Shown here one piece after another: positions 1-55,111 of a stretch of DNA of 55,111 bases. Source of the DNA: a virus; the IMG/VR virus record IMGVR_UViG_3300043777_000051, positions 1 to 55,111 of that record. The stretch is one strand, 5' to 3'. Each line of letters starts with the position of its first letter. Positions within the stretch are counted from its first letter, which is position 1. The position numbers and the translations under genes are program-made. A model generated the notes under the pieces. The model saw only the letters and a program-made list of their open reading frames with translations, made no database searches and had not been told where the DNA came from.

Positions 1-127
1 CCTGCTCCAGTGGAGTTGGTTCGGTATACATGGTTGCCTCCTATGGCAAATTTTTCCCTTCAATGACTCGGCTTTCCAGTTTCCCAAGACAGACTTCGCC
101 GCACACGGGAAAGTAATTTGCTTTCAA
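1..127. repeat. Terminal direct repeat, left copy (assembly circle overlap)
   Basis: Bases 1-127 are identical to 54985-55111. An exact 127-base end overlap is what a k=127 assembler leaves on a circular contig. It shows that the molecule is circular or circularly permuted and that the window is the whole genome. The repeat cuts through the 5' part of the gene at 54695-55015 and the 3' end of the gene at 41-310, which are adjacent on the circle. A genuine short terminal repeat is possible but less likely. Confidence 0.95.
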
Positions 128-310
128 TGGCGGATTGTCCGGATCGAGCCGAAACACACTGTACACGGGCTTATTCGGATCAAGCGGGGGAGTGGGGGAA
201 GGCTCAGGCAACATCATCCCTACGCGCAGCAGGAACCAATGATTCGCATCCTTCCGCTGCCCCTTGCAGATGCAGCAGGAGATAACGGTCTGGATGAATC
301 GGTTGCTCAT
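41..310 (-). CDS. Small Zn-knuckle protein, early leftward operon
   Basis: 89 residues, family not recognised. It has an N-terminal CCxC (residues 12-15) and a C-terminal CGEVC pair, likely one metal site. The start overlaps the stop of the upstream gene (307-504) as ATGA. The stop is followed directly by the ribosome site GGAGGCAACC of the next gene on the circle (54695-55015), so it is a middle gene of the leftward early operon. Confidence 0.75.
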   Translation of the reverse strand: MSNRFIQTVISCCICKGQRKDANHWFLLRVGMMLPEPSPTPPLDPNKPVYSVFRLDPDNPPLKANYFPVCGEVCLGKLESRVIEGKNLP

Positions 311-504
311 GGCCGCTCTCGCTTCAGAGATGCCGTTTTCTCCATCCGCGCCAACACCTTCTTGAGGAATCGGCGATTGGAGGCCGTATTATCCACAACC
401 GCATACATCATTCCAAAAGTCGTGGTGATCGCCAGATAGCCGCTAGCGTTGAGTATCAGGCTGCCATTCGTTACGTAGTGCTCAATCTCGCGCAATTTAC
501 TCAC
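307..504 (-). CDS. First gene of the leftward early operon, unknown function
   Basis: 65 residues starting at GTG (504), chosen because GGAGG lies six bases upstream; an in-frame ATG at 522 has no such site. The sequence (SKLREIEHYVTNG...) has no family I recognise. It is the first gene behind the leftward promoter at 525-553 and shares the leader GGAGGCAACC with the gene at 54695-55015. It ends in ATGA overlap with the next gene. Confidence 0.7.
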   Translation of the reverse strand: MSKLREIEHYVTNGSLILNASGYLAITTTFGMMYAVVDNTASNRRFLKKVLARMEKTASLKRERP

Positions 505-524
505 TGGTTGCCTCCGATGCACGC

Positions 525-553
525 ATCATGCCTGAAAAAGAATTCTCTGTCAA
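525..553 (-). promoter_or_regulatory. Leftward early promoter
   Basis: On the minus strand a perfect -35 TTGACA (548-553) is followed after 17 bases by CATGAT (525-530) as -10. It lies 20 bases upstream of the first leftward gene and faces the rightward promoter, so this gap is the main early control region. Confidence 0.65.
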
Positions 554-567
554 CTCTATTTTTTGAC

Positions 568-597
568 TTGACGCGGAATTCTCACTTGTGCTAATAA
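568..597 (+). promoter_or_regulatory. Rightward early promoter
   Basis: TTGACG (568-573), an 18-base spacer and TAATAA (592-597). An overlapping TTGACT at 563 is an alternative -35. The start codon of the first rightward gene is at 604, so the leader would be very short or absent. Confidence 0.55.
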
Positions 598-603
598 TTG
601 CCC

Positions 604-765
604 ATGCTCACACAGAAGCCGCAGATTACCACGGTGCGGGTGCAGATCAGGGAACTCAAGGCTGGCAAGTATGTCCGCAGCGAAACCATGACCTTCTATG
701 AGACGACTGCCCCAGCACTCAGAACCTTGATTCAGCGTGCGGTAGCTAAAAACGGCACGAAGTAA
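604..765 (+). CDS. Small protein, first rightward gene
   Basis: 53 residues starting at ATG 604, just behind the rightward promoter. There is hardly any room for a Shine-Dalgarno, so translation may be leaderless. The sequence is soluble and beta-rich in appearance (ITTVRVQIRELKAG...). No family recognised. The same-strand neighbour at 790 begins 24 bases downstream. Confidence 0.6.
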   Translation: MLTQKPQITTVRVQIRELKAGKYVRSETMTFYETTAPALRTLIQRAVAKNGTK

Positions 766-789
766 AGGGCGATGCCCTAGGAGTGGAGA

Positions 790-987
790 ATGGCGCAATC
801 ACGCGAACCACAGAAGGTCTCAGATTATATCTGGTACTACGAGGAAGGCCGTAAGTTCGACTTTGTTGTGCAGACCGCCCATTTCGAGAAAAGAGACGGC
901 CCGAATCAGACGATCCAGTTCTCGGTGCCGCTTCTGCTGCTGGAAAGATCGCTGGCCCGTTCGCCCAAGAAAGGCAAGAGTCGATGA
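790..987 (+). CDS. Small hypothetical protein
   Basis: 65 residues behind AGGAGTGGAG. Acidic/aromatic N-terminus (YIWYYEEGRKFDF) and a basic tail. It overlaps the nuclease gene at 984 by four bases (ATGA), so the two are probably translated together. No family recognised. Confidence 0.65.
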   Translation: MAQSREPQKVSDYIWYYEEGRKFDFVVQTAHFEKRDGPNQTIQFSVPLLLLERSLARSPKKGKSR

Positions 988-1409
988 CTCCCTCCTCATT
1001 GAAACGAAGTACGAAGCCTTTGAAGCGAACTCGGATTCGCACAAAGACGAGTGCCCATCAGGGGTTAGTGAAGGATGCGGATGCGCTGGTGCGAATACTT
1101 GTTATGCATCGAGATAAGGTGTGTCAGCGCTGCGGGTCTAGCAAGTCGCTGGCTGCGGCCCATCTGCTGCCAAAGGGAACTTACCCTCGCCTGAGATTCG
1201 AGTTGCTGAATGTCATCGCACTCTGTTATCGGGATCACATGGAATTTGCCCACAAAAACCCTATTGAGTTCATGGCGTGGCTGGAGCAAAAGTTCCCCGG
1301 TCGTGGAGAACTGCTGAGGATTATGGCGCGAACTTCGGCAAAGATAGATATGAAGGAATTGCTCATCGGGCTTCGGATAGAGGTTGAACAATGCCAAAAA
1401 ACGACCTAA
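984..1409 (+). CDS. HNH / NinG-like recombination endonuclease
   Basis: 141 residues. A very basic N-terminus is followed by CQRCG (about residues 48-52), then AAAHLLPKGTYPRLRF and a second metal site region with RDH (about 88). This is the pattern of phage NinG/HNH nucleases: CxxC, then H near the NVIALC segment. Such proteins cut or process recombination intermediates in lambda-type phages. The Cys pair and His are visible; the function is by family resemblance. It is coupled to the preceding gene by ATGA overlap and overlaps the next start (1391) by 19 bases. Confidence 0.65.
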   Translation: MTPSSLKRSTKPLKRTRIRTKTSAHQGLVKDADALVRILVMHRDKVCQRCGSSKSLAAAHLLPKGTYPRLRFELLNVIALCYRDHMEFAHKNPIEFMAWLEQKFPGRGELLRIMARTSAKIDMKELLIGLRIEVEQCQKTT

Positions 1410-1696
1410 CCGGAAAGAAGTTCGGCAAATTAATAGCCATTTGCTTCCAAGGCAGCAACGGCAGGCATTGTTATTGGCTTTGTCGTTGCGACTGCGGTAA
1501 AAAGGTCGCCCCACATATTGAGGATGAAGGCTTGTCGGATGCTGCCGAATTGCTGATTGCCAGCGGCATCCTCACGGCTCTTGCAGGTATTTTCTTTGCC
1601 TGCATTGCGGTCGCTGGCCTCATTGATGGCTTCGCTGCCACAAAAACCGCAGAGTACGATTCCTACCAAGACCTGATCTACGATTGGAAAGATTAA
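1391..1696 (+). CDS. Fusion of an AP2/HNH-type Zn domain fragment with a membrane segment
   Basis: 101 residues. Residues 1-38 (DLTGKKFGKL... WLCRCDCG) match the N-terminal domain commonly found in phage homing-endonuclease and AP2-type DNA-binding proteins. After that the sequence changes character. Residues about 52-82 form a hydrophobic stretch (ASGILTALAGIFFACIAVAG) and the tail is acidic. The catalytic or DNA-binding part expected after CDCG is missing. It is probably a recombination product in which the end of a nuclease gene was replaced by a small membrane protein. Confidence 0.55.
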   Translation: MPKNDLTGKKFGKLIAICFQGSNGRHCYWLCRCDCGKKVAPHIEDEGLSDAAELLIASGILTALAGIFFACIAVAGLIDGFAATKTAEYDSYQDLIYDWKD

Positions 1697-1737
1697 GTTG
1701 TGAGTTTTTACCAAAGCTATTCCAAAGGAGAAAGAAA

Positions 1738-2337
1738 ATGAAAATTGATCGACGCGGATTCAGCAAGATTGCGGCAGTCATGGGAGTAGCGAGTTTAGCG
1801 GAACTTTCTTCGGGCTGGGCGTGCAGCCTCAGCTCGGTCTACAACGCGATTCTGCAATATGTTCCCGTGGGCCTGAGCGCGGTCGCGTCTATCCTGGCGA
1901 TTCTCACAGGCGGCGGAGTCGTAATTGCTCCGGCAGTCTCACTCGCTGTCAGCCTGGTTAACGCTGGCTTCGCCGACCTAAAAGCAGCAGTGAATTCCTA
2001 CGAGTCGGCTCCAGCTGCGAACAAGGCTACACTGCTGGGCAAAGTCTCAACTGTGCTGGCTTCTGTCGAAGCGAATCTGCAAGCCTTTTGGTCAAACCTG
2101 AGCATTCCGGACCAGAAACTTGAATCCACGGTGCAGGGGCTTTTGGGCGTAGTCGTCACGACTCTGCTGGGCTTTGGGACGCAGCTTCCGGCGCCAGCGG
2201 CAACCCCAGCAATCGCAGCACGAGCTAGTCTGCGGAGAACGATCAACCTGCCGCCTCAGAAGCGCAGTGTCGCGGCGTTCAAGAAAGACTTCAACGCAAT
2301 TCTTGAGCAGAACGGACTTTCAGAACACAAGTTGTAG
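1738..2337 (+). CDS. Exported protein with a twin-arginine (Tat) signal
   Basis: 199 residues from ATG 1738, preceded by AAAGGAGAAAGAAA. The start MKIDRRGFSKIAAVMGVASL is a typical Tat signal: RR-x-F-x-K followed by a mildly hydrophobic stretch. A cleavage or lipidation region lies near SGWAC. The mature part is Ala/Val/Leu-rich with long helices (GLSAVASILAILTGGGVVIA) and a basic C-terminus. Tat export of folded cargo is rare for phage genes. Function unknown; a surface or periplasmic role during infection is an inference. The longer open frame from 1684 lacks a ribosome site. Confidence 0.7.
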   Translation: MKIDRRGFSKIAAVMGVASLAELSSGWACSLSSVYNAILQYVPVGLSAVASILAILTGGGVVIAPAVSLAVSLVNAGFADLKAAVNSYESAPAANKATLLGKVSTVLASVEANLQAFWSNLSIPDQKLESTVQGLLGVVVTTLLGFGTQLPAPAATPAIAARASLRRTINLPPQKRSVAAFKKDFNAILEQNGLSEHKL

Positions 2338-2371
2338 GGTCCGGGGCGGCTCCGGCAGCGAAGTAAGGGCC

Positions 2372-2584
2372 ATGAGGTATTTTCGCATCACGTTTGAGTG
2401 GCACACGCGGCCTCGTTATCGGGCAGGGAGAGTCAAGACTTGTCAGGTAACGTTCGCCGCGTCCAATCAGACGGATGCCTATAAGTTGGCGCAGGAAGAC
2501 GGCAAGAACCGCTTTCCTCGTCACAGATGGAAAGTGCTGTACTGCGAAGAATTGAATTTAGGGGAGGGGGTGACCAATGCCTGA
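2372..2584 (+). CDS. Small basic hypothetical protein
   Basis: 70 residues starting at ATG 2372 (MRYFRITFEWHTRPRYRAGR). Compact alpha/beta composition with many Arg and aromatic residues. The stop overlaps the next start (2577) by eight bases, so it is part of the rightward operon. Not recognised. Confidence 0.6.
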   Translation: MRYFRITFEWHTRPRYRAGRVKTCQVTFAASNQTDAYKLAQEDGKNRFPRHRWKVLYCEELNLGEGVTNA

Positions 2585-2852
2585 GGAGAACACAGCAACA
2601 GTCGATATATCGGGATTAGAGCAATCGGTCCAGAAGGCGTGCGACACGATTGACGAGTTACGCGCACAAAAAGAGGCGCTCGTGGAAGCGCTCAAGCGAA
2701 TACGGGATGGTGCGTCAGCAGAGTGCAGTTGTGAACACGATAGCCGCGACTGCTGCGAGAAGCAGCATCCTATTGACGTATTCTGCCCCTTTTGTATTGC
2801 CGATGTGGCGTTGAAGCTGTCTGATCCCAGAGGAGAGAGCGATGCAAGATAG
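2577..2852 (+). CDS. Coiled-coil plus Cys-rich small protein
   Basis: 91 residues. Residues 10-45 form a heptad-like helix (SVQKACDTIDELRAQKEALVEALKRI is part of it). Residues 50-75 carry CSC, CC and CPFC clusters suggesting a metal site. It overlaps the next gene by 11 bases. Function unknown. Confidence 0.6.
   Translation: MPEENTATVDISGLEQSVQKACDTIDELRAQKEALVEALKRIRDGASAECSCEHDSRDCCEKQHPIDVFCPFCIADVALKLSDPRGESDAR
2819..2837 (+). repeat. 19-bp direct repeat carrying a ribosome site, copy 1
   Basis: GTCTGATCCCAGAGGAGAG occurs here and at 3094-3112. Each copy spans the end of one small gene and supplies AGGAGAG to the next, which suggests that a gene block was duplicated and then diverged. 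Confidence 0.8.
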
Positions 2853-3099
2853 AGCGAAATTGAAAGCGCTTACCGGAAAAACTATTAAGGCGGCGCACGT
2901 CTATCTCGGGGGCGCATACATGGAAAATGATGACCGCTCTCTCGAATTGACGTTCGAGGACGGCTCACAGTTCATCTTCGAGATTATGTCGAAGCGTGAA
3001 GTGCTGGAAGGCACGGCAGTGCTTTACGACCCTGCTCCCAATCACGCCGAGACGGAAAAGCAGGAAGAGGTGCGGCGGCACGTTCTAAGGACGGTCTGA
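2842..3099 (+). CDS. Small hypothetical protein
   Basis: 85 residues behind AGAGGAGAGAGCG. It contains a two-strand motif (ELTFEDGSQFIFEIMS) and an acidic, charged tail. Not recognised. The duplicated 19-base block flanks it on both sides. Confidence 0.65.
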   Translation: MQDRAKLKALTGKTIKAAHVYLGGAYMENDDRSLELTFEDGSQFIFEIMSKREVLEGTAVLYDPAPNHAETEKQEEVRRHVLRTV

Positions 3100-3112
3100 T
3101 CCCAGAGGAGAG
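3094..3112 (+). repeat. 19-bp direct repeat carrying a ribosome site, copy 2
   Basis: Identical to 2819-2837. It lies at the 3' end of the gene at 2842-3099 and upstream of the TTG-initiated gene at 3121. Confidence 0.8.
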
Positions 3113-3120
3113 TAGGAGAC

Positions 3121-3327
3121 TTGAAAATTAGCGCTCAAGAGAAGATCGCCGAATTGGAGGGCCGTATTGTTGCGCTCGAAGATCAAATGCGTAACCTCCA
3201 GAGTTCGACCGTCTGCACGAAGCTGGCCTCAGAGAGCGTCTTCGGCGCTGATTGGAAGGCGATGTGGGCCTCATTCGACCGCGTGATGAAAAAAGCCTTC
3301 GGGGAGAACAGGAGCGTGCAGCGATGA
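3121..3327 (+). CDS. Short coiled-coil protein
   Basis: 68 residues; TTG start at 3121 with AGGAG nine bases upstream and no better in-frame start. Residues 5-30 (QEKIAELEGRIVALEDQMRN) form a clear coiled coil. The stop overlaps the next start as ATGA. Function unknown. Confidence 0.6.
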   Translation: MKISAQEKIAELEGRIVALEDQMRNLQSSTVCTKLASESVFGADWKAMWASFDRVMKKAFGENRSVQR

Positions 3328-3461
3328 GCGGACACAGGAAGCCGAATTGCAAGTGCGGTTGCGATCATTGCGGCTGGCGGAGCAAGCGTGCGACTCAGCA
3401 TCTACATTGGCCCTGCCCCCGCTGCGGCGGTCCAGTGCGGAAGATTGAGGCAGCGCGATGA
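3324..3461 (+). CDS. Mini zinc-ribbon protein
   Basis: 45 residues with CKCGCDHCG (residues 9-17) and CPRCGG (about 33-38): two Cys knuckles spaced as in zinc ribbons. The gene is locked into the operon by ATGA overlaps on both sides (3324/3327 and 3458/3461), which supports real translation despite its size. Confidence 0.65.
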   Translation: MSGHRKPNCKCGCDHCGWRSKRATQHLHWPCPRCGGPVRKIEAAR

Positions 3462-3820
3462 CTTCCCCCGGCTCCGCCTCGCGCCAGAACTCAGCGACCC
3501 TGAGCGACAGACTCCGTGCCAAGTACACAGGATGGCTTGCTACGCTGCCTAAGTGCATCGGCTTCAAAGGTGGATGCGACGGTGATTTAGAGGCTACGGA
3601 GCACGAGGATAATTGCCCAATGAAAGGGCTTAAGCCTCTCACTTCGTGCGATGTTTGGAAGGCGGCGTACTGCATGGGCGCACGGGATACTCGCCAGAAA
3701 ATCGTAGAGGATTTACAGACAGAGTGCCAGCGAATAGGCGGCGATCTCCCAGAAAATCCCGCCGATAGTCTAGCTGAGTTTCGCAGGAAGCTGCTGTCTG
3801 AATACGAGGAGAAACTCTAA
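3458..3820 (+). CDS. Hypothetical protein
   Basis: 120 residues. Cys residues in the middle (CIGFKGGCDG, DNCPMKG, SCDVWKAAYC) and a helical acidic C-terminus (LAEFRRKLLSEYEEKL). It starts in ATGA overlap with the mini zinc ribbon and ends one base into the next start. Not recognised. Confidence 0.65.
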   Translation: MTSPGSASRQNSATLSDRLRAKYTGWLATLPKCIGFKGGCDGDLEATEHEDNCPMKGLKPLTSCDVWKAAYCMGARDTRQKIVEDLQTECQRIGGDLPENPADSLAEFRRKLLSEYEEKL

Positions 3821-4134
3821 TGGCTGAGCCGAAAGGAAGAAGGTATCTCATGGCAAGCCAAGCACAGATTAACTGTCATCACCTGATCTGTACCTGTCGC
3901 CGAGATAGGTGCTCTGTCGGCCAAGGAGAGAGAATCGTTCACGCCGAACACCCATGCCCCTACACAACTATCATCTTGGGTAAGCCTACTACCTGCGACT
4001 GCTGCCCCATCTGTACGGCATTGTGCTTGCCGCGTAAGGTATATCTTAGAAATCCGGAGATCGCGTGCTTCGACAGCATACAGGCATTAGTATCTCCGGA
4101 CTTTATCAAAGGAGTGAAGAGTGATGGCCATTAG
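3820..4134 (+). CDS. Cys/His-rich protein
   Basis: 104 residues. Dense Cys/His pattern (CHHLICTCRRDRC, CDCCPICTALC), probably binding two or more metal ions. An internal Met at residue 11 could be the true start. The 3' end overlaps the next gene by 11 bases. Confidence 0.6.
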   Translation: MAEPKGRRYLMASQAQINCHHLICTCRRDRCSVGQGERIVHAEHPCPYTTIILGKPTTCDCCPICTALCLPRKVYLRNPEIACFDSIQALVSPDFIKGVKSDGH

Positions 4135-4534
4135 GAACATGCCGTGGACAGGGCACAAAGGCGCTACACGCGCGACGTTCGACAAACGAAACGACTTTAT
4201 GAAAACACCAACAAGGAGGAAGAGTATGTGGTTAGCACCAGCAGTGATGTTCATCGAAAGTGCGGCGGACAGTCTGACGAAGGCTGATCCAAACATGCTC
4301 ACAGCGGAACTGAAAGAGATGGCTTCGTTTGGAAATGCGCGGATACAGAGGACTCTCGATGCTCTCTGGCCGTTAGTAGGCGACGGCGAGTCTAACGCCT
4401 TTAGCGGGTTGGACCACGATACGGCGGTGATATTCGCCAAGGGCTACTTGCTCGGTTTGCAGACAGCCCGAACGGTGCTCATGGGCAGCACGCAACTCGC
4501 CATCAATAACATCAAGCCTGATTCGCTCTTGTGA
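4124..4534 (+). CDS. Hypothetical protein
   Basis: 136 residues from ATG 4124 with AAAGGAG upstream. A second in-frame ATG at 4226 has an even better site (AAGGAGGAAGAG) and would give a 102-residue protein starting MWLAPAVMF. Helical and soluble in the second part. Two start sites in one frame could give two products. Family not recognised. Confidence 0.6.
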   Translation: MAIRNMPWTGHKGATRATFDKRNDFMKTPTRRKSMWLAPAVMFIESAADSLTKADPNMLTAELKEMASFGNARIQRTLDALWPLVGDGESNAFSGLDHDTAVIFAKGYLLGLQTARTVLMGSTQLAINNIKPDSLL

Positions 4535-4580
4535 GGCCGTGCGTGCAGACTACGACCGAGTTCGGAGAAAGCGTGTGCCA

Positions 4581-6227
4581 ATGAATGAGTGTACAGGTCC
4601 ATGTTGCAAACCGCCATACCCGGAAGTGCCCGTTCATCCTGTTCAGACTCGCCGCGTTGTTCATCATTCTGCGAAGTGCCCACAGGTTGTAACGTGCAAG
4701 GCTTATGAGGTTTACTGCCACGTCTATGCTCCGCAGGAGGCGCTGGTCACGGGCAACTGTCGCGGCGGATTTGGAGTAGGAGAACTGATCGCCTTTCTTT
4801 ATGCACGCTCGTTTCCAAAAGAACAATGGCGACAACGAGTGGATGAGGCGATGCACGGAATGACTTGGCAAGAGGTCGTGGAACTGTGTAGATGGGCGGA
4901 AACTCCACGATTGAGCCGGGTGTGGGCACAAGATGCGCGAAACGTAATGGCTCAGTTCGCGGCATGGGGTGACAGTTGGAGGGATGATGTCCCTGCGGCA
5001 GCAGCGTATGTAACAACGGATCAGTACAAAACATCCAAGCGATTAATTGCGGAGTACGACGCCGCGCTCTCCGTGGCAGGGACGGAACCGCCAGCGCCCA
5101 CGGTAGAAGATTTGCAAGCTGTGATTGAGCGTGATCGAACGAATGTCTGCGATGCAATTAACGGGTTGAAGAAGGTAATCCGTGAGCGGGAATGGCTAGG
5201 CGAAGGACGCGGCCCCTACGAGTGGGACGACGACCGCTGGCACGATGAGTTCAACGCGACCGCCGCCGAGATTCGGGAGGCACTGAAGCCACTGGAGAAA
5301 ATCGCAGCAAATTTAAGCAACTCGCCCACAACGCACGAAGCGGTTCAAAAGGCGAGGGAGATTCCAACCGACAAGACCGACGACTTTGAAGCGAGGCAGG
5401 ATGCAGGCAGGCAGGGGTCGGAGAGATGCCCAGTCTGTCACGGTAGCGAGAAAGTTCCACTATATACTTGGCCTACCAACGGTTGCCGAGGTACTTTTCA
5501 CTGGATCGACGCCGCAGCCCCGGTCAGCGAGAAGAACGTCTCAGGGCCAAGCGCCTTCGTCAGCGACGTAAACATTCCGGACGGGCCAAGCTGCTCGGCG
5601 TGCGGAGTGGCGATGGTGAAAGTTGGAGTATGCGACGGCTCGATATGCCATCAAACTTACGGGATCGGCACGCACCCTCTCGGGATAGTGTGCGGTGATT
5701 GGCACCCCGTAGAATTCCGCTGCCCCTCTTGCGGTGCGACCACAGGGCTGACGGACGCAAAGGGGACGGAACCTCTAGCACCCGCTAATCCGCTAGTCTG
5801 CGACGACTGCGGGCATGAAGGCTGTGATTGTGGACCATTCGATGCCATAAACCGGGAACTGGCCAACCTCCGCAACTGGGCAAATCGGAAGGAAGTCGAG
5901 TTGAAGGCCGCGCAGGAACGGATTCGAGAGTTAGAGGCCAGACAGAAGGGGCCAAGCGCGGAGACTAGCGCCGCCTACGCTGCTCATGTTCGAGACGCTT
6001 ACCGTGACGGCTGCGAATGTGCCATGTGCGTCTTGGTGAGGGAGTTGGAGGCCAGACAGTCCAGCGCCGCCCCGGATTTATTCGAGATGGCTTCTGGAGA
6101 AGGTCTGTGTTCGACTCATACTGGTGGGCCGCATCGCATCGAACGCGCTTGTAGGAATTGGAAGCCAGTTATGGCCGCGCCCGTTCCCAGCCCTATCCCA
6201 GCCAAAGAGGAAGGAAAGAAGGAGTGA
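4581..6227 (+). CDS. Modular Cys-rich protein assembled around repeated LEARQ linkers
   Basis: 548 residues from ATG 4581 (GGAGAAAG upstream); a GTG at 4539 would add 14. It looks mosaic. An N-terminal part of about 180 residues has several Cys (CTGPCCKPPYP). Next comes a helical part with an IRERE..LGEGRGPYEWDDD segment, then at least four Zn-finger-like clusters (CPVCHGS; CSACG; CPSCG; CDDCGHEGCDCG). A final coil contains RIRELEARQ and VRELEARQ, and FEARQ occurs earlier; the corresponding DNA blocks are near-identical, as if modules had been joined by recombination. Function unknown; a nucleic-acid- or protein-binding scaffold is plausible. The methyltransferase reading frame begins one base after its stop. 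Confidence 0.6.
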   Translation: MNECTGPCCKPPYPEVPVHPVQTRRVVHHSAKCPQVVTCKAYEVYCHVYAPQEALVTGNCRGGFGVGELIAFLYARSFPKEQWRQRVDEAMHGMTWQEVVELCRWAETPRLSRVWAQDARNVMAQFAAWGDSWRDDVPAAAAYVTTDQYKTSKRLIAEYDAALSVAGTEPPAPTVEDLQAVIERDRTNVCDAINGLKKVIREREWLGEGRGPYEWDDDRWHDEFNATAAEIREALKPLEKIAANLSNSPTTHEAVQKAREIPTDKTDDFEARQDAGRQGSERCPVCHGSEKVPLYTWPTNGCRGTFHWIDAAAPVSEKNVSGPSAFVSDVNIPDGPSCSACGVAMVKVGVCDGSICHQTYGIGTHPLGIVCGDWHPVEFRCPSCGATTGLTDAKGTEPLAPANPLVCDDCGHEGCDCGPFDAINRELANLRNWANRKEVELKAAQERIRELEARQKGPSAETSAAYAAHVRDAYRDGCECAMCVLVRELEARQSSAAPDLFEMASGEGLCSTHTGGPHRIERACRNWKPVMAAPVPSPIPAKEEGKKE

Positions 6228-6228
6228 G

Positions 6229-7422
6229 ATGCGCGTCGGCTCTCTGTTTGCGGGGATTGGTGGCTTTGATGAAGGCTTACGCCGGGCTGGGATGGAATCC
6301 GTTTGGCAGGTTGAAAAGGAATCATTTTGTCTCAAGATATTAACAGCACGATTCCCCAGCGCACGGAAGGTACACGATATTCTTACCTGCCGTGGGTTGA
6401 TCTCATCTGTGCCGGAGTCCCATGCCAAGACGTTTCCGTTGCAGGGCAACGGGCAGGACTCGCCGGGGCGCGTACAGGACTCTTTTACGAGTTTGCGCGA
6501 CTCCTGCAAGAGCTTCGACCCACTTGGTTCCTGTTTGAGAATGTTCCCGGACTTCTCAGTTCTAACGACGGAAGAGACTTTGCAGAAGTCCAGCGCGTTC
6601 TCATGGTCGAATGCGGGTATGGGATTTGCTGGCGTATCCTTGACAGCCAATTTTTCGGAGTCGCCCAACGTCGCAGACGTCTGTTCATTGTCGGACGTTT
6701 TGGAAAGCCCTGTCCCCCAGAGGTTCTTTTTGAGCGCGAGAGCCGCGAAGGGGATACTCCGCAGAGCGCAGAAGCGTGGGCGGATATTGCCAACGCGCTT
6801 ACAGAAGGCGTTGGAAGAGTTGGCAGCAAAGGATGCGACGACGGAGCCAATATCGTTGTCGGGCCGCTCGGAGGATCGTCCAGGAGCGGCGGATTCCAGC
6901 CTAACGCAGAGCAAGCCGCAGACGGGCATCTCGTCGCAATCGCTTTTGACTCCAAGTCTGGAGGAGACTTCCGACCCGCTATCAGTGACAAGGCACATTG
7001 CACCCGACAACCGCGAACAGCCGTTGCTGTCGCCGCTCCAATCACTGCCAGCTACGCAAAGCAGGCTGATTCCAGCGACACCAACGGAGGACCGCCAAAC
7101 CTCGTATTGGGACGACTCCCAGATAACGGACACTCTGGACTGCTCCATGCTGGCAAAGGGCCGGATGATGCCAGAGAAACGGCGTTTTCCCTGCGTTCTG
7201 ACCCCGGAGGAATCGGCCAAGGTCGCAACACAACCTACGCCATCACCGAGAACATGCGGAACCGATCCCAAGGCCCAGCCAACTATGTCTGTGAGGCGTC
7301 TGACCCCAACGGAGTGCGAGACTTTGCAAGGCTTCCCAAAGGGCTGGACAGTGCCCGATACCGTGCTCTTGGAAACGCCGTCACCGTATCGGTCATCGAA
7401 TGGATCGGAAGAAGAATTGTAG
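6229..7422 (+). CDS. C5-cytosine methyltransferase, frame A (motifs I and IX)
   Basis: 397 residues from ATG 6229, one base after the previous stop. Residues 5-13 (SLFAGIGGF) are motif I, the SAM-binding site of Dcm-type enzymes. After about 6375 the frame leaves the methyltransferase sequence, and the catalytic motif IV lies in frame B. Frame A stays open and from memory resembles a phage family found beside Dcm genes (CSLSDVLE...FFLSARAAKGILRRAQKRG). It regains recognisable methyltransferase sequence at YWDDSQITDTLD (from 7105) and motif IX, RRLTPTECETLQGFPKGW (7294-7347). Either a frameshifted gene or a dual-coding region. Confidence 0.6.
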   Translation: MRVGSLFAGIGGFDEGLRRAGMESVWQVEKESFCLKILTARFPSARKVHDILTCRGLISSVPESHAKTFPLQGNGQDSPGRVQDSFTSLRDSCKSFDPLGSCLRMFPDFSVLTTEETLQKSSAFSWSNAGMGFAGVSLTANFSESPNVADVCSLSDVLESPVPQRFFLSARAAKGILRRAQKRGRILPTRLQKALEELAAKDATTEPISLSGRSEDRPGAADSSLTQSKPQTGISSQSLLTPSLEETSDPLSVTRHIAPDNREQPLLSPLQSLPATQSRLIPATPTEDRQTSYWDDSQITDTLDCSMLAKGRMMPEKRRFPCVLTPEESAKVATQPTPSPRTCGTDPKAQPTMSVRRLTPTECETLQGFPKGWTVPDTVLLETPSPYRSSNGSEEEL

Positions 7423-7556
7423 GCGCGGCCGTCCGGCCAGTGGTCGGAGAGATTAGCGTCGAGAAAAGCAGCAAGGCACCCATTCACGGTTCCCCACAGT
7501 TTGATGCTAAAACGAGAATTTTCAACATGCAAGCCCTAAGTTTCCAGATTCCGTAA
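6327..7556 (+). CDS. C5-cytosine methyltransferase, frame B (motifs IV, VI, VIII, X)
   Basis: Open from a TTG at 6327 to 7556. It carries the catalytic PCQ (6420-6428), ENVPGL (motif VI, 6537-6554), QRRRRLFIVG (motif VIII, 6666-6695), a variable target-recognition-like region, and RYRALGNAVTV (motif X, about 7356-7388). It lacks motif I, and motif IX is replaced by its out-of-frame reading. One continuous enzyme would need a -1 shift near 6375-6410, a +1 between about 6700 and 7105, and a -1 in the eight bases between 7350 and 7359. No canonical slippery heptamer was seen at the first site. Activity as encoded is doubtful unless two subunits assemble. Confidence 0.6.
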   Translation: MSQDINSTIPQRTEGTRYSYLPWVDLICAGVPCQDVSVAGQRAGLAGARTGLFYEFARLLQELRPTWFLFENVPGLLSSNDGRDFAEVQRVLMVECGYGICWRILDSQFFGVAQRRRRLFIVGRFGKPCPPEVLFERESREGDTPQSAEAWADIANALTEGVGRVGSKGCDDGANIVVGPLGGSSRSGGFQPNAEQAADGHLVAIAFDSKSGGDFRPAISDKAHCTRQPRTAVAVAAPITASYAKQADSSDTNGGPPNLVLGRLPDNGHSGLLHAGKGPDDARETAFSLRSDPGGIGQGRNTTYAITENMRNRSQGPANYVCEASDPNGVRDFARLPKGLDSARYRALGNAVTVSVIEWIGRRIVGAAVRPVVGEISVEKSSKAPIHGSPQFDAKTRIFNMQALSFQIP

Positions 7557-7685
7557 CTTCTCCCGCAACCACTCCAGCCTCGCGTCGATCATCTGCTCCC
7601 AAGTGTCGTTCGGACTGCAAAACTCTCGGAGGCGTTCTAGTTCCGCGATCTCCGCAAGTATCGCTTGACGGTCATTCGGCTGCAT
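7536..7685 (-). CDS. Small helical protein, last gene of the late operon
   Basis: 49 residues starting at ATG 7685. Almost entirely charged helix (ILAEIAELERLR ... RLEWLREKLRNLE). It lies just after the stop of 7698-8099 and converges with the methyltransferase (21-base 3' overlap). Function unknown; position next to membrane proteins suggests a lysis accessory or regulator. Confidence 0.55.
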   Translation of the reverse strand: MQPNDRQAILAEIAELERLREFCSPNDTWEQMIDARLEWLREKLRNLET

Positions 7686-7697
7686 CCACTTCCGCGC

Positions 7698-8099
7698 TCA
7701 TTTCCAGTAATGCCCAACTATCGCGGCCACAATGCCAAGGAACCCGGCTATCGAAGCGTAAGCTGCCGCCTTGCCCATTTGCTCGCCCTTGGTAATCTCT
7801 AGCTCTTTGACGCGGTTAGCCAAGGACGAATGCTCCCGGTCGTACAAGTCTCTGGTCAGGTACTCGCCGCGCTCCTTCTCGATCTGCTCCCGGAATTTAT
7901 TGTGCGCCTCTAGGCGTCGATCCACATCGACAGCGGCTATTCTAATGGCCTCCTTGTCGCCCTCCCGCTGCGTATCGTACTTTACGCCGAATTTCTCAAG
8001 CTCGACTATGATTACGTCCCGCTCACGGGCCAGCATTCGATCGACATAATCGGCAACCGAGAGAGGCACGGGCATGTCTTGCGGCGAAGTGGGCGACAA
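7698..8099 (-). CDS. Coiled-coil protein with a C-terminal membrane anchor
   Basis: 133 residues. Residues 15-105 are heptad-rich and highly charged; residues about 110-130 (AAYASIAGFLGIVAAIVGHYW) form one transmembrane segment. A tail-anchored long coiled coil at the end of a late operon could belong to lysis (spanin-like) or to virion attachment, but spanins are normally anchored at the N-terminus. Function uncertain. Confidence 0.65.
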   Translation of the reverse strand: MSPTSPQDMPVPLSVADYVDRMLARERDVIIVELEKFGVKYDTQREGDKEAIRIAAVDVDRRLEAHNKFREQIEKERGEYLTRDLYDREHSSLANRVKELEITKGEQMGKAAAYASIAGFLGIVAAIVGHYWK

Positions 8100-8112
8100 G
8101 CACGAATCTCCT

Positions 8113-8286
8113 CTACTTCACGACAGAGCCGAATACGCGCAGGCCCAATATTCCGACTAGAAGCCAGAGAGCTAGGTGACCGCTAGCCCGACGATACCAA
8201 GGGCCATCAGCAGGTCCGTAGTAGCCCCACAAGCCTGCGAGCAAACAGATCACGTAGATAATCCAAAACCAGTCGTTAAGTGACAT
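8113..8286 (-). CDS. Two-helix small membrane protein, holin candidate
   Basis: 57 residues with GGAGGG upstream of ATG 8286. Two hydrophobic segments (FWIIYVICLLAGLWGYY and LALWLLVGILGLRVFG) are separated by a charged turn, the shape of a class II holin. It lies among other small membrane genes at the end of the late operon. No endolysin was recognised nearby, so the holin call rests on size, topology and position only. Confidence 0.5.
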   Translation of the reverse strand: MSLNDWFWIIYVICLLAGLWGYYGPADGPWYRRASGHLALWLLVGILGLRVFGSVVK

Positions 8287-8301
8287 ACAGCCCTCCTATT
8301 G

Positions 8302-8568
8302 CTACGATTTGATCGCTTCCTTGACCGCTGGAAGTTGTGCTGGACCCTGTGGCACTGGCGTGGTAGCGACATTCTGAGCCGCCCAGCGTTTCCACCAGCC
8401 CCACGCCGCCTTGCCCACAAATGCCGCGAGGGTGATCCATGCTCCCTTAGATGCCGGAACGCCTCCGCCCCACGAGGATAAAGCGCCCACGACCGCGCCC
8501 TCCAGTCCGTTGACGAAGCTGTGCGCGTAGGCGTTCGAGTTGTACCAGTTCATGATCTTTTTGAGCAT
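8302..8568 (-). CDS. Small membrane-associated protein, late operon
   Basis: 88 residues from ATG 8568 behind TAAGGAGGACC; upstream in-frame starts have no ribosome site. The central segment (GLEGAVVGALSSWGGGVPA ... ITLAAFVGKAAWGWW) is hydrophobic, Gly/Ala/Trp-rich, and could span the membrane once or twice. Possible holin or pinholin alternative to the gene at 8113. Not recognised. Confidence 0.55.
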   Translation of the reverse strand: MLKKIMNWYNSNAYAHSFVNGLEGAVVGALSSWGGGVPASKGAWITLAAFVGKAAWGWWKRWAAQNVATTPVPQGPAQLPAVKEAIKS

Positions 8569-8576
8569 GGTCCTCC

Positions 8577-8972
8577 TTAGTGACAGCCGCTTAGTGTCCA
8601 AACTCCCGCGCCAGAAATTGTCACTGATGTACAACTGAAACTCGCTGGCAAAGTTCCGCTAGGTCCGGGCGGCCCAATGGGGCCAGGCATGCCCTGAATC
8701 CCCTGCGCGCCCGTGGCACCAATCGGCCCCGGCGCTCCACTCGGACCCGCTGGACCCGGAACGGGATTGTAGGGCGCGTATGCAGAGCCGTTGTTCGTAA
8801 ATAGCGCGGGGCCGCCAGTTGCAGGCTCGCATACTGCAAATAAATTGGCCGCTGGAGTCGGGCAGGCTGTGCTGTTGGTCAAGGTGACCGAACTCCCTGC
8901 TTGCTGGCCGATGACAACTCCCACTAGAAACAGGATGACTACCGCAACGATCCAGCCATTTATGTTCTTCAT
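8577..8972 (-). CDS. Membrane-anchored collagen-like protein
   Basis: 131 residues. An N-terminal hydrophobic anchor (WIVAVVILFLVGVVIG, residues 7-22) is followed by about 14 Gly-X-Y collagen triplets (GPAGPSGAPGPIGATGAQG...) and a short Cys-containing C-terminal domain. Collagen-like stretches are common in phage tail fibres as trimeric stalks. Here the anchor or signal at the front implies export or membrane attachment instead. It follows the three large exported proteins and shares their character. Confidence 0.75.
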   Translation of the reverse strand: MKNINGWIVAVVILFLVGVVIGQQAGSSVTLTNSTACPTPAANLFAVCEPATGGPALFTNNGSAYAPYNPVPGPAGPSGAPGPIGATGAQGIQGMPGPIGPPGPSGTLPASFSCTSVTISGAGVWTLSGCH

Positions 8973-8984
8973 AGTTTCCTCACT

Positions 8985-11900
8985 TTAGAAACACCCGCCC
9001 GGTTGGTTCGCATAGCCTAATGCAATACAGGTCGACACTAGCCGGACGTGACCCGAAGGGTAACATCCCGCCCCACTTCCACAGGAATTTCCCTCGCTGT
9101 CCGTATTGCTCGATCCCGACGTTACAAGCCGTCCGATGTTCGCCAGAATCCCGCCTTCACACTCAAACGTGCTGGCAGGGCTTGTTCCTGTGCTCGGATT
9201 CCCTGCAAAGCATCCTACGTGAGTAAGATTTGCAGTGCCGTCTAAACCCTTCTGTGGAGTCAACCAACTCCAAAAAGTATCTGTGTAGCAGGGCGTTCCT
9301 TGCGTAAATGGGCACGTCGCGGAGGGGTTCGCATACTTCCACGCCTGACTCGATTCCAGATTCTCATCGCCTACGAAGTCAAGCCCGATATTCTTTCCGC
9401 CTGTCTCGGAAATGTAAGCGCCGTACTTGAGGAAGGCGGTCAGGATATTGCACTGCCATAAGGGGACAGATGTGCAGATTGTCGCCAGTTGTGCCGGAGT
9501 GTAGTCCAACACTAAGAGCATCCCCGCCGAAATTCTGTTTGTGTTCTGTGGCCCGAAGATGCTGGAGCCGGGAGGGTCGCAAAGTCCGGGACTCTGATTC
9601 GCTGGGAACACGTAAGGCAATGAAGAATTCACGCAATCCACGGTGAACATTAGGGCATGGTTGATGCCGTTAATCAATTCAGACTCGCGAGTCATGGCCG
9701 CGCCGGGGCCGAATCCGTTGGAAGCATTCGAGCCATGTCCAGCGCTTGCCGTGTATCCGTAGTCAGCCCCCGTGAAGAAATTAGTCGCTGCCGATTGAAA
9801 CGTATTCGAGATGGCGCAAGCTGTCCCAGAAGTTGGACCACACCCGGAAGCCGTGGGCAGGTTCATAATATTCTGCGGACTGCTGCCAGAGTAAAACTCC
9901 ACAAACCATCCCGTAGCCTGATCCCAGCAGCTAATTTCATGTTCATCTCCGCCTGACCAATTCGCCGCATTTGGGCAGTGGAAGGCAATCGTCTGCTGTC
10001 CGGTCGGAGTAGCAAATGGGGCGGAGTACCACGGGTCAGAAGGAGCCGAATAGTAAACCGGATTGGCGAAGTCCGACGAACCCGGCGAGGCTTTCAGAAA
10101 CCGCCCCATATTCACCGGGTAGGTCAATTCAGGAACGGCCCCACAATCCGTCATGGCGCACTTCGCGATGTTGTCGCCATTCGTGTAGAGATGACTTAAG
10201 TAGTCCGCTGGCAGAGGTTTCGTGGTGATCGAATTTGCGTTCGCATAGTAGGACGGTATGATCGTGCTCTGCTGGTTAGTCAGGGAGTTCGTGCTGGCCG
10301 TGTTCGTTAGCAAGACAGGCTTGAGGCCCACAGGGGCATACCCGCCTGAGAGTGGATGAATAGTATTCGTCAAGTCTGTATACGAGGCGAAGCCTGTTTC
10401 CAGTTGCGGAAGTGCAGTGCAGTAAGGTGTGCCTCCATTGCAGTTCTGCGACGTGTCCCAAGTCATCTTGTCGCTGGCCGAACTGATTGTGATTGGAACG
10501 GTGTAGATCGTGCCGGAAGTGGTGCTGGGGCTAACGACATTTCCCGTCATCCATCCCGCGACAGTGCGGTAGGCTTGCCCGGCTATGCTTCCAACTAGGG
10601 GCAATGGGTTGCTGGAAGTCGCGTCCGCGTAGTAATAATCAGTCAGCCCGATTATGGGATTCGTTACCGATGCCCGGAGAATCAGCCCTCTCGCCACGTA
10701 AGAAGCGGCGTAATCGAGATTCGGACATTGCGCTGTCCCTACACATCCGTTTTCATCATCCATCAGCGGAGTAGGGAGGCCGTCAGCACTAATTTCCGAC
10801 TGCGCTTGTGCGTAGACGGTCAGGAATGCTTCTGGGTTCGCGTTCGCTCCAGCATTTCCGCGCCCATGGAAGTTTGTGTAGTCGAATGTCATTCTGCCTG
10901 TGACCGTTTGGGCTGCAACACTGCATCCACTCAGGGAAATGGCTGGAGCGTTGATCGAAGTCGTAACGAAGTTGTGCATCCACGTTGCCGCAGTAGGGCC
11001 ATGAAAGGAAACACTCAACATCTTGGATGATGGTGAGTAGCACTGCATCAGTTGGTAATAATCCCACGCGATGCGGACCATTCTGGCAAGGCTGATTGAA
11101 CTCGATCCACAAGTCGCTGGACTCCCGAACACGCACCAGAAGTTCGGGGAATCCGGCTCGTTCCAGCTTTCAAAGTATTGGAACTTGTTCGGATACCTCT
11201 GCATCAACGCTTGCATGAAAGACTGAAAGTGGGAGTTCGGTCCCGTACCGTCCGCATTAAGATCATTCATTGGCGTGCAGGCAAAGTCAGAAGTCCCACT
11301 GCACTGTGTGCCTCCAGCAAAGCCCAGAGCGGTTACCGTTCCGGAGGATACTGTGGTGATTGCGGCATCGTTTACCGTAACCTGATTGGCGCTCGTGTAG
11401 GTTGCAATATAAGTCGTGAAGGTACTTCCGCCAGTACCCGCTCCCGTGATTGAAATGGCTGGCCCTTCTGGAGTTGTGAAGGCGGTAAACGGTCCGTTAG
11501 GACACGTTAGGAGCTTTAGTCCACTCGTAATGCTGCAAGCCGTCCCTAAGACCGTCGTTCCCGCTGGCCCCGGAAGATAAGGACTAGGGTCACCGTGGCC
11601 CCACGCCGTTGTGTTGAAAGCAGGGACGGAACTTAGGGTATAAATCCCCGCCAAGGGACACGGCGGAGCGCCCCCGCCTGTCGTCTGGGTCAATCCCGGC
11701 ATGATGCTGTTTACTACGGTGTCAGCAAGGGCCCACGTATACACCCCTTGCGTCTTTTCAATCTGTGACCACTTTAGACCGCTGTCGTGCTGCCGGATTC
11801 CGTAGAACGGAATGATGCTGCCCGTCAAATCTACGGGGCACATGGTTGGCGGAGGAATCGGCGAGTGCTGATTGTTAAACCCTGACCAGAAAAGGCTTGC

Positions 11901-12914
11901 CTGCACTCCCGTAGGCGGAATCACGGCAAACGTGGCCGTGCAGGACTCTGCCGCGCTCATGGTTACGGTCGTAGTTGAAGCAGTTCCCGAACACCCTCCA
12001 GTCCCAGACCATGAAGTGAAGGTATAACCAGCGGGCGTGTGTTCCGTCAGAGTAACGGTGACTCCGGTCGTAAAAGCGATGTTCGTGCAGGTGGGCGAGC
12101 AGGAGACTCCGCTGGGACTGCTGGTGACCAAGGCTGTCCCTGTAGCCCCGCTCAGTGCGACTGTGAGCAATTGCGTGGGGGTTGGCACACCATCCCCTGT
12201 ACCCGTGAACATGTCTGGGCTGGTGGGGCTGTTGGAAACGACGGTGCATGTCGTGCCCTGCACTCCCGTAGCGGTCGGAGCGAATGTCAGGTTAAACGTG
12301 CAGCTTCCATTCGGCAGGACGGTTTGCCCAGAGCACAAATCGGCGGAGGTCGTGTAAACCGGAGAACCGCTGCAAGAGGCTGTGGCAATGACCAGATTGG
12401 CGTTCCCGACGTTGGTAATGGTCACTGTCTCAGTCTTATTCGTGTTGACTGTGACATTCCCGAAATCAAGTGGGTTAGGGCCGCGCTGAAACTGCGGTTG
12501 AGGGAGTGGTACGCCAGTGCCGGAGGCCGCAATCGTATCCCCAGAGGAATCTACTGTGATAATAGCGTTCTGGATTCCCGATGCCGTAGGAGTGAAGGTC
12601 AGGTTGAAGATGCAGGTGCCGCCCGGAATGATTGTTACACTCTGGCAGTTGGTGGCGAAAGTAAAGAGGGCGTTGTTTGAGGAAAATGTGCTAAGAACGC
12701 AGTTGGAGCCGCCCGTATTTGAGATCGTAACTGGGATTGTTTTGGCGGTGTTATTTGTGACGTTGCCGAACGCTACTGGATTTGGACTGTATCCGAACTT
12801 GCAAGCGGAGGGGGGTCCAACTGTGACGGTCACAGCTCCCGTCGCTGTTATGCCGTTGAAGGTCTGGCCCCACGCGGCAGCGCTCAGAAGCACGAAGATT
12901 AGAGTCAGTCTCAT
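8985..12914 (-). CDS. Exported ASH-repeat protein with glycoside-hydrolase (clan-A-like) domain
   Basis: 1309 residues. Signal peptide 1-16 ending AAAWG-Q. Two choice-of-anchor-D/ASH domains (about 38-133 and 140-240, each with PNP..FGNVT.N and CTFNLTF.PT). A beta domain with TSSPSGVSCSP and SWSGTGGC (about 250-330). Then a long barrel-like domain with FESWNEPD (Glu586, candidate acid/base) and LMDDENG (Glu721, candidate nucleophile), the arrangement of GH39/GH5-type retaining glycosidases. The tail is long and Ser/Thr/Gly-rich. Likely degrades or binds host polysaccharide; the substrate is unknown. The start overlaps the upstream stop as ATGA. Odd for a phage: the Sec signal on a virion-cluster protein. 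Confidence 0.7.
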   Translation of the reverse strand: MRLTLIFVLLSAAAWGQTFNGITATGAVTVTVGPPSACKFGYSPNPVAFGNVTNNTAKTIPVTISNTGGSNCVLSTFSSNNALFTFATNCQSVTIIPGGTCIFNLTFTPTASGIQNAIITVDSSGDTIAASGTGVPLPQPQFQRGPNPLDFGNVTVNTNKTETVTITNVGNANLVIATASCSGSPVYTTSADLCSGQTVLPNGSCTFNLTFAPTATGVQGTTCTVVSNSPTSPDMFTGTGDGVPTPTQLLTVALSGATGTALVTSSPSGVSCSPTCTNIAFTTGVTVTLTEHTPAGYTFTSWSGTGGCSGTASTTTVTMSAAESCTATFAVIPPTGVQASLFWSGFNNQHSPIPPPTMCPVDLTGSIIPFYGIRQHDSGLKWSQIEKTQGVYTWALADTVVNSIMPGLTQTTGGGAPPCPLAGIYTLSSVPAFNTTAWGHGDPSPYLPGPAGTTVLGTACSITSGLKLLTCPNGPFTAFTTPEGPAISITGAGTGGSTFTTYIATYTSANQVTVNDAAITTVSSGTVTALGFAGGTQCSGTSDFACTPMNDLNADGTGPNSHFQSFMQALMQRYPNKFQYFESWNEPDSPNFWCVFGSPATCGSSSISLARMVRIAWDYYQLMQCYSPSSKMLSVSFHGPTAATWMHNFVTTSINAPAISLSGCSVAAQTVTGRMTFDYTNFHGRGNAGANANPEAFLTVYAQAQSEISADGLPTPLMDDENGCVGTAQCPNLDYAASYVARGLILRASVTNPIIGLTDYYYADATSSNPLPLVGSIAGQAYRTVAGWMTGNVVSPSTTSGTIYTVPITISSASDKMTWDTSQNCNGGTPYCTALPQLETGFASYTDLTNTIHPLSGGYAPVGLKPVLLTNTASTNSLTNQQSTIIPSYYANANSITTKPLPADYLSHLYTNGDNIAKCAMTDCGAVPELTYPVNMGRFLKASPGSSDFANPVYYSAPSDPWYSAPFATPTGQQTIAFHCPNAANWSGGDEHEISCWDQATGWFVEFYSGSSPQNIMNLPTASGCGPTSGTACAISNTFQSAATNFFTGADYGYTASAGHGSNASNGFGPGAAMTRESELINGINHALMFTVDCVNSSLPYVFPANQSPGLCDPPGSSIFGPQNTNRISAGMLLVLDYTPAQLATICTSVPLWQCNILTAFLKYGAYISETGGKNIGLDFVGDENLESSQAWKYANPSATCPFTQGTPCYTDTFWSWLTPQKGLDGTANLTHVGCFAGNPSTGTSPASTFECEGGILANIGRLVTSGSSNTDSEGNSCGSGAGCYPSGHVRLVSTCIALGYANQPGGCF

Positions 12915-15900
12915 TGAATATCAACATCCACACACTTTTTGCCCGTAGGTGCGGAACTCGCGGCAATCGTGAGACTCGTTCCATACACTACGCTCGATAC
13001 CGAATAACTGAATCCGGCAACCGTATCGCAGGTAACGCCAAGATTTGTTCCTTGCGTTCTATCTTCCGTGATTGTGACTCGGCTGAATGGCTGGATGGCC
13101 GACGTATCAATCACCACGGTAGTAGCGGGACTCGGCCCAATCACCACAGTCATGTGTTTCGATGTGGTGCATAAGGCGGGATTCGCCTGCGTCCAGCACC
13201 CCAAACCGTAGCCTTCATTATTGATTGGAGCGTACTGAGCCGGGCATCCGAACCCTATGTCGCCCTCACTCCCAAAGGCCATTCCGAGGAAACTTGCAAC
13301 GTAGTTCGCCCCGAAATATTCCATCGAATTGAGGCAAGTCGGGGTTCCTCGATACAGCATTGTTCCTGCACTAGCCCTAAATGTCCCGTTCCCGGCCCTT
13401 CCTTGGCCTGTCAGGGCCACATTTCCGGGGAGTAATTGGACGAGCGGATAAAAGTTCTTGTTCCCCGTCTGTGATGATTGCACGGCATAACTGGTAAGGG
13501 ATGCTGGAGCAACATTGTCCAAGAACGTGCAGAGGTTGTGAATACTGCACGCTGTCGCTGGATTAATCCCCGAAGCCACAAGATAGGTTCCAGTTCCACT
13601 CGGCGCTGGTGGAAGAATGTTGTTGGAAGGAAATGCCCCGGAGACTCTCAGAAGATCATACGTCGCCACAGGCATGTAGCTGGAAGCCCCGTAGGTTCCC
13701 GAACCCCATCCGTACCAGTTCACCGTTACATTGTTGGCGCTGGGATCGTTCACTACTGCGTTGCCAATCAGCGTCGGGATTGAGAGGCAGTCTCCGCCCG
13801 AAGTGCAGCCCGTAACGGTGTTTTGATGGGCCACGAGGTAGTAGTACTGCTGGGTCGTTTGAGAAGCAGGAGTCGGTTGGAATTGCGGATACGCAGCGTC
13901 TCCGGCAGTGCTGAACCCTACGCCAGCGCCAAAAGTGATCGAGTGATTTACCAGCGGCTTGTTGAGTCCGCCAATCGACATGATCGCGGGGTTTCCCAGA
14001 GGAACACCCCACGGTGAAGCTACGCCAGCGTTCTCGAAGTGAATTCCAGCATTGATCGTGAACTGGCCAAAACCTCCCCGTTTCAAGCCAACGGTAATCC
14101 CTCCCGTTGAGTAGTCCTGACAAACATTCTGCCCTACGGTCCCGAAGTCGTTTCCTGAATACCAGCGCACGCAACTTCCTATAGTCGTAGACCCGACATT
14201 CACATTCGGCCCGTAAGAGAGAATCGCGGAATCTGGCCCGGAGGGGCCGGGAGCGAATACTGCTGAAGCCTGAAAGTCACTATCGAGTCTCCAGCCATAC
14301 CCGGCGTTCATGTCGATATTGTCTATTGAGGCTGACTGGTCGTTATTGAAGTGAAAGCCATTCCCCCCCTGCAAAGTAATCGTGTTTGGCGATACCCACT
14401 TGATGTCGTGAAAATGCGCTCCCTGTCCAGCGGCATCTTCAAAGTATGGCCCAGCAGGAAACGAGAGCGATGATCCGTTGTCGTGTGGAGAAAGATTCGT
14501 CACTCCCGGCGTTGCTTGCGTAATGTTGACTGTGCCGTTGGTGACTCCCGGAAGGCACGTAGACCCGCCGCCCGTCGTCAATACAAACTCGCCGTACCCG
14601 TACACCGTGGTCGGAAGCCCAGAGGCCGTTCCTGCAAGCCAGAGAAGCTGACCGGGAATGTTCGCGTAAAATCCTGCTGGACACGTAGGAATAGTCAATG
14701 TCGCGTTCGGAGAACTGCCGCTGATTGATCCTGTCGGAATGACGCTCCACGGCACATTCCCGGCAACCATAATGAGGTTCTTAATGTCGTAACCTTCGCC
14801 GCCTCCGCTAGCTCCAAACGAAGTCCCCGCCCCGACGTAGATAGCGGTATTGAAACTCGCGTGGGTGATTGTGGCAAAGTTCCCTGCAAGTAACGATGCT
14901 CCGCCCCGAACAAAGAGTGGAGCAGAGAGGGTATAGTTTGTTCCCGCAACAAGAGCAATGGAAATTCCCGGAGGCGCGACCGTGTAGTACGCTTCTTGAA
15001 TCCCAGAGGTTGCAGAGCCGATGATGTAGTTGGCCAGATGAGAATAGGCTGCCGTGAAAGTAATCGTTCCAGATGTGGCCCCGCTGGTGCAGGTGCCTCC
15101 GGTAATCAGGAACCATTCTGGAGTGGGATCGCCGCTTCCGGGACTCAAACTTAGATAGTGCGGACTATCCGTTCCATTCACCCCAAGAGGGCACGGCGTT
15201 AGAGTGACAGTATTTGATCCGGCAACGAGAGTTGTAGCCCCGCCTGTAACGATGGTACAGCCCGTAGCGCAAGCCGTGAAGTTGAAATTCGGCGTGACGG
15301 TAACCACACCCGAACTACTCCCGCTACTCCCGCCTCCGCAAGGTGCTTCCGGCGCTCCATCGCCAGTGCAATTCAGTACTCCATTGAGAGATCGGATTCC
15401 GAGTTGCCCCGCTGTCGGATTTGCTGGGCCGCTGCTGTCTGGTAAGCCAATGCAGCCCGGGACGATGTTGGGAGTCGTACACACCGCCAAGGGAGCACCA
15501 ACATAGATACTGCCGCCAACGTTAAAATTCAGGCCAACGGTCGCATTCCCTGAAAACGTGGCGTTTTGCCCTGCAAAAGTAAGCGCCGTCTGAGGATAGA
15601 TCGTGCTCCCCGTAACTCCGTAATATCCTGCCTGCCCCGCAGTTCCGGGCAAAACACTTCCAGTTCCGCCTCCGCTCCCCGGCAAAACCGGAGCCACTGC
15701 CCGGAGTTGCGTGGAAATATTCATGCTTGCCCCTGTGATAGTAATCAGGGCTTGGCCGCAATATTTTCCGGTCTGATCGCAGAAGTTGATTTGCCACTGC
15801 GAAGGCGTAGGCTGCACGATATTGTTGTCGGCCAGAACAAATCCGGAAGATAAGTTTCCAAAAGAATCACACCTCGCCCCAGAGTAGTTTGTCTGGAATA

Positions 15901-16075
15901 CGGAACCGGAGAGAAGATAAGGTCCGGGGGCGGATGACTGGCCTACGAAACTCGCGCTGTAGGTGCAGTTCTGGTAAGGAAGCCCGTTAGGATCAACGAT
16001 GGTCGCAGACACGCTGGTGTACTGTGCCCACCCAAGAGGACACCATAGCAATAATAAAAGTATAAATCTCTTCAT
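12911..16075 (-). CDS. Exported fibre/spike-like protein
   Basis: 1054 residues with Sec signal MKRFILLLLLWCPLGWA-Q. The domain just after cleavage (QYTSVSATIVDPNGLPYQN) is a paralogue of the one in the 16581-19967 protein, so both share a mount or anchor domain. Residues about 370-650 contain alternating beta strands and Gly-rich turns compatible with a beta-helix or pectate-lyase-like depolymerase. The C-terminus is Cys- and Thr-rich. A likely host-recognition or polysaccharide-binding fibre. It is divergently oriented to the lone plus-strand gene at 16105. Confidence 0.65.
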   Translation of the reverse strand: MKRFILLLLLWCPLGWAQYTSVSATIVDPNGLPYQNCTYSASFVGQSSAPGPYLLSGSVFQTNYSGARCDSFGNLSSGFVLADNNIVQPTPSQWQINFCDQTGKYCGQALITITGASMNISTQLRAVAPVLPGSGGGTGSVLPGTAGQAGYYGVTGSTIYPQTALTFAGQNATFSGNATVGLNFNVGGSIYVGAPLAVCTTPNIVPGCIGLPDSSGPANPTAGQLGIRSLNGVLNCTGDGAPEAPCGGGSSGSSSGVVTVTPNFNFTACATGCTIVTGGATTLVAGSNTVTLTPCPLGVNGTDSPHYLSLSPGSGDPTPEWFLITGGTCTSGATSGTITFTAAYSHLANYIIGSATSGIQEAYYTVAPPGISIALVAGTNYTLSAPLFVRGGASLLAGNFATITHASFNTAIYVGAGTSFGASGGGEGYDIKNLIMVAGNVPWSVIPTGSISGSSPNATLTIPTCPAGFYANIPGQLLWLAGTASGLPTTVYGYGEFVLTTGGGSTCLPGVTNGTVNITQATPGVTNLSPHDNGSSLSFPAGPYFEDAAGQGAHFHDIKWVSPNTITLQGGNGFHFNNDQSASIDNIDMNAGYGWRLDSDFQASAVFAPGPSGPDSAILSYGPNVNVGSTTIGSCVRWYSGNDFGTVGQNVCQDYSTGGITVGLKRGGFGQFTINAGIHFENAGVASPWGVPLGNPAIMSIGGLNKPLVNHSITFGAGVGFSTAGDAAYPQFQPTPASQTTQQYYYLVAHQNTVTGCTSGGDCLSIPTLIGNAVVNDPSANNVTVNWYGWGSGTYGASSYMPVATYDLLRVSGAFPSNNILPPAPSGTGTYLVASGINPATACSIHNLCTFLDNVAPASLTSYAVQSSQTGNKNFYPLVQLLPGNVALTGQGRAGNGTFRASAGTMLYRGTPTCLNSMEYFGANYVASFLGMAFGSEGDIGFGCPAQYAPINNEGYGLGCWTQANPALCTTSKHMTVVIGPSPATTVVIDTSAIQPFSRVTITEDRTQGTNLGVTCDTVAGFSYSVSSVVYGTSLTIAASSAPTGKKCVDVDIQ

Positions 16076-16104
16076 GCTATACTCGCGGCGAGGTTTTAAT
16101 TAAA

Positions 16105-16578
16105 ATGAAAACTCTGCTTGCTGTTATCTTTTTGTCCCTCGCATCCTTCGCTCAAACCACCATCAACTCGCAAGGCGGGACAATAGTCGCTAACCCGGAT
16201 TCCACTCTTGCAGTCGTAAATTCTCCCGTCACACTTGAAAACGGTTCTGCCGCCGATGGTTTCGTATCGTTCAACACAGGGCAGTTCGTTGCCGGAGGAA
16301 ACCTCACGACCTTGGCCTCGTACAATGCCGGAGGTAGTTTTATCGTTTCGGTTGCAGGGCAGTCGATCTTCAACGGCACGATTGATAGCGGGGCGACTTG
16401 GCTTAACGTGCTCAAGCAACGAGTCTCGACCTTTACCTTGACGGGAACGGTGACGAGTTTGGACGGCACGCACACGGGAAGTTTTGTGCTGACGACTCCG
16501 GCCATTGCGTTCAATCACTTCTCCGCAACGGGCGCGGGATCGTCCAGCGTGGCGAGTATCAACGTGACTTTGAACTGA
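16105..16578 (+). CDS. Exported beta-rich protein on the opposite strand to the late operon
   Basis: 157 residues. Sec signal MKTLLAVIFLSLASFA-Q, then a Thr/Ser/Gly/Val-rich beta domain. It is one of only two plus-strand genes in 32 kb of minus-strand genes. TATACT at 16076-16081 is a possible -10, and a perfect palindrome TTTTAATTAAAA abuts the start codon. The 3' end meets the 3' end of the Gly-rich gene with a two-base gap. A minus-strand transcript of the late operon would be antisense to it. Confidence 0.6.
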   Translation: MKTLLAVIFLSLASFAQTTINSQGGTIVANPDSTLAVVNSPVTLENGSAADGFVSFNTGQFVAGGNLTTLASYNAGGSFIVSVAGQSIFNGTIDSGATWLNVLKQRVSTFTLTGTVTSLDGTHTGSFVLTTPAIAFNHFSATGAGSSSVASINVTLN

Positions 16579-16580
16579 GA

Positions 16581-19500
16581 TCATTGGATCGTGCATCCCC
16601 CCACTGCCGTTCCTGTCGCGCCAGTTCCCGTTAAACTCACGGTCGGGCTAAACGTTCCGCTGGTTGCGCTGGCCGTGAAAGTGCCTGACATAGTTGCCTG
16701 AAACAGAGTGGCTGAGTTGGTAAGTGTGCTCGTCACAACGATATTTGAATTGGTAGTTGTGGAGGTACTAGCCGCCGAACCGATTGGTCCGCTTGTGCCC
16801 GCGATGCCGTTGCTGGTGCTAATATCCCCCATCTGAAAGGCGGCGCTCGGAGCTTGCGCCCACGTCACGCCTTCCGCGAAAGTCGGGGTTGTGCCAGCAA
16901 CGTTCGACCAGCCCATCGTGCAAGTCCAGTACCACGTCACGGCGGTGTTCGGCAGCGTGTAGGTACAGAGACTTACCGGAGAAAGCGCTAGAGTAAAGGT
17001 GCTGGTTGTCAGGGCGAAAGTGCAAGTGTTCATCGTCCCCTTGACCAGTGTGTTCATGTTTAGATATGGCGTCGTGCCCGGTGTAATGATTTGAGGTTTT
17101 ATGCCATTAAGAGCTAAGGACGGCCCGTTCGTCGCTGCGGTCGCCGGGGTTCCTGACTGCAAGGCAAGATAGAAGAAGTTGGTTGCGCCGAGTTTAATAT
17201 CAAGCGCCCGACTAGCATTGGCGGCGGCGGTGTTTGTGATTACCTCTTGAATGCCGATGGCTGCCCCTGTCGTATTCCAAGTTGGATTTACCTCCACTGC
17301 CGGGAGAACTTGAGAACCTGTAACCGAGTTGGCTACTTGTAGCGGAGTGGCGGTTGACCCTCCCAGCGTGTTGATTCCAACTTGATACGGAGTTCCTGCT
17401 GAGGTTGAGGCCGTGTGCTCATTGAAGGCTACCGCCGTGCGGCCAGAAGTTGTAGTCGCGGAACTGATAAGCAGCGGATTGTCGCCATCCTGAATTTCTG
17501 TAATCGCTCCAGTTGGGCTGATGATTTGATTTAGCGGGAGATTTGGGACTTGCGCCGCCGTGGAAAGCGTAAGATTCGCAACGGGAGTCGTACTCGTCAC
17601 GGTGAACGGTGCCGTACCCGTCGAAACTGTCGATACAAACGCTGGAGCGCTCACATTGCCCAGAGAGGTCAGCAGAGGCGTGGTGCAGTTCGAGCCGGAG
17701 AACGAGAGATTCAGTTGAGAAGTGCTGCCGACTTGCAGGTCGAGTAGTTTAGCTGCCGCTGCTGCCGCCGTGCAGGTGATGTTGCTCAGAATCGCCGCGT
17801 CCGGTGCGCCAGTAGTGTTCCACGTTCCTGTCTGACTTATGAACGGCGTAGTTAGCGCTCCTCCAACCGTACCAAAGGCTAACTGAAACTCACCAGAACG
17901 CCCTGCTGTGCCACTTCCTCCTGTGCCTGCCGTACCGATATTGAATACGAAGTCTCCTGCCGCTCCGGCTGTCCCTGTGCCTGCTCCGTTGCCACCGTTG
18001 CCGCTGGTGTAGGTTTGAGTTCCACCTGTTCCACCGTTGCCTTGGGTGCCGTTCGTACCCGCTCCACCGTTGCCTGAGGCGATAGCAATAGTTGAACCTG
18101 AACCGCCAGTCCCGGTATTAAAAGAAGTCGATTGTCCAGAGGCAGCAGCCACTTGAAATAGTGGCCCACGATTAGCTCCGCTCGTAGTAGATGCAGTCGA
18201 AAATCCCGCTCCGTTAATTAGAAATAAACCTCCCGTGCCAGCCGTGCCACCAGAAACGAAAGTACCTGGACGGCCCATTGTCATCGTAAAGTTGCCGCCA
18301 TTGCCTGCTGTACCGCCGCTTCCACCTGCTGCCCCTCCGTTGCCACTTTGCCAACTCCAAGAGCTTCCGTTCCCAGCGACTCCTGTTCCCGCCGAAACAC
18401 CACCAGCGCCGCCAGTAAGATTTAAGTGACCACCATTACCTCCGCCAGAGTTCGTGCCAGTTCCGGCTCCGCCTATGCCCGCCTGTATGTCTACGAAAGA
18501 CCCTTGCCCTCCGCTTTGTGTCGTGTTAGAAGTTGCTCCTCCAGTGACGGCTTGAATTAGTGTTGATGGCCCATTCGCTCCGCCACTACCTCCAGACGTT
18601 GAAGGGATTGCGGCGCCCGTAACGATGAACTGCCCGCCTTGGGACTGTCCTTGCAGCGTGCCTGGCGCTCCCAGTGTAATTGTGAAATTACCCCCATTGC
18701 CGTCTTGCGCTCCAGCGGTGGAATTCCCGCCTTGCCCGGTTGTGAAGTTAATCGGGCCGCCTACCTGACCGGTCTGGGCCGCGCCTCCTATCGCACTTCC
18801 ACCATTACCGGTAGTTACATTAAATGCTCCGCCCTGTCCGCCTTGACCTGTAGTCGCTCCTCCGTTCGAGCCGTTACCCGTCAGGAAGTTAATGGGCGCT
18901 CCCGCAAAGCCCGGAGATGATGCTGACGCTGCTCCTCCTGCTGCTGCTTGTGAAATGTTGATGACTGCTGGTGCGTTGGCTCCTGCTGGTGCGTTGGCTC
19001 CTTGGGTGATTTGCAGAGGAATGGAAGTGGAACCCGTTTGCGTTGTGATCTGGACTTCGACTGAGCCAGCCGAGGTAGATGCTGTCGTTTCTCCAAACGC
19101 TACACAATCCGCTCCTGCTACCAGAGCGCAGTTAATCGTCAGTGGATTGTCTGCGTCCGCGATGGTTGCGATTGGGCCTGTAGCGCTTAGAACACTACTG
19201 ATGGGAAGACTCGTCGTGCTGGATGGCGTGTGACAAGACCCGTCCGCACCAAGATACTGAGTACCGCTACAAGTTGACCACAGCGCAATAATGTCTGCGG
19301 ACGTGGCGATGCTGGGCACTCCCGTGACTGTGGTATTTTTAAGTGGGCCAGTCGCAAGACCGGAAAGCAACGTACCATTCAGGCCCGTGTTGACCATGAC
19401 TCCGGACCCAGAAAGTGTAGAATCCCCGCTCACCGTTACACCCTTCAACGTCGTAGCGGAAGTCCAAATCCCAACCTGATTAGTGACGGGTGTTCCGCTG

Positions 19501-19967
19501 ATACTCACCGCCCCAGACGTACATCCAACACATTTGGTCCCGATATTCAACGTCCCTACATTCAACGAAGTTTGCGTTTCCGTGTAGAAAGCCACAGACG
19601 CATTGCTCAGAGCCGTTGTGAGGCTTTGGCTTGAGCCGCTGATTGTTTGCGTAGAGCTAAAGCACGTTGCCGGAGTAGTCGGAGCGCAGACGTAGAATAT
19701 CCACTGAGAGTTTGGCCCTGAGAGTTTTGTATTGTCCGCCAAAGGCATCGAAAACGTCCCGGTCGCATCCAAAACTGCCCTGACCGGACTGGGAGGCTGT
19801 TGTGCTAGGCCCGTCCACGTTTGCCCTGTGGGTGTCAGGCTTGCAGTCACACTTCCGCCAGCGTAAGGTTGGCCATTAGGGTCACTAACCGTCGCTGAAA
19901 CCGAAGTATATTGACCGAATGCGCTTGTGGCACACGCCAACAAAAACAGCAAGCAGATTTTTCTCAT
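16581..19967 (-). CDS. Exported giant Gly-rich adhesin-like protein
   Basis: 1128 residues from ATG 19967 (GAGGACG upstream; an earlier in-frame start at 19985 overlaps the previous gene). Sec signal ending SAFG-Q, then the paralogous QYTSVSATVSDPNGQPYAGG domain. About residues 330-700 are an irregular array of GNGG/GGTGG units alternating with short beta strands (GGNFTITLG, GGPINFTTG). Such arrays can form polyglycine-II helices or beta-solenoids, as in T-even gp38-type receptor adhesins. C-terminal beta domain. Probable host-binding protein; exact location unknown. Confidence 0.65.
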   Translation of the reverse strand: MRKICLLFLLACATSAFGQYTSVSATVSDPNGQPYAGGSVTASLTPTGQTWTGLAQQPPSPVRAVLDATGTFSMPLADNTKLSGPNSQWIFYVCAPTTPATCFSSTQTISGSSQSLTTALSNASVAFYTETQTSLNVGTLNIGTKCVGCTSGAVSISGTPVTNQVGIWTSATTLKGVTVSGDSTLSGSGVMVNTGLNGTLLSGLATGPLKNTTVTGVPSIATSADIIALWSTCSGTQYLGADGSCHTPSSTTSLPISSVLSATGPIATIADADNPLTINCALVAGADCVAFGETTASTSAGSVEVQITTQTGSTSIPLQITQGANAPAGANAPAVINISQAAAGGAASASSPGFAGAPINFLTGNGSNGGATTGQGGQGGAFNVTTGNGGSAIGGAAQTGQVGGPINFTTGQGGNSTAGAQDGNGGNFTITLGAPGTLQGQSQGGQFIVTGAAIPSTSGGSGGANGPSTLIQAVTGGATSNTTQSGGQGSFVDIQAGIGGAGTGTNSGGGNGGHLNLTGGAGGVSAGTGVAGNGSSWSWQSGNGGAAGGSGGTAGNGGNFTMTMGRPGTFVSGGTAGTGGLFLINGAGFSTASTTSGANRGPLFQVAAASGQSTSFNTGTGGSGSTIAIASGNGGAGTNGTQGNGGTGGTQTYTSGNGGNGAGTGTAGAAGDFVFNIGTAGTGGSGTAGRSGEFQLAFGTVGGALTTPFISQTGTWNTTGAPDAAILSNITCTAAAAAAKLLDLQVGSTSQLNLSFSGSNCTTPLLTSLGNVSAPAFVSTVSTGTAPFTVTSTTPVANLTLSTAAQVPNLPLNQIISPTGAITEIQDGDNPLLISSATTTSGRTAVAFNEHTASTSAGTPYQVGINTLGGSTATPLQVANSVTGSQVLPAVEVNPTWNTTGAAIGIQEVITNTAAANASRALDIKLGATNFFYLALQSGTPATAATNGPSLALNGIKPQIITPGTTPYLNMNTLVKGTMNTCTFALTTSTFTLALSPVSLCTYTLPNTAVTWYWTCTMGWSNVAGTTPTFAEGVTWAQAPSAAFQMGDISTSNGIAGTSGPIGSAASTSTTTNSNIVVTSTLTNSATLFQATMSGTFTASATSGTFSPTVSLTGTGATGTAVGGCTIQ

Positions 19968-19975
19968 GTTCGTCC

Positions 19976-20266
19976 TCACAGCCACGTCACCGTTAGGCCC
20001 GGCAAAGCCGCATTGCCCTGACAGGTAATTCCATTCACCACAGGAACGTCTACGGAGTAAATCGTCCCTACTGCCGCGCTTGCGGGAACCGACAAGATTA
20101 AATTCCCCGTGTGCCCGGAGGCGTTATCGTAGAAGTTTGCCGCCCCCGACCCTAACGCCGTCACAATGACCTTTCCCAGCACTCCAGCGGCAGTTTTGAA
20201 GCTCGTGTCCGCAGAAGTAGCTGCCGGAATGTATGTCGCGTTTGGATAGTTATTTGGTGCTGGCAT
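19976..20266 (-). CDS. Small virion-cluster protein, possibly decoration or fibre-base
   Basis: 96 residues from ATG 20266 (MPAPNNYPNATYIPAATSAD). Beta-rich, Ala/Gly/Val composition, no membrane segment. Overlaps the upstream gene by 17 bases. The longer open frame from 20362 would overlap that gene much further and is not preferred. Family not recognised. Confidence 0.6.
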   Translation of the reverse strand: MPAPNNYPNATYIPAATSADTSFKTAAGVLGKVIVTALGSGAANFYDNASGHTGNLILSVPASAAVGTIYSVDVPVVNGITCQGNAALPGLTVTWL

Positions 20267-21434
20267 TCCCGCCCCCTTGCTCCGTAATGGAGCGTACCAT
20301 TGATCCCGCCAAACTCTGACCAGCCTTGCCCCCTCCGTACCCCAAAAGCAACGGATGTCCAACTACCGAACCTGCTCCGTATCCAGCGACCTTCCCGCCG
20401 ATATACCCAAGCCCCCATGACTTATCCAGCGCCTTCATTGCTTTGGCGTATTGAGCGTTAGCCCTTCGATACGGAACGTCTAGCCAGTGAGGTTTCAAGG
20501 ATTCAACGATGGAATTATCCAGAGAGCGTTCCATTTGCTTTGCGATAGCGAACATTTTCCCATTTTTCCCGCCGTACTCATCCCACGGAACTGCCTCTCT
20601 GATTGCAGTCTTGAAGTCTCGCGCCACATCGTAAGTGACGGGCTGCATACTTCCGGCAGTGTCCATGAAGGAGCTGCCACCCATCGGGGCGGCGGAACCT
20701 TTGCTATGCGTCTCTACCCACTTCGCAAAATCTGTTATGGGTTTAGGAATTTGGTATCCCCTCCGTCCAAGTTCCATCGCTTTGTTCGCCAAATCCATCG
20801 CGGGAGTATGGTCAATCGGAATGTCGTGAGCTACTTTGTCGATAGCTTTATAAGATTCGATAGCGCGAGTTTTAGCACCCCACAGAGGACCGGGCTTTGT
20901 GAGGTCACCGGGTTTGTACGTTGATCGCGCCCCCTCCTCCCCTCCCGGCATGAAGAACATCGCTGCATCCCCGGCAATATTCTCCGGTTTCTCTTTGTTC
21001 GCCATGCGGTACGCAATTCCAGGGGCGGTAACACCAACTAGTCCCTTAACCGCTCCCCCTGCCTCGCTGAGTATTGACCCGCTCATGGCCGAAAGTGCAT
21101 CCATCAGGGATCGAGGAGAGAATTTATCCGCCAATGTTTGTGTACCCTCTGGGTGAAGTTTGAGATATTCAGCACGACTGCTTGCGCCCATGCGCTTAGG
21201 GGTATCACCCAAAGCCTTGAAGTTCTCTCCCACGCGGTCCAGAATCTTTCCGGGGTACTCCGCCAATGTCGTAGGGCTATTCTGTAATTCCTTCGGCACT
21301 TGAGGACGGCTCGGAGCAAACTTCGGCGCGGCCAAAGTGTATCCCTTGGCTTGGGCGATGGGGAACGAACTGAGCGGGATAGTGCTGAATTTCCCGTCAG
21401 GACGTTGCACTCGAATTGTCTGTCCGTCCGCCAC
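20250..21434 (-). CDS. Probable internal virion / DNA-ejection protein
   Basis: 394 residues; GTG start overlapping the previous stop. The N-terminus reads like a short target motif (QTIRVQRPDGKFSTIPLSSF), followed by a long soluble helical part and a C-terminal Gly/Ala-rich hydrophobic stretch (YIGGKVAGYGAGSVVGHPLLLGYGGG spans it). Its place after the tail-completion genes and beside other helical proteins matches the ejection-protein set of podoviruses. No sequence family recognised with certainty. Confidence 0.55.
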   Translation of the reverse strand: MADGQTIRVQRPDGKFSTIPLSSFPIAQAKGYTLAAPKFAPSRPQVPKELQNSPTTLAEYPGKILDRVGENFKALGDTPKRMGASSRAEYLKLHPEGTQTLADKFSPRSLMDALSAMSGSILSEAGGAVKGLVGVTAPGIAYRMANKEKPENIAGDAAMFFMPGGEEGARSTYKPGDLTKPGPLWGAKTRAIESYKAIDKVAHDIPIDHTPAMDLANKAMELGRRGYQIPKPITDFAKWVETHSKGSAAPMGGSSFMDTAGSMQPVTYDVARDFKTAIREAVPWDEYGGKNGKMFAIAKQMERSLDNSIVESLKPHWLDVPYRRANAQYAKAMKALDKSWGLGYIGGKVAGYGAGSVVGHPLLLGYGGGKAGQSLAGSMVRSITEQGGGNASTK

Positions 21435-22609
21435 TATTGCTCCACTACCTCACCGGGAACGCCCGATTCCGTCTGCCCAAGAGAGCCTTTCGCTTCATCC
21501 ACGATGCCTTGCAGAAAAATCGCCTTCTCGTAAAGCTGTTGCGGAGTATCCGTGGGTGACGGAAGATGCTGTTTGATCGTCTCGAACATATATTTTCCAC
21601 GCCCAAGAGCCATCCACGGCCCCGCGCCCATTACCTGTAACGAGGCGGCAGTCTTGATCAACTGGCCTGAAAGTTTCTCAGGAGCCACACCACGGTTGTA
21701 GGCGAACATGCGGAGATGTTCCGCTAAAGACGAATATCCCCCAAACATCCAGTCGTTATCCGTGGTCAGTCCAGCATCCTCGATGGTTTTTTTTAACTGC
21801 CCGATCTTCGGCTCAATCTGGTTTACGATGTCCAGCGTCTTTTGCTCGGAGGCGTTGAGTTTGCGCTTCGCCTCCATCTTGTTCTCGCGCATGTAGGTGG
21901 CGATTGCGCCCCGCTCTTTGGTGGGGAAGTCTTTCAGTGTCGCACTACCGGACTGGACATCCTTGGCTTTATCCGCTACCGAACGAGGGTCACCTTCGCC
22001 GCTAGCCTGTTTCGGAAGTTTACCTTTTACGGAACTACGGATTGGGGACTTGGAGGGGTCATCTGGCATGTACCACCACTGGCCTTTGTCATCCTGCTCC
22101 AGTTTGTAACCCTCCAGTTTTCGTTTATCTTCTGCGTCCTGCTTGGCCTTCTCTTTTCTCTCTGCCTCTTCTTGATCTTGCAACTTTTCGGCGCGGGACA
22201 ATACGGCCTTCATCGCCCCCTTCGTATCATTTGGGTCAATCGCCAGTTCCGACTCTGCGATAGCCTGTAAATCCTTCTGATACTTCGGGTCTTGTTTCTT
22301 GACGAAATCCCGCAGAGCCTCCATGCCCGTAGGCGCTCCGCCCTGCCCGTGAATTTGCACAACCTTACCCTGAGAAGGCGACCACATCTGTCGGACGGGA
22401 ATTCCATTGTCGGAGTACTGCGGAAGGCCGATGTCTACCAGTTCGTTCTCGGCCTTCTTCTGGGCGAGTTGCGCGAGAATTTTCTGGCGGTCGGCGGCTT
22501 GTTTTCTAAGGTCTAGCTCCTGATTCTGTATCCCAGCTTGACGGCGGAGTTCTCCCGCCTGACCGTAGGACTCACCTAATCCGCCGAGGGCTGTGAGAAA
22601 GGCAGACAT
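21434..22609 (-). CDS. Probable internal virion / ejection protein, coiled coil
   Basis: 391 residues. Residues 20-60 and 130-165 are Gln/Lys/Glu-rich helix (ADRQKILAQLAQKKAENE; AEKLQDQEEAERKEKAKQ). The rest is soluble and helical. Start and stop abut neighbours. By position and composition it is an ejection protein carried inside the capsid. Confidence 0.55.
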   Translation of the reverse strand: MSAFLTALGGLGESYGQAGELRRQAGIQNQELDLRKQAADRQKILAQLAQKKAENELVDIGLPQYSDNGIPVRQMWSPSQGKVVQIHGQGGAPTGMEALRDFVKKQDPKYQKDLQAIAESELAIDPNDTKGAMKAVLSRAEKLQDQEEAERKEKAKQDAEDKRKLEGYKLEQDDKGQWWYMPDDPSKSPIRSSVKGKLPKQASGEGDPRSVADKAKDVQSGSATLKDFPTKERGAIATYMRENKMEAKRKLNASEQKTLDIVNQIEPKIGQLKKTIEDAGLTTDNDWMFGGYSSLAEHLRMFAYNRGVAPEKLSGQLIKTAASLQVMGAGPWMALGRGKYMFETIKQHLPSPTDTPQQLYEKAIFLQGIVDEAKGSLGQTESGVPGEVVEQ

Positions 22610-23173
22610 TTAGAACGCATATCCGGGGGTATAACCTCCCCAGTCGGGCGAACCGCCACCGCCCGTATTGTCAAAATTAAAGATGTCGGTCGGCAGCGGC
22701 GTCTCGGAAGGGCTTGGACCCATAGTGATTCCACTCATATCCACACTCGGCGTAGCTCCCGTCCCGCCTTTGTTCATCATCATCATCATCAACGGCAGAG
22801 TTAGATTCGCCTGAGGAAGCGGATTAGTCGGCATCACCCCCAAGGAGGCCATCGCCTCATTGATACCAATCTGCTGTTCGTTTTGCTGCAAGGGTCCAAG
22901 AGCTTGTGCCATCACGTCTTGCGTAATCGTGGGCGAACCAGTCAGGCCGCGCTCCCCCAACGCGGCCTGCACCTGATTCTCGGTCCCCGCAACCAATCCT
23001 TGATCGAGAGGCCGAGAGAACTGATTCACGTAGGCATTCATCTTCTGCGGATTCTTCGACAAGTCCGCAAGAAACTGCTGCCGCCCCATCGTGGTGCGGT
23101 TATTCAGCCAGTTCGAGAGGAATCCCACTCCCGAAAACACTGCTGGCAAAATCGCTGTAATCGCTTGCGGCAC
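22610..23173 (-). CDS. Probable internal virion protein with Met-run
   Basis: 187 residues, GTG start. The N-terminus MPQAITAILPAVFSG resembles that of the next upstream gene (MPQAIPLILLAATG), so the two may be distant duplicates. A run of five Met (LPLMMMMMNKGG) lies near residue 130, and the C-terminus is Gly/Tyr-rich. Likely part of the ejection apparatus; not recognised. Confidence 0.5.
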   Translation of the reverse strand: MPQAITAILPAVFSGVGFLSNWLNNRTTMGRQQFLADLSKNPQKMNAYVNQFSRPLDQGLVAGTENQVQAALGERGLTGSPTITQDVMAQALGPLQQNEQQIGINEAMASLGVMPTNPLPQANLTLPLMMMMMNKGGTGATPSVDMSGITMGPSPSETPLPTDIFNFDNTGGGGSPDWGGYTPGYAF

Positions 23174-23623
23174 TTAAGTTCCTCCTGCAAACATCGCCTT
23201 TGGCTCCGGTTCGGGATTGAAAAGCCTCTTAATTACGTCTCCGATACCAGAAGTCAAACCAGTGGACGAAGGAGAACCGCCTGACGAAAGTCCGGGTTCG
23301 TTCTGCGCTCCACCAAACAACGTCTTTTGCGCCAACCCCACATCCCCCGTGTATCCTGCCAAAGACGAAACTAATTCCGAAAAACTGGATGGTGTTAACG
23401 CCCCACCAACCTGCTCTTGCGCCGTAGGGTCAAATTTCTTGAATGCTTCCTGCTTGGTTAACTGCTCCTGTTGCTGCTGCTTCTGCAAGGCTTGTTGGGC
23501 CATCTGCTGCTGCTGTTTCTGTTGAGCAGAAGCCTGATCGCCTGCCTGCACTCCTTCATAAACACTGACACCAGTCCCAATCCCTGTAGCCGCCAACAAA
23601 ATCAATGGGATAGCCTGTGGCAT
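23174..23623 (-). CDS. Probable internal virion protein, Gln-rich
   Basis: 149 residues. A short hydrophobic N-terminus (AIPLILLAATGIGTGV) is followed by a Gln/Lys-rich helix (SAQQKQQQQMAQQALQKQQQ) and a Ser/Gly-rich tail. This layout is common in podovirus ejection proteins upstream of larger ones. Confidence 0.5.
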   Translation of the reverse strand: MPQAIPLILLAATGIGTGVSVYEGVQAGDQASAQQKQQQQMAQQALQKQQQQEQLTKQEAFKKFDPTAQEQVGGALTPSSFSELVSSLAGYTGDVGLAQKTLFGGAQNEPGLSSGGSPSSTGLTSGIGDVIKRLFNPEPEPKAMFAGGT

Positions 23624-24021
23624 CAGTATTCATTCTCCGTCGATCCAGCGGCCCAACAGCCGTAGGCGGGAAGTAAAACCCCGCCGCTTCTCTGGACAAG
23701 CCCCATCAGCTTGACTTCCTGTTTTTCGCGGTCATCGAGAAAACACAGATACCCGATCAGGCCGCGTTCTCTCGCGTCCCGCAACACCTTCCGCAAACCT
23801 AGCACGGCCCACGATTTAGGGGCATCCTTGGTAGAAGTAATACGAAGCAGCATGAGTATTCCGTGCGCGTTCACCCCCAAAATTTGCCCAACGATCTTCC
23901 CTTCGTATTCCGCCAGCCATTGCCATTCTGGGTCGATCTGCATAACCCCAAGGTTTTCCATTAGTTCGGTGGGAATGACTTCGCCGGGATAGCGATTGCG
24001 AATTTCCAGTGTCGAGATCAT
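23623..24021 (-). CDS. GNAT-like acetyltransferase fold protein
   Basis: 132 residues. A central stretch (WQWLAEYEGKIVGQILGV ... LLRITSTKDAP) followed by a helix (GLRKVLRDARERGLIGY) has the beta4-beta5-helix look of GNAT proteins, but the acyl-CoA loop (Q/RxxGxG/A) is not intact. GNAT-like proteins occur among tail/ejection genes of some podoviruses. Enzymatic activity is uncertain. Start overlaps the upstream stop. Confidence 0.45.
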   Translation of the reverse strand: MISTLEIRNRYPGEVIPTELMENLGVMQIDPEWQWLAEYEGKIVGQILGVNAHGILMLLRITSTKDAPKSWAVLGLRKVLRDARERGLIGYLCFLDDREKQEVKLMGLVQRSGGVLLPAYGCWAAGSTENEY

Positions 24022-26588
24022 CAGCTAATAACTATCGGGGCACCCACCGCCTTCTCTACGACTTCATGGTCGATGCTATCAATCTCGCTCGGCCCCGCCG
24101 CCGCTATCGTGGCGTGAAAATTGCGTACCGTCTGCTGCAAATCCGCCTGGGCCTCAAACTGCCCTATCCCTAGAGCACGGAAAGCCGCTGTGATCGCTAA
24201 GGCATCATTGCCGTTATAACAAGGCGTGACCGTGATGGGAACGGCCCCGACTCCGCGAATGACGATTCGCCGGAAGTAAGTCGGCTGGCTTCCGCCCTCC
24301 TGATAGACTTCGGCGGAACGCAGTGAGGACCGGACTAAAAGATCGGGAGCGAAGGCGTTGGTAGCCCCAGCGTCCCAATTTGCGTCTCCCGCCTGCCAGC
24401 GGCGAATTGCGCCATCCCAAAAGCCCGCCATCAGGGTAATCGGGATCGTTCCAATCGTCCGGACTTGCGACAAGATAGAAAGCGGGAAGGGAAGATCGAC
24501 AACCGTCCACCCCTTTAGAACCAAGTCGTAACAAAACACTCTGGTTAACTGCCCCAGAGAACTTCCGATGACTCCCGTCATCACCCCGGTAAAACTCTGT
24601 ATTCTCAGGACATTGAAAGCCATCGCGGAATAGTAGTAAATGAAGTTTTCCGCTCCGGAAGTCGGTCCGAACAAAATCCTCCACGTATAGTTAAAGGGTG
24701 CAACACTCGGAAGGGTTATGTTGATCCCGGTACACGGTCCCACGCTGACTTCGGCGGTTTGAGCAATGGCCCCATTCGCCCCGACCTTCTGCACAATCAC
24801 GTAATATGTGGCCGAAGGCAGAGTCCCTGTCCCTGCCGTAATAGGCATCGGGGGAAGAGTGGTTGTAGGGTTCTGAATCACTGGGCAGGCACAGACATAC
24901 ATTGGCGGGTCGGTAACCTGAGAGCCTTTGGAGAACCAAGCGTAGTTCCAGTCCACGGGTAGAATGTCCGACTGCCCGCCAAAGAGATATGGCCTGAGTT
25001 CTTCACTCACCAACTTGTCGTATAGACCGTCAAAAATGGCAAATCCGAGATGCGTTAACCGAATCAGTCCGAAGCCAGGGAGATACTGGATTGAGCGCGC
25101 CGCCGAACAACCCATGTCAGTCTGGGCTTGTTGAATTGCAAAGTCCGCCGCGCCAAATACTCCGTTGATCACGTAGAGAGAGAAATCCTTAAAGACGGCC
25201 AACTGGTTTGTCGTGGGAATTCCCGCCGCCGCAACTGCGAACGCCTTGATCCCGGAAATCTGTGTTCCGTCATCACGCGCTACCTGTGCGGCATTCAGTG
25301 GGTTCCATGAATTTGGGTTATTGGCATCGCTCATCCTGAGAGCCGATGGCCCGTCCAGTTGATCTGTAGTGATCTGCGGGGAGGTATTCGCTACCCAGAG
25401 CGACCCTGCATAGTATTCGACGTGAGCCGCGCCACGCGGGGCGGGGGAGGTAGAAACTTTCCCGGCGTTCTGCCAGATAATATTTCCGTCCGCGACTTGC
25501 TGATCTAGGACCGAAGGAAACGTCGGCATGGAGCCGCTGGTGACCCCGCCTTGCACAGCGGTAAACACATAAGCCGTCCCCGACACCGTAACCGTGATTT
25601 GATCGCCAGTGGAAAATCCCGTGGTCGCTTGCCACGAAGGAAAAGTTGCCTGAAACGTGTTCGTAATCGGAATCGTGTTCCCAGTAGTCCCATCCGATGT
25701 ATAGGGCGAAACTCCGTTGCCCAGCGCTAGGAACATTAAATTGGCAAATTGAATGATCTGCGGCAGGGGACTCAGGGTTCCAGTCTGCCCTCCGCCCGGA
25801 CTCTGACTTCCTCCACTGCCTCCAGAAACACCCCCGCCGTATCCTCCTCCAACTCCTCCGCCCCCCGGTTGGAAAATCAAATTGTCGGCGGGGAAAGTGA
25901 AAACGATGTTGGCCGCACCATAACTCGTAGGGGGAACTAGCTGAAACTGGCACACCTGAGTCGAATTGGCAGTGGGTTGCCCTTGAGTCCCAAGATTCGC
26001 GTCGGCCACATTGTCCGTGTAGGAGATCGTTGCGCCCGAACCCGTAACGGGCGTTGCCCCGTTAACCAAAAGCAGGGTGGAGCCTCCGGCAATGGTTCGG
26101 TAGACGTTGTATCCTGTTGCATTTACGACTTTATTCCACGTCAGGTTCGCTTTGTGGCTGGCCGCAAGCGTCAGGGTCGCTGCGGCAGAAACTAAAGTCT
26201 CTCCTCCAGCGCCGTCTAAGGCCGTTACAGCCCATTGATAAGCGCCTGCGGATAAGTTCCCTCCCGTCCCTCCGTCAACGGCTGCGAGGCCCGTAGGCGA
26301 TGCCAGATGGGTGTTATAGTCCTTCCTGATCAGAAAGTAATTTAACTGCCCTCCCACAGGCTGATAGAGAAACAAGGCCGTAATCGGCCCGATGTTGGCC
26401 GAGATGGCTTGCAGGACTCCATTCAGAGCAGAGACTAACTGCGTCCCATCACACGTCGCCCAGCCGCCCCGGCGAGTCAGGAGATAATTCGACACTCGCG
26501 GAACGGTTTGTTTCGGCTGGGAGAGAGTATCGAAGTTCGCAGATAAGCCCTTGATCCAGCTACGTTGACTGAGGTTACGCAGTGGCAT
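24021..26588 (-). CDS. Tail/stabilisation protein, large beta-rich (gp10-type position)
   Basis: 855 residues from ATG 26588, which overlaps the adaptor's TAA (TAATG). The longer open frame to 26810 is inside the adaptor gene. The N-terminus (MPLRNLSQRSW ... VSNYLLTRRGGWATCDG) opens like proteins that cap the portal-adaptor in P22-type tails. The body is beta-rich with repeated YYAGSLWVAN- and FKDFSLYVING-like strands suggestive of a propeller, and Gly-rich loops near residue 240. Role inferred from order: portal, capsid, adaptor, then this. Confidence 0.55.
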   Translation of the reverse strand: MPLRNLSQRSWIKGLSANFDTLSQPKQTVPRVSNYLLTRRGGWATCDGTQLVSALNGVLQAISANIGPITALFLYQPVGGQLNYFLIRKDYNTHLASPTGLAAVDGGTGGNLSAGAYQWAVTALDGAGGETLVSAAATLTLAASHKANLTWNKVVNATGYNVYRTIAGGSTLLLVNGATPVTGSGATISYTDNVADANLGTQGQPTANSTQVCQFQLVPPTSYGAANIVFTFPADNLIFQPGGGGVGGGYGGGVSGGSGGSQSPGGGQTGTLSPLPQIIQFANLMFLALGNGVSPYTSDGTTGNTIPITNTFQATFPSWQATTGFSTGDQITVTVSGTAYVFTAVQGGVTSGSMPTFPSVLDQQVADGNIIWQNAGKVSTSPAPRGAAHVEYYAGSLWVANTSPQITTDQLDGPSALRMSDANNPNSWNPLNAAQVARDDGTQISGIKAFAVAAAGIPTTNQLAVFKDFSLYVINGVFGAADFAIQQAQTDMGCSAARSIQYLPGFGLIRLTHLGFAIFDGLYDKLVSEELRPYLFGGQSDILPVDWNYAWFSKGSQVTDPPMYVCACPVIQNPTTTLPPMPITAGTGTLPSATYYVIVQKVGANGAIAQTAEVSVGPCTGINITLPSVAPFNYTWRILFGPTSGAENFIYYYSAMAFNVLRIQSFTGVMTGVIGSSLGQLTRVFCYDLVLKGWTVVDLPFPLSILSQVRTIGTIPITLMAGFWDGAIRRWQAGDANWDAGATNAFAPDLLVRSSLRSAEVYQEGGSQPTYFRRIVIRGVGAVPITVTPCYNGNDALAITAAFRALGIGQFEAQADLQQTVRNFHATIAAAGPSEIDSIDHEVVEKAVGAPIVIS

Positions 26589-27811
26589 TACGGGACGATT
26601 ACACCCCCGAAAATTGACCCAAGACCAGGATAGGTTTCGCTCCCGCGTCCGGCACTCGCGGAAATCTGCCGTGGCCCGGTAACGATCCGATTGGCATTCA
26701 AACGTTTCACCGCCGACTCGAATTCCTGCATCAACTCTTGTGCTTCCTTCACTTGCTGTTCGGCCTTTTTGAAACGGGAGATCAGGTACGTCTCCATCGC
26801 ATGTTCCCACCCCGGAGGAAGGTAGAACGTCGAAGGAGCCTGCCCCACGGAGTACCCAGTAGGAACCCTGTGGCCGCTCACCATGACGTTAAGTTCCGTC
26901 ACGGGAGTACTGGCTGGCCACGCTTGCGGGATCGTACCACCCATCCCGCGAGTAAGCTGTGCTAAAACTCCCCCAGCATTAGAGCCGAATTCCACCATCT
27001 CCGTTCCAATCATCGCCAACCCAAATCCCAATACGAAGTTGGAAGTTGCCAGCGCAACCGAATTCGATCCTACGGTCATTGTAGCCGTCGTAGTTGTCTG
27101 GCCGCTCGTTCTCGATGGTTGCGGCCACAACTCAACAATGAGCCTGTTGGTGGACTGGTAGGCCGTCATGGTGCCGACTAACCCTGTAACATTGTTACGG
27201 CGGAAAACGTCGGTCTTTCGCCCTAAAGATAGCGGATACCCGTCATACCAAGCATTAGAGACTTTCTTCCATGTTCCCGTGAGATTGTAAATTGGCTGGC
27301 CCGAAACTGAGCCGACCGCAGAAAAGTCAGGAAGTCCGTCGCAGATTGTGGATGCCGCGAATAGACCGTCATTCAGCCAGCGGTACAACGCCGCTGCGCT
27401 TAACGCCCCGCCATCGGAGTCCGGGAGATATGCGGTACTTCTTGTGGGAGGAGTCTCGGAAAGAAGGATTGTCGTCGCATCAATCGTCAGCGGCAGTGCA
27501 GTAAAGTTAACGTAGACGTTTTCTCCTCCAGAATTTAGGCCGAGATAGGCCCGCATTTGTGTAATGTTGGCAGGGAATGTTCCGGTAATCTGGATGGCTT
27601 GACCAGACGATACCGTGACTGATATTTCGGATGATTGGAGGCTTTGGCCCCATTGATTGTACTGAGTGAAAACGATGTAGTACGTTCCGGTGGGCAGGGA
27701 ATTGGATGAACTAATTGGCGCGCCGCCTAAAGCAGCGGGAGGGGAAAGAAGTTGCGGAAGGTCAGGAAATAATTCCCGCGCCGAGATGAGGATGTCGCCA
27801 ACAAGGGGCAA
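26588..27811 (-). CDS. Head-tail adaptor / connector protein
   Basis: 407 residues; TTG start at 27811 with TAGGAG upstream. The N-terminus (VGDILISARELFPDLPQLLSP) and C-terminal helix (ETYLISRFKKAEQQVKEAQELMQEFESAVKRL spans it) resemble podovirus adaptor proteins that sit under the portal. The middle has beta domains similar in style to the next gene (GTYYIVFTQYNQWGQS and GTETMVEFG-type strands). Coupled to the next gene by TAATG. Confidence 0.55.
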   Translation of the reverse strand: MPLVGDILISARELFPDLPQLLSPPAALGGAPISSSNSLPTGTYYIVFTQYNQWGQSLQSSEISVTVSSGQAIQITGTFPANITQMRAYLGLNSGGENVYVNFTALPLTIDATTILLSETPPTRSTAYLPDSDGGALSAAALYRWLNDGLFAASTICDGLPDFSAVGSVSGQPIYNLTGTWKKVSNAWYDGYPLSLGRKTDVFRRNNVTGLVGTMTAYQSTNRLIVELWPQPSRTSGQTTTTATMTVGSNSVALATSNFVLGFGLAMIGTEMVEFGSNAGGVLAQLTRGMGGTIPQAWPASTPVTELNVMVSGHRVPTGYSVGQAPSTFYLPPGWEHAMETYLISRFKKAEQQVKEAQELMQEFESAVKRLNANRIVTGPRQISASAGRGSETYPGLGSIFGGVIVP

Positions 27812-27820
27812 GTCATGCTC

Positions 27821-28096
27821 CTAGTCCTGATTACTCGCTGCAATGATTGTAACCGCTCCTTCGATGGCCGCAACATCCGTGGCGTTGGTCGTAATGTAGA
27901 TCGACGCCGCCCCATTGATCGCAAGATTTGAGATTGCATTGGCAACGTTTGTCAGAAACGTATGGGCGGTTCCGGGACTTGGCGCGAAGGCTGGACTCCC
28001 CTTGATGACGATTAAAGTAGGCGCTGGAGGCGCGGCGATCCCCTCCGTCTGCTGGGCGCTCCCTACTACCGTTCCCTTGTAGCGAATCGTCGCCAT
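27821..28096 (-). CDS. Small head-completion candidate
   Basis: 91 residues; GGAGATAGCC before ATG 28096. Ala/Ile/Thr-rich, with an alpha/beta pattern (LTNVANAISNLAINGAASIYITT). It lies between the MCP region and the adaptor. No family recognised. Confidence 0.55.
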   Translation of the reverse strand: MATIRYKGTVVGSAQQTEGIAAPPAPTLIVIKGSPAFAPSPGTAHTFLTNVANAISNLAINGAASIYITTNATDVAAIEGAVTIIAASNQD

Positions 28097-28098
28097 GG

Positions 28099-28179
28099 CT
28101 ATCTCCGCTTCTTATTCTTTTTCTTCATTGCCGACTTGAAGCCCTGCATCTTTTTCAGGTACTTGTTTTTCTTCTTCAT
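28099..28179 (-). CDS. Lys-rich mini-peptide (26 aa) in the capsid region
   Basis: ATG 28179 follows GGAGGTAGG, an excellent ribosome site. The product has about 13 Lys/Arg in 26 residues (MKKKNKYLKKMQGFKSAMKK, then a basic tail). TAG is two bases before the next start. One of at least five similar peptides in the late operon; probable DNA- or RNA-binding packaging aid (inference). Confidence 0.6.
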   Translation of the reverse strand: MKKKNKYLKKMQGFKSAMKKKNKKRR

Positions 28180-28236
28180 CCTACCTCCGAAAAAGGCCGG
28201 AGCCGAAGCCCCGGCCAGCAGCAGGCAACGAAAGAC

Positions 28237-28623
28237 TCACGCGACTCCACACACTTCCACATCGAATGTCGAAGTGTTATTGACCACGTTGATCGCAACG
28301 TTAATTGAGGTCAGAGCAAGGTCAGTGATGAATTCAATTTCGTTGACGTAGGACTGGCCATTGGCGGTCTGGGCCGCATCCCCAGCGTAAAGTTGCTGAG
28401 TGGTAGTCCCGTCTGTTCCAAGAATGTTCGTGATCTTGCATGTCGCGTTCACGCCCAGCGCAAGTGACTGCACGCGAATCTTACCCGCACTGAATGTCGT
28501 CGGGAAGGCGTTGAGCACTACATTCGTCACGGCACCGGAGGCACAGGAGACATTGAGGTTGGATACGGTTGCTCCCGACCCTAGTCCCGGAAGAATCTTC
28601 GCTACTTTGTTGACGATTGCCAC
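28237..28623 (-). CDS. Capsid decoration / head protein candidate
   Basis: 128 residues, GTG start with TAGGAGGCAA upstream. All-beta composition (Val, Thr, Asn, Ala), two Cys, no charged clusters. It immediately follows the MCP, which is the usual place of decoration or head-fibre proteins. Not recognised by family. Confidence 0.5.
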   Translation of the reverse strand: MAIVNKVAKILPGLGSGATVSNLNVSCASGAVTNVVLNAFPTTFSAGKIRVQSLALGVNATCKITNILGTDGTTTQQLYAGDAAQTANGQSYVNEIEFITDLALTSINVAINVVNNTSTFDVEVCGVA

Positions 28624-28635
28624 ACTTGCCTCCTA

Positions 28636-29634
28636 TTACGCCGTGATATTCGTGATTTCGTCGAGCATCCTTGGCGAGATGCAGGATACTTGCCAAGTCA
28701 AATATATCGTGCTGACCAGCACTCGCTGATTCGTCGGCTTGATGAACGGATCGACGTTGAAGTAATCCGCCTCGTGGAATACCGGGAAAAGATATTTTGT
28801 GTTAAAGAAAAAGGCGCTGTTCGGCAGAGCCGCCTGCAAAAATAGGTCGGGCACGACGATGGCGTTATTGAACAGGAAGTGATTGCGGAATCCAACCTGC
28901 AACGCTTCCTCATCCTGCATCCCCTGTCCAAAGCGAATCTCCGTGGTGAACTGGCCCTTGAATCCAGCGTATCTCTGCTGTGAAATCGGCATCAAATCCG
29001 GTTCGTCATAACCGAATACGACTGCCTGATACGCACTCTCGGCGGTCGTGGGAGTCAGCACGCCGGAGCCGTTCGAGACGTTAGGCGAGGGCTGCCAGAA
29101 GGAATTAGCGGCCTGAGAGCGGTCGATTCCGGCAATGACGTTGGTGGTCAGTCCTGCCCAGGAATTCAAGTCATCAACATCGTTCGACGTGTTCTGTGGA
29201 GAAGTGTGCCATAGAGCACGCGAAAGTTTCGTCAGGAAGGATGCGGAGGCGACCTGATACTTCGCTTTGATAATGTCGAGATTCCCCGCTCCGCCACGAT
29301 TCAGAATGATGTCGGTAATCGGGATCACGATGGGCTGGCGGTAAGGACGCCACTGTTGGTCGGCAGGCTGAATCGAATCCACGACGGAGGTGTCGAGCAA
29401 CTGATCGCCGTAGTACGCCCCGCCCGGAAGTTCTTCCTGATTGATTTCGGGGAATACCAGTTCGCCCGCGCCAAACTTCTTGCCTTCACGGGTGAATGCC
29501 CAGAAAACAGGGGAGGGCTTGAATACGTTGTCGCCAAGGACCGGGACAATGTATTTCTGCGAAATCGCATTCACGGTGTTGGAAAGCTGGACAGGCGGAG
29601 TCGCCAGTCCAAGTCCAACTACGCTGTTCGCCAT
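28636..29634 (-). CDS. Major capsid protein
   Basis: 332 residues behind AAAGGAGAATCACG. It follows the scaffold gene. Features of HK97-fold coats: an N-terminal arm, a stretch with KFGAGELVFPEINQEELPGG, and an internal region rich in aromatic and Asn residues with LFNNAIVVPDLFL near the end. Assignment rests on size, position between scaffold and head genes, and composition; it resembles coat proteins of uncultured podoviruses. Confidence 0.75.
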   Translation of the reverse strand: MANSVVGLGLATPPVQLSNTVNAISQKYIVPVLGDNVFKPSPVFWAFTREGKKFGAGELVFPEINQEELPGGAYYGDQLLDTSVVDSIQPADQQWRPYRQPIVIPITDIILNRGGAGNLDIIKAKYQVASASFLTKLSRALWHTSPQNTSNDVDDLNSWAGLTTNVIAGIDRSQAANSFWQPSPNVSNGSGVLTPTTAESAYQAVVFGYDEPDLMPISQQRYAGFKGQFTTEIRFGQGMQDEEALQVGFRNHFLFNNAIVVPDLFLQAALPNSAFFFNTKYLFPVFHEADYFNVDPFIKPTNQRVLVSTIYLTWQVSCISPRMLDEITNITA

Positions 29635-29646
29635 CGTGATTCTCCT

Positions 29647-30501
29647 TTACGCTGTCGCCTTGGCAATGCTCGACCACAGGTCGGCATCGTTTGCGGCATC
29701 CTGCAAAACTTGGTCAAATGTCTTGGTCCGGCCCTTGTCGTCCCGGAAATTCTTTGCCACTTCTTTTCGCGGAGACGAATTTGGCCCGCCGCCCGGCTTC
29801 GGCATGGAGGCAGTCAGGGATTCCTCTTCCAACTGCTTGCGAATCTTGGTGCGCTCCTGTTCGCGCCACTCATCCTGCCGATATTCGGAGGTCATCTCGG
29901 ACGCGGCCCGGTCAAGATTCAGACGGCCCTTGGAGTCTTTCAAACCTTCCTTCTCGGCGTACTTCATCACATCTTCGAGCTTGATCTTGTCCTTCGCCTT
30001 CTCCGGCAACTTCGGGGCGATTCGGTCCTCCCAGCGGTCGTGGTAATAGTCGTCAAGATAGGTGCCCAGCATGGGCTTCAAAATCTTCTCCCGCGCATCG
30101 GACATTTGGGTGCCCATGGCCTTGATTTCGGCCTTGAGTTTATTGACTTCCTTCACCATCGAGCCGACCAAGGGGTCATTTTCGTCCAACTCGGCGTTCT
30201 CGGCAGCGGCACGCTTCGATAGAGGCTTCTTTCCTGCAAGAGCTTCCTCCGCCGTAAGGCCGGTTAACTCCAGATACTTGTTGAACATCTCGTAGACGCC
30301 CGTCGAGGCCTTTTCAAGTTCCAACTTCTCTTTGGCGAGAGCCTGTTCTTTGGCCGTCAAACGCTGCGTGAGTTCGCCTTCGTGCTCCCGGTCATATTCG
30401 CGGGCTGCGCCGAGATTGAACGTCTCCCCGTCTTTGGTGGTGATGACAAAATCGTCAGGATATGTGTTTTTGTCCGCGAGAATATCTTTCCATTTCTTCA
30501 C
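29647..30501 (-). CDS. Scaffolding protein
   Basis: 284 residues, nearly all charged helix (Lys/Glu/Asp/Arg), for example ELTQRLTAKEQALAKEKLEL and EVNKLKAEIKAMGTQM. It sits directly upstream of the MCP gene. This composition and place are diagnostic of phage scaffolds, which guide procapsid assembly and then leave or are cleaved. Overlaps the upstream gene by four bases. Confidence 0.75.
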   Translation of the reverse strand: MKKWKDILADKNTYPDDFVITTKDGETFNLGAAREYDREHEGELTQRLTAKEQALAKEKLELEKASTGVYEMFNKYLELTGLTAEEALAGKKPLSKRAAAENAELDENDPLVGSMVKEVNKLKAEIKAMGTQMSDAREKILKPMLGTYLDDYYHDRWEDRIAPKLPEKAKDKIKLEDVMKYAEKEGLKDSKGRLNLDRAASEMTSEYRQDEWREQERTKIRKQLEEESLTASMPKPGGGPNSSPRKEVAKNFRDDKGRTKTFDQVLQDAANDADLWSSIAKATA

Positions 30502-30899
30502 TGCATACCTCCGGGTACAGGCTCACCACCGCCCGGATTCTGCGCCGGGTTTGGCATGGCTGCGTTATTGGCGATAGGGGGTCTGACGGAATTCTGGGTG
30601 GCCGCGCCTTGCTCCAGAGCCTTGATCATGGCATCCATCGACTTTTGCGCGGACGCGGCGTGACGGGAGGCTTCGGGAATCGAAAACGCGGTCCTGACAT
30701 AAATCTGCACCAGCATCTTTTTCAACTGCTGGGCGCTTTTCAAAAGCATCTGAGGATCAGCGCCTTGCAACTCGGAAAACTGAGAGGCCAACTGCCCATC
30801 GGCGGCATCGGGCGCGGCCCCACCCTGCCCTTGAGCAAGTCTCTGCACAAGTTGACGGGCCATCGAACCTTGTACGAGGGGATTTAGCGCACCAGCCAC
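30498..30899 (-). CDS. Hypothetical head-region protein
   Basis: 133 residues; GTG start within TAGTG overlap with the 43-aa basic peptide. Gln/Ala-rich helices (QLVQRLAQGQGG; LKSAQQLKKMLVQIYV) and a Pro/Gly-rich tail. Typical of small proteins between portal and scaffold; function unknown. Confidence 0.6.
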   Translation of the reverse strand: MAGALNPLVQGSMARQLVQRLAQGQGGAAPDAADGQLASQFSELQGADPQMLLKSAQQLKKMLVQIYVRTAFSIPEASRHAASAQKSMDAMIKALEQGAATQNSVRPPIANNAAMPNPAQNPGGGEPVPGGMQ

Positions 30900-31030
30900 T
30901 ATCGACCGCCTCCGCGATTCCCTCGCTTGGGAAGCCTCTTCGAGCGATGGGGCTTTTTCATCGGAACTTTCCCGGTGATCGCCCTGTGGCCCTTGAGGTT
31001 ATTCTTCCCGCCCTTGTTGTGATGGTGCAT
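30899..31030 (-). CDS. His/Lys/Arg-rich mini-protein (43 aa)
   Basis: Starts MHHHNKGGKNN and ends KRLPKRGNRGGGR; about 15 Lys/Arg plus several His in 43 residues. AGGGAGGGTCC precedes ATG 31030. The stop overlaps the next GTG start (TAGTG), so translation of this frame is strongly implied. Member of the basic mini-peptide set. Confidence 0.6.
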   Translation of the reverse strand: MHHHNKGGKNNLKGHRAITGKVPMKKPHRSKRLPKRGNRGGGR

Positions 31031-31039
31031 GGACCCTCC

Positions 31040-31207
31040 CTACTTCTTGGCCTTGCGCGAGTTTCCGGGGATGAACTTCAACGGGTCTTCCGGGGCCATG
31101 ACGGGGCTGTTATTGACTTCCGGCCCTGGCTCACCTTTTGGCCTGCCCACAGTTAAAGGGGATTTCAAAATCTTGTCATCGAATGTGTTACCCATGCTTC
31201 CGGGCAT
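31040..31207 (-). CDS. Small hypothetical protein (55 aa)
   Basis: ATG 31207 with GAGGTG upstream. Gly/Pro/Asn-rich (PGSMGNTFDDKILKSPLTVG), ending in RKAKK. Lies between two basic mini-peptides in the head gene cluster. Unknown function. Confidence 0.55.
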   Translation of the reverse strand: MPGSMGNTFDDKILKSPLTVGRPKGEPGPEVNNSPVMAPEDPLKFIPGNSRKAKK

Positions 31208-31280
31208 TGGATCACCTCACTTGAAATTGCAGAAATGAACAAGGGCGGCTCGGAAACCGCCCCCTGCCTTGCGGAATCCG

Positions 31281-31334
31281 CTAATAGCGCCGCGAACCAC
31301 GCCGTCTGCGACGACGCCCTCCACGGTGTGCCAT
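31281..31334 (-). CDS. Arg-rich protamine-like peptide (17 aa)
   Basis: MAHRGGRRRRRRGSRRY: 9 Arg in 17 residues. GGAGGTCATC precedes the ATG, a near-perfect ribosome site, so the ORF is probably real despite its length. It is reminiscent of protamines and viral packaging peptides. It lies five gene steps before the scaffold and MCP. Confidence 0.55.
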   Translation of the reverse strand: MAHRGGRRRRRRGSRRY

Positions 31335-31366
31335 GATGACCTCCTTCGCTATTGGCGTTGATACTC

Positions 31367-31403
31367 GTCAGGGATGGCGCGAAGGCCAGCAACTTTCCCT
31401 GAC
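31367..31403 (-). promoter_or_regulatory. Intergenic RNA hairpin in the late operon
   Basis: GTCAGGGA/TCCCTGAC (8 bp) encloses an inner TGGC/GCCA stem. No T-run follows, so it is not an intrinsic terminator; it may protect or process the mRNA upstream of the capsid genes. Confidence 0.4.
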
Positions 31404-31420
31404 ACACGCAACAAGCGTTG

Positions 31421-31468
31421 TTACTTGCGCTTGCCGCCTTTCTTGTATTTTCTTCCACGTCTGGCCAT
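31421..31468 (-). CDS. Basic mini-peptide (15 aa)
   Basis: MARRGRKYKKGGKRK: nine Lys/Arg of 15. Its ATG overlaps the stop of the upstream gene (TGATG), a classic termination-reinitiation arrangement. Part of the same peptide set as 28099, 30899, 31281 and 33658. Confidence 0.5.
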   Translation of the reverse strand: MARRGRKYKKGGKRK

Positions 31469-31731
31469 CAGGCTACCTCCTCTAAACGTTGACACCGTGC
31501 ATCGCCGTAAGTTTCGATCAGCGAAACCGCCTGCCTTTCCAGCATTGCCAGATATGAATCTTCGTCGCGGTATTGTTCGAGGTCGCTCTTGTGAAGTTGG
31601 AATGGAACCGCCAGCTTCCCTCTCACGGCGCAACGAATTTGTATCCAGCCTTCGGGAAGATCGCGGTGCTCGATGATCTCAATCCCACGGCTCACACTTT
31701 GGAGGGTGAAGGCATAAGTCCTAGAAGTCAA
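31468..31731 (-). CDS. Hypothetical protein
   Basis: 87 residues; TTG start at 31731 without a clear ribosome site, so the true start is uncertain. Compact alpha/beta (WIQIRCAVRGKLAVPFQL) with an acidic helix. Coupled to the 15-aa basic peptide. Not recognised. Confidence 0.5.
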   Translation of the reverse strand: MTSRTYAFTLQSVSRGIEIIEHRDLPEGWIQIRCAVRGKLAVPFQLHKSDLEQYRDEDSYLAMLERQAVSLIETYGDARCQRLEEVA

Positions 31732-31756
31732 TGAATGCTTAGAAGTAATACGAAGG

Positions 31757-31972
31757 TCACGAGCGGAGTTTTTCCAGCGTGTGCGGGTCCACCCCGATAA
31801 AGATTCCGTTCCGCGTGGACGATCCTCGCCCGATCATCCGAATAGGCAGCGACATGTCGAAGATCGTTCCATCGCGAACCCATCCCCACACCGTTTGCGG
31901 AGAATGGTTCATCAGCGCGGCGAATTCGTACACCGTCAACCACTGGCGGGATTCCAAGGGCGAGGCGCTCAC
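31757..31972 (-). CDS. Helix-turn-helix (MerR/excisionase-type) DNA-binding protein
   Basis: 71 residues; GTG start overlapping the portal stop (GTGA). Residues 11-35 (WLTVYEFAALMNHSPQTVWG) form a winged-helix HTH_17-type motif. Such proteins regulate transcription or act as recombination directionality factors. Its place directly after the portal, inside the virion operon, is unusual; it may sense late expression or act in packaging. No integrase is present to partner it. Confidence 0.65.
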   Translation of the reverse strand: MSASPLESRQWLTVYEFAALMNHSPQTVWGWVRDGTIFDMSLPIRMIGRGSSTRNGIFIGVDPHTLEKLRS

Positions 31973-33657
31973 TTTTTATTTCCCTTCGTCTTGGCGAGAG
32001 CCTGCAACTCCATGTCGCGCTCGATGCGATCCGCCACGCCTCCGGCATCGGGAAAGTCGAGATGTTCAAGACCGGTGCGGGTGTCCATCATGCCGAGCTT
32101 CTTCAACTCCGGCACCATCCGCTTAATCATCATCTGGGACATCGGGCGGAGACTCGCATCATCCAACTCGACATCATAAATATCGTGGCGCGATAAGAGT
32201 CCCGGCCATTTGATAATTTCTCTTCCACCTTCCCCATCAAACTGCATTGATTGCTCCCGCATGAATTTCCCGATAAGGTGAAACTGCATCCACGCGATTC
32301 TGTAGAACGCTTCCGCGTGCAAACGACCGCGAAGCTGCGTTAAACCTTGGGAACGAATCACGGACTCGTCGAATAATTCCGGCGAGATATTTCCCGCACC
32401 GGGCTTGCCCGATCTCGCGTCCGTGAATCCCTGCAACTCCTTCTGCTTATCCAGAAGTAATTGAGGTAACTGAGTGAATTGCTGAGGAAGGGCGGCGGGG
32501 TAAAGAATCTTCACTCCTTCAATCGAATTAGCGTTGACGACTTGGACTTCGCCGGGTATGCCGCCGTAGGCGTCAGGGTCAATTCCTGTGCGTTCGTCAA
32601 TGAGAGTGATGCCGTTATTAAGTCTGATCGCATTTTCAAAAAGCTGCGTCCACAGACGCTCCGAAACGTTCTGGATGTCTCTCGAATACCGGACGGCAGG
32701 GACAGCCCAGATACCATGTAGAGGCACAGTTGACCAGAACGGTATGATGGGAAAACTTTTCAGCGGATAGGGATTATCGCCATCCTGCAAAATCTGCCCT
32801 TCACAATCCACAATCAGGCGATTATTCGGATAGGCCCACTCAAAATCTACGGGCACAATCGCTCCCGCAGGAAGTTTCTTTTCCTCGATCTTTAACCGTG
32901 TGGAATCTTCACAGAAACACCATCGCACGCGGACGCGGTTATCGTCTGGGATCGCCCTGTTATTAGGCAGGCCGGGGACCATCGCCATCGGGCCTTGCGG
33001 CATCTGAAATCCGTATCCGGTATCCCCAATAGCGGGGCTAACGCTTCTTCCGGCCACTCTGGGCTTGATGCCCACGGAAGTTTTAGGCCAGCGTTTACGG
33101 ACTCTTTCAAGGTGCATGTAATCTTCGAGGATGACATAGGACCAGTCCAGTTCGTAAGATGTAAAAGGATCGCAGTCAAAAGTCCGGGGATCGCGCATTT
33201 TGGCCCACGTCCCCCCGCGTCCCTGTCGCATGTCCGGGTCATATCCAATCTGAATCGGCGTCATCCCGGTAAACATCGAGGACAGAATAGCAAACATCGA
33301 GTGGTAATTGATCTTCGATCTTCGCCACTCCGACTGCAAAACCTTTTCCCGATCTTCTTCCCGCTTAGACGATTGCGTGTTGATGATGTAAGGGCGTGGC
33401 GCTACTTCCGTCAGATCGTTCGCCTCCCGCATCATTAGGGTCTGGAGTTCAGGGGTGCGAATCAGCGGGCGGAATGAAGGCAGCGGCCCACCTTGGTCAG
33501 TGAGCGCGTAGAACGCTTCCATGTCCTCGTACCAGCGTTCTCCGAGGCAGGAGTTCTTGTGGTCTTTGGAAAGTCTCTGCCATTCGTCGATATGGCGGGA
33601 CAAAGGATTACGCTCGTCAACTGACTTGCGGGATGTGACGAGGGTAAGTTGCGCCAT
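31969..33657 (-). CDS. Portal protein
   Basis: 562 residues starting at ATG 33657, directly after the TAA of the 29-aa peptide. Early aromatic-rich region, RTPELQTLMMREANDLTEVAPRP spanning a conserved helix, then a clip/wing-like part and C-terminal helices. Size and position next to TerL fit podovirus portals. The C-terminus ends KTKGNKK. Confidence 0.75.
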   Translation of the reverse strand: MAQLTLVTSRKSVDERNPLSRHIDEWQRLSKDHKNSCLGERWYEDMEAFYALTDQGGPLPSFRPLIRTPELQTLMMREANDLTEVAPRPYIINTQSSKREEDREKVLQSEWRRSKINYHSMFAILSSMFTGMTPIQIGYDPDMRQGRGGTWAKMRDPRTFDCDPFTSYELDWSYVILEDYMHLERVRKRWPKTSVGIKPRVAGRSVSPAIGDTGYGFQMPQGPMAMVPGLPNNRAIPDDNRVRVRWCFCEDSTRLKIEEKKLPAGAIVPVDFEWAYPNNRLIVDCEGQILQDGDNPYPLKSFPIIPFWSTVPLHGIWAVPAVRYSRDIQNVSERLWTQLFENAIRLNNGITLIDERTGIDPDAYGGIPGEVQVVNANSIEGVKILYPAALPQQFTQLPQLLLDKQKELQGFTDARSGKPGAGNISPELFDESVIRSQGLTQLRGRLHAEAFYRIAWMQFHLIGKFMREQSMQFDGEGGREIIKWPGLLSRHDIYDVELDDASLRPMSQMMIKRMVPELKKLGMMDTRTGLEHLDFPDAGGVADRIERDMELQALAKTKGNKK

Positions 33658-33747
33658 TTACTTTCTCTTGCTTACTCTCTTCCGCTTGCGTTTCGGCGGT
33701 CGTGGTGCGTCCCGGTTCGGGCTTCCGTAATCAGTGGTTTGCTTCAT
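33658..33747 (-). CDS. Basic mini-peptide (29 aa) between TerL and portal
   Basis: ATG 33747 lies inside the end of the preceding gene, and the TAA abuts the portal ATG (TAAATG). The C-terminal half is RPPKRKRKRVSKRK. Membership in the basic-peptide set and tight packing support coding. Confidence 0.5.
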   Translation of the reverse strand: MKQTTDYGSPNRDAPRPPKRKRKRVSKRK

Positions 33748-34018
33748 GGGGTTCCTCGTTTAACCACGCGGAAAACTGATCCGCCATCGTCATCCTGCCT
33801 TCGTCTCCGCCTTCCTTCAAGTGGGTCTGTAGTTCCTTCACGCGCTCGTCTAGTTCTTTGGCGGTGTAGATTCCTCCGTCCACGAGGATACGCTGGTTTT
33901 TGCGGAGTTCGATCAGAAAATATCTGTGGGCTTTCGACTTCGATTCTTTCTCGTAGAGGCGGGCATACTCGTTGCCGATTTCGTCATACAACTGGAGGGC
34001 TTGTTCGCGGACGCTCAC
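33731..34018 (-). CDS. Small helical protein between TerL and portal
   Basis: 95 residues from GTG 34018, which overlaps the upstream TGA (GTGA), the same junction type used elsewhere in this operon. A longer frame to 34219 would overlap the upstream gene by 205 bases and is rejected. Helical, charged (DEIGNEYARLYEKESKSK; LDERVKELQTHLKEGG). Unknown function; terminase-portal linker position. Confidence 0.6.
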   Translation of the reverse strand: MSVREQALQLYDEIGNEYARLYEKESKSKAHRYFLIELRKNQRILVDGGIYTAKELDERVKELQTHLKEGGDEGRMTMADQFSAWLNEEPHEANH

Positions 34019-34455
34019 CTGTTTTCCGTTCGGAACGGATACACTCCCGGCCTGACTTGTTTTTCCCGCTCCGCTCGTTTGCCTTCCCGCTCCTGCTCCA
34101 ATAGCCACAACCTTAGATCGTTGTTCTCGATCCTCTGGGGGATATGGGGGCTGGAGTCCTCCTCGGTTGGCGAATTCGACTGCGTCGGCGACTTTCTGGT
34201 CGAAGTTCTCGCTGTCCACGAAGGAGCCTCGCTCACAACATACAGGTCAGTGGTCTTTGGCCCTAACCGTAGCACAATTTCCGTGAGATTGTCATTAGGA
34301 TAACGAACCAAGACCTGATCCGTGACCGACAAGATGTCGCTGACCTTCAACCGCATCTCTCCACCCTGCTTCTTCACGATGGCCGCGAGAAGATTAAGAA
34401 GATAGCGGTCGGGCGACATGCCATTCGCCGAAAGCGGATATGGTAGTTCGGTCAT
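34015..34455 (-). CDS. Hypothetical protein following TerL
   Basis: 146 residues starting in ATGA overlap with TerL. The N-terminal half (LLNLLAAIVKKQGGEMRLKV spans one helix; then DQVLVRYPNDNLTEIVLRLG) is a small alpha/beta domain. The second half is Ser/Thr/Arg/Glu-rich and probably disordered. Not recognised. Confidence 0.6.
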   Translation of the reverse strand: MTELPYPLSANGMSPDRYLLNLLAAIVKKQGGEMRLKVSDILSVTDQVLVRYPNDNLTEIVLRLGPKTTDLYVVSEAPSWTARTSTRKSPTQSNSPTEEDSSPHIPQRIENNDLRLWLLEQEREGKRAEREKQVRPGVYPFRTENR

Positions 34456-36185
34456 ATTCCTTGGAGTAAATCCTTCTTTTTGGCTTTGTCGTTATAAATT
34501 CGGAGCTTGTTCAAATGGTTGGTGCTGGTCCATCCAAACATTCCCGCCGCGTTCGATTCCGGGCTGTCCATCCACGTAATTCCGGAGTGCTGCTCTTTTT
34601 CTTCCGTCAACTTTTGGGTCATGCGGTCGAGCGGAGCGCCGTGAGGATAGTGATGATCCTGCATCGCGGCCCAACCAAGAAGCGCGGCCATCATAATGTC
34701 ATCGTGACCCTTTATGACAGTCCATCTCCACCCCATTTCCATCTTGCACTTCGACATCTGGGTTACAAGTTCTTGATCGAGGGGGAAACACTCTCCCCTT
34801 CGTAATGAAGTGCGGAATAACGCAAGGGCACGTTGACGGCTTCTCTCTGTAGTCTCCCAACCAAGCGATGTGCGGGGCTTTTTGTCAAATCTATCGTCAC
34901 GTCCAAGCCAGAGATATTGACCTGGATAGTGCCATCTATCGCGCAATTCTCGTAGCACGATATACCCCCATCCGCCCGTGATTTCCACATTAACCATTGC
35001 TTTGTCGTACATCCGTCCGATCCAATTAACAACGCTCCCCAAGATTTCGGGTCCGACTCGTGCAGCATAGCGGAAAGCCTGCCTGCCAGTTTCAGCGTTC
35101 CAGCCAACAGCCGCAGCAAAATCCCCGTCCTCCATGCCCTTCGCCGCATCCACGCCAACATAATAATGATCACCTTCCTTGGGCCACTCCCATATCTCCA
35201 GCGGACCCTCTCTCGATTCCTCGAACGTCAATTCCCACTTTGAATTGATTGGCACCATCCGCATATTGCAGATCGGTTCCGTGACGTGATCCTGCGCCAT
35301 CTTAAGTTCCTGAAAATCGAAGGCGGGGTTACCAGTTGAGATGAACGACTCTTCCGGGGTTGCGGGGTATTCCGCCCTCCACGTATAGATCGACCCACCG
35401 CACTTTGTCTCAAGCGTCTGGCGAAACCACGCAATCTGCCCCTTGGTTACCTTGAATTCCTTCATCAGCCATTTTTCGTAATCGTCGGCGGGGGCATCGG
35501 GAGCCAACTCATCCGGCATGATCGAGCCGGGGTCTTCATACCACGGAAGGAAAATAGGCATGAAGTTGTTCTGCCCATCCACGGCAGCATTCCAGTAATC
35601 GTAGTAGGCTTCTCCCGGACCCTCCATGCCGTTCGCCGTCGTCTCAATCGCCACAATGTTGTCGGGGTCTTTCGAGGATACGGTATTCAGCAGGGCGATG
35701 AACGAATCCGCGCCGGGATAGAAGGCTGCTTCGGTCATGTGCAGTCCATTGAGGGTAAGACCGCGTCCGGAGATGACCGTCTTGGCCGTGGCTCGGCGGA
35801 AGGAAGAGACTCCTCCAGAATGAGGAAAGTAAATTTCCCTCTGGGTGTGAGGGGGAAGTTTGAACGGTAGGCACTCCGAGAAGTCGGAGACTTGGCGAAA
35901 TAATTCTTTTGCAGTCTCGCCAAGCTGGGCCACGATCATTCCTTGGCAGTTTTTCTTTTGAAGCTGCTGCGCCATCAGTAGAGCGAGAACCCACGTAGAA
36001 ATTCCGAGGCGGCGAGCTTTCAGGAAGATTAACCAGAGAGGTTTTTTTTGCTCCTGCCGTTTGTAGACGGCCCGCATGATCTTTTGCTGGGAAGGATTGA
36101 ACTGGAATGCCCGGTGATGCCCCGCGTCCCGATCTTTAATCGTCAGGCGGTGGCAGAGAGTCTCGAAATGGGAGAGATTCAGCAC
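34452..36185 (-). CDS. terL: Terminase large subunit (TerL)
   Basis: 577 residues, GTG start overlapping the previous stop. ATPase: Walker A-type LKARRLGIST (about 55-64); Walker B-type LHMTEAAF (148-155), in which Thr replaces the usual Asp before the catalytic Glu. Nuclease: VGVDAAKG (Asp346), NVEITGG (Glu401), KGHDDIMMAALLGW (Asp495/496), the three acidic clusters of the RNase-H-like domain. It pumps and cuts DNA into proheads. No small terminase was recognised; one of the small upstream genes is the likely candidate. Confidence 0.9.
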   Translation of the reverse strand: MLNLSHFETLCHRLTIKDRDAGHHRAFQFNPSQQKIMRAVYKRQEQKKPLWLIFLKARRLGISTWVLALLMAQQLQKKNCQGMIVAQLGETAKELFRQVSDFSECLPFKLPPHTQREIYFPHSGGVSSFRRATAKTVISGRGLTLNGLHMTEAAFYPGADSFIALLNTVSSKDPDNIVAIETTANGMEGPGEAYYDYWNAAVDGQNNFMPIFLPWYEDPGSIMPDELAPDAPADDYEKWLMKEFKVTKGQIAWFRQTLETKCGGSIYTWRAEYPATPEESFISTGNPAFDFQELKMAQDHVTEPICNMRMVPINSKWELTFEESREGPLEIWEWPKEGDHYYVGVDAAKGMEDGDFAAAVGWNAETGRQAFRYAARVGPEILGSVVNWIGRMYDKAMVNVEITGGWGYIVLRELRDRWHYPGQYLWLGRDDRFDKKPRTSLGWETTERSRQRALALFRTSLRRGECFPLDQELVTQMSKCKMEMGWRWTVIKGHDDIMMAALLGWAAMQDHHYPHGAPLDRMTQKLTEEKEQHSGITWMDSPESNAAGMFGWTSTNHLNKLRIYNDKAKKKDLLQGI

Positions 36186-36989
36186 TCACAGACGCTCCCC
36201 GGTTTCCGCGATGGCGGGAATATTCATCTCGTACTCGTAAGGCCCGATGTGTTTGGTCACCATCCACGGGCAGAGCCATGTAGTAATCCCTGCAACTTTG
36301 GCGCGTTCGCAAAAATACCAGTCCTCGCTGAGATAGAGACGGGTTTCGGGATCAATCTTGGCCTCAAAGAAGGCCCACGATTCCTCCGCGCCAACATCCA
36401 CCATTTCCTCTGCCATAAATTTGTACGACTCTACTACTCCTCGGCAGATCATCGCGTCGAATACACTGCGGGGAATCATCATAACCCCCGTACCAGAGTG
36501 TCTTACCGGAACCGGCTGGCCGCACTTCATGTCTTCGACGAGGAAGTTCGCGACTATGGTCCCGCCGTAGGCAGGCATATTCTCCACAGGATATTCTTTA
36601 GTCTGTGAACAAACTTTCCCGATACGATCCCAGTTTATCCCCTTCTTGGCATAAGGAGCGCACAGGATGCCTCCGTGGGACTTCGACAATATCAGGAGAT
36701 GCAGAACATCTTCCGGCAGTATCCAAATATCGGAATCTAGGAAAAGCAAGTCGGTACAGTCGGTGAGAAGAAACTTGCAGGCGATCTTGTTTCGTCCTCT
36801 GGTAATCAGAGACTCATTAAAGGTTGCGGTGAAACGATGGTTAACGCCTAGTTTCGCCAGTAGTTGCGTCAGGGATATACAGAGAGCGCGATGCCTTCCA
36901 TCGCAAACTCCGTTGAACATGGGCGTGGATATTTCCAGTTTACGGGTCTTGAGCCATGCCCGCGTTTCATCGTCAATCTTGTAACTCAC
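36186..36989 (-). CDS. GT-A type glycosyltransferase
   Basis: 267 residues from GTG 36989, overlapping the previous TGA; the longer open frame to 37184 runs in another gene and is not used. N-terminal part CDGRHRALCISLTQLLAKLG, then RGRNKIACKFL and TDLLFLDSDIW, with the DxD metal/nucleotide-sugar motif (about residue 100), followed by GILCAPYAKKG. Matches the glycosyltransferase family-2-like fold. Likely modifies phage DNA, virion protein or a host surface sugar. It sits immediately upstream of TerL in the late operon, an uncommon place. Confidence 0.75.
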   Translation of the reverse strand: MSYKIDDETRAWLKTRKLEISTPMFNGVCDGRHRALCISLTQLLAKLGVNHRFTATFNESLITRGRNKIACKFLLTDCTDLLFLDSDIWILPEDVLHLLILSKSHGGILCAPYAKKGINWDRIGKVCSQTKEYPVENMPAYGGTIVANFLVEDMKCGQPVPVRHSGTGVMMIPRSVFDAMICRGVVESYKFMAEEMVDVGAEESWAFFEAKIDPETRLYLSEDWYFCERAKVAGITTWLCPWMVTKHIGPYEYEMNIPAIAETGERL

Positions 36990-37558
36990 TTGGCGGCGCT
37001 CCGTTCCGAGGGATGAAGATGAGGATGGTTGGCCGGGTTGTCGCTGGGTAGCATTCCCCGGTCGCTGATTCCCTTTACGCCGTCTTTCTTCTGGTTTTCC
37101 AGAGCTACGCACGCAAGCTGGCAGAAGTGCTCGTTCACGATCAGATTCGTCGTGGGGTCGCGCTTGGGTCTTACCAGCGCCCACTGCTTGTTGGCTTTCT
37201 TCGCTCCGCCGCAGGTTTTACATCGGGCCTTGTTGTCATCCGCCGTGATTCTGGCATTGAGGGCATAACTGGCGATCTCGCAATTCTTCCTCATCCTCGC
37301 AAGCAGAGACAAGCCTTCCTCAATCTCAAGGTCTTGCGCGAAGAACTTGCGGACATCGTCCTCCGTAGCCTTCTCTCCGGCCCAGCGCGCTTTGACTGCC
37401 GCTGTCTGCTGTTTTGGTTCCGGCTCCGCTTTCTTTGCGAGTCTCGCCAGCTTCGCGGCCTTGTTCGTGGCGCGTGTGGCTGCGGCTTTTGCCCTCGTCT
37501 CCGGGTTGTTCATGGGAGAAATGCGTTTCGGTTTCTCTAAAACCAATTCATCGGGCAT
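36986..37558 (-). CDS. Basic protein with Zn-site, possible small terminase or DNA-binding factor
   Basis: 190 residues. Residues 15-60 are Ala/Lys/Arg-rich helix; residues 105-150 carry CKTCGG and FCQLAC, a likely Zn site, embedded in WALVRPKRDPTTNLIVNEHF. It lies upstream of the glycosyltransferase and TerL. A small-terminase role is only a positional guess. Confidence 0.5.
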   Translation of the reverse strand: MPDELVLEKPKRISPMNNPETRAKAAATRATNKAAKLARLAKKAEPEPKQQTAAVKARWAGEKATEDDVRKFFAQDLEIEEGLSLLARMRKNCEIASYALNARITADDNKARCKTCGGAKKANKQWALVRPKRDPTTNLIVNEHFCQLACVALENQKKDGVKGISDRGMLPSDNPANHPHLHPSERSAAK

Positions 37559-37949
37559 CAGTCATCCTTTCCATATAATCGAGGACGGATTCTTCGTCGA
37601 GAGAATTAAGGGGAGGGCCGTCATGCTCGAAACCTTCGCCTTCCGGAAGGCAGGCTTTCAGGTCTTGTTCCACGTCTCGGACATTTCGTTCGAGGTCGCG
37701 CATAAGTTTCTCCGGCACGTCGTTCACCGGGAAGGCGCGTGTCGACAGCCAGCGTCCATCTTCGGTCAAGGTACAGTCCACGGAAGCGGCAACACCATCC
37801 GTTTCGTACCTATAAAGAAGAGGGCCAACCTTGTAAGACTCGGAGTGCAGCATGGCGCGGATTCTCTGGCGGTTAGATTCTCGGAATTCGGAGCGCAACT
37901 CCGAGAACGAGCGCTCTTCTTCGGGATGGGGGATTACAAAGTCAGGCAT
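37548..37949 (-). CDS. Hypothetical protein
   Basis: 133 residues, acidic. N-terminal helix rich in Glu/Arg (EEERSFSELRSEFRESNRQR), then a beta stretch (VGPLLYRYETDGVAASVDC). Start overlaps the previous stop, and the stop overlaps the next start, so it is firmly in the operon. Not recognised. Confidence 0.6.
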   Translation of the reverse strand: MPDFVIPHPEEERSFSELRSEFRESNRQRIRAMLHSESYKVGPLLYRYETDGVAASVDCTLTEDGRWLSTRAFPVNDVPEKLMRDLERNVRDVEQDLKACLPEGEGFEHDGPPLNSLDEESVLDYMERMTDAR

Positions 37950-38208
37950 GGTGGTAGGTCACTTTCTTGGCGATAACGCGGTACTTCTCCCGCGCTTGCG
38001 CCAGATTTCGTTTCTCATTCATCCAGCGGGCCTGATCCCAGCCTTTCGGTCGGGTGATGACCTGCAAACTGGAGATACCTTCCGCCGCGCAAATCTCGCA
38101 AACGAAAGCGATTCTAAACTGGTCCTGATGCGACACTCTGATCGCCCGGTCACGCGGGACTCCTGTCGGGTGATGGGGGTTTCGGCAGGGAGGGGGGTGC
38201 AGGGCCAT
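37942..38208 (-). CDS. Small Cys/His protein
   Basis: 88 residues. HPPPCRNPHH at the N-terminus and FVCEICAAEG in the middle suggest a Zn-binding site. Starts in TAATG overlap with the preceding gene. Unknown function. Confidence 0.55.
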   Translation of the reverse strand: MALHPPPCRNPHHPTGVPRDRAIRVSHQDQFRIAFVCEICAAEGISSLQVITRPKGWDQARWMNEKRNLAQAREKYRVIAKKVTYHHA

Positions 38209-38396
38209 TATTTTCTTGTTCCTTTTCGCGCAGTCCGGTATCGTGGCGCTCCTAATCGCTCAATCTGGCGTTCAACTGTAGCGAGTCTCGCCCCGAGCTT
38301 GTGTAGTTGCTCCATGATGTCGGGGTCGTGCCTGCATGCCAACCGCAAGGCTTCTTTGGCATTCGACTCCGCCGTCAAGAAACGCTCCCATGCCAC
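38208..38396 (-). CDS. Small helical protein
   Basis: 62 residues, GTG start. Helix (LHKLGARLATVERQIERLG) and a basic tail (RTARKGTRK). Coupled to the next gene by TAATG. Not recognised. Confidence 0.5.
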   Translation of the reverse strand: MAWERFLTAESNAKEALRLACRHDPDIMEQLHKLGARLATVERQIERLGAPRYRTARKGTRK

Positions 38397-38408
38397 CGTT
38401 CTATTTTT

Positions 38409-38915
38409 TCATCGCGTTCTCCTAGCTCCATACCTGCGAATCTCTCCGCTTCCCTGACACAGTGGGCAAGTACCTTCGGTGGACTGACCGCCGTCAAGAA
38501 GAACCCCGACCTTACCCCTCCCCTGGCATCGCGCACAGGTTTCCGTATGTCCCGCCTCTGGAGTCGGAGATTTTTTTCTTCTTACTACTTTGGTTCCGTG
38601 AGCAGTCTCGCCTACAATCTTCGGCCCTGATGGTTCTTCCTCCGCCAGCGCAATCGCTTCGGCCATGGGATCGGAATAAACTTCCGTGCGCGGCAATTCT
38701 TCGACTTCCGCCACGGCGCGATTCCCGTTCCCATTGAACTCGAACACTTTCATGTCGGTCGGGGTGATGACTAACAAGGTACGCAAGTCGGGAATGATTT
38801 TGGCGATTCCTGCCGCCAGAAAGTTGTCCGCGAGGTCGAAAAGCCTGAGAGCGTAACTTCCTTCCGAGGTTCGATGGATCGTCAGTACTGGAGGAAGTTC
38901 GGGAGATTTAGGCAC
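38409..38915 (-). CDS. Protein with a DnaJ-type zinc-finger pair
   Basis: 168 residues, GTG start inside the previous gene's end. The N-terminal 60 residues are a beta domain (LTIHRTSEGSYALRLFD). The C-terminal part has CARCQGRGKVG and CPLCQGSGEI, two CxxCxGxG modules as in DnaJ cysteine-rich domains. Likely a protein- or nucleic-acid-binding factor; no J domain. Confidence 0.6.
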   Translation of the reverse strand: MPKSPELPPVLTIHRTSEGSYALRLFDLADNFLAAGIAKIIPDLRTLLVITPTDMKVFEFNGNGNRAVAEVEELPRTEVYSDPMAEAIALAEEEPSGPKIVGETAHGTKVVRRKKSPTPEAGHTETCARCQGRGKVGVLLDGGQSTEGTCPLCQGSGEIRRYGARRTR

Positions 38916-39147
38916 GATAGATCAAAGTCTCCGCTTCAATTTCCGCCACCTTGTCCCGCAACTGCCAGCCGAGGGCAATCGCGCCGAGCAAAGCATTTCC
39001 TATCGGGTGCGCCAAACTAATCTGGCAGAATTCCTTGAAATAATCGGCTTGTGCCAGAGCTTCGAGAAGTTCCTGAGGAGCCGACTGGTATTTATCTTTC
39101 AGGTCGGCGTAGGCTTTCTCGATAGTGAACTGGTTGGGGATTTTCAC
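38908..39147 (-). CDS. Small hypothetical protein
   Basis: 79 residues, GTG start. Helical, amphipathic, with a Gly/Ala/Leu stretch (GNALLGAIALGWQL). Overlaps the next gene. Family not recognised. Confidence 0.5.
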   Translation of the reverse strand: MKIPNQFTIEKAYADLKDKYQSAPQELLEALAQADYFKEFCQISLAHPIGNALLGAIALGWQLRDKVAEIEAETLIYRA

Positions 39148-39201
39148 GTATTACTCTGGCTTTGAGTTTCTAGTGTGAGACGATACGCTAAACTAAGAAG
39201 C

Positions 39202-39414
39202 GTGTCAATCACTAAGCGTAGGCTCTCGGACAAACTTCGCGCTCATCTCTCCAATATCGGGAGAAAGGGAGGGCGCACGATGACGGAGGATAAACGCGCC
39301 GCCATCGTGCAGAACCTCAAGTCCGCAAGAGAAAAACGCTGGCCGAACCGCACTTCTAGAGCGCAGTCAGAGTCAGGGTCGCACTTACTGCCGGGGGATT
39401 CACCGCAGCCGTGA
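39202..39414 (+). CDS. Small basic protein on the opposite strand
   Basis: 70 residues from GTG 39202. The core HLSNIGRKGGRTMTEDKRAA resembles the GRKGG.....K..I small DNA-binding proteins of bacteria. It overlaps the 3' end of the Ig-like gene on the other strand by 59 bases. A weak promoter (TTTGAG, 17, TACGCT) precedes it. Modest confidence because it lies within the minus-strand late operon. Confidence 0.4.
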   Translation: MSITKRRLSDKLRAHLSNIGRKGGRTMTEDKRAAIVQNLKSAREKRWPNRTSRAQSESGSHLLPGDSPQP

Positions 39415-39784
39415 CTGTCAAAACGTCGCTGGCCTTAATCCCAGAACCGGAATCCACTCCGTCGATGTTGACAATCCCCGGAGCTACTGCTGTGCAGAGT
39501 CCGGACGCAGGATCGACAGTCGCAATGGCCGTGTTCTCGCTCGAATAACTGACTGTCCCCGTAGGCGGGACGACCTGCCCCGTACCGTTCGGGCCGCTAA
39601 ATTCCTGATAAACCGCCTGTGCGCCCTTGCCTCCTACCGCGATGGTTGCTGGCATTTCGCCTCCTTCAAAGGTTAATGTTGCAGATCTTGGTTTCCTGGG
39701 TTTGAGTTCGTCGCGTATTTCCCGCAACAATTCCTTGATACTCCGAAGTTGGCAGAGAAAGCAATCACAATCTCGCGGATGCAT
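39356..39784 (-). CDS. Ig-like (BIG2) domain protein, first gene of the late operon
   Basis: 142 residues. Cys-rich, basic start (CDCFLCQLRSIKELLREIRD), then a BIG2-type fold with the signature GTVSYSSENTAIATVDPASG and GLCTAVAPGIVNI. Such domains decorate phage capsids or tails and bind host surfaces weakly. Being first in the late operon and far from the tail genes suggests a capsid decoration protein. Confidence 0.65.
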   Translation of the reverse strand: MHPRDCDCFLCQLRSIKELLREIRDELKPRKPRSATLTFEGGEMPATIAVGGKGAQAVYQEFSGPNGTGQVVPPTGTVSYSSENTAIATVDPASGLCTAVAPGIVNIDGVDSGSGIKASDVLTVTAAVNPPAVSATLTLTAL

Positions 39785-39791
39785 CGTAATC

Positions 39792-39814
39792 GATGACTAT
39801 GCACTTGACACAGA
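39792..39814 (+). repeat. Dispersed 23-bp repeat, copy 1
   Basis: Matches the minus strand at 45821-45843 with one mismatch in 23. It begins GATGACTATGCA and contains TTGACA. Here TTGACA serves as the -35 of the promoter at 39805-39833. Both copies encode a short MTMHLTQ reading frame. Confidence 0.75.
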
Positions 39815-39833
39815 AATGAATTAAGCGTATATT
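39805..39833 (+). promoter_or_regulatory. Strong sigma70-type promoter for the island
   Basis: TTGACA (39805-39810), exactly 17 bases, TATATT (39828-39833). It points into a 26-codon ORF and the transposase gene. Confidence 0.7.
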
Positions 39834-39839
39834 TTCTTC

Positions 39840-39920
39840 ATGCACCCGCTAGTTGAAATCGTGCTGGTTCTGGTGGTACTCGCCGGAACAGCATTTCTAA
39901 CATGGATGAAGATCAGATGA
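39840..39920 (+). CDS. 26-aa hydrophobic leader-type peptide
   Basis: ATG 39840 lies seven bases after the -10, and the peptide (MHPLVEIVLVLVVLAGTAFL, then TWMKIR) is a single transmembrane helix. It overlaps the transposase start in another frame, so its translation may couple to or limit transposase synthesis. Could be a small toxin-like membrane peptide. Confidence 0.4.
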   Translation: MHPLVEIVLVLVVLAGTAFLTWMKIR

Positions 39921-40879
39921 AACTGATAGAAGTCACAAAGGCTTTCGCAACCGAAGAACAATGCTTGGCCTACCTAGAAGCGAAACGCTGGCCCACTGGC
40001 GTGCGCTGCCTCACTTGCGGTTCTAAGGACATCTCCCGCATTATGCGCAAGGTCACCAAGAAAACGGACAACAAGCGCGCTCAGCTTTATCAGTGCTTAG
40101 AGCCGAGCTGCAAGGCTCAGTTCTCCGCGACTACGGGGACGATCTTCAACGGCTCTCACCTGTCCCTCGACAAATGGTACATGGCGGTTGCGCTCATGGT
40201 GGACGCGAAAAAGGGCATGTCAGCTTTGCAGCTTCAACGGCATTTGAAAGTTAACTACCGCACAGCCTGGTATCTCTGTCACCGCATCCGCGAAGCTATG
40301 GACGATCCTGAGGGGCTAAAGCTGACAGGAACAGTAGAGATCGACGAAACGTACATCGGCGGAAAGCAGAAGGGTCACAAGCGGAAAAGACTCAACAAGG
40401 ACGTGGTGCTCGGAATCCGACAGCGCGGCGGCCCTCTTCGGCTCGTACACGTTCGGGACAACAAGGCCGGGACGCTCTACGAAGCAATCGCGCAGCACGT
40501 TGACAAGGGTGTTGAAAAGATCATGACGGACGATGCTGGAGCCTACAATTTCCGCATCACCAAATTCCGCGATGCCAAGCACTCCCGAATCCGTCACAGC
40601 CGGGGTGAGTACGTCAAAGGCGAAGTCCACACAAACACCGTGGAAAATTCGTTCTCGCTCCTGAAACGGGCTGTGATAGGGACGTATCACCAGCTTTCGA
40701 TAAAGCACCTGCAACGCTACCTGAATGAGTTTTCTTACAGGTTCAATCGGCGGGAAGAAGCGGAACTGTTCGAGCAGACCGTGAGCCGGATGGCGGGAGT
40801 CAAGCCGATGCCCTACGCCAAGCTGATCGAACAGAACGCTTTTACGCCGTTCGTTCGTCCCGAAATGGGAACACACTAA
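39902..40879 (+). CDS. ISXO2/IS1595-type transposase
   Basis: 325 residues. N-terminal zinc ribbon (CLTCGSKDI ... CLEPSC, residues 36-70), helix-rich DNA-binding part, then the catalytic core: VEIDETYIGG (Asp148), IMTDDAGAYN (Asp210) and EVHTNTVENSFSLLKR (about 241-256), the D-D-N/E pattern of ISXO2-like enzymes. Complete by length. No clear terminal inverted repeats or target duplication were found, so an entire IS is not proven. Driven by the promoter at 39805. Confidence 0.85.
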   Translation: MDEDQMKLIEVTKAFATEEQCLAYLEAKRWPTGVRCLTCGSKDISRIMRKVTKKTDNKRAQLYQCLEPSCKAQFSATTGTIFNGSHLSLDKWYMAVALMVDAKKGMSALQLQRHLKVNYRTAWYLCHRIREAMDDPEGLKLTGTVEIDETYIGGKQKGHKRKRLNKDVVLGIRQRGGPLRLVHVRDNKAGTLYEAIAQHVDKGVEKIMTDDAGAYNFRITKFRDAKHSRIRHSRGEYVKGEVHTNTVENSFSLLKRAVIGTYHQLSIKHLQRYLNEFSYRFNRREEAELFEQTVSRMAGVKPMPYAKLIEQNAFTPFVRPEMGTH

Positions 40880-40989
40880 GGTAATTGCATTAGGTAATAG
40901 CCATTGATTACAAAGGAGTTACGGGACATTAAAATTACAATATTTTCCTTGCTTCTTTCTCCCCTCTAGTGCATCATACATAGCGATAG

Positions 40990-41060
40990 AACCTCCACGC
41001 CTAGCCTCAGTAGTGTGTTTTCACACTCATTGAGTGATGCGCATAGTTGGAGGTTTTTTT
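40990..41060 (+). ncRNA. abiF-like small RNA / hairpin upstream of the Abi_2 gene
   Basis: AACCTCCA (40990-40997) pairs with TGGAGGTT (41048-41055), followed by a T-run (41054-41060). Inside lies a second hairpin, GTGTG/CACAC with a TTTT loop (41013-41026). The hairpin ends 12 bases before the Abi_2 start codon. Placement and shape fit the abiF RNA described by comparative genomics next to abiF genes. It could terminate transcription, encode an RNA antitoxin, or both. Confidence 0.6.
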
Positions 41061-41071
41061 ATTGCCGTAAA

Positions 41072-41974
41072 ATGAAGTTTCCGAAAGTTGCAAAAACGTA
41101 CGATGAGCAACTCGCGCTCTTAAAGGAGCGCGGCCTCTCCATTTCGAGCGATGAAGTGGCGCTGCGATGGCTTAGGCGCGTGAGTTATTATCGGCTTAGC
41201 GCTTACTTTCCCACATTCAGAAAATCCCCAGCCAGCGAAGAGTTTCTTCCCCGAGCCAGCTTCGATGCCATAATTGACCTGTACGTGTTCGACTGCCGAT
41301 TGCGGAATATCTTTATGATCGCAATCGAACGCATTGAGATTTCTCTCCGAACGGTCATCACCTACGAATTGTCACACGCACACGGACCTTTCGCCCACAC
41401 ATTACCAGCGGCATATTCGTCATGGTTCATGAAGATAGTTAGGCTCGGAGAACCGCCGCCGTTTGATGAGTTCATAAGCAATATCGAGAAAGAGGAAAAG
41501 CGGGGCAAGGAACTCTTCATCAAGACTTACCGAGAAAAGTACACCCTAGAAAAACATTTGCCAATTTGGATGGCTACGGAACTCATGTCGTTCGGTACGT
41601 TGTCGATGATGTTCGAGGGCCTCAAGAGCGCAACGAAAACCAAAATCGCGGCGGAGTACAAATTGGCAGAAAAGCCGTTTCAGAACTGGCTGCACGTCCT
41701 TTCCAGCATCCGCAATCTTATTGCCCATCACAGTCGGCTGTGGAATCGCCAGCTTGGAGTACAGGCAATGATTCCCCACGGATGGGTTTATGAAGTTCCC
41801 AGGACAGATCGAATTTACTGTGTGGCGGTTATGACCCAGCATTTGCTACAGGTAATCGCTACCGGCGGCAATTGGAAAAAGCGCTTGTTTGTGCTTTTCG
41901 ACCATCACCCCCACGTTCCGCTAGATCCCATGGGATTCCCTCATGATTGGCGAGAATTAGAGCCGTGGAAATAG
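41072..41974 (+). CDS. Abi_2 (AbiD/AbiF-like) abortive-infection protein
   Basis: 300 residues from ATG 41072; the open frame upstream is inside the RNA hairpin. Starts KFPKVAKTYDEQLALLKERG, with LRRVSYYRLSAYFPTFRK as the Abi_2 signature. RNLIAHHSRLWNR (about 218-230) has the Rx4H pattern of HEPN ribonucleases. Known members abort infection by competing phages. Carried by a phage it may exclude superinfecting phages, with the upstream RNA as probable controller. Full length for the family. Confidence 0.8.
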   Translation: MKFPKVAKTYDEQLALLKERGLSISSDEVALRWLRRVSYYRLSAYFPTFRKSPASEEFLPRASFDAIIDLYVFDCRLRNIFMIAIERIEISLRTVITYELSHAHGPFAHTLPAAYSSWFMKIVRLGEPPPFDEFISNIEKEEKRGKELFIKTYREKYTLEKHLPIWMATELMSFGTLSMMFEGLKSATKTKIAAEYKLAEKPFQNWLHVLSSIRNLIAHHSRLWNRQLGVQAMIPHGWVYEVPRTDRIYCVAVMTQHLLQVIATGGNWKKRLFVLFDHHPHVPLDPMGFPHDWRELEPWK

Positions 41975-42059
41975 TTCGGCTGAGAGGCGCTAAATAACTG
42001 AGAGGCAATGGTTTATGGTTCCTTGCATCCTAGCCGCCGTGCACAGAATCAAAATAGTG

Positions 42060-42640
42060 ACTTTACAGCGACCACTGTATCGGCGCAGAACCTAGACTAA
42101 AGTACTCTACCCGGAGAGCAGGGAGGACTGTGTATAATGGAAGTTGACACCCTCCCAGCCAGGCAGTAGACTGCTTGCCCTAAGGGGCTCTAGGCTCGAA
42201 GGAGGAGTCCATTCAAAATGAAGATTCGGAGTGAGAACGATTTCGGATAAACCATTCACTGGTATAAATATAGCTGCCTGACCTAGGTCAGGGTTTCGGC
42301 GGTTCTTTTCAAAAGGGGATTTTTGGCAGTTACCGCGTTTCGCCTACCACAAGTCGGTAACTCGCGCAAGCGATATTATGGCGAAAACTGTGTATTTTAG
42401 TGGATTCCCTGTGTAGAACATGTGGAAAGCCGCTAGTGGCTTGTGGTACATTCTTGCTTGTACGCAGTGTAAGCATATTTGCTTACCGTAGGAGCCTTCG
42501 GAACTCTGGCCCGAAAGGTTAACGGCGCGGCGAAATCTCAGGCGTGGTGTGGTGCAAAGGTACGGTCACACGACCGACAATAGAGAACTCACTTGTGAGG
42601 CGAGGGCACTGTGAGTAAACGGAATCCCCCAAAATTCATT
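42060..42640 (+). ncRNA. Candidate large structured non-coding RNA
   Basis: No credible ORF occupies 41975-42906. On the plus strand many stable hairpins follow one another: GGGAGG/CCTCCC plus GTGT/ACAC (42121-42156), GCAGT/ACTGC (42163-42174), the 16-base palindrome CCTGACCTAGGTCAGG (42277-42292), AGTTACCG/CGGTAACT (42328-42362), TCGC-GCAA-GCGA (42362-42373, GNRA loop), AAGCC/GGCTT (42427-42442), GTAAGC/GCTTAC (42469-42486), a UUCG loop near 42497, CGGTC/GACCG (42563-42576) and CTCAC/GTGAG (42588-42599). Tetraloop orientation favours the plus strand. Size, phage location and nearby tRNA features recall GOLLD/ROOL-type giant RNAs, but no family match is claimed. Confidence 0.5.
42277..42292. 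repeat. 16-bp perfect palindrome
   Basis: CCTGACCTAGGTCAGG is its own reverse complement. It could be a dimeric-protein operator or a helix of the candidate RNA. Confidence 0.75.
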
Positions 42641-42648
42641 CATTAAAG

Positions 42649-42677
42649 ATTGGCTGCAAAGTTGCAACGCAGCCAAT
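42649..42677. other. Strong 9-bp hairpin between the RNA tract and the tRNA-like element
   Basis: ATTGGCTGC (42649-42657) and GCAGCCAAT (42669-42677) with an 11-base loop. On the minus strand the stem is followed by CTTTAATG, so it might end a minus-strand transcript of the tRNA-like element, though the T-run is weak. Confidence 0.5.
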
Positions 42678-42678
42678 G

Positions 42679-42751
42679 AGACCGAGGCCGGAGTCGAACC
42701 GGATGGGTGTCCCTTGCAAAGAGCACTCCGTTCCGCACGGGGACCTCGGTC
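42679..42751 (-). ncRNA. tRNA-like element (degenerate tRNA-Ala(UGC)-like)
   Basis: 73 bases on the minus strand with a 7-bp acceptor GACCGAG/CTCGGTC, GG at positions 18-19, loop TTTGCAA (UGC anticodon) and T-arm CCGG-TTCGACT-CCGG at exact tRNA spacing. The D and anticodon stems are poor (3 bp each), and no CCA is encoded. An alternative fold pairs GTCCC with GGGAC as in tmRNA-like domains. A decayed tRNA or a tRNA mimic. Confidence 0.4.
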
Positions 42752-42756
42752 GTGAA

Positions 42757-42854
42757 GGCGGGACTAAACGTTGGAGCGCAGACATCTTGGTGGGGCGAGT
42801 GGGTGTTGATTCCCCAACAAGTAGAACGTGCCCTTGAGACCGTTTAGTCCCGCC
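42757..42854. ncRNA. Structured element closed by a 14-bp perfect stem
   Basis: GGCGGGACTAAACG (42757-42770) pairs perfectly with CGTTTAGTCCCGCC (42841-42854). Inside, TTGGTGGGG (42787-42795) pairs with CCCCAACAA (42812-42820) with one mismatch. It abuts the tRNA-like element. Strand of transcription unclear. Confidence 0.5.
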
Positions 42855-42906
42855 GATCATTGTACATTGGAGTCAATAGTTTGCCCTGTGGAAATCGACG
42901 GCATAT

Positions 42907-43086
42907 ATGGGAGAACAAAAGGTAAACCCACAATTTGACCGTTTCAAAGATGCCATGAAGAAGCTCATGGCTGTTCCCCATTCCGAGATCAAGGCGCACC
43001 TGGATGCCGAGAAAGCCGCAAAGCGCCTCAAGCGGACGCGGAAGTCTAAGTACGCTGCCTTCCGCGCCGTGAATAGAAACGGTTAG
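42907..43086 (+). CDS. Small basic protein convergent with a transposase (F..L..P family)
   Basis: 59 residues (MGEQKVNPQFDRFKDAMKKL, then MAVPHSEI..., basic tail). Same pattern as the peptides at 44254 and 48861: Phe, amphipathic helix, Leu-x-x-x-Pro, then Lys/Arg. Its 3' end overlaps the transposase stop by four bases on the other strand, a layout repeated at 48861/49010. Probably a conserved partner of these transposases, function unknown. Confidence 0.6.
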   Translation: MGEQKVNPQFDRFKDAMKKLMAVPHSEIKAHLDAEKAAKRLKRTRKSKYAAFRAVNRNG

Positions 43087-44084
43087 AGGGGACGCTCCAT
43101 AGTCTTGCCAGTCAGTTCCGCATAGGTCAGCCGCTTTCCTACAATCTGCCTTAGAGCTATCTTGAACCTATCGGAATCATTCAGTGGATTATCTTTCGTT
43201 GCGCGATTGTTGTAACGGAAAGCCTGTTCGTCCACGTATCTTTCCAAGTGAAAAGGCTCAACGCAAACGTAGGTTCCTTTCAGGGAACGCTTCATCAAAC
43301 TCCAAAAGTTTTCGAGACCGTTCGTATGCACACGGCCACGGACGTATTCTTCTGCATGGTTCACAACTTCATGCACGAAGTTGCAACGCAGATCGTCATA
43401 AGGAACCGCGTCATCGGTGTAAACCTTGGTGCCGTACTTCACATTCTTTAGAACTTCGGATTGCAACGTTTCACGCTTCACGTCCGGCACAACCTTTGCC
43501 CGAACTTCGCGCAGGTTGCGGTCAAGAATGCCTTGCACAATCGTCTTGCCAGTCGAACCGCCAGTGTGCCCACTCTCAGCGGCGAATCGTGTACGGCGCG
43601 AACGGTGCATATTCTTTAGTTTGCCGCCGACAAAACTCTCATCGACTTCGACTTCACTGCCGCCGCCGCCCAGCTTGGAGAATCCAAAGCCGCGACGCAG
43701 GGCCACGCGAATGCGATGAAGCATGAACCATGCACTTTTCTGAGTCACGCCCAGAGCGCGATGCAGTTCCCAGCTAGAGATGCCGTTCTTATCGTTGACC
43801 AGCATCCACACGGCGGGAAGCCACTTCTCTAAGGCAATAGGTGAGTCCTCAAATACGGTGCCGACCTTCAGGGAGAACTTGGTCTTAGGATGCTTCGCAT
43901 AGCACTTGTAGACACGCGCCTTGGCAAGGTAGGTGACCTTCTCGGACTGGCACTTCGGGCAGCGTACCTGCCCGTCATCCCAGCGGATAGAGATCATAAA
44001 CTGGCGACAGTTCTCAAAGTCTGCAAAATATTTTATTGCTTCCTGTAACGTCCGTGGCGTTTCCATGCAGTAAATATGCCACAA
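43083..44084 (-). CDS. ISXO2/IS1595-type transposase
   Basis: 333 residues. Zn ribbon (CPKCQSEKVTYLAKARVYKC), then EVEVDESFVGGKLK, KVYTDDAVPYDD and RVHTNGLENFWSLMKRSLKG, the three catalytic blocks of ISXO2-type enzymes. Complete. Only distantly similar to the copy at 39902 but close to the fragment at 49010. No TIR pair was found in the flanks examined. Confidence 0.85.
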   Translation of the reverse strand: MWHIYCMETPRTLQEAIKYFADFENCRQFMISIRWDDGQVRCPKCQSEKVTYLAKARVYKCYAKHPKTKFSLKVGTVFEDSPIALEKWLPAVWMLVNDKNGISSWELHRALGVTQKSAWFMLHRIRVALRRGFGFSKLGGGGSEVEVDESFVGGKLKNMHRSRRTRFAAESGHTGGSTGKTIVQGILDRNLREVRAKVVPDVKRETLQSEVLKNVKYGTKVYTDDAVPYDDLRCNFVHEVVNHAEEYVRGRVHTNGLENFWSLMKRSLKGTYVCVEPFHLERYVDEQAFRYNNRATKDNPLNDSDRFKIALRQIVGKRLTYAELTGKTMERPL

Positions 44085-44253
44085 ACAGAACGGTCAGTCA
44101 AGTATATTCTTGCCAAGAATGTGGCTCCCTTGCCATCGACTTTTTCTGCGCCAGGAGGCACCGAGTTGGCCCTTTAACAACGCACGCAAATGTAGCTAGC
44201 AACAGCCGAAATGTCAACTTACCCTCTAAATGGAGTTAGATGCTGGCAGGGTC

Positions 44254-44382
44254 TTACCGTTTGATAGGTTCAGACTGAATTAATTTCTGCAAAACCTTGT
44301 CGAAAACCTGTTTCTCTACTCGAATCCGCTTGGGGAGCGGCTTTGCTGATGTGCGTTTTTTCGGACCTTTTTGACTACTCAT
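44254..44382 (-). CDS. Small basic protein (F..L..P family)
   Basis: 42 residues: MSSQKGPKKRTSAKPLPKRI, then RVEKQVFDKVLQKLIQSEPIKR. Basic N-terminus and an amphipathic helix ending Ser-Glu-Pro. Similar in design to 42907-43086 and 48861-49013. It is the only candidate gene between the transposase and the tRNA. Confidence 0.55.
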   Translation of the reverse strand: MSSQKGPKKRTSAKPLPKRIRVEKQVFDKVLQKLIQSEPIKR

Positions 44383-44518
44383 TTTGCATTCCACTTATGT
44401 TTTGCGCAACTATCCACAGATAAGTCGCCACATCCACAGCTTCTTCACAGGTCAAATCCCGAAATCGCAGCATTTTCGCTTTTCTTTTGAATTTATTGCC
44501 CTAGCATTTCAGGTGGCG

Positions 44519-44606
44519 GGAGGCTGACTGGTCGGTTTACCAGGAGCGGACTTATAATCCGCAGTTCCCCGCGAGGAACGGTGTTCGACTCACCCAGCCT
44601 CCGCCA
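44519..44606 (+). tRNA. Class II tRNA, anticodon UAU, CCA encoded
   Basis: 88 bases. Acceptor GGAGGCT/AGCCTCC (7 bp), discriminator G, CCA encoded (44604-44606). D-arm CTGG/CCAG, anticodon arm GCGGA-CTTATAA-TCCGC with TAT at 44553-44555, long variable arm GTTCC/GGAAC, T-arm GGTG-TTCGACT-CACC. The long variable arm and G73 look like tRNA-Ser, while UAU would read the isoleucine codon AUA. Charging identity is therefore unclear. Confidence 0.85.
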
Positions 44607-44980
44607 TCCTTCGCAGTCCGTTATACCACCAAACACATCCTGTGGCACAAGCGGTTTCTGCGTCCCGCGAGGGAATCTGTACTATAATCTCCAAACCTTT
44701 CCCCAAGGGCCTCCCCGGAGTTCCGTTTTCGTAACACACTCTCATTCCTGTGCGGTATCCTCCGCCGATGTGAGAAGGTGTGCTTACCGGAAATCGGGAT
44801 TCCGGGGTCTTAAACCGCACACAGCAAGTCGAGACCCCGATAGGGGGTTCCCGCTTCCGGTGAGCGCTTCTTCGCTTGCAATCATCAGCATTAGGTCCCA
44901 GAACCAGAGCCGAAAGACTTCTTGCCGTCCTCAGCATCATGGGTTAGCGTAGTTGCCGATCAGTACGCAACACACACTCG

Positions 44981-45018
44981 CCCCCGACTCCAAACTGCCA
45001 GAAGCGAGTCGGGGGTTT
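44981..45018 (+). terminator. Terminator-like hairpin
   Basis: CCCCCGACTC (44981-44990) pairs with GAGTCGGGGG (45006-45015); TTTCTCC follows. Ten perfect pairs, short T-run. Confidence 0.55.
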
Positions 45019-45033
45019 CTCCTCGCTCCTTAC

Positions 45034-45081
45034 GCCCTGACTTCACAACCACCGGGGGGAGGCCAGAAGTCAGGGCCTTTT
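45034..45081 (+). terminator. Terminator-like hairpin
   Basis: GCCCTGACTTC (45034-45044) pairs with GAAGTCAGGGC (45066-45076), followed by CTTTT. Eleven perfect pairs. A second stop in tandem with the one at 44981. Confidence 0.6.
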
Positions 45082-45162
45082 CTCAGGCGAAAGTTCTGCA
45101 TTAACACCGCTGCTTGTCTACCTCTGTGGTATAACGTTGGCCTTCCCCTAGAAAGCAAGTTG

Positions 45163-45777
45163 CTAGTCCTTCAACTTTCCACCTTGGAGGAGTATCTGTC
45201 CGCCTTCCTTGCTTACATCTGATAGTCGCCTGATACTTGTTCCATCCCGATCTTTCGGTAGCAACAATACACTGACTCCTGTTTGCGCCCCTATCTTGGC
45301 AACTGATCTGATCGTGGCGTTGGGGTCGTAGGCAATCACGATAGACACTAAGCCCCCGGTGATCTGGAAAGGTTTACTCACAGCAATTTTGTCATCCGCC
45401 ATTTCGTCAACGGTAGGATCAAACACATGGCAGGTAATAAACATGTTGTATTTATCGGCCACCTTCACGAACGATGATGTATCTATCGCAGCGCTACAGC
45501 CCTCCGTCGTTCCGCCCCACGCAGCAATAAACACGGGAAGTGGTGAGGGCCTGACGGCTGCAATTATGAAAGGCAACCAGCACACAAGGATCAGCCCAAC
45601 CATTAAAAACACTGGCGTATAGAGTCTCCTGACCAACGCCCTTTCCGCCGCTACGCGCTTTGGTGAGCGCGGCGACGGTATCTCTTCTATCTTTTGTTTC
45701 ATAAGCCTGATTTGGTAAGCCTGAAACCCGACTCCAATCACAGTCACGACGAGCGGCAGCCAAAACTTGTAATCCAC
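45163..45777 (-). CDS. Membrane protein with C-terminal alpha/beta domain
   Basis: 204 residues; GTG start after GCAGGAGGTCATC. Two membrane helices (FWLPLVVTVIGVGFQAYQI and TPVFLMVGLILVCWLPFIIA) are separated by a basic linker. A soluble domain of about 110 residues follows (YNMFITCHVFDPTVDEMADD ... PFQITGGLVSIVIAYDP). The style is that of bacterial chromosomal membrane proteins, suggesting acquisition from the host. Function unknown. Confidence 0.65.
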   Translation of the reverse strand: MDYKFWLPLVVTVIGVGFQAYQIRLMKQKIEEIPSPRSPKRVAAERALVRRLYTPVFLMVGLILVCWLPFIIAAVRPSPLPVFIAAWGGTTEGCSAAIDTSSFVKVADKYNMFITCHVFDPTVDEMADDKIAVSKPFQITGGLVSIVIAYDPNATIRSVAKIGAQTGVSVLLLPKDRDGTSIRRLSDVSKEGGQILLQGGKLKD

Positions 45778-45820
45778 GATGACCTCCTGCTGGTGACGAC
45801 AAAGAGCATTTTACGCCCCC

Positions 45821-45843
45821 TCTGTGTCAAATGCATAGTCATC
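45821..45843 (-). repeat. Dispersed 23-bp repeat, copy 2
   Basis: On the minus strand equals 39792-39814 except for one base. It lies between the RHH gene's stop and the start of the membrane protein gene. Confidence 0.75.
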
Positions 45844-45853
45844 TCGTAATCTC

Positions 45854-46150
45854 CTACCTTTTCAATTCGGTATGGAATGGCGGACCATCGCACGCCCACT
45901 TCGTCCCCAAGTCCTTCATCTCCCCACCGTGGGTTGAGCACTTTCTCGCGCCGAACAACCGTACAACATCTTCGGTAACTGGTATGGGTTGTTTACTTTT
46001 CAAAACCGGAAGCCTCGGCACCCCTCCGTCACAAGCCTTAACCAACGCCGCTATCACAAAATCCCTAATCGTTAGGTTAGCCTTCGCCGCCGATACCCTA
46101 ACCTCCATCACTAAACTCACGTCCACATTCCGTATATTTAAATCCGGCAT
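45854..46150 (-). CDS. Ribbon-helix-helix (Arc/MetJ-type) regulator
   Basis: 98 residues. Residues 1-35 (PDLNIRNVDVSLVMEVRVSA, then AKANLTIRDFVIAALVKA) match an RHH domain: a short DNA-contacting strand and two helices. The C-terminal half contains CSTHGGEMKD and WACDG, possibly a metal site. Inverted GTTACAT/ATGTCAC sites overlap and precede its start, which suggests autorepression. It would control the leftward membrane gene and perhaps the island. Confidence 0.65.
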   Translation of the reverse strand: MPDLNIRNVDVSLVMEVRVSAAKANLTIRDFVIAALVKACDGGVPRLPVLKSKQPIPVTEDVVRLFGARKCSTHGGEMKDLGTKWACDGPPFHTELKR

Positions 46151-46208
46151 GTCACGATTGTTACATACCTCCCCGCCTTAGTCAACCTATTTACGTTACA
46201 TATGTGAC
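46149..46208. promoter_or_regulatory. Paired inverted repeats, putative RHH operators
   Basis: Site 1: ATGTCAC (46149-46155) and GTTACAT (46160-46166). Site 2: GTTACAT (46195-46201) and ATGTGAC (46202-46208). Four near-identical half-sites within 60 bases upstream of, and overlapping, the RHH gene start. Confidence 0.5.
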
Positions 46209-46399
46209 GCTACTACGCTTTGTGAGAAAACACCTGCGAGATAAATTAGGGTTTGGAGCCTCCATTTCTTCCTTCGCCGCGTTTCCTCGACGGGGTGCTC
46301 GGACTTCGGGCGCAAGGAAGCCTAAGTTTGTGACTGGAAACGAGTTGCGGCGATCTTGAACATTCGTTGTTCAACTTGCGTATTATCGGACTGGCGTAG
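46151..46399. other. Intergenic region with a further inverted repeat
   Basis: Besides the RHH-type sites, TTGAAC-N7-GTTCAA occurs near 46357-46375. No gene is visible in these 249 bases. It probably holds control elements for the flanking minus-strand genes. Confidence 0.4.
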
Positions 46400-46663
46400 C
46401 TAAGGCAGAAGACGGTAAAGCCTTTCTAAGTACCGCGGCTGTTGGATTTTGACCTGCCCGTTCGTATCTCGCAGCACCGGAACTTCCCGAAAACCGTTCT
46501 CAGCCGCCTCGACAATCCTCCGGGCCTGAATCGTTCTCCCCTTCCATCTTGCTGATAATGCGCCGCTTGTCGTTACGTGTTTGGTCGATAACCAGCGTAG
46601 AGAATTCACGTAAGCGCGACGAAGTTTGAAAGCGCGTTGGCGTTCCCGATTGGAAATAGCCAT
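46400..46663 (-). CDS. Basic hypothetical protein
   Basis: 87 residues. Very basic N-terminal half (NRERQRAFKLRRAYVNSLRW) and a C-terminal part ending YLERLYRLLP. No ribosome site is obvious before ATG 46663. Possible nucleic-acid binder; family not recognised. Confidence 0.45.
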   Translation of the reverse strand: MAISNRERQRAFKLRRAYVNSLRWLSTKHVTTSGALSARWKGRTIQARRIVEAAENGFREVPVLRDTNGQVKIQQPRYLERLYRLLP

Positions 46664-46796
46664 GAGGAAAGGTAACAGTGTGGTAAAAAGGAGACAGTTT
46701 ATTGCGGATTAACCACAGAATGATTATAGCGCGGAAGTCAAGCGAGTCTCTTCTGGGCGATAGGGGAGCACTCGCAAAGTCCTGATTCCAGATGAT

Positions 46797-47009
46797 TTAG
46801 AGAGTGATTGAGTATATGTGTGGGGTGGTTGCAGCGGGGGTTAGCGTCGCCAAAACTCCTAGGATAATTCCCTTGATTGTCTCTCCTGCAAGAAGTCGAT
46901 CTATAGAAAAGTAGACGAGGGTTCCGGCGGTCCATTCACAGAGAATAAAAATTACTCTTTCGCTGTCGGTTTCAGCCATACTTAATCCTTTGAGAAGAGA
47001 CGAGATCAT
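46797..47009 (-). CDS. Small two-helix membrane protein
   Basis: 70 residues from ATG 47009 (ATGA overlap with the previous ORF); an internal ATG at 46979 with AAAGGA upstream is an alternative. Hydrophobic segments VIFILCEWTAGTLVYFSI and IKGIILGVLATLTPAATT. Last gene of a four-gene leftward cluster. Function unknown. Confidence 0.55.
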   Translation of the reverse strand: MISSLLKGLSMAETDSERVIFILCEWTAGTLVYFSIDRLLAGETIKGIILGVLATLTPAATTPHIYSITL

Positions 47010-47122
47010 CGTACCCTCTCAAAGTGGGCGAGGCAACTATATTCTTGCCCAAATAAATCATCAGGATCGAAGTCACTGAGCTTCGGTATGTGGTTCGGGT
47101 ATTGTGCTGGTTCGAGAATCAT
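47006..47122 (-). CDS. 38-aa acidic peptide in an overlapping gene chain
   Basis: MILEPAQYPNHIPKLSDFDP is its first half. Linked by ATGA overlaps on both sides (47119/47122 and 47006/47009). The chain arrangement is the main evidence that it is translated. Confidence 0.5.
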   Translation of the reverse strand: MILEPAQYPNHIPKLSDFDPDDLFGQEYSCLAHFERVR

Positions 47123-47211
47123 TGGCCACGCCCTCGGAAGGCAATCAAATAAGCGACTATGCCAATCGCGGCAGATACAAATACGGCTACGACAAAATCC
47201 TCTATACTCAT
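47119..47211 (-). CDS. 30-aa single-pass membrane peptide
   Basis: MSIEDFVVAVFVSAAIGIVA continues YLIAFRGRGQ: one membrane helix with a positive C-terminus. Start overlaps the upstream stop as ATGA, stop overlaps the next start likewise. Confidence 0.5.
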   Translation of the reverse strand: MSIEDFVVAVFVSAAIGIVAYLIAFRGRGQ

Positions 47212-47372
47212 TGGCTTGCCTCTTGCGTAGATGAGAGAGACCGCCGCTTAAACGTTGCTAGTTTTCTGCATTTGCGGTTTGGGCAGCGTTTAGGCTTCTC
47301 GCTCGATGCGGCAAGCCAAGTCCAGGAGCATTCTAGGCATTGCCAACACATTGCTTTTACTGCCTTTATCAT
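47208..47372 (-). CDS. Zinc-ribbon small protein, first of the leftward chain
   Basis: 54 residues from ATG 47372 with CWQCLEC and CPNRKC. TACAAT on the minus strand ends only about six bases before this ATG, so initiation may be leaderless; an upstream ATG at 47420 is the alternative. Putative operator repeats overlap this region. Confidence 0.5.
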   Translation of the reverse strand: MIKAVKAMCWQCLECSWTWLAASSEKPKRCPNRKCRKLATFKRRSLSSTQEASQ

Positions 47373-47475
47373 GCGTGAATTGTACCATCCAAAGTTATTC
47401 ACAGTGGCGCAATGTGCCATAACTCGCTGATTGCAAACCAAATCGAGTTCTTGACAAGTTGGCGCATTGTACCAT
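47373..47475. promoter_or_regulatory. Three related operator-like repeats between divergent genes
   Basis: TGGCGCAATGTGCCAT (47405-47420) and TGGCGCATTGTACCAT (47460-47475) agree at 14 of 16 bases. GCGTGAATTGTACCAT (47373-47388) agrees with the latter at 12. Each has TGG..CCA-type symmetry. They lie between the leftward chain and the rightward promoter, the third inside its spacer. Confidence 0.5.
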
Positions 47476-47480
47476 ATACT
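47451..47480 (+). promoter_or_regulatory. Promoter with consensus -35
   Basis: TTGACA (47451-47456), 18 bases, TATACT (47475-47480). An operator-like repeat fills the spacer, so repression by a dimeric protein is likely. Confidence 0.6.
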
Positions 47481-47524
47481 CCTTCTTGTTGGATTGGTTC
47501 ACTCTACTCTGGGAGGCGCGGAAA

Positions 47525-47981
47525 ATGAAAGATACATTCTGGATGACGGCGCAAGAAACGGAAGATGAACTCAAGAGCCGACAATTAGCGGACATTATGA
47601 TTAATTGCCGCAATGAAGGATCGTTCTTTGGTCATGCCGTGCCTTACTCTTACAGGCCGGAGCTTCGCAAAGGCACTAACCTAGTTGACGCACATGTAGA
47701 AAAACCTGCACAATCGCCGTCGTGCGGTGGCAATCCCGAAAGTACTTCAGCATCTTCGTTCGGCTTACATATTTGCAGTCGCATTCGCGGTTGGTTGGCC
47801 CGGCAATTCAATCGAACCCGTCACACAATTGCGTCATATCGTGGACGCAAATATCGTTGTGAGCGGGATTCTAGCGTTTGCTCTGGCAGTGTGGACAACA
47901 TTCTGGGCGGCATTTTGGGTGTGGGTATTCCGAGAGCGGAACCCCCCAAAGAAAAAGCCTCGCGCTGGCCAGCGGCGATAG
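47525..47981 (+). CDS. Promoter-proximal ORF, probably soluble N-terminus joined to membrane part by a frame change
   Basis: ATG 47525 with GGGAGG nine bases upstream and a strong promoter. The first 60 codons (MKDTFWMTAQETEDELKSRQ...) look real. The frame then runs open to 48763, antisense to a better gene, while a second frame (47727-47981) takes over with clear membrane helices. A single frameshifted gene of about 150 codons explains both, but two overlapping genes are possible. Confidence 0.4.
47727..47981 (+). CDS. Two-helix membrane protein or C-terminal part of the preceding ORF
   Basis: 84 residues from GTG 47727. SAYIFAVAFAVGWPG and ANIVVSGILAFALAVWTTFW are membrane segments; the tail RNPPKKKPRAGQRR is strongly positive. 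Ends three bases before the stop of the convergent gene at 47984. Confidence 0.5.
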   Translation: MAIPKVLQHLRSAYIFAVAFAVGWPGNSIEPVTQLRHIVDANIVVSGILAFALAVWTTFWAAFWVWVFRERNPPKKKPRAGQRR

Positions 47982-47983
47982 GG

Positions 47984-48859
47984 CTATTTCTCTGCCTTGC
48001 AGTCGTCGTCGGTGCAATTGTGATGATCGGGACAAAGGGTCGTGCGACTAATCCAAGTTTTACTGGTGAAGTTTCTAAGGACTGGGTGGACTTCATAACA
48101 GAATTTAGTGATGTGGAGGTCAGTCCCCTCAAATACATCATTGTAGGTGGCCCAGCCGTAGAGGTAGGTGTGTTCGCCAGGTTTCGCCATGTCCTGAACG
48201 CTAATAGGGTCAGTCCAATAAAAAATGTGGTCTTGGGGAGCAACCATGCTCTTTTCGCCGCTTTCCAAGTCGTGAAAATCAAAATTGTCGGGAATTGTGC
48301 CGGGCAACGATTTAATGAAAATATGATCTTGCAATCGGCGAGTCGTTGTTGCGCCGCTATTTCGGATCGCTACTTGGAATCTCCAAGCTGTGATGTCTGG
48401 AGAGTCTTCCGTGTCGGTAATCCACAGATTTGTGATGTCTGGAGAAAAACTAACGAAGGCTCTTTGAACCTTCTCCAAACTGTCGCGACTAATTCTATTT
48501 TGTTTGATCATTTGGCAAAGCTGAGCCGCATATATCAGAGCGACACTAGCGCCTACAGCAATAGCCGCGATCTCAAGAAGGAACTTCCTATCCTTCTTCC
48601 ATGGTTTTTCGCGCTCTTGGGTTTCTGCTTTTACAGCTATAGTCTCTGGCAGGTTAAGCCGAGCGCGAATCACGGGGCCTTGTGGTTCTTTTGCTTCTTT
48701 CTCGGGCTTGCTATTTTTATGTACGGTGTCTATGGAATACTCCGGTCGTTCGGAGGATTCTAGTTTGGGTTTTTCAGTAAAGAGTCTATTCTTGATTTGA
48801 GCGATGTCTTCGCGCAGCTTTTGGAATAGATCAGTCACATACTCGTAAGGTTTGCTCAT
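47984..48859 (-). CDS. Bacterial-type membrane protein
   Basis: 291 residues. Charged cytoplasmic N-terminus with coil (YVTDLFQKLREDIAQIKNRL), one membrane helix at about 95-117 (LLEIAAIAVGASVALIYAAQ), then a beta-rich outer domain with RAFVSFSPDI, NSGATTTRRLQDH and a Cys/His tail (CPDHHNCTDDDC). I know this pattern from bacterial chromosomal proteins of unknown function. Start codon is one base away from the divergent start at 48861. Confidence 0.6.
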   Translation of the reverse strand: MSKPYEYVTDLFQKLREDIAQIKNRLFTEKPKLESSERPEYSIDTVHKNSKPEKEAKEPQGPVIRARLNLPETIAVKAETQEREKPWKKDRKFLLEIAAIAVGASVALIYAAQLCQMIKQNRISRDSLEKVQRAFVSFSPDITNLWITDTEDSPDITAWRFQVAIRNSGATTTRRLQDHIFIKSLPGTIPDNFDFHDLESGEKSMVAPQDHIFYWTDPISVQDMAKPGEHTYLYGWATYNDVFEGTDLHITKFCYEVHPVLRNFTSKTWISRTTLCPDHHNCTDDDCKAEK

Positions 48860-48860
48860 A

Positions 48861-49013
48861 ATGAAAACGCCCGAATACAGGGAAGGCCCGGAAGCACTAG
48901 AGAGTTTTAAGAGGCTTGCGACCGCGATTTTACAGGCTCCCGCGAAAAAGAAAAAGAGGCAAACTAAGAAGTCTGCCTCTGTAGCGAAGCCGAAGAAATC
49001 CGACAGGGACTAG
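48861..49013 (+). CDS. Small basic protein convergent with a truncated transposase (F..L..P family)
   Basis: 50 residues: REGPEALESFKRLATAILQA then a Lys-rich tail. Overlaps the stop of the transposase fragment by four bases, exactly as at 42907/43083. Confidence 0.6.
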   Translation: MKTPEYREGPEALESFKRLATAILQAPAKKKKRQTKKSASVAKPKKSDRD

Positions 49014-49399
49014 AACGGGATTGGCGTTTCTCCCGCTTCCCGCGCCCCTGTCGCCTCGTGGTGTGGCGATGCGCTCTTGCCCGTGAGATCGCTGTAGGTA
49101 AGGCGACGATTGTAGACTTCGGACATCACGGCCTTAAAGCGGTCGGCATCGTTTAGCTTGCGGTTGCCATCCTTGCGATGGTTGTAACGGAAAACTTGTT
49201 CGTCCACGTAGCGTGCGAGATGAAAAGGCTCAACAGCAACGTAGGTGCCACGCAGAGACCGCTTGAGCAACGACCAGAAATTCTCCATCCCGTTAACATG
49301 CACGCGACCCCGGACGTAAGTCTCAGTCTTGTTTACAACGTCGTGAATGAATCGGCGCTGCATTCCGTTGTCATAGCCAACCGCGTTATCCGTGTACAC
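49010..49399 (-). pseudogene. Truncated ISXO2-type transposase (C-terminal third)
   Basis: 129 residues matching the end of the 333-aa transposase at 43083: VYTDNAVGYDN versus VYTDDAVPYDD, and RVHVNGMENFWSLLKRSLRG versus RVHTNGLENFWSLMKRSLKG. The Zn ribbon and the first catalytic Asp are missing. The junction is near 49400, where an unrelated plus-strand gene begins. Not expected to be active alone. Confidence 0.8.
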
Positions 49400-49405
49400 G
49401 TTTGC

Positions 49406-49615
49406 ATGTTGAACCTACCAGAGATCGACGTTATGCAGCGATTGCTGGAATGTGCGCGGGAAGATCATCAGTCACATCATGGCAGCGTATTTGTCTATGA
49501 CACTGACAAGGCTTGCTGCAAGCGCGGACAGGCCATCATCGATGCCGAAGCGATACTGAACACTTCCCGAGATAACTACCTGCTTCCCGACAATCTTGTG
49601 GGCGGACCAGCGTGA
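49406..49615 (+). CDS. Hypothetical protein, possibly 5'-truncated
   Basis: 69 residues from ATG 49406 without a ribosome site, starting seven bases from the transposase break. Sequence LPEIDVMQRLLECAREDHQS then CCKRGQAIIDAEAIL. The gene may have lost its beginning to the transposon-associated deletion. Coupled to the next gene by GTGA. Confidence 0.45.
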   Translation: MLNLPEIDVMQRLLECAREDHQSHHGSVFVYDTDKACCKRGQAIIDAEAILNTSRDNYLLPDNLVGGPA

Positions 49616-49815
49616 GAAAGCCCCACAAGTGCCGCATCTGTAAGCAATGGCGCATCGTGGACTACGATCTTGTCTGCTGGAATTGCCGGGTGCTGGCCTT
49701 TGAGACTGCCGAAAATTGGCTCACGGAGCACCCAATGTTCTTGCGGAATACCAAGCCGTCAAAGGCAGAAAGGCACGTCGAATGTCCTACAAAACCGAAG
49801 CGCGGGAATTCTTAG
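49612..49815 (+). CDS. Zinc-ribbon small protein
   Basis: 67 residues, GTG start overlapping the previous TGA. CRICKQWRIVDYDLVCWNC is one Zn knuckle pair; the tail is basic. Unknown function. Confidence 0.5.
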   Translation: MRKPHKCRICKQWRIVDYDLVCWNCRVLAFETAENWLTEHPMFLRNTKPSKAERHVECPTKPKRGNS

Positions 49816-49931
49816 AAAAGTCCGGGATTGATCCCGACATCTTCGATTGGGATATTGCCGAGATTATGGCGGACTTCGCACACGTTAAAGTGGGAGAGGC
49901 CGGTCCACAATCAGTTCTGGCCGCTTCGTGA
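49782..49931 (+). CDS. Small acidic protein
   Basis: 49 residues from ATG 49782: MSYKTEAREFLEKSGIDPDI then FDWDIAEIMADFAHVKVG. Helical and acidic. Its end overlaps the DUF5131 remnant on the other strand, where two unrelated DNA segments meet. Confidence 0.45.
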   Translation: MSYKTEAREFLEKSGIDPDIFDWDIAEIMADFAHVKVGEAGPQSVLAAS

Positions 49932-50160
49932 GTATCTGATATGTGTGCTGAGGCGTGCGCCGGATAATGTCCCAGACTTCATCGCGCCAAGCATCTGCCG
50001 CCTCAATGAAGAAGTCTGACCATGAACAGGTAAAGATCATGCGCGGCTCTTTCCATTTGAGCGGATCACGGAAGGTTGTCTTTGACCGCTGCACGATGAA
50101 CGGGTTGCGCCCGTAACGCTCCATGTCACGGTACATGTAGCAGAACTGCGCTCCACTTCG
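49885..50160 (-). pseudogene. Fragment of a DUF5131 (phage Gp37/Gp68) gene
   Basis: Frame with FCYMYRDMERYGRNP, KTTFRDPLKWKEP, FTCSWSDFFIEAADAWRDEV and IIRRTPQHTYQILTKRP, the hallmark blocks of Gp37/Gp68 proteins. The N-terminal part before CYMY and everything after LTKRPELIVDR are missing, so about 85 of roughly 250 residues remain. The upstream replication ORF runs into it out of frame. Confidence 0.7.
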
Positions 50161-50732
50161 CGGTTGATTTCTTCGCGCTCTTTATCGCGACGCGCCTCAA
50201 TCTGTGCGGGTGTTAGTTGCAGCGCCGGTGGCATCTCTACACGTCTCAAGCGGTTAATTGCGGCCTGCTGACGGCGCTGGTGCTCGTTCGGTTCGGCGGG
50301 AAATGCGGCGATAGATAGCAATTCCTTTTTGATGTCCGTGAAGTCCACAAGTTCTCCATGTTCGCGTGCTTCCGCGATCCTGCGACGTTCTGCCTCAACC
50401 TCTTCTACTTCACGCTTCTGCCGCTCTTTGACGCGGTACTCACAGGCTAATCCGCGAAGTTCTGAGATGGTGGGGAAATAAGCGGATCGCTCCCGATGCT
50501 CACGGAATGCCCATTGCAAAACTTCTGGGGCCGTCGCGGAAAAGACTCGGCTAAATTCCGCTACCAGTTCGCTTTCGGGTTCCGATTTCGAGTTCAGGGC
50601 GCACAGGTGCATCTCGACGGCCAATGTCTTTTGCGAGTCCGTCAAGGATATTTGATTTGCTACGCTCAGACCTCGCGGCTGATGCAGAAGGCCGTGTTCC
50701 TTTTCCATTGCCATTCCTCCATTTCGTATCAT
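50037..50732 (-). CDS. Replication-associated helical protein with a scrambled C-terminus
   Basis: 231 residues at most. A central part (SELVAEFSRVFSATAPEVLQ, FPTISELRGLACEYRVKERQ, then a long Glu/Arg coil) resembles phage replication accessory proteins. After EEINREVE (about 50155) the frame enters the DUF5131 remnant and yields nonsense (SSATCTVTWSVTG). ATG 50612 would reduce the 5' overlap with the previous gene to about 60 bases; earlier starts overlap by up to 180. Confidence 0.5.
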   Translation of the reverse strand: MIRNGGMAMEKEHGLLHQPRGLSVANQISLTDSQKTLAVEMHLCALNSKSEPESELVAEFSRVFSATAPEVLQWAFREHRERSAYFPTISELRGLACEYRVKERQKREVEEVEAERRRIAEAREHGELVDFTDIKKELLSIAAFPAEPNEHQRRQQAAINRLRRVEMPPALQLTPAQIEARRDKEREEINREVERSSATCTVTWSVTGATRSSCSGQRQPSVIRSNGKSRA

Positions 50733-51381
50733 CGAAATAAAACTTGTCTATTGAAATTCCCTCTTGCCTATCAGCGATTGCGCGCTTCACGATGTATTGC
50801 GCCGTCTCTGGCAGTGAGTTTCCAGAAAACCCTGCCTCTGCCTTCAACCCAGCCTCTACCGACAAAACTATCCTCTCCGAAAGCCCCAGAACCTCCATGA
50901 TTTTCTTGGCGTGGTTTAAGGGCGGTTGATCAGTGGTGGACTCCGGAAAATCTTCCCCTTCAAATTCCCCTTCAATTCTATTCCCCTTCAATTCAGGGCG
51001 GAGTGTTTCCGGAGGCCTCCCTGAGTTCTCCGGAATATTTCCGGAGGCCGCACGAAGAGCTTTTATTTTACTTCCTACTTTATGGCTAACTCGTTGATGT
51101 AAATCGAAATGCGTGATCTTCCCATAGGCCCGGTCATCGCTTCCGGTGAAGAGTTCGAGGTATCCAATTCCGGAGAGATTCCGGAGCATCTCCGGAATGC
51201 TCTGGAGAAGTTCCCGAAGAGGGAAGATTGCCGCCTGCACAAGTTTGGGGTTCGCCGGAAAGTATCCTTCGTCATCGGCGTAACAGATTAGGCCAGCGGC
51301 CAGTAGATGGGTTTCAGCGGGGAGGGCTGAGAGTTTATCGTTTTGCGTGAAGTCAGGTTTGATTGATCGGATTCTTGCCAC
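50551..51381 (-). CDS. Phage replication initiator-like protein
   Basis: 276 residues, GTG start. Residues 1-95 (RIRSIKPDFTQNDKLSALPA ... GYFPANPKLVQAAIFP) match the N-terminal winged-helix of phage replisome-organiser/DnaD-like proteins. A linker and a C-terminal segment with NILDGLAKDIGRR follow. Its start is preceded by an H-type pseudoknot (51390-51451), suggesting translational control. Confidence 0.65.
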   Translation of the reverse strand: MARIRSIKPDFTQNDKLSALPAETHLLAAGLICYADDEGYFPANPKLVQAAIFPLRELLQSIPEMLRNLSGIGYLELFTGSDDRAYGKITHFDLHQRVSHKVGSKIKALRAASGNIPENSGRPPETLRPELKGNRIEGEFEGEDFPESTTDQPPLNHAKKIMEVLGLSERIVLSVEAGLKAEAGFSGNSLPETAQYIVKRAIADRQEGISIDKFYFDDTKWRNGNGKGTRPSASAARSERSKSNILDGLAKDIGRRDAPVRPELEIGTRKRTGSGI

Positions 51382-51389
51382 TGCTAGGC

Positions 51390-51451
51390 CCCCAAGCCCT
51401 TGCCCGGACTACAAGTAGCCGCCTCCGGCTTGGGGCGAAGAAGCGGCTACT
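51390..51451 (-). promoter_or_regulatory. H-type RNA pseudoknot in the leader of the replication gene
   Basis: On the minus strand: AGTAGCCGC (51451-51443) pairs with GCGGCTACT (51422-51414); CCCCAAGCC (51435-51427), inside that loop, pairs with GGCTTGGGG (51398-51390). Two perfect 9-bp stems interleave, with loops of 7, 4 and 15 bases. The last strand lies nine to seventeen bases before the GTG start and contains the only G-run usable as a ribosome site. Confidence 0.65.
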
Positions 51452-51561
51452 GATTCCAGGTCTGTGGTGATCTTGAAAATCCTTTCACACTCCGCCCCAA
51501 ATTGCAACATCTTTTTTCACTCCCCTTGTGCGAGTGCGCCGAGCCTCGAAAATCCCCAAAC

Positions 51562-51720
51562 TTATTTGAACGGGAAAACCTGCTGGCCGGTGCTCTCAAG
51601 GAGGCACATGCGGCACATCGTTTGGTCGTGCAGAATTCCCCAACCTTCAAAATCCCAATCTTCTTGTGATTCGGGAGTCTCCTTGCCGCACCGCTCACAG
51701 CATTCCTCAAAATCAGCCAT
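51562..51720 (-). CDS. Zn-finger small protein
   Basis: 52 residues from ATG 51720 (MADFEECCERCGKETPESQE). CCERC and CRMC pairs form a Zn ribbon. Starts two bases after the upstream ORF's stop. A longer frame to 51825 lies in that ORF and is rejected. Confidence 0.6.
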   Translation of the reverse strand: MADFEECCERCGKETPESQEDWDFEGWGILHDQTMCRMCLLESTGQQVFPFK

Positions 51721-51722
51721 TT

Positions 51723-51950
51723 TCAGCCCAACCTGTACCAAAACACACTCGCCGACTCTTTCTCCGTGTGAATCCGGAACCCCATCTTGCGTAGCTCGAA
51801 TAACCTTCCGCCATACCGCAAGCAAATCTTCGTCAACTCCAGATTGCTTACGCCCCTTGGCCCCGCCTTCTTCAAGGCGCTCAAGACTTTTGTTCTCTGC
51901 GCTGCCCTTGTTTCCTGCTGATCATCCTTAAACGGGATCGCAGGCTGTTC
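51723..51950 (-). CDS. Winged-helix ORF, start uncertain
   Basis: Open frame of about 75 residues ending 51723. The core RTKVLSALKKAGPRGVSNLE, LTKICLRYGGRLFELRKMG and SASVFWYRL is a typical phage winged-helix domain. No ATG or GTG occurs in frame upstream; TTG at the LSALKK position is the only conventional choice. Directly between exonuclease and Zn-finger genes. Possible regulator of the recombination operon. Confidence 0.5.
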   Translation of the reverse strand, partial: EQPAIPFKDDQQETRAAQRTKVLSALKKAGPRGVSNLELTKICLRYGGRLFELRKMGFRIHTEKESASVFWYRLG

Positions 51951-52648
51951 TAGTTCGGCGAGAATCGCGGCGTGGAGACACTCCGGGGCTGCACAGGCTC
52001 GCTTTTGGTCAATTCCACGAGTTCGTAGGCCAGTTCCGCGTTGAACTTCTTTACCTCAAGCTCAACCTCTGCCACCCGCTCCCGATCTCGGAGGTGCCGC
52101 CGCACGAAAAGCCTCAGTTTGGGGGAGAGCATTTCCTTGCAGTAAGAGCCGTAATCCACATACTCCCGTTCCGGGGCACAGGCAAGCTGCGCGTTCATCT
52201 GCCAGAAGTATTCATCGGGGATAGGGGCGCCGCAAAGAAACTCGTAGTGCCTTTCGGCCTTCAAGTTCTTCAATTCCAGCAGCCCTGTTTCTCCGACCCT
52301 GGCGTCTGGGGAAGCGCCAAAATACTCAATGTGGTCATGCATATAAAAGCCCCCCGGCTCTACAATTTCGTCTGTCTGCATCTCGTAGGCGGCACGGGCC
52401 AACCCTTCATCCTCTTGGCCTCGGATCATCCAATCATTGACGTAATGGTCGGATGCCCTGCCGGTGAGCCGTTCGCAGATAAGCTCGATCATGTACGCTC
52501 GCCGGGTAGCCTTGTAACCACCCTTTTCTCCGCTGGCGGAATTGCGTTTAAGCCGATCTACAATGTCAAAGACGCGGGATGCCGTGGTGCATCCAATCCG
52601 CATCTTCAACCAATCCACAGACTGCTGATCCACGTCAACGAACGGCAT
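51950..52648 (-). CDS. YqaJ-type (lambda-exonuclease-like) recombinase nuclease
   Basis: 232 residues from ATG 52648 (MPFVDVDQQSVDWLKMRIGC). RIGCTTASRV opens the family's first motif; EYFGASPDARVG and GLLELKNLKAERH supply the D and E-x-K of the PD-(D/E)xK core; YFWQMNAQLACA follows. Resects double-strand ends 5' to 3'. It partners the ERF-type annealing protein directly upstream, forming a two-component recombination system. Overlaps that gene by 14 bases. Confidence 0.8.
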   Translation of the reverse strand: MPFVDVDQQSVDWLKMRIGCTTASRVFDIVDRLKRNSASGEKGGYKATRRAYMIELICERLTGRASDHYVNDWMIRGQEDEGLARAAYEMQTDEIVEPGGFYMHDHIEYFGASPDARVGETGLLELKNLKAERHYEFLCGAPIPDEYFWQMNAQLACAPEREYVDYGSYCKEMLSPKLRLFVRRHLRDRERVAEVELEVKKFNAELAYELVELTKSEPVQPRSVSTPRFSPN

Positions 52649-53417
52649 TGGATAACTCCGCTTTCCGCCGATCTTTCGCGGCAATGTAAGCCTTCATGGT
52701 CTGCTGGTCATTGGCCTCGCCAGCTTCCCGGTAGGCGGCTTTGTAAACACGCATCAACTCTTCCAATGTGGCGCAGTTGGCAATGGCATCGAGAGCCTCA
52801 ACTACGCGGTCCTCAGCAACGGTGCCAGCATTTCCGTCTGTATCTTCCTCGCCCACAGCGATGTTGAAGATGTACTTGAGCAAGTATCGTGCGCCATAAC
52901 TCATAGCCGCGCCCGTAGCGTGGGTTTTGGTCATTACCTCGCCGCCCTTGGCCCCCTTGCCATCCGAAGGCATCGGCGGCCCTGTGTATTTCCGCGTGTG
53001 CCCAGCCCGGTGCGAAACGTAGCAAATTACCCGCACAGTCTCAGGGAGAGGGCTGTCGCCGCTGTCGAACGAGAGACTAAAACCGTGCCGCGTATAGATC
53101 GGCCTAATCTTGCGATCCAGAGCGGCATAGGAAGCGTACTTGCTATGGGTTGAGGGGTTGGTAAGGTCGGGCGCGATCCGGCCAAGTTCGGTTTGGGCCG
53201 CGTTCATGGCCTCATTGAACTGCATCTCCGCATCCCGGTCCATCGCCCGTTCTTGCAGGGCACTCAATCGCTCGATCACGTCGATTGCCGCCCCATGGCT
53301 CAGGGCCAAAGACAGCAAGCCCATCGGCGTTGTCGCCAAAGCCGTCCCCGGCATGTCCGGTATCGGCTTATCCTCCGGCAATAGTTCCTGCTGCACTCCA
53401 GTGGAAACTTCGGTCAT
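52635..53417 (-). CDS. ERF-family single-strand annealing protein
   Basis: 260 residues. EMQFNEAMNAAQTELGRIAP, SKYASYAALDRKIRPIYTRH, GKGAKGGEVMTKTHATGAAM and SYGARYLLKYIFNIAVGEED are the successive ERF blocks. Anneals complementary single strands during phage recombination or genome circularisation. ATGA overlap with the previous gene, GGAGG before the start. C-terminal helix-rich tail. Confidence 0.85.
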   Translation of the reverse strand: MTEVSTGVQQELLPEDKPIPDMPGTALATTPMGLLSLALSHGAAIDVIERLSALQERAMDRDAEMQFNEAMNAAQTELGRIAPDLTNPSTHSKYASYAALDRKIRPIYTRHGFSLSFDSGDSPLPETVRVICYVSHRAGHTRKYTGPPMPSDGKGAKGGEVMTKTHATGAAMSYGARYLLKYIFNIAVGEEDTDGNAGTVAEDRVVEALDAIANCATLEELMRVYKAAYREAGEANDQQTMKAYIAAKDRRKAELSNAVR

Positions 53418-53821
53418 AAAATTCCTCCAGACACACGCCTTCCCTTAAGATTCAGAGGGTTTCTGGCCCTCGCCTCACGTCCGCTAGTCAGGTACGCCTT
53501 ATTCTCTGTGACCGGGACGTAGGCGTTTAACGAAGATCGATTACTTCCCGTTGCCCGGATTTCAGCAGCCTTAACTAGCAAGCGGCCCGTTAATTTGGCT
53601 CCGGCATTTACGCAGTGCCGCGAAGCTACCGGCGAAGCATAGTGCTCCCCGGAAAATTCAACGCGCTCGAATTGTGAGAGGCTGTCATTCGCGGGGTTTG
53701 TCACTCGATGTCTGGGGACCGGAAACCCCGCGAAGAGTAAACCGGCACGCCCAGACACGCGAGACACTCCCATGCTACGCCTTTGCACGGGGGTGAAGTC
53801 AAGATTTTTCTGCGAGGCCAT
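53414..53821 (-). CDS. Basic hypothetical protein
   Basis: 135 residues from ATG 53821 with AGAGGAG upstream; a GTG at 53842 overlapping the previous stop is possible. Arg/Ser/Asn-rich, no clear fold, ending GGIL. Its stop overlaps the ERF start (ATGA), which supports coding despite low-complexity appearance. Confidence 0.5.
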   Translation of the reverse strand: MASQKNLDFTPVQRRSMGVSRVSGRAGLLFAGFPVPRHRVTNPANDSLSQFERVEFSGEHYASPVASRHCVNAGAKLTGRLLVKAAEIRATGSNRSSLNAYVPVTENKAYLTSGREARARNPLNLKGRRVSGGIL

Positions 53822-53838
53822 TGTGGATGACTCCTCTC

Positions 53839-54231
53839 TCACTCCGCCCCTTTGGTTTTGATGAAATGGTCAATGCGACGAACTGCAATCCTTGCGCGCA
53901 TACGTGGTGTCGTTGCGTTTCCGTATTGATCACTGAATGGCTGTGGCCATTGGGTATCAATAAATAAGCGAATAGCTTGACCTTCGCTAAGGTCAAGGAT
54001 TCGCCTACCCCTCGCCCAGTATGCTTTAATCCTTTTCTGCTTCGTAAGCAGGCAAGCCCAGCCACTGATGCACGCGGCAGTCTTGCAAGTAGGGAAGCGG
54101 ACAGCGTGCCCAGAATCGCCTTCATAGGTTGGCCCGTAAGTTTCGGCATGGGCTACAAATATACGCATGATCAGACGGCGCGGTTCGGTCAAGATGTGCT
54201 TCTGAATCTTCCGCAACAATCGCACATTCAT
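53839..54231 (-). CDS. Hypothetical protein of a phage/bacterial family
   Basis: 130 residues; AAAGGAGAAAGAAG before ATG 54231. NVRLLRKIQKHILTEPRRL, FPTCKTAACISGWACLL, then SEGQAIRLFIDTQWP and RIDHFIKTKG. The GCIAGWA-like core with paired Cys recurs in many phages without known function. Confidence 0.65.
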   Translation of the reverse strand: MNVRLLRKIQKHILTEPRRLIMRIFVAHAETYGPTYEGDSGHAVRFPTCKTAACISGWACLLTKQKRIKAYWARGRRILDLSEGQAIRLFIDTQWPQPFSDQYGNATTPRMRARIAVRRIDHFIKTKGAE

Positions 54232-54243
54232 CTTCTTTCTCCT

Positions 54244-54507
54244 TTACTTCCTCATCAACTCGGCTCTGCTTTCAGCCCTGTTCCTATTCTCCGCCGCTCT
54301 GGCAACGAACTCCACGGCCCCGCGACACTGCCGTTCCTTTTGGCTAGGTAACACTTCCCCATCATCATCGAAGGTCGTAGTCTTGTGGCACGGAAAGTAA
54401 CCACCCTGCCAGATTGATTGGCAGATTTCAGTAAAGCGTCCCGGCCTCAAGCTGTTACGCATGTGCCGTTGCGCCTTAGAACTCCCGAACGGGCAATCCG
54501 CGCACAT
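54244..54507 (-). CDS. Cys-containing small protein
   Basis: 87 residues. CADCPFG and an FPCHKTTTF segment suggest a Zn or Fe-S site at the N-terminus; Arg/Glu-rich C-terminus. Similar to small phage proteins with CxxCPF starts. Unknown function. Confidence 0.6.
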   Translation of the reverse strand: MCADCPFGSSKAQRHMRNSLRPGRFTEICQSIWQGGYFPCHKTTTFDDDGEVLPSQKERQCRGAVEFVARAAENRNRAESRAELMRK

Positions 54508-54516
54508 CTATCAACA

Positions 54517-54702
54517 TCAGAACCAAAACAGCCGCACCAGCACAATAACGAGCATCAGGGCCATTGCACCCACACAGCCCCAGCCGATTCCGGCCCACAG
54601 TTTTCCCGACACCACGGGCTGAATTGGAGTACGGCGCATCTTTTCCCAAAGGTCGTCAATTTCAACATCTGTAAGCAATTCAGGACGAGGCGCTTTAGGC
54701 AT
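54517..54702 (-). CDS. Single-pass membrane protein
   Basis: 61 residues from ATG 54702, overlapping the upstream TAA. Soluble helix (LLTDVEIDDLWEKMRRTPIQ), then one membrane helix (WGCVGAMALMLVIVLVRLFW). Early operon. Possibly host takeover at the membrane. Confidence 0.6.
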   Translation of the reverse strand: MPKAPRPELLTDVEIDDLWEKMRRTPIQPVVSGKLWAGIGWGCVGAMALMLVIVLVRLFWF

Positions 54703-55015
54703 CGAAGTAGTCCTCATGCTTCGGGCACAGCGCAATACCATTTACGGGCTTGGCTGGTTTTCCACAGGGATAACCGCCATTACAAACACCGGGGCGAGTC
54801 TCAGGAGATTCGTAGGCGCAACCTAACGGAACTATGGATTCCTCGCGGATGATTTCCTCCATCAATTCGCCCAGCAGATACCACGCCTGAGCTTTGCCGG
54901 GTGTCATTTCGCCGTCGCAAAGATGGGAACGGGCGCTGCCCAGAAGCAAATAAGGGTCGGGTTGCCGCTCTGCGTCGATTACTGCCTGCTCCAGTGGAGT
55001 TGGTTCGGTATACAT
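54695..55015 (-). CDS. Hypothetical early protein crossing the circle junction region
   Basis: 106 residues. GGAGGCAACC precedes ATG 55015. Helical N-terminus, then CAYESPETRPGVCNGGYPCG, KPAKPVNGIALCPKH: a Cys/His cluster likely binding Zn. Its first codons are repeated at 1-31 because of the terminal overlap. Confidence 0.65.
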   Translation of the reverse strand: MYTEPTPLEQAVIDAERQPDPYLLLGSARSHLCDGEMTPGKAQAWYLLGELMEEIIREESIVPLGCAYESPETRPGVCNGGYPCGKPAKPVNGIALCPKHEDYFDA

Positions 55016-55111
55016 GGTTGCCTCCTATGGCAAATTTTTCCCTTCAATGACTCGGCTTTCCAGTTTCCCAAGACAGACTTCGCCGCACACGGGAAAGTAA
55101 TTTGCTTTCAA
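54985..55111. repeat. Terminal direct repeat, right copy
   Basis: Exact copy of bases 1-127. It should be collapsed to one copy when the genome is drawn as a 54,984-bp circle. Confidence 0.95.

Follow-up and report, generated by a model that had tools for sequence, protein, structure and literature searches.

The window, by which we mean the whole stretch of DNA analysed here, is the 55,111-base record of a virus, with genes for a terminase, a portal and a major head protein. Two long open frames overlap on its plus strand, frame A (6229-7422) and frame B (6327-7556), as the first-pass annotation had pointed out; frame B lies in the −1 register relative to frame A. All motifs of a C5-cytosine methyltransferase (I, IV, VI, VIII, IX and X) were found at this locus, spread across both frames:

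6219-6224, plus strand: AAGGAG, a Shine-Dalgarno-like motif for frame A that overlaps the 3' end of the preceding gene (stop at 6225-6227)
6229-7422, plus strand: frame A, from ATG 6229, 397 residues, holding motif I, the nested A region and motif IX
6247-6267, plus strand: motif I (FAGIGGF), frame A, within the frame-A stretch 6229-6385 that is constrained in the clade
6314-6320, plus strand: Shine-Dalgarno-like AAAAGGA, read from the sequence, ahead of TTG 6327, the candidate start of frame B
6327-7556, plus strand: frame B, from TTG 6327, 409 residues, holding motifs IV, VI, VIII and X and part of the variable region
6385-6840, plus strand: region of the nested A, resembling phrog_16143, shifted by +1 from the Dcm frame and homologous to the hidden ORF of 183 loci
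6420-6437, plus strand: motif IV (PCQDVS, with the catalytic Cys), frame B
6537-6551, plus strand: motif VI (ENVPG), frame B
6660-6680, plus strand: motif VIII (VAQRRRR), frame B
6685-6840, plus strand: conserved C-terminal part of A (SLSDVLE...FLSARAAKGILRRAQKRGRILP...), a predicted helical hairpin under frame-A selection
7100-7160, plus strand: stretch of the variable region under frame-A selection according to substitution phases (SYWDDSQITDTLDCSMLAKG)
7294-7335, plus strand: motif IX (RRLTPTECETLQGF), frame A
7359-7382, plus strand: motif X (YRALGNAV), frame B

The partition is exclusive in the window, with motifs I and IX confined to frame A and motifs IV, VI, VIII and X to frame B. PF00145 matched frame A at motif I with 50.9 bits (cut-off 22) and frame B over motifs IV-VIII with 131.4 bits, phage methyltransferase families matched residues 351-374 of frame A at motif IX, and the phrog_116 match in frame B reached through motif X. 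Pfam, PHROGs and motif positions therefore confirmed the distribution that had been read from the letters in the first-pass annotation. It departs from the canonical single-polypeptide motif order of PF00145 enzymes, and the split is kept in relatives. The minus strand is also open at 6078-7532 (484 residues), without a family match.

A C5-methyltransferase is expected in one frame and the source of the record is metagenomic, which speaks for indels from sequencing or assembly, or for a decayed pseudogene; a decayed gene with three indels had been among the options of the first-pass annotation. We compared the window with viral contigs from a frame B scan (L001 and the truncated L002) and from a second scan (L092, L093 and the divergent L096). 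L001, whose DNA is 85% identical to the window across the best segment, has the arrangement of the window (A with motifs I and IX, B with VI, VIII and X), the interleaved layout occurs also in L092, L093 and L096, and L002 likewise has motif IX in frame A. Aligned segments of the window and L001 were free of gaps, and the length differences (81 + 75 = 156 bases) were all multiples of three. Substitutions between these two fell mostly on the third codon position of B, and on that of A at 6688-6807, 7100-7159 and 7280-7339; this alternation of phase gave a chi-square p of 8e-8 for segments picked after inspection. Over five clade members, frame A was constrained at 6229-6385, 6690-6870, 7100-7160 and 7284-7346 (motif IX) and frame B at 6385-6690 and from 7346 (motif X), the handover from B to A lying just upstream of motif IX, at about 7284. 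Purifying selection alternates between frames A and B along the gene, and the relaxed substitution in both frames that had been named beforehand as counter-evidence was not seen. A point on the side of decay was a nonsense codon in frame B of L001 (positions 3076-3078), where TAG replaces the Gln codon of the catalytic PCQ and the remainder of the frame is conserved. Since independent contigs share the layout, the indels are in frame and purifying selection is maintained in alternation, we rejected sequencing error and decay for the window; intact ORFs of 1054-1309 residues elsewhere in the window also argue against this explanation, which we consider very improbable. A recombinase-like ORF neighbouring the gene in the L001 locus also ends in TAG.

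Frame A could be related to sequences well outside this clade. Its residues 108-172 matched phrog_16143 (E 2e-12), a 139-residue family which also matches several phages, and the earlier remark that frame A resembles a phage family corresponding to the shifted reading of Dcm from motif VIII onward proved accurate, the shift being +1. A tblastn search against phages, which had also been suggested there, gave matches in 190 phage records for the A-frame segment. In Rctr41k, Caulobacter phage DMCA, P1, P7, Roseobacter phage CRP-821, Pan4 and one more phage, the match fell in frame +1 of a Dcm gene that is annotated and intact, and no separate annotation of the A frame was present in the regions viewed of these seven. 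A profile scan detected at least 599 stretches on the viral side and 391 relatives among bacterial genomes. Each of the 183 loci with the A profile, P1 dmt included, has A overlapping Dcm motifs VI-VIII, always in the +1 register; none of the 183 contained a free-standing A without an overlapping Dcm, and two Dcm loci were without A. Because the loci were gathered by matches to A, their counts, which are uncorrected for phylogeny, are not a measure of prevalence.

Conservation of the Dcm protein may by itself leave a trace in another frame: the DNA of motif VIII is conserved, and randomised sequences still reached about 60 bits on the A profile. Real A sequences, however, had a median score of 224 bits, and no resampled control exceeded 109. 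When the profile was trained on half of the loci, the held-out N-terminal part of A still reached a median of 125 bits in the other half versus 55 in controls. Frame A was open over 438 nt in 109 of 116 related loci, whereas about 2 were expected from synonymous resampling of the Dcm codons; counting only the sequence that precedes the search patterns, the figures were 109 and 8, and the third forward frame was open in a single one of the 116 loci. In 57 non-redundant aligned loci, the codon position that varies was the third of Dcm ahead of motif VIII and the third of A downstream of it; in this downstream part, identity was 0.81 in frame A versus 0.58 in the Dcm frame. Four-fold sites of Dcm had a synonymous diversity of about 0.7 at baseline, which dropped to 0.42 at motif IV, to 0.13 at motif VIII and to 0.01 beyond that motif, and which was regained past the overlap. 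The Tyr codon that provides the ATG of A was TAT in 56 of the 57 loci, though TAC is commoner across the whole genes, and an ATG near −340 was found in 66 loci, 48 of them with a Shine-Dalgarno-like motif. Among P1-like elements, A was open in 12 of 12, with 145-173 residues from stop to stop; the nested ORF of P1 and P7 measures 163-165 residues stop to stop and is unannotated. A mere shadow of Dcm conservation was ruled out by the resampling and synonymous-diversity tests, and we regard it as scarcely credible. The nested A, about 150 residues long, is a real and widespread +1 overlapping gene within phage dcm genes, whose frame is open and conserved beyond the effect of the first frame and under which synonymous changes are fewer. 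Overprinting, another option of the first-pass annotation, is strongly supported by the resampling, the synonymous diversity and the 183 loci, and extends far wider than could be seen from the window.

Several observations were made along with these loci. In the P1-like L007, L008 and L187-L192, the C-terminal tail of the nested A is swapped among a few versions and the helical hairpin is kept. On plasmid CP009882.1 (hit H149), the feature beneath the match to A bears the name 'multidrug DMT transporter permease', which is probably a mix-up with dmt. Acidobacteriota genomes (L106, L124, L138; L123, L129, L169) have several copies of this kind of dcm, with three hits each in dw_441 and Silvibacterium bohemicum. 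In the Omegavirus phages Schatzie and Thibault (L196, L197), an HNH gene region interrupts dcm, and the Schatzie record states that the intron boundaries could not be determined; gp104 of Thibault is an annotated ORF, apparently in frame A.

The nested A itself had no significant Pfam, NCBIfam or PDB sequence match. In a model of the window sequence, its first 100 residues were predicted to be disordered and the C-terminal helical hairpin was the only confident part; with this mostly low-confidence model, Foldseek returned nothing better than E 3. The Dcm frame carried motifs IV, VI, IX and X in 126 of 166 loci, and A is not obviously needed for catalysis in most phages, since the Dcm frame there has all motifs. 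Together with the predicted disorder and the stop inside the catalytic motif of L001, this would suit an A protein with a role of its own in the phage, such as regulation or counter-defence, that was overprinted on dcm. Indels would then have brought motifs I and IX into its frame, and the enzyme of the window would be poorly active or inactive. We consider such an independent protein unlikely, although its probability is not negligible: the window clade keeps motifs I and IX under frame-A selection and motifs IV-VIII and X under frame-B selection, every A that we found overlaps a Dcm, and A is tied to methyltransferase motifs in independent loci.

These loci show motifs in different frames in different lineages. 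In L014, L159 and the bacterial L203, the Dcm frame holds motifs I-VIII and X, and A holds motif IX. In L152 and L184, the Dcm frame ends soon past motif VIII and A carries both IX and X; L155 has a similar outline in a partly masked record. FP_Toutatis has an N-terminal Dcm part fused in frame to A. L203 encodes a chain of 302-304 residues (I-VIII, X) and a nested A of 182-186 residues (IX), adjoining a convergent ORF without known function and an integrase gene, a neighbourhood as expected of a restriction-modification unit, which is not proof of one. The Dcm frame of L152 (Beijerinckiaceae) has an intein-like insertion that cuts the catalytic motif IV at PC^Q.

Programmed ribosomal frameshifts, also listed in the first-pass annotation, could in principle yield one full-length methyltransferase from the segments of A and B. 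Joining the segments would restore the canonical motif order, and the switching of selection between frames also speaks for such a fusion. At least three shifts would however be required within one gene. At the first A/B junction, inspection revealed no canonical slippery heptamer, and no downstream RNA structure stood out as a stimulator (fold z-score 0.19). Furthermore, ahead of any shift the nested A frame is already conserved, a start region of its own is present, and both frames have start and Shine-Dalgarno candidates, the AAGGAG ahead of ATG 6229 being rated strong. We therefore hold programmed frameshifting to be improbable.

A two-subunit enzyme is the best-supported working model for the window, and it seems reasonably probable to us that the two overlapping genes jointly encode one C5-cytosine methyltransferase. 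Chain A, from ATG 6229, would contain motif I for SAM binding, the conserved domain of the nested A, and motif IX. Chain B, whose start is probably TTG 6327, would contain the catalytic motif IV together with VI, VIII and X. The chains would probably assemble into one active enzyme, as in M.EcoHK31I, with motifs I and IX provided by A, and the catalytic core together with motif X by B. Candidate starts of frame B were also present in L092 and L093, but the start differs among clade members, which counts against a two-chain reading. The stop in the catalytic PCQ of L001 frame B and the complete motif set of the Dcm frame in most phages count against it as well. In ordinary phage Dcm genes, A may serve as an accessory chain of a full-length enzyme, and the window clade would be the extreme case in which motif I, too, has shifted into the second chain. 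More generally, we give about even chances to the proposal that the +1 frame of phage and prophage dcm genes from several bacterial phyla, P1 dmt included, harbours an unrecognised subunit family. This family would have taken over essential motifs in some lineages, and in the window the transfer of I and IX would have led to a catalytic domain interleaved from two chains.

Few long overlapping genes on one strand, with selection measurable in either frame, have been established in DNA phages, and the A overlap lies within an enzyme of hundreds of phages, P1 among them. The overlap would account for phage methylases that look frame-shifted and for annotations that keep one frame only. It also suggests how two-polypeptide methyltransferases such as M.EcoHK31I might originate, namely by motifs passing between the outer and the nested gene.

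The family label of phrog_16143 is just 'DNA methyltransferase', without mention of the overlap with Dcm. In the literature searched, with subscription journals mostly outside its reach, we found no description of the A/Dcm overlap, the sole related case being ShiLan, where a hidden out-of-frame ORF for an HNH endonuclease resides in a phage methylase gene (PMC11855218). Both are out-of-frame ORFs hidden within a phage methylase gene. The ORF of ShiLan, however, is a mobile HNH insertion of disjunct distribution, whereas the A overlap involves the enzyme core and was seen in every A-profile locus examined; the nested A had no Pfam, NCBIfam or PDB match to HNH proteins, and no insertion was found. 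Single-chain phage Dcm enzymes of the P1 Dmt type share with the window the set of C5-methyltransferase motifs and the nested +1 ORF, but one frame there has every motif and the nested ORF stops short of motif IX.

Natural two-chain enzymes come closer. In M.EcoHK31I, the two genes overlap in different frames. Its smaller polypeptide holds motif IX alone, that of M.AquI holds IX and X, and split C5-methyltransferases can complement each other (PMC3404938). A separation of motif I from motif IV is absent from the natural splits described there, which we counted against a two-chain reading. With M.AquI, the window has in common that a C5-methyltransferase is distributed over two chains, and L152 and L184 resemble it further, one frame holding I-VIII and the overlapping A frame holding IX-X; the window, unlike M.AquI, groups X with IV-VIII and I with IX. 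Of the M.AquI-like two-subunit enzyme listed in the first-pass annotation, the two subunits thus stand as the best-supported model and the resemblance to M.AquI gives way to one with M.EcoHK31I. Comparing the described partition and not sequences, the window and M.EcoHK31I both place motif IX in a second chain and keep motif X together with the catalytic motifs in the first. The M.EcoHK31I partition recurs in L014, L159 and L203, whose IX chain is nested in the +1 frame, and in these three the larger chain carries motif I as in M.EcoHK31I. This is not so in the window, L001, L092 and L093; in the window, motif I sits with IX in the second chain, and for this reason we did not file it under M.EcoHK31I. 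By analogy, the window enzyme may at most work like M.EcoHK31I. Its motif partition is closer to M.EcoHK31I than to M.AquI, and the best reading of the locus would be an EcoHK31I-like two-chain C5-methyltransferase in which motif I has additionally moved to the second chain.

What the first reader, a model, noticed from the sequence alone, without database searches (positions are those of the whole stretch)
42060..42860. About 800 bases of non-coding DNA packed with RNA-like structure: candidate giant phage ncRNA
No credible gene lies between 41975 and 42906, yet the plus strand shows at least ten successive hairpins of 4-9 bp with GNRA (TCGC-GCAA-GCGA at 42362) and UUCG loops, plus AGTTACCG/CGGTAACT and a 16-base palindrome. 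Phages are known to carry giant ornate RNAs (GOLLD, ROOL) near tRNA genes; this tract is the right size and sits close to a tRNA and a tRNA-like element. It may be one of these or a new class.
Basis: partly seen in the sequence, partly recalled or inferred. Interest (0 to 1): 0.75.

Follow-up and report, generated by a model that had tools for sequence, protein, structure and literature searches.

The report
Transposon-borne tRNA-like RNA in phage
The suspected giant RNA is really part of two nested jumping genes inside a phage of soil bacteria; only about 220 bases of it are a genuine, evolutionarily conserved structured RNA, shaped like an odd transfer RNA, and its role is still unknown.

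Summary
The tract is non-coding and the named hairpins exist, but it is not a giant RNA. From 42060 to 42640 plus-strand folding is near chance (z -1.75, p 0.05), and nothing there except a transposon end has a homologue. Structure concentrates in 42641-42858 (z -5.9 minus, -3.9 plus). No Rfam family matches. The tract spans two nested IS1595-family transposons: outer A (39792-45843, 8-bp target duplication) with tnpA, an Abi_2 gene and a UAU allo-tRNA; inner B (42261-44114) with tnpB, a small basic ORF and the RNA module. The module holds a minus-strand 8/4 tRNA-like RNA (42751-42680), a terminator-like hairpin and a long-stemmed element. Copies in Acidobacteriota genomes covary: 9 of 21 tRNA-like pairs change on both sides (0/500 shuffles); the neighbouring three-way junction keeps 39/39 pairs with 5 compensatory changes, on the plus strand. 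The tRNA-like RNA resembles the known allo-tRNA/irregular-tRNA group of Acidobacteria, but an 8-base anticodon loop, a mismatched anticodon stem and no encoded CCA argue against ordinary decoding. Identity is well supported; function (antisense or regulatory RNA of the small ORF) is inferred, about 0.3.

The parts
39784..45851 (.). Outer IS1595-family transposon A (39792-45843) with its 8-bp target duplication TCGTAATC (39784-39791 and 45844-45851)
   Evidence: TIR GATGACTATGCACTTGACACAG, 21 of 22 positions identical between the ends, and exact 8-bp repeats outside both; same TIRs with 8-bp repeats in L061 and L062
39902..40879 (+). tnpA, IS1595-type DDE transposase
   Evidence: PF12762 E 1.9e-35, PF12760; 92% identical relative in an Acidobacteriaceae MAG
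40988..41062 (+). Strong hairpin with terminator-like T-run directly upstream of the Abi_2 gene; candidate AbiF-type RNA (context, not part of the reported tract)
   Evidence: z -5.5, none of 500 shuffles; similar layout upstream of the nearest Terriglobia Abi homologue L183; no RF03085 match
41072..41974 (+). Abi_2 (AbiD/AbiF family) gene
   Evidence: PF07751 E 1e-54
42261..44114 (.). Inner IS1595-family transposon B (degenerate TIRs 42261-42283 and 44092-44114; no target duplication found in this copy)
   Evidence: 28 of 60 positions match between the inverted ends, best of 25 registers; same ends with 8-bp duplication TACCAAAA in L096 10775-12494
42650..42676 (-). Terminator-like hairpin TTGGCTGC/GCAGCCAA at the 3' side of the tRNA-like RNA (read on minus, followed by TCTTT)
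   Evidence: Present in L097 and L096 with a T-A to C-G compensatory change; longest T-run in L096
42680..42751 (-). 8/4 tRNA-like RNA: 8-bp acceptor, 3-bp D arm, 6-bp anticodon arm with an 8-nt loop UUUGCAAG, 4-nt variable region, 4-bp T arm
   Evidence: 79% DNA identity to G263; G221 member by covariance model, E 7e-9 per genome; 9 of 21 pairs with changes on both sides, 0/500 shuffles; one of only two such branches in the window, none in shuffled control
42757..42854 (+). Long-stemmed element (14-bp outer stem 42757-42770 with 42841-42854), counterpart of the three-way-junction RNA of G263 and G015; interior diverged
   Evidence: z -4.0 plus; 39/39 pairs and 5 compensatory changes in the two host copies, on plus; the window copy itself is not scored by R1
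42907..43086 (+). orf59, small basic protein of transposon B, downstream of the RNA module on plus
   Evidence: 71% identical homologue in L096; homologues in 11 of 30 tnpB loci
43083..44084 (-). tnpB, IS1595-type DDE transposase
   Evidence: PF12762 E 4e-38; 79% identical in G015
44254..44394 (-). orf46, small basic ORF beside the UAU allo-tRNA in transposon A
   Evidence: Homologues at the same place in L063/L099, L098 and L082
44518..44606 (+). Allo-tRNA UAU of transposon A (8/4 branch, long variable arm, GCCA end)
   Evidence: ARAGORN tRNA-Ile(tat); tRNA-Sec model 38.9 bits, E 6e-6, below its gathering score; same RNA inside TIR-bounded elements L061 and L062
45163..45777 (-). Passenger ORF of transposon A, no Pfam match

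Best explanation
SHOWN: the tract lies in two nested IS1595-family transposons in a phage accessory region. Most of it (41975-42640) is the tail of the Abi cargo, a transposon end and unconserved spacer. Its last 220 nt or so (42641-42858) are a structured RNA module carried as a passenger by the inner transposon B: an 8/4 tRNA-like RNA with a terminator-like hairpin, read from the minus strand (the tnpB strand), and beside it a long-stemmed element which in two host copies is a three-way-junction RNA of the plus strand, upstream of a small basic ORF. INFERRED: the tRNA-like RNA is made as a short minus-strand transcript, antisense to the leader of the small ORF. Pairing between the two, or binding of the tRNA-like RNA by the small protein or by host tRNA-binding proteins, controls that ORF and so the keeping or the quietness of the element, much as in RNA-controlled toxin-antitoxin or transposition switches. 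I give the identity about 0.8 and this particular mechanism about 0.3.
For: Transposon ends and 8-bp duplications; the same order hairpin, tRNA-like, stem element, orf59, tnpB in a host element with TSD (L096); covariation of the tRNA-like RNA in three genomes; covariation and plus-strand wobble pattern of the junction; folding above chance only in 42641-42858; conserved small ORF beside tnpB; parallel layout tnpA, small opposite ORF, allo-tRNA in transposon A; literature suspicion that allo-tRNA-UAU belongs to mobile elements or toxin-antitoxin systems (PMC7609411).
Against: No transcript data. Only three members of the tRNA-like family and two of the junction are known; the window copy of the junction has a diverged interior and is not scored by R1. 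The G263 and G221 copies show no IS1595 ends or transposase nearby, so the module is not bound to transposons, and only a few tnpB elements carry it. Wobble evidence for the strand of the tRNA-like part is mixed. Inner transposon B of the window has no target duplication.
Confidence: 0.75

Rival explanations
1. Plus-strand only: the whole module (hairpin, complement of the tRNA-like fold, three-way junction) is one structured 5' leader of the small basic ORF, acting as a cis-regulatory element; the tRNA-like RNA is not made as such.
For: The junction is clearly a plus-strand RNA and lies just upstream of orf59; one T-stem change in G263 is a wobble only on plus; in G263 a loop of the junction (UCGCAAU) is complementary to the plus-strand copy of the anticodon loop (read).
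Against: The T-loop, 8/4 branch and D arm are those of a tRNA on minus; R2 scores minus far above plus (132 against 19 bits in the window, though the model was built on minus); G221 has the tRNA-like RNA without the junction and followed by a second tRNA-like sequence; folding of the tRNA-like part is slightly better on minus in all three copies.
Confidence: 0.2
2. Decayed tRNA relic: a tRNA-Ala-like gene picked up by a transposon, now drifting without function.
For: Mismatched anticodon stem, no encoded CCA, short D stem; the G015 copy is close to a 7/5 tRNA with a G3-U70-type pair and a poorly folding middle.
Against: Nine pairs changed on both sides among three distant copies, with the same odd features kept (8-nt loop with GCAA, mismatch at the fourth anticodon pair); drift would break the stems.
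Confidence: 0.15
3. Working decoding tRNA: an alanine- or missense-type allo-tRNA that reads YGC or, with its 8-nt loop, a four-base codon, helping translation of phage or transposon genes.
For: Invariant GCA in an 8-nt anticodon loop; ARAGORN reads the G263 and G221 copies as tRNA with cgca and tgca anticodons; some allo-tRNAs insert Ala or Ser in E. coli (PMC7609411).
Against: Fourth anticodon pair never forms; no CCA encoded; ARAGORN calls no tRNA for the window copy; related irregular tRNAs could not be charged by E. coli enzymes (PMC7609411).
Confidence: 0.1
4. Giant ornate phage RNA (GOLLD, ROOL, OLE or a new class) across 42060-42860.
For: Non-coding, several hairpins with GNRA or UUCG loops, near a tRNA.
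Against: No Rfam match even at E = 10; 42060-42640 z -1.75 and no homologues; a transposon end lies in the middle (42261); the conserved tRNA-like part is on the other strand.
Confidence: 0.03

Closest known systems
Allo-tRNAs and irregular tRNA polycistrons of Acidobacteria (Mukai et al. 2017, as reviewed in PMC7609411)
   Same: 8/4 acceptor/T branch, host group, unfit for ordinary decoding, occurrence in tandem (G221), suspected link to mobile elements
   Different: Short variable region, 8-nt anticodon loop, mismatched anticodon stem, terminator-like hairpin behind it; in two of the four copies flanked by a three-way-junction RNA, and inside an IS1595 element with mapped ends
IS1595-family insertion sequences and transposons with passenger genes (Siguier et al. 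2009, cited in PMC5704250)
   Same: DDE_Tnp_IS1595 transposase, inverted repeats of about 22-25 bp, 8-bp target duplications, passengers between transposase and one end
   Different: The passenger here is a structured RNA module with a small basic ORF, and one such element sits inside another within a phage
GOLLD / ROOL / OLE giant RNAs (Rfam)
   Same: Non-coding, structured, near a tRNA, on a phage
   Different: No model match, conserved part only about 220 nt, wrong strand, transposon-borne
AbiF / Abi_2 systems with small RNA (RF03085; RCd22 in PMC12373285)
   Same: Abi_2 protein with a structured, terminator-ended RNA directly upstream (40988-41062), on a phage
   Different: No RF03085 match; it is cargo of the outer transposon and lies outside the reported tract

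Membership tests
GOLLD / ROOL / OLE giant RNA | Match to the Rfam covariance model | tested here: not met
   no match up to E = 10
GOLLD / ROOL / OLE giant RNA | One folded RNA of several hundred nt, conserved over its length | tested here: not met
   Conservation and significant folding only in 42641-42858
Allo-tRNA (8/4 or 9/3 tRNA) | 12-bp acceptor/T branch in 8/4 or 9/3 form | tested here: met
   8-bp acceptor plus 4-bp T stem in the window, G263 (one T-stem mismatch) and G221
Allo-tRNA (8/4 or 9/3 tRNA) | Regular anticodon arm with a 7-nt loop | tested here: not met
   8-nt loop and a never-formed fourth pair in all three copies
Allo-tRNA (8/4 or 9/3 tRNA) | Long variable arm / serine identity | tested here: not met
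   4-nt variable region in this RNA; the UAU tRNA at 44518-44606 does have the long arm
Allo-tRNA (8/4 or 9/3 tRNA) | Aminoacylation or decoding in vivo | not testable with these tools
   Needs acid-urea gel or reporter
IS1595-family transposon | DDE_Tnp_IS1595 transposase | tested here: met
   both transposases
IS1595-family transposon | Inverted ends and 8-bp target duplication | tested here: met
   A: met in the window, L061 and L062; B: met in L096, L119 and L109, ends only in the window copy
AbiF-associated RNA (RF03085) | Match to the Rfam abiF model | tested here: not met
   position upstream of the Abi gene and terminator layout agree, the model does not match

The most novel reading that the evidence does not exclude
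A new kind of transposon-encoded RNA module: a tRNA-like RNA facing a three-way-junction leader of a small basic protein, carried as passenger by IS1595 transposons, with a parallel pair of allo-tRNA and small protein in a second IS1595 lineage. The irregular tRNAs of Acidobacteria would then be regulatory or addiction RNAs of mobile elements rather than translation tRNAs.
Probability: 0.3. Interest if true: 0.72.

Novelty: new variant of a known kind. Interest (0 to 1): 0.5.

Why it matters
Odd tRNAs that seem unfit for translation are abundant in soil Acidobacteria, and a link to transposons or toxin-antitoxin systems was only a guess (PMC7609411). Here such RNAs sit inside elements with exact ends and target duplications, beside small conserved basic ORFs. 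That gives a defined unit (transposase, small ORF, tRNA-like RNA) that can be cloned and tested, and shows one such unit carried into a phage beside an Abi defence gene.

Tried and rejected
Giant RNA families: Rfam at gathering and permissive thresholds, none. DNA homologues in phages and plasmids: none. Sibling phages found through the terminase: no such region, no tRNAs, no Rfam match. Relatives through the 59-aa ORF in viral contigs and through Abi in viral and genome contigs: none by pattern search. The 17-mer shared by 42792 and 44968 with one mismatch looked like a repeat, but the five viral-contig hits are what chance would give. Motif TCCCAGCGAAGGA of the junction element: 14 viral hits, all chance on inspection. 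AbiF RNA as an explanation of the tract: rejected, because known AbiF RNA lies upstream of the gene (PMC12373285) and a matching candidate lies upstream here too. R2 hits below 40 bits that were inspected are ordinary tRNA-Phe and tRNA-Gly genes. R1 over two samples of about 300 Terriglobia genomes found only G015 and G263. Rfam at E up to 0.5 on 16 tnpB loci found no further tRNA-like RNA.

Full report
OBSERVATION. Their density is not remarkable over most of it. Against dinucleotide shuffles, plus-strand folding gives z -0.3 (41975-42260), -1.5 (42261-42640) and -1.75 with p 0.05 (42060-42640), but z -3.9 on plus and -5.9 on minus for 42641-42858. A scan of the whole window in 160-nt steps agrees and shows other regions that are more structured. 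GNRA/UNCG hairpins number 4 against 1.2 expected (p 0.04); all hairpins of 6 bp or more are at chance on plus.

GIANT RNA TEST. Rfam 15 gives nothing in the window at gathering thresholds. On 41950-42920, with permissive filters and E up to 10, it gives only a sub-threshold tRNA-Sec match on the minus strand at 42751-42680 and a chance snoRNA match. There is no similar DNA in phage or plasmid records. Thirteen related phage contigs found through the terminase do not carry the region, and none of the sibling loci scanned has a tRNA.

WHERE IT SITS. The record is a 55-kb virus contig. The tract is flanked by two IS1595-family transposases, 39902-40879 (+) and 43083-44084 (-), and an Abi_2 gene. 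The nearest relatives of tnpA are in Acidobacteriaceae, Sulfotelmatobacter and other Terriglobia MAGs, which also suggests the host group. An outer transposon A is bounded exactly: TIR GATGACTATGCACTTGACACAG at 39792 and its inverse ending at 45843, with the 8-bp repeat TCGTAATC on both sides. The same TIRs with 8-bp repeats bound elements in L061 (AAGTTTCT) and L062 (AAGTTGTA). An inner transposon B has TIRs at 42261-42283 and 44092-44114. Its close relative in a host MAG (L096, 10775-12494) has the repeat TACCAAAA; the window copy shows no duplication.

THE CONSERVED RNA. A search of 399 Terriglobia genomes with the tract found one good match, G263:C19:24440-24563, 79% identical to window 42646-42768. 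It also found a 27-bp match in G015 that proved to be the left TIR of B. The G015 element (L096) has the same order: terminator-like hairpin, tRNA-like RNA, long-stemmed element, orf59, tnpB. Read on the minus strand, the tRNA-like RNA has an 8-bp acceptor, a 3-bp D arm (CCGUGCGGAACGG), a 6-bp anticodon arm with a mismatch at the fourth pair, an 8-nt loop, a 4-nt variable region and a 4-bp T arm with loop TTCGACT. A model of the window and G263 copies (R2) found a third member in G221 with 57.7 bits, E 7e-9 per genome; the weaker hits inspected are ordinary tRNA-Phe and tRNA-Gly genes. On the three sequences 93.7% of cells are paired and 9 of 21 pairs have changes on both sides. None of 500 shuffles reaches this, and slid registers fall to 28-48% paired. 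The fourth anticodon pair is a mismatch in all three (C-A, U-C, U-U), and GCAA in the loop is invariant. An independent script scan for such an acceptor/T branch over both strands of the whole window finds exactly two places, this one and the UAU tRNA at 44519-44602, and none in 327 kb of shuffled control.

THE STEM ELEMENT. Beside the tRNA-like RNA, G263 and G015 carry a 119-120 nt element that folds into a three-way junction far better on the plus strand (z -9.2 and -6.5) than on minus (-6.1 and -3.3). All 39 pairs form in both copies, five change on both sides, and each of the three one-sided changes gives G-U on plus, which would be C-A on minus. The window counterpart keeps the outer stem (14 bp, CGGGACT...AGTCCCG) but its interior has diverged and model R1 does not score it. 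R1 finds no further member in two samples of about 300 Terriglobia genomes. This element lies upstream of orf59 on the same strand. Homologues of orf59 occur in 11 of 30 tnpB loci, mostly on the opposite strand at the 3' end of tnpB, so the small ORF is a common part of this IS1595 group while the RNA module is an optional passenger. Other tnpB elements carry protein passengers in that slot. The G263 and G221 copies are not in recognisable IS1595 elements; in G221 a second irregular tRNA-like sequence follows directly (read).

PARALLEL IN TRANSPOSON A. The UAU tRNA at 44518-44606 is an 8/4 allo-tRNA with a long variable arm and a GCCA end. The same kind of RNA lies inside TIR-bounded A elements in L061 and L062, downstream of tnpA on the same strand, and in the partial elements L060, L063/L099, L098 and L082. 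In the window, L063, L098 and L082 a small basic ORF (orf46) lies beside it on the opposite strand. Allo-tRNA-UAU was known as an abundant soil group that was inactive in E. [quoted passage not shown]). The end and duplication evidence here turns that guess into a defined unit.

HOW IT MAY WORK. Shown: transposon context, conserved RNA folds, strand of the three-way junction, small conserved ORF. Inferred: the tRNA-like RNA is a short minus-strand transcript ending at the TTGGC hairpin (T-run clearest in G015), antisense to the leader of orf59. Control of that ORF, or binding of the tRNA-like RNA by the small protein or by host tRNA-binding proteins, is the likely role (about 0.3). Rivals are a plus-strand-only leader, a decayed tRNA, and a decoding tRNA with an 8-nt loop. 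Wobble evidence for the strand of the tRNA-like part is mixed; folding slightly favours minus in all three copies.

VERDICT. Not a giant phage RNA. It is a new variant of the irregular/allo-tRNA kind, carried by an IS1595 transposon nested in another.

Noticed in passing
window 40988-41062 (+), upstream of Abi_2: Strong hairpin with terminator-like T-run (z -5.5) just before the Abi_2 gene; the nearest Terriglobia Abi homologue (L183, about 44-45% identical) has a promoter-like sequence and a similar stem plus T-run there. Looks like an AbiF-type RNA that Rfam RF03085 does not recognise.
   Followed up: partly
window 44518-44606; L061 7565-7651; L062 8243-8324; also L060, L063, L098, L082: UAU allo-tRNA is found inside or next to tnpA-type IS1595 transposons with mapped ends and 8-bp target duplications, which supports the earlier guess that these odd tRNAs belong to mobile elements.
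   Followed up: yes
window 44600-45160: Second non-coding stretch in transposon A, with the strongest local folding of the plus strand in the window; long hairpins CCCCCGACTC/GAGTCGGGGG and GCCCTGACTTC/GAAGTCAGGGC, and inverted promoter-like GTTATACCAC/GTGGTATAAC copies that recur in L098 and L099.
   Followed up: partly
window 47027-49501: Remains of a third IS1595-type element: transposase fragment 49010-49501 (-) and a TIR-like sequence at 47049.
   Followed up: no
L119 (G151), element 124-2491: A tnpB element with target duplication CCCGCAAA carries two irregular tRNA-like sequences in tandem downstream of the transposase, one of them with 8- or 9-bp acceptor.
   Followed up: partly
L151 (G221) about 1444-1595 (-): Chromosomal copy of the tRNA-like RNA directly followed by what looks like a second irregular tRNA with GUA anticodon and long variable arm, both just downstream of a 276-aa gene without Pfam match.
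   Followed up: partly
L112 993-1087; L100 2715-3614: Sub-threshold DUF3800-IV RNA match near a tnpB gene, and a possible DUF3800-like passenger ORF in another tnpB element: other IS1595 passengers may also come with small RNAs.
   Followed up: no
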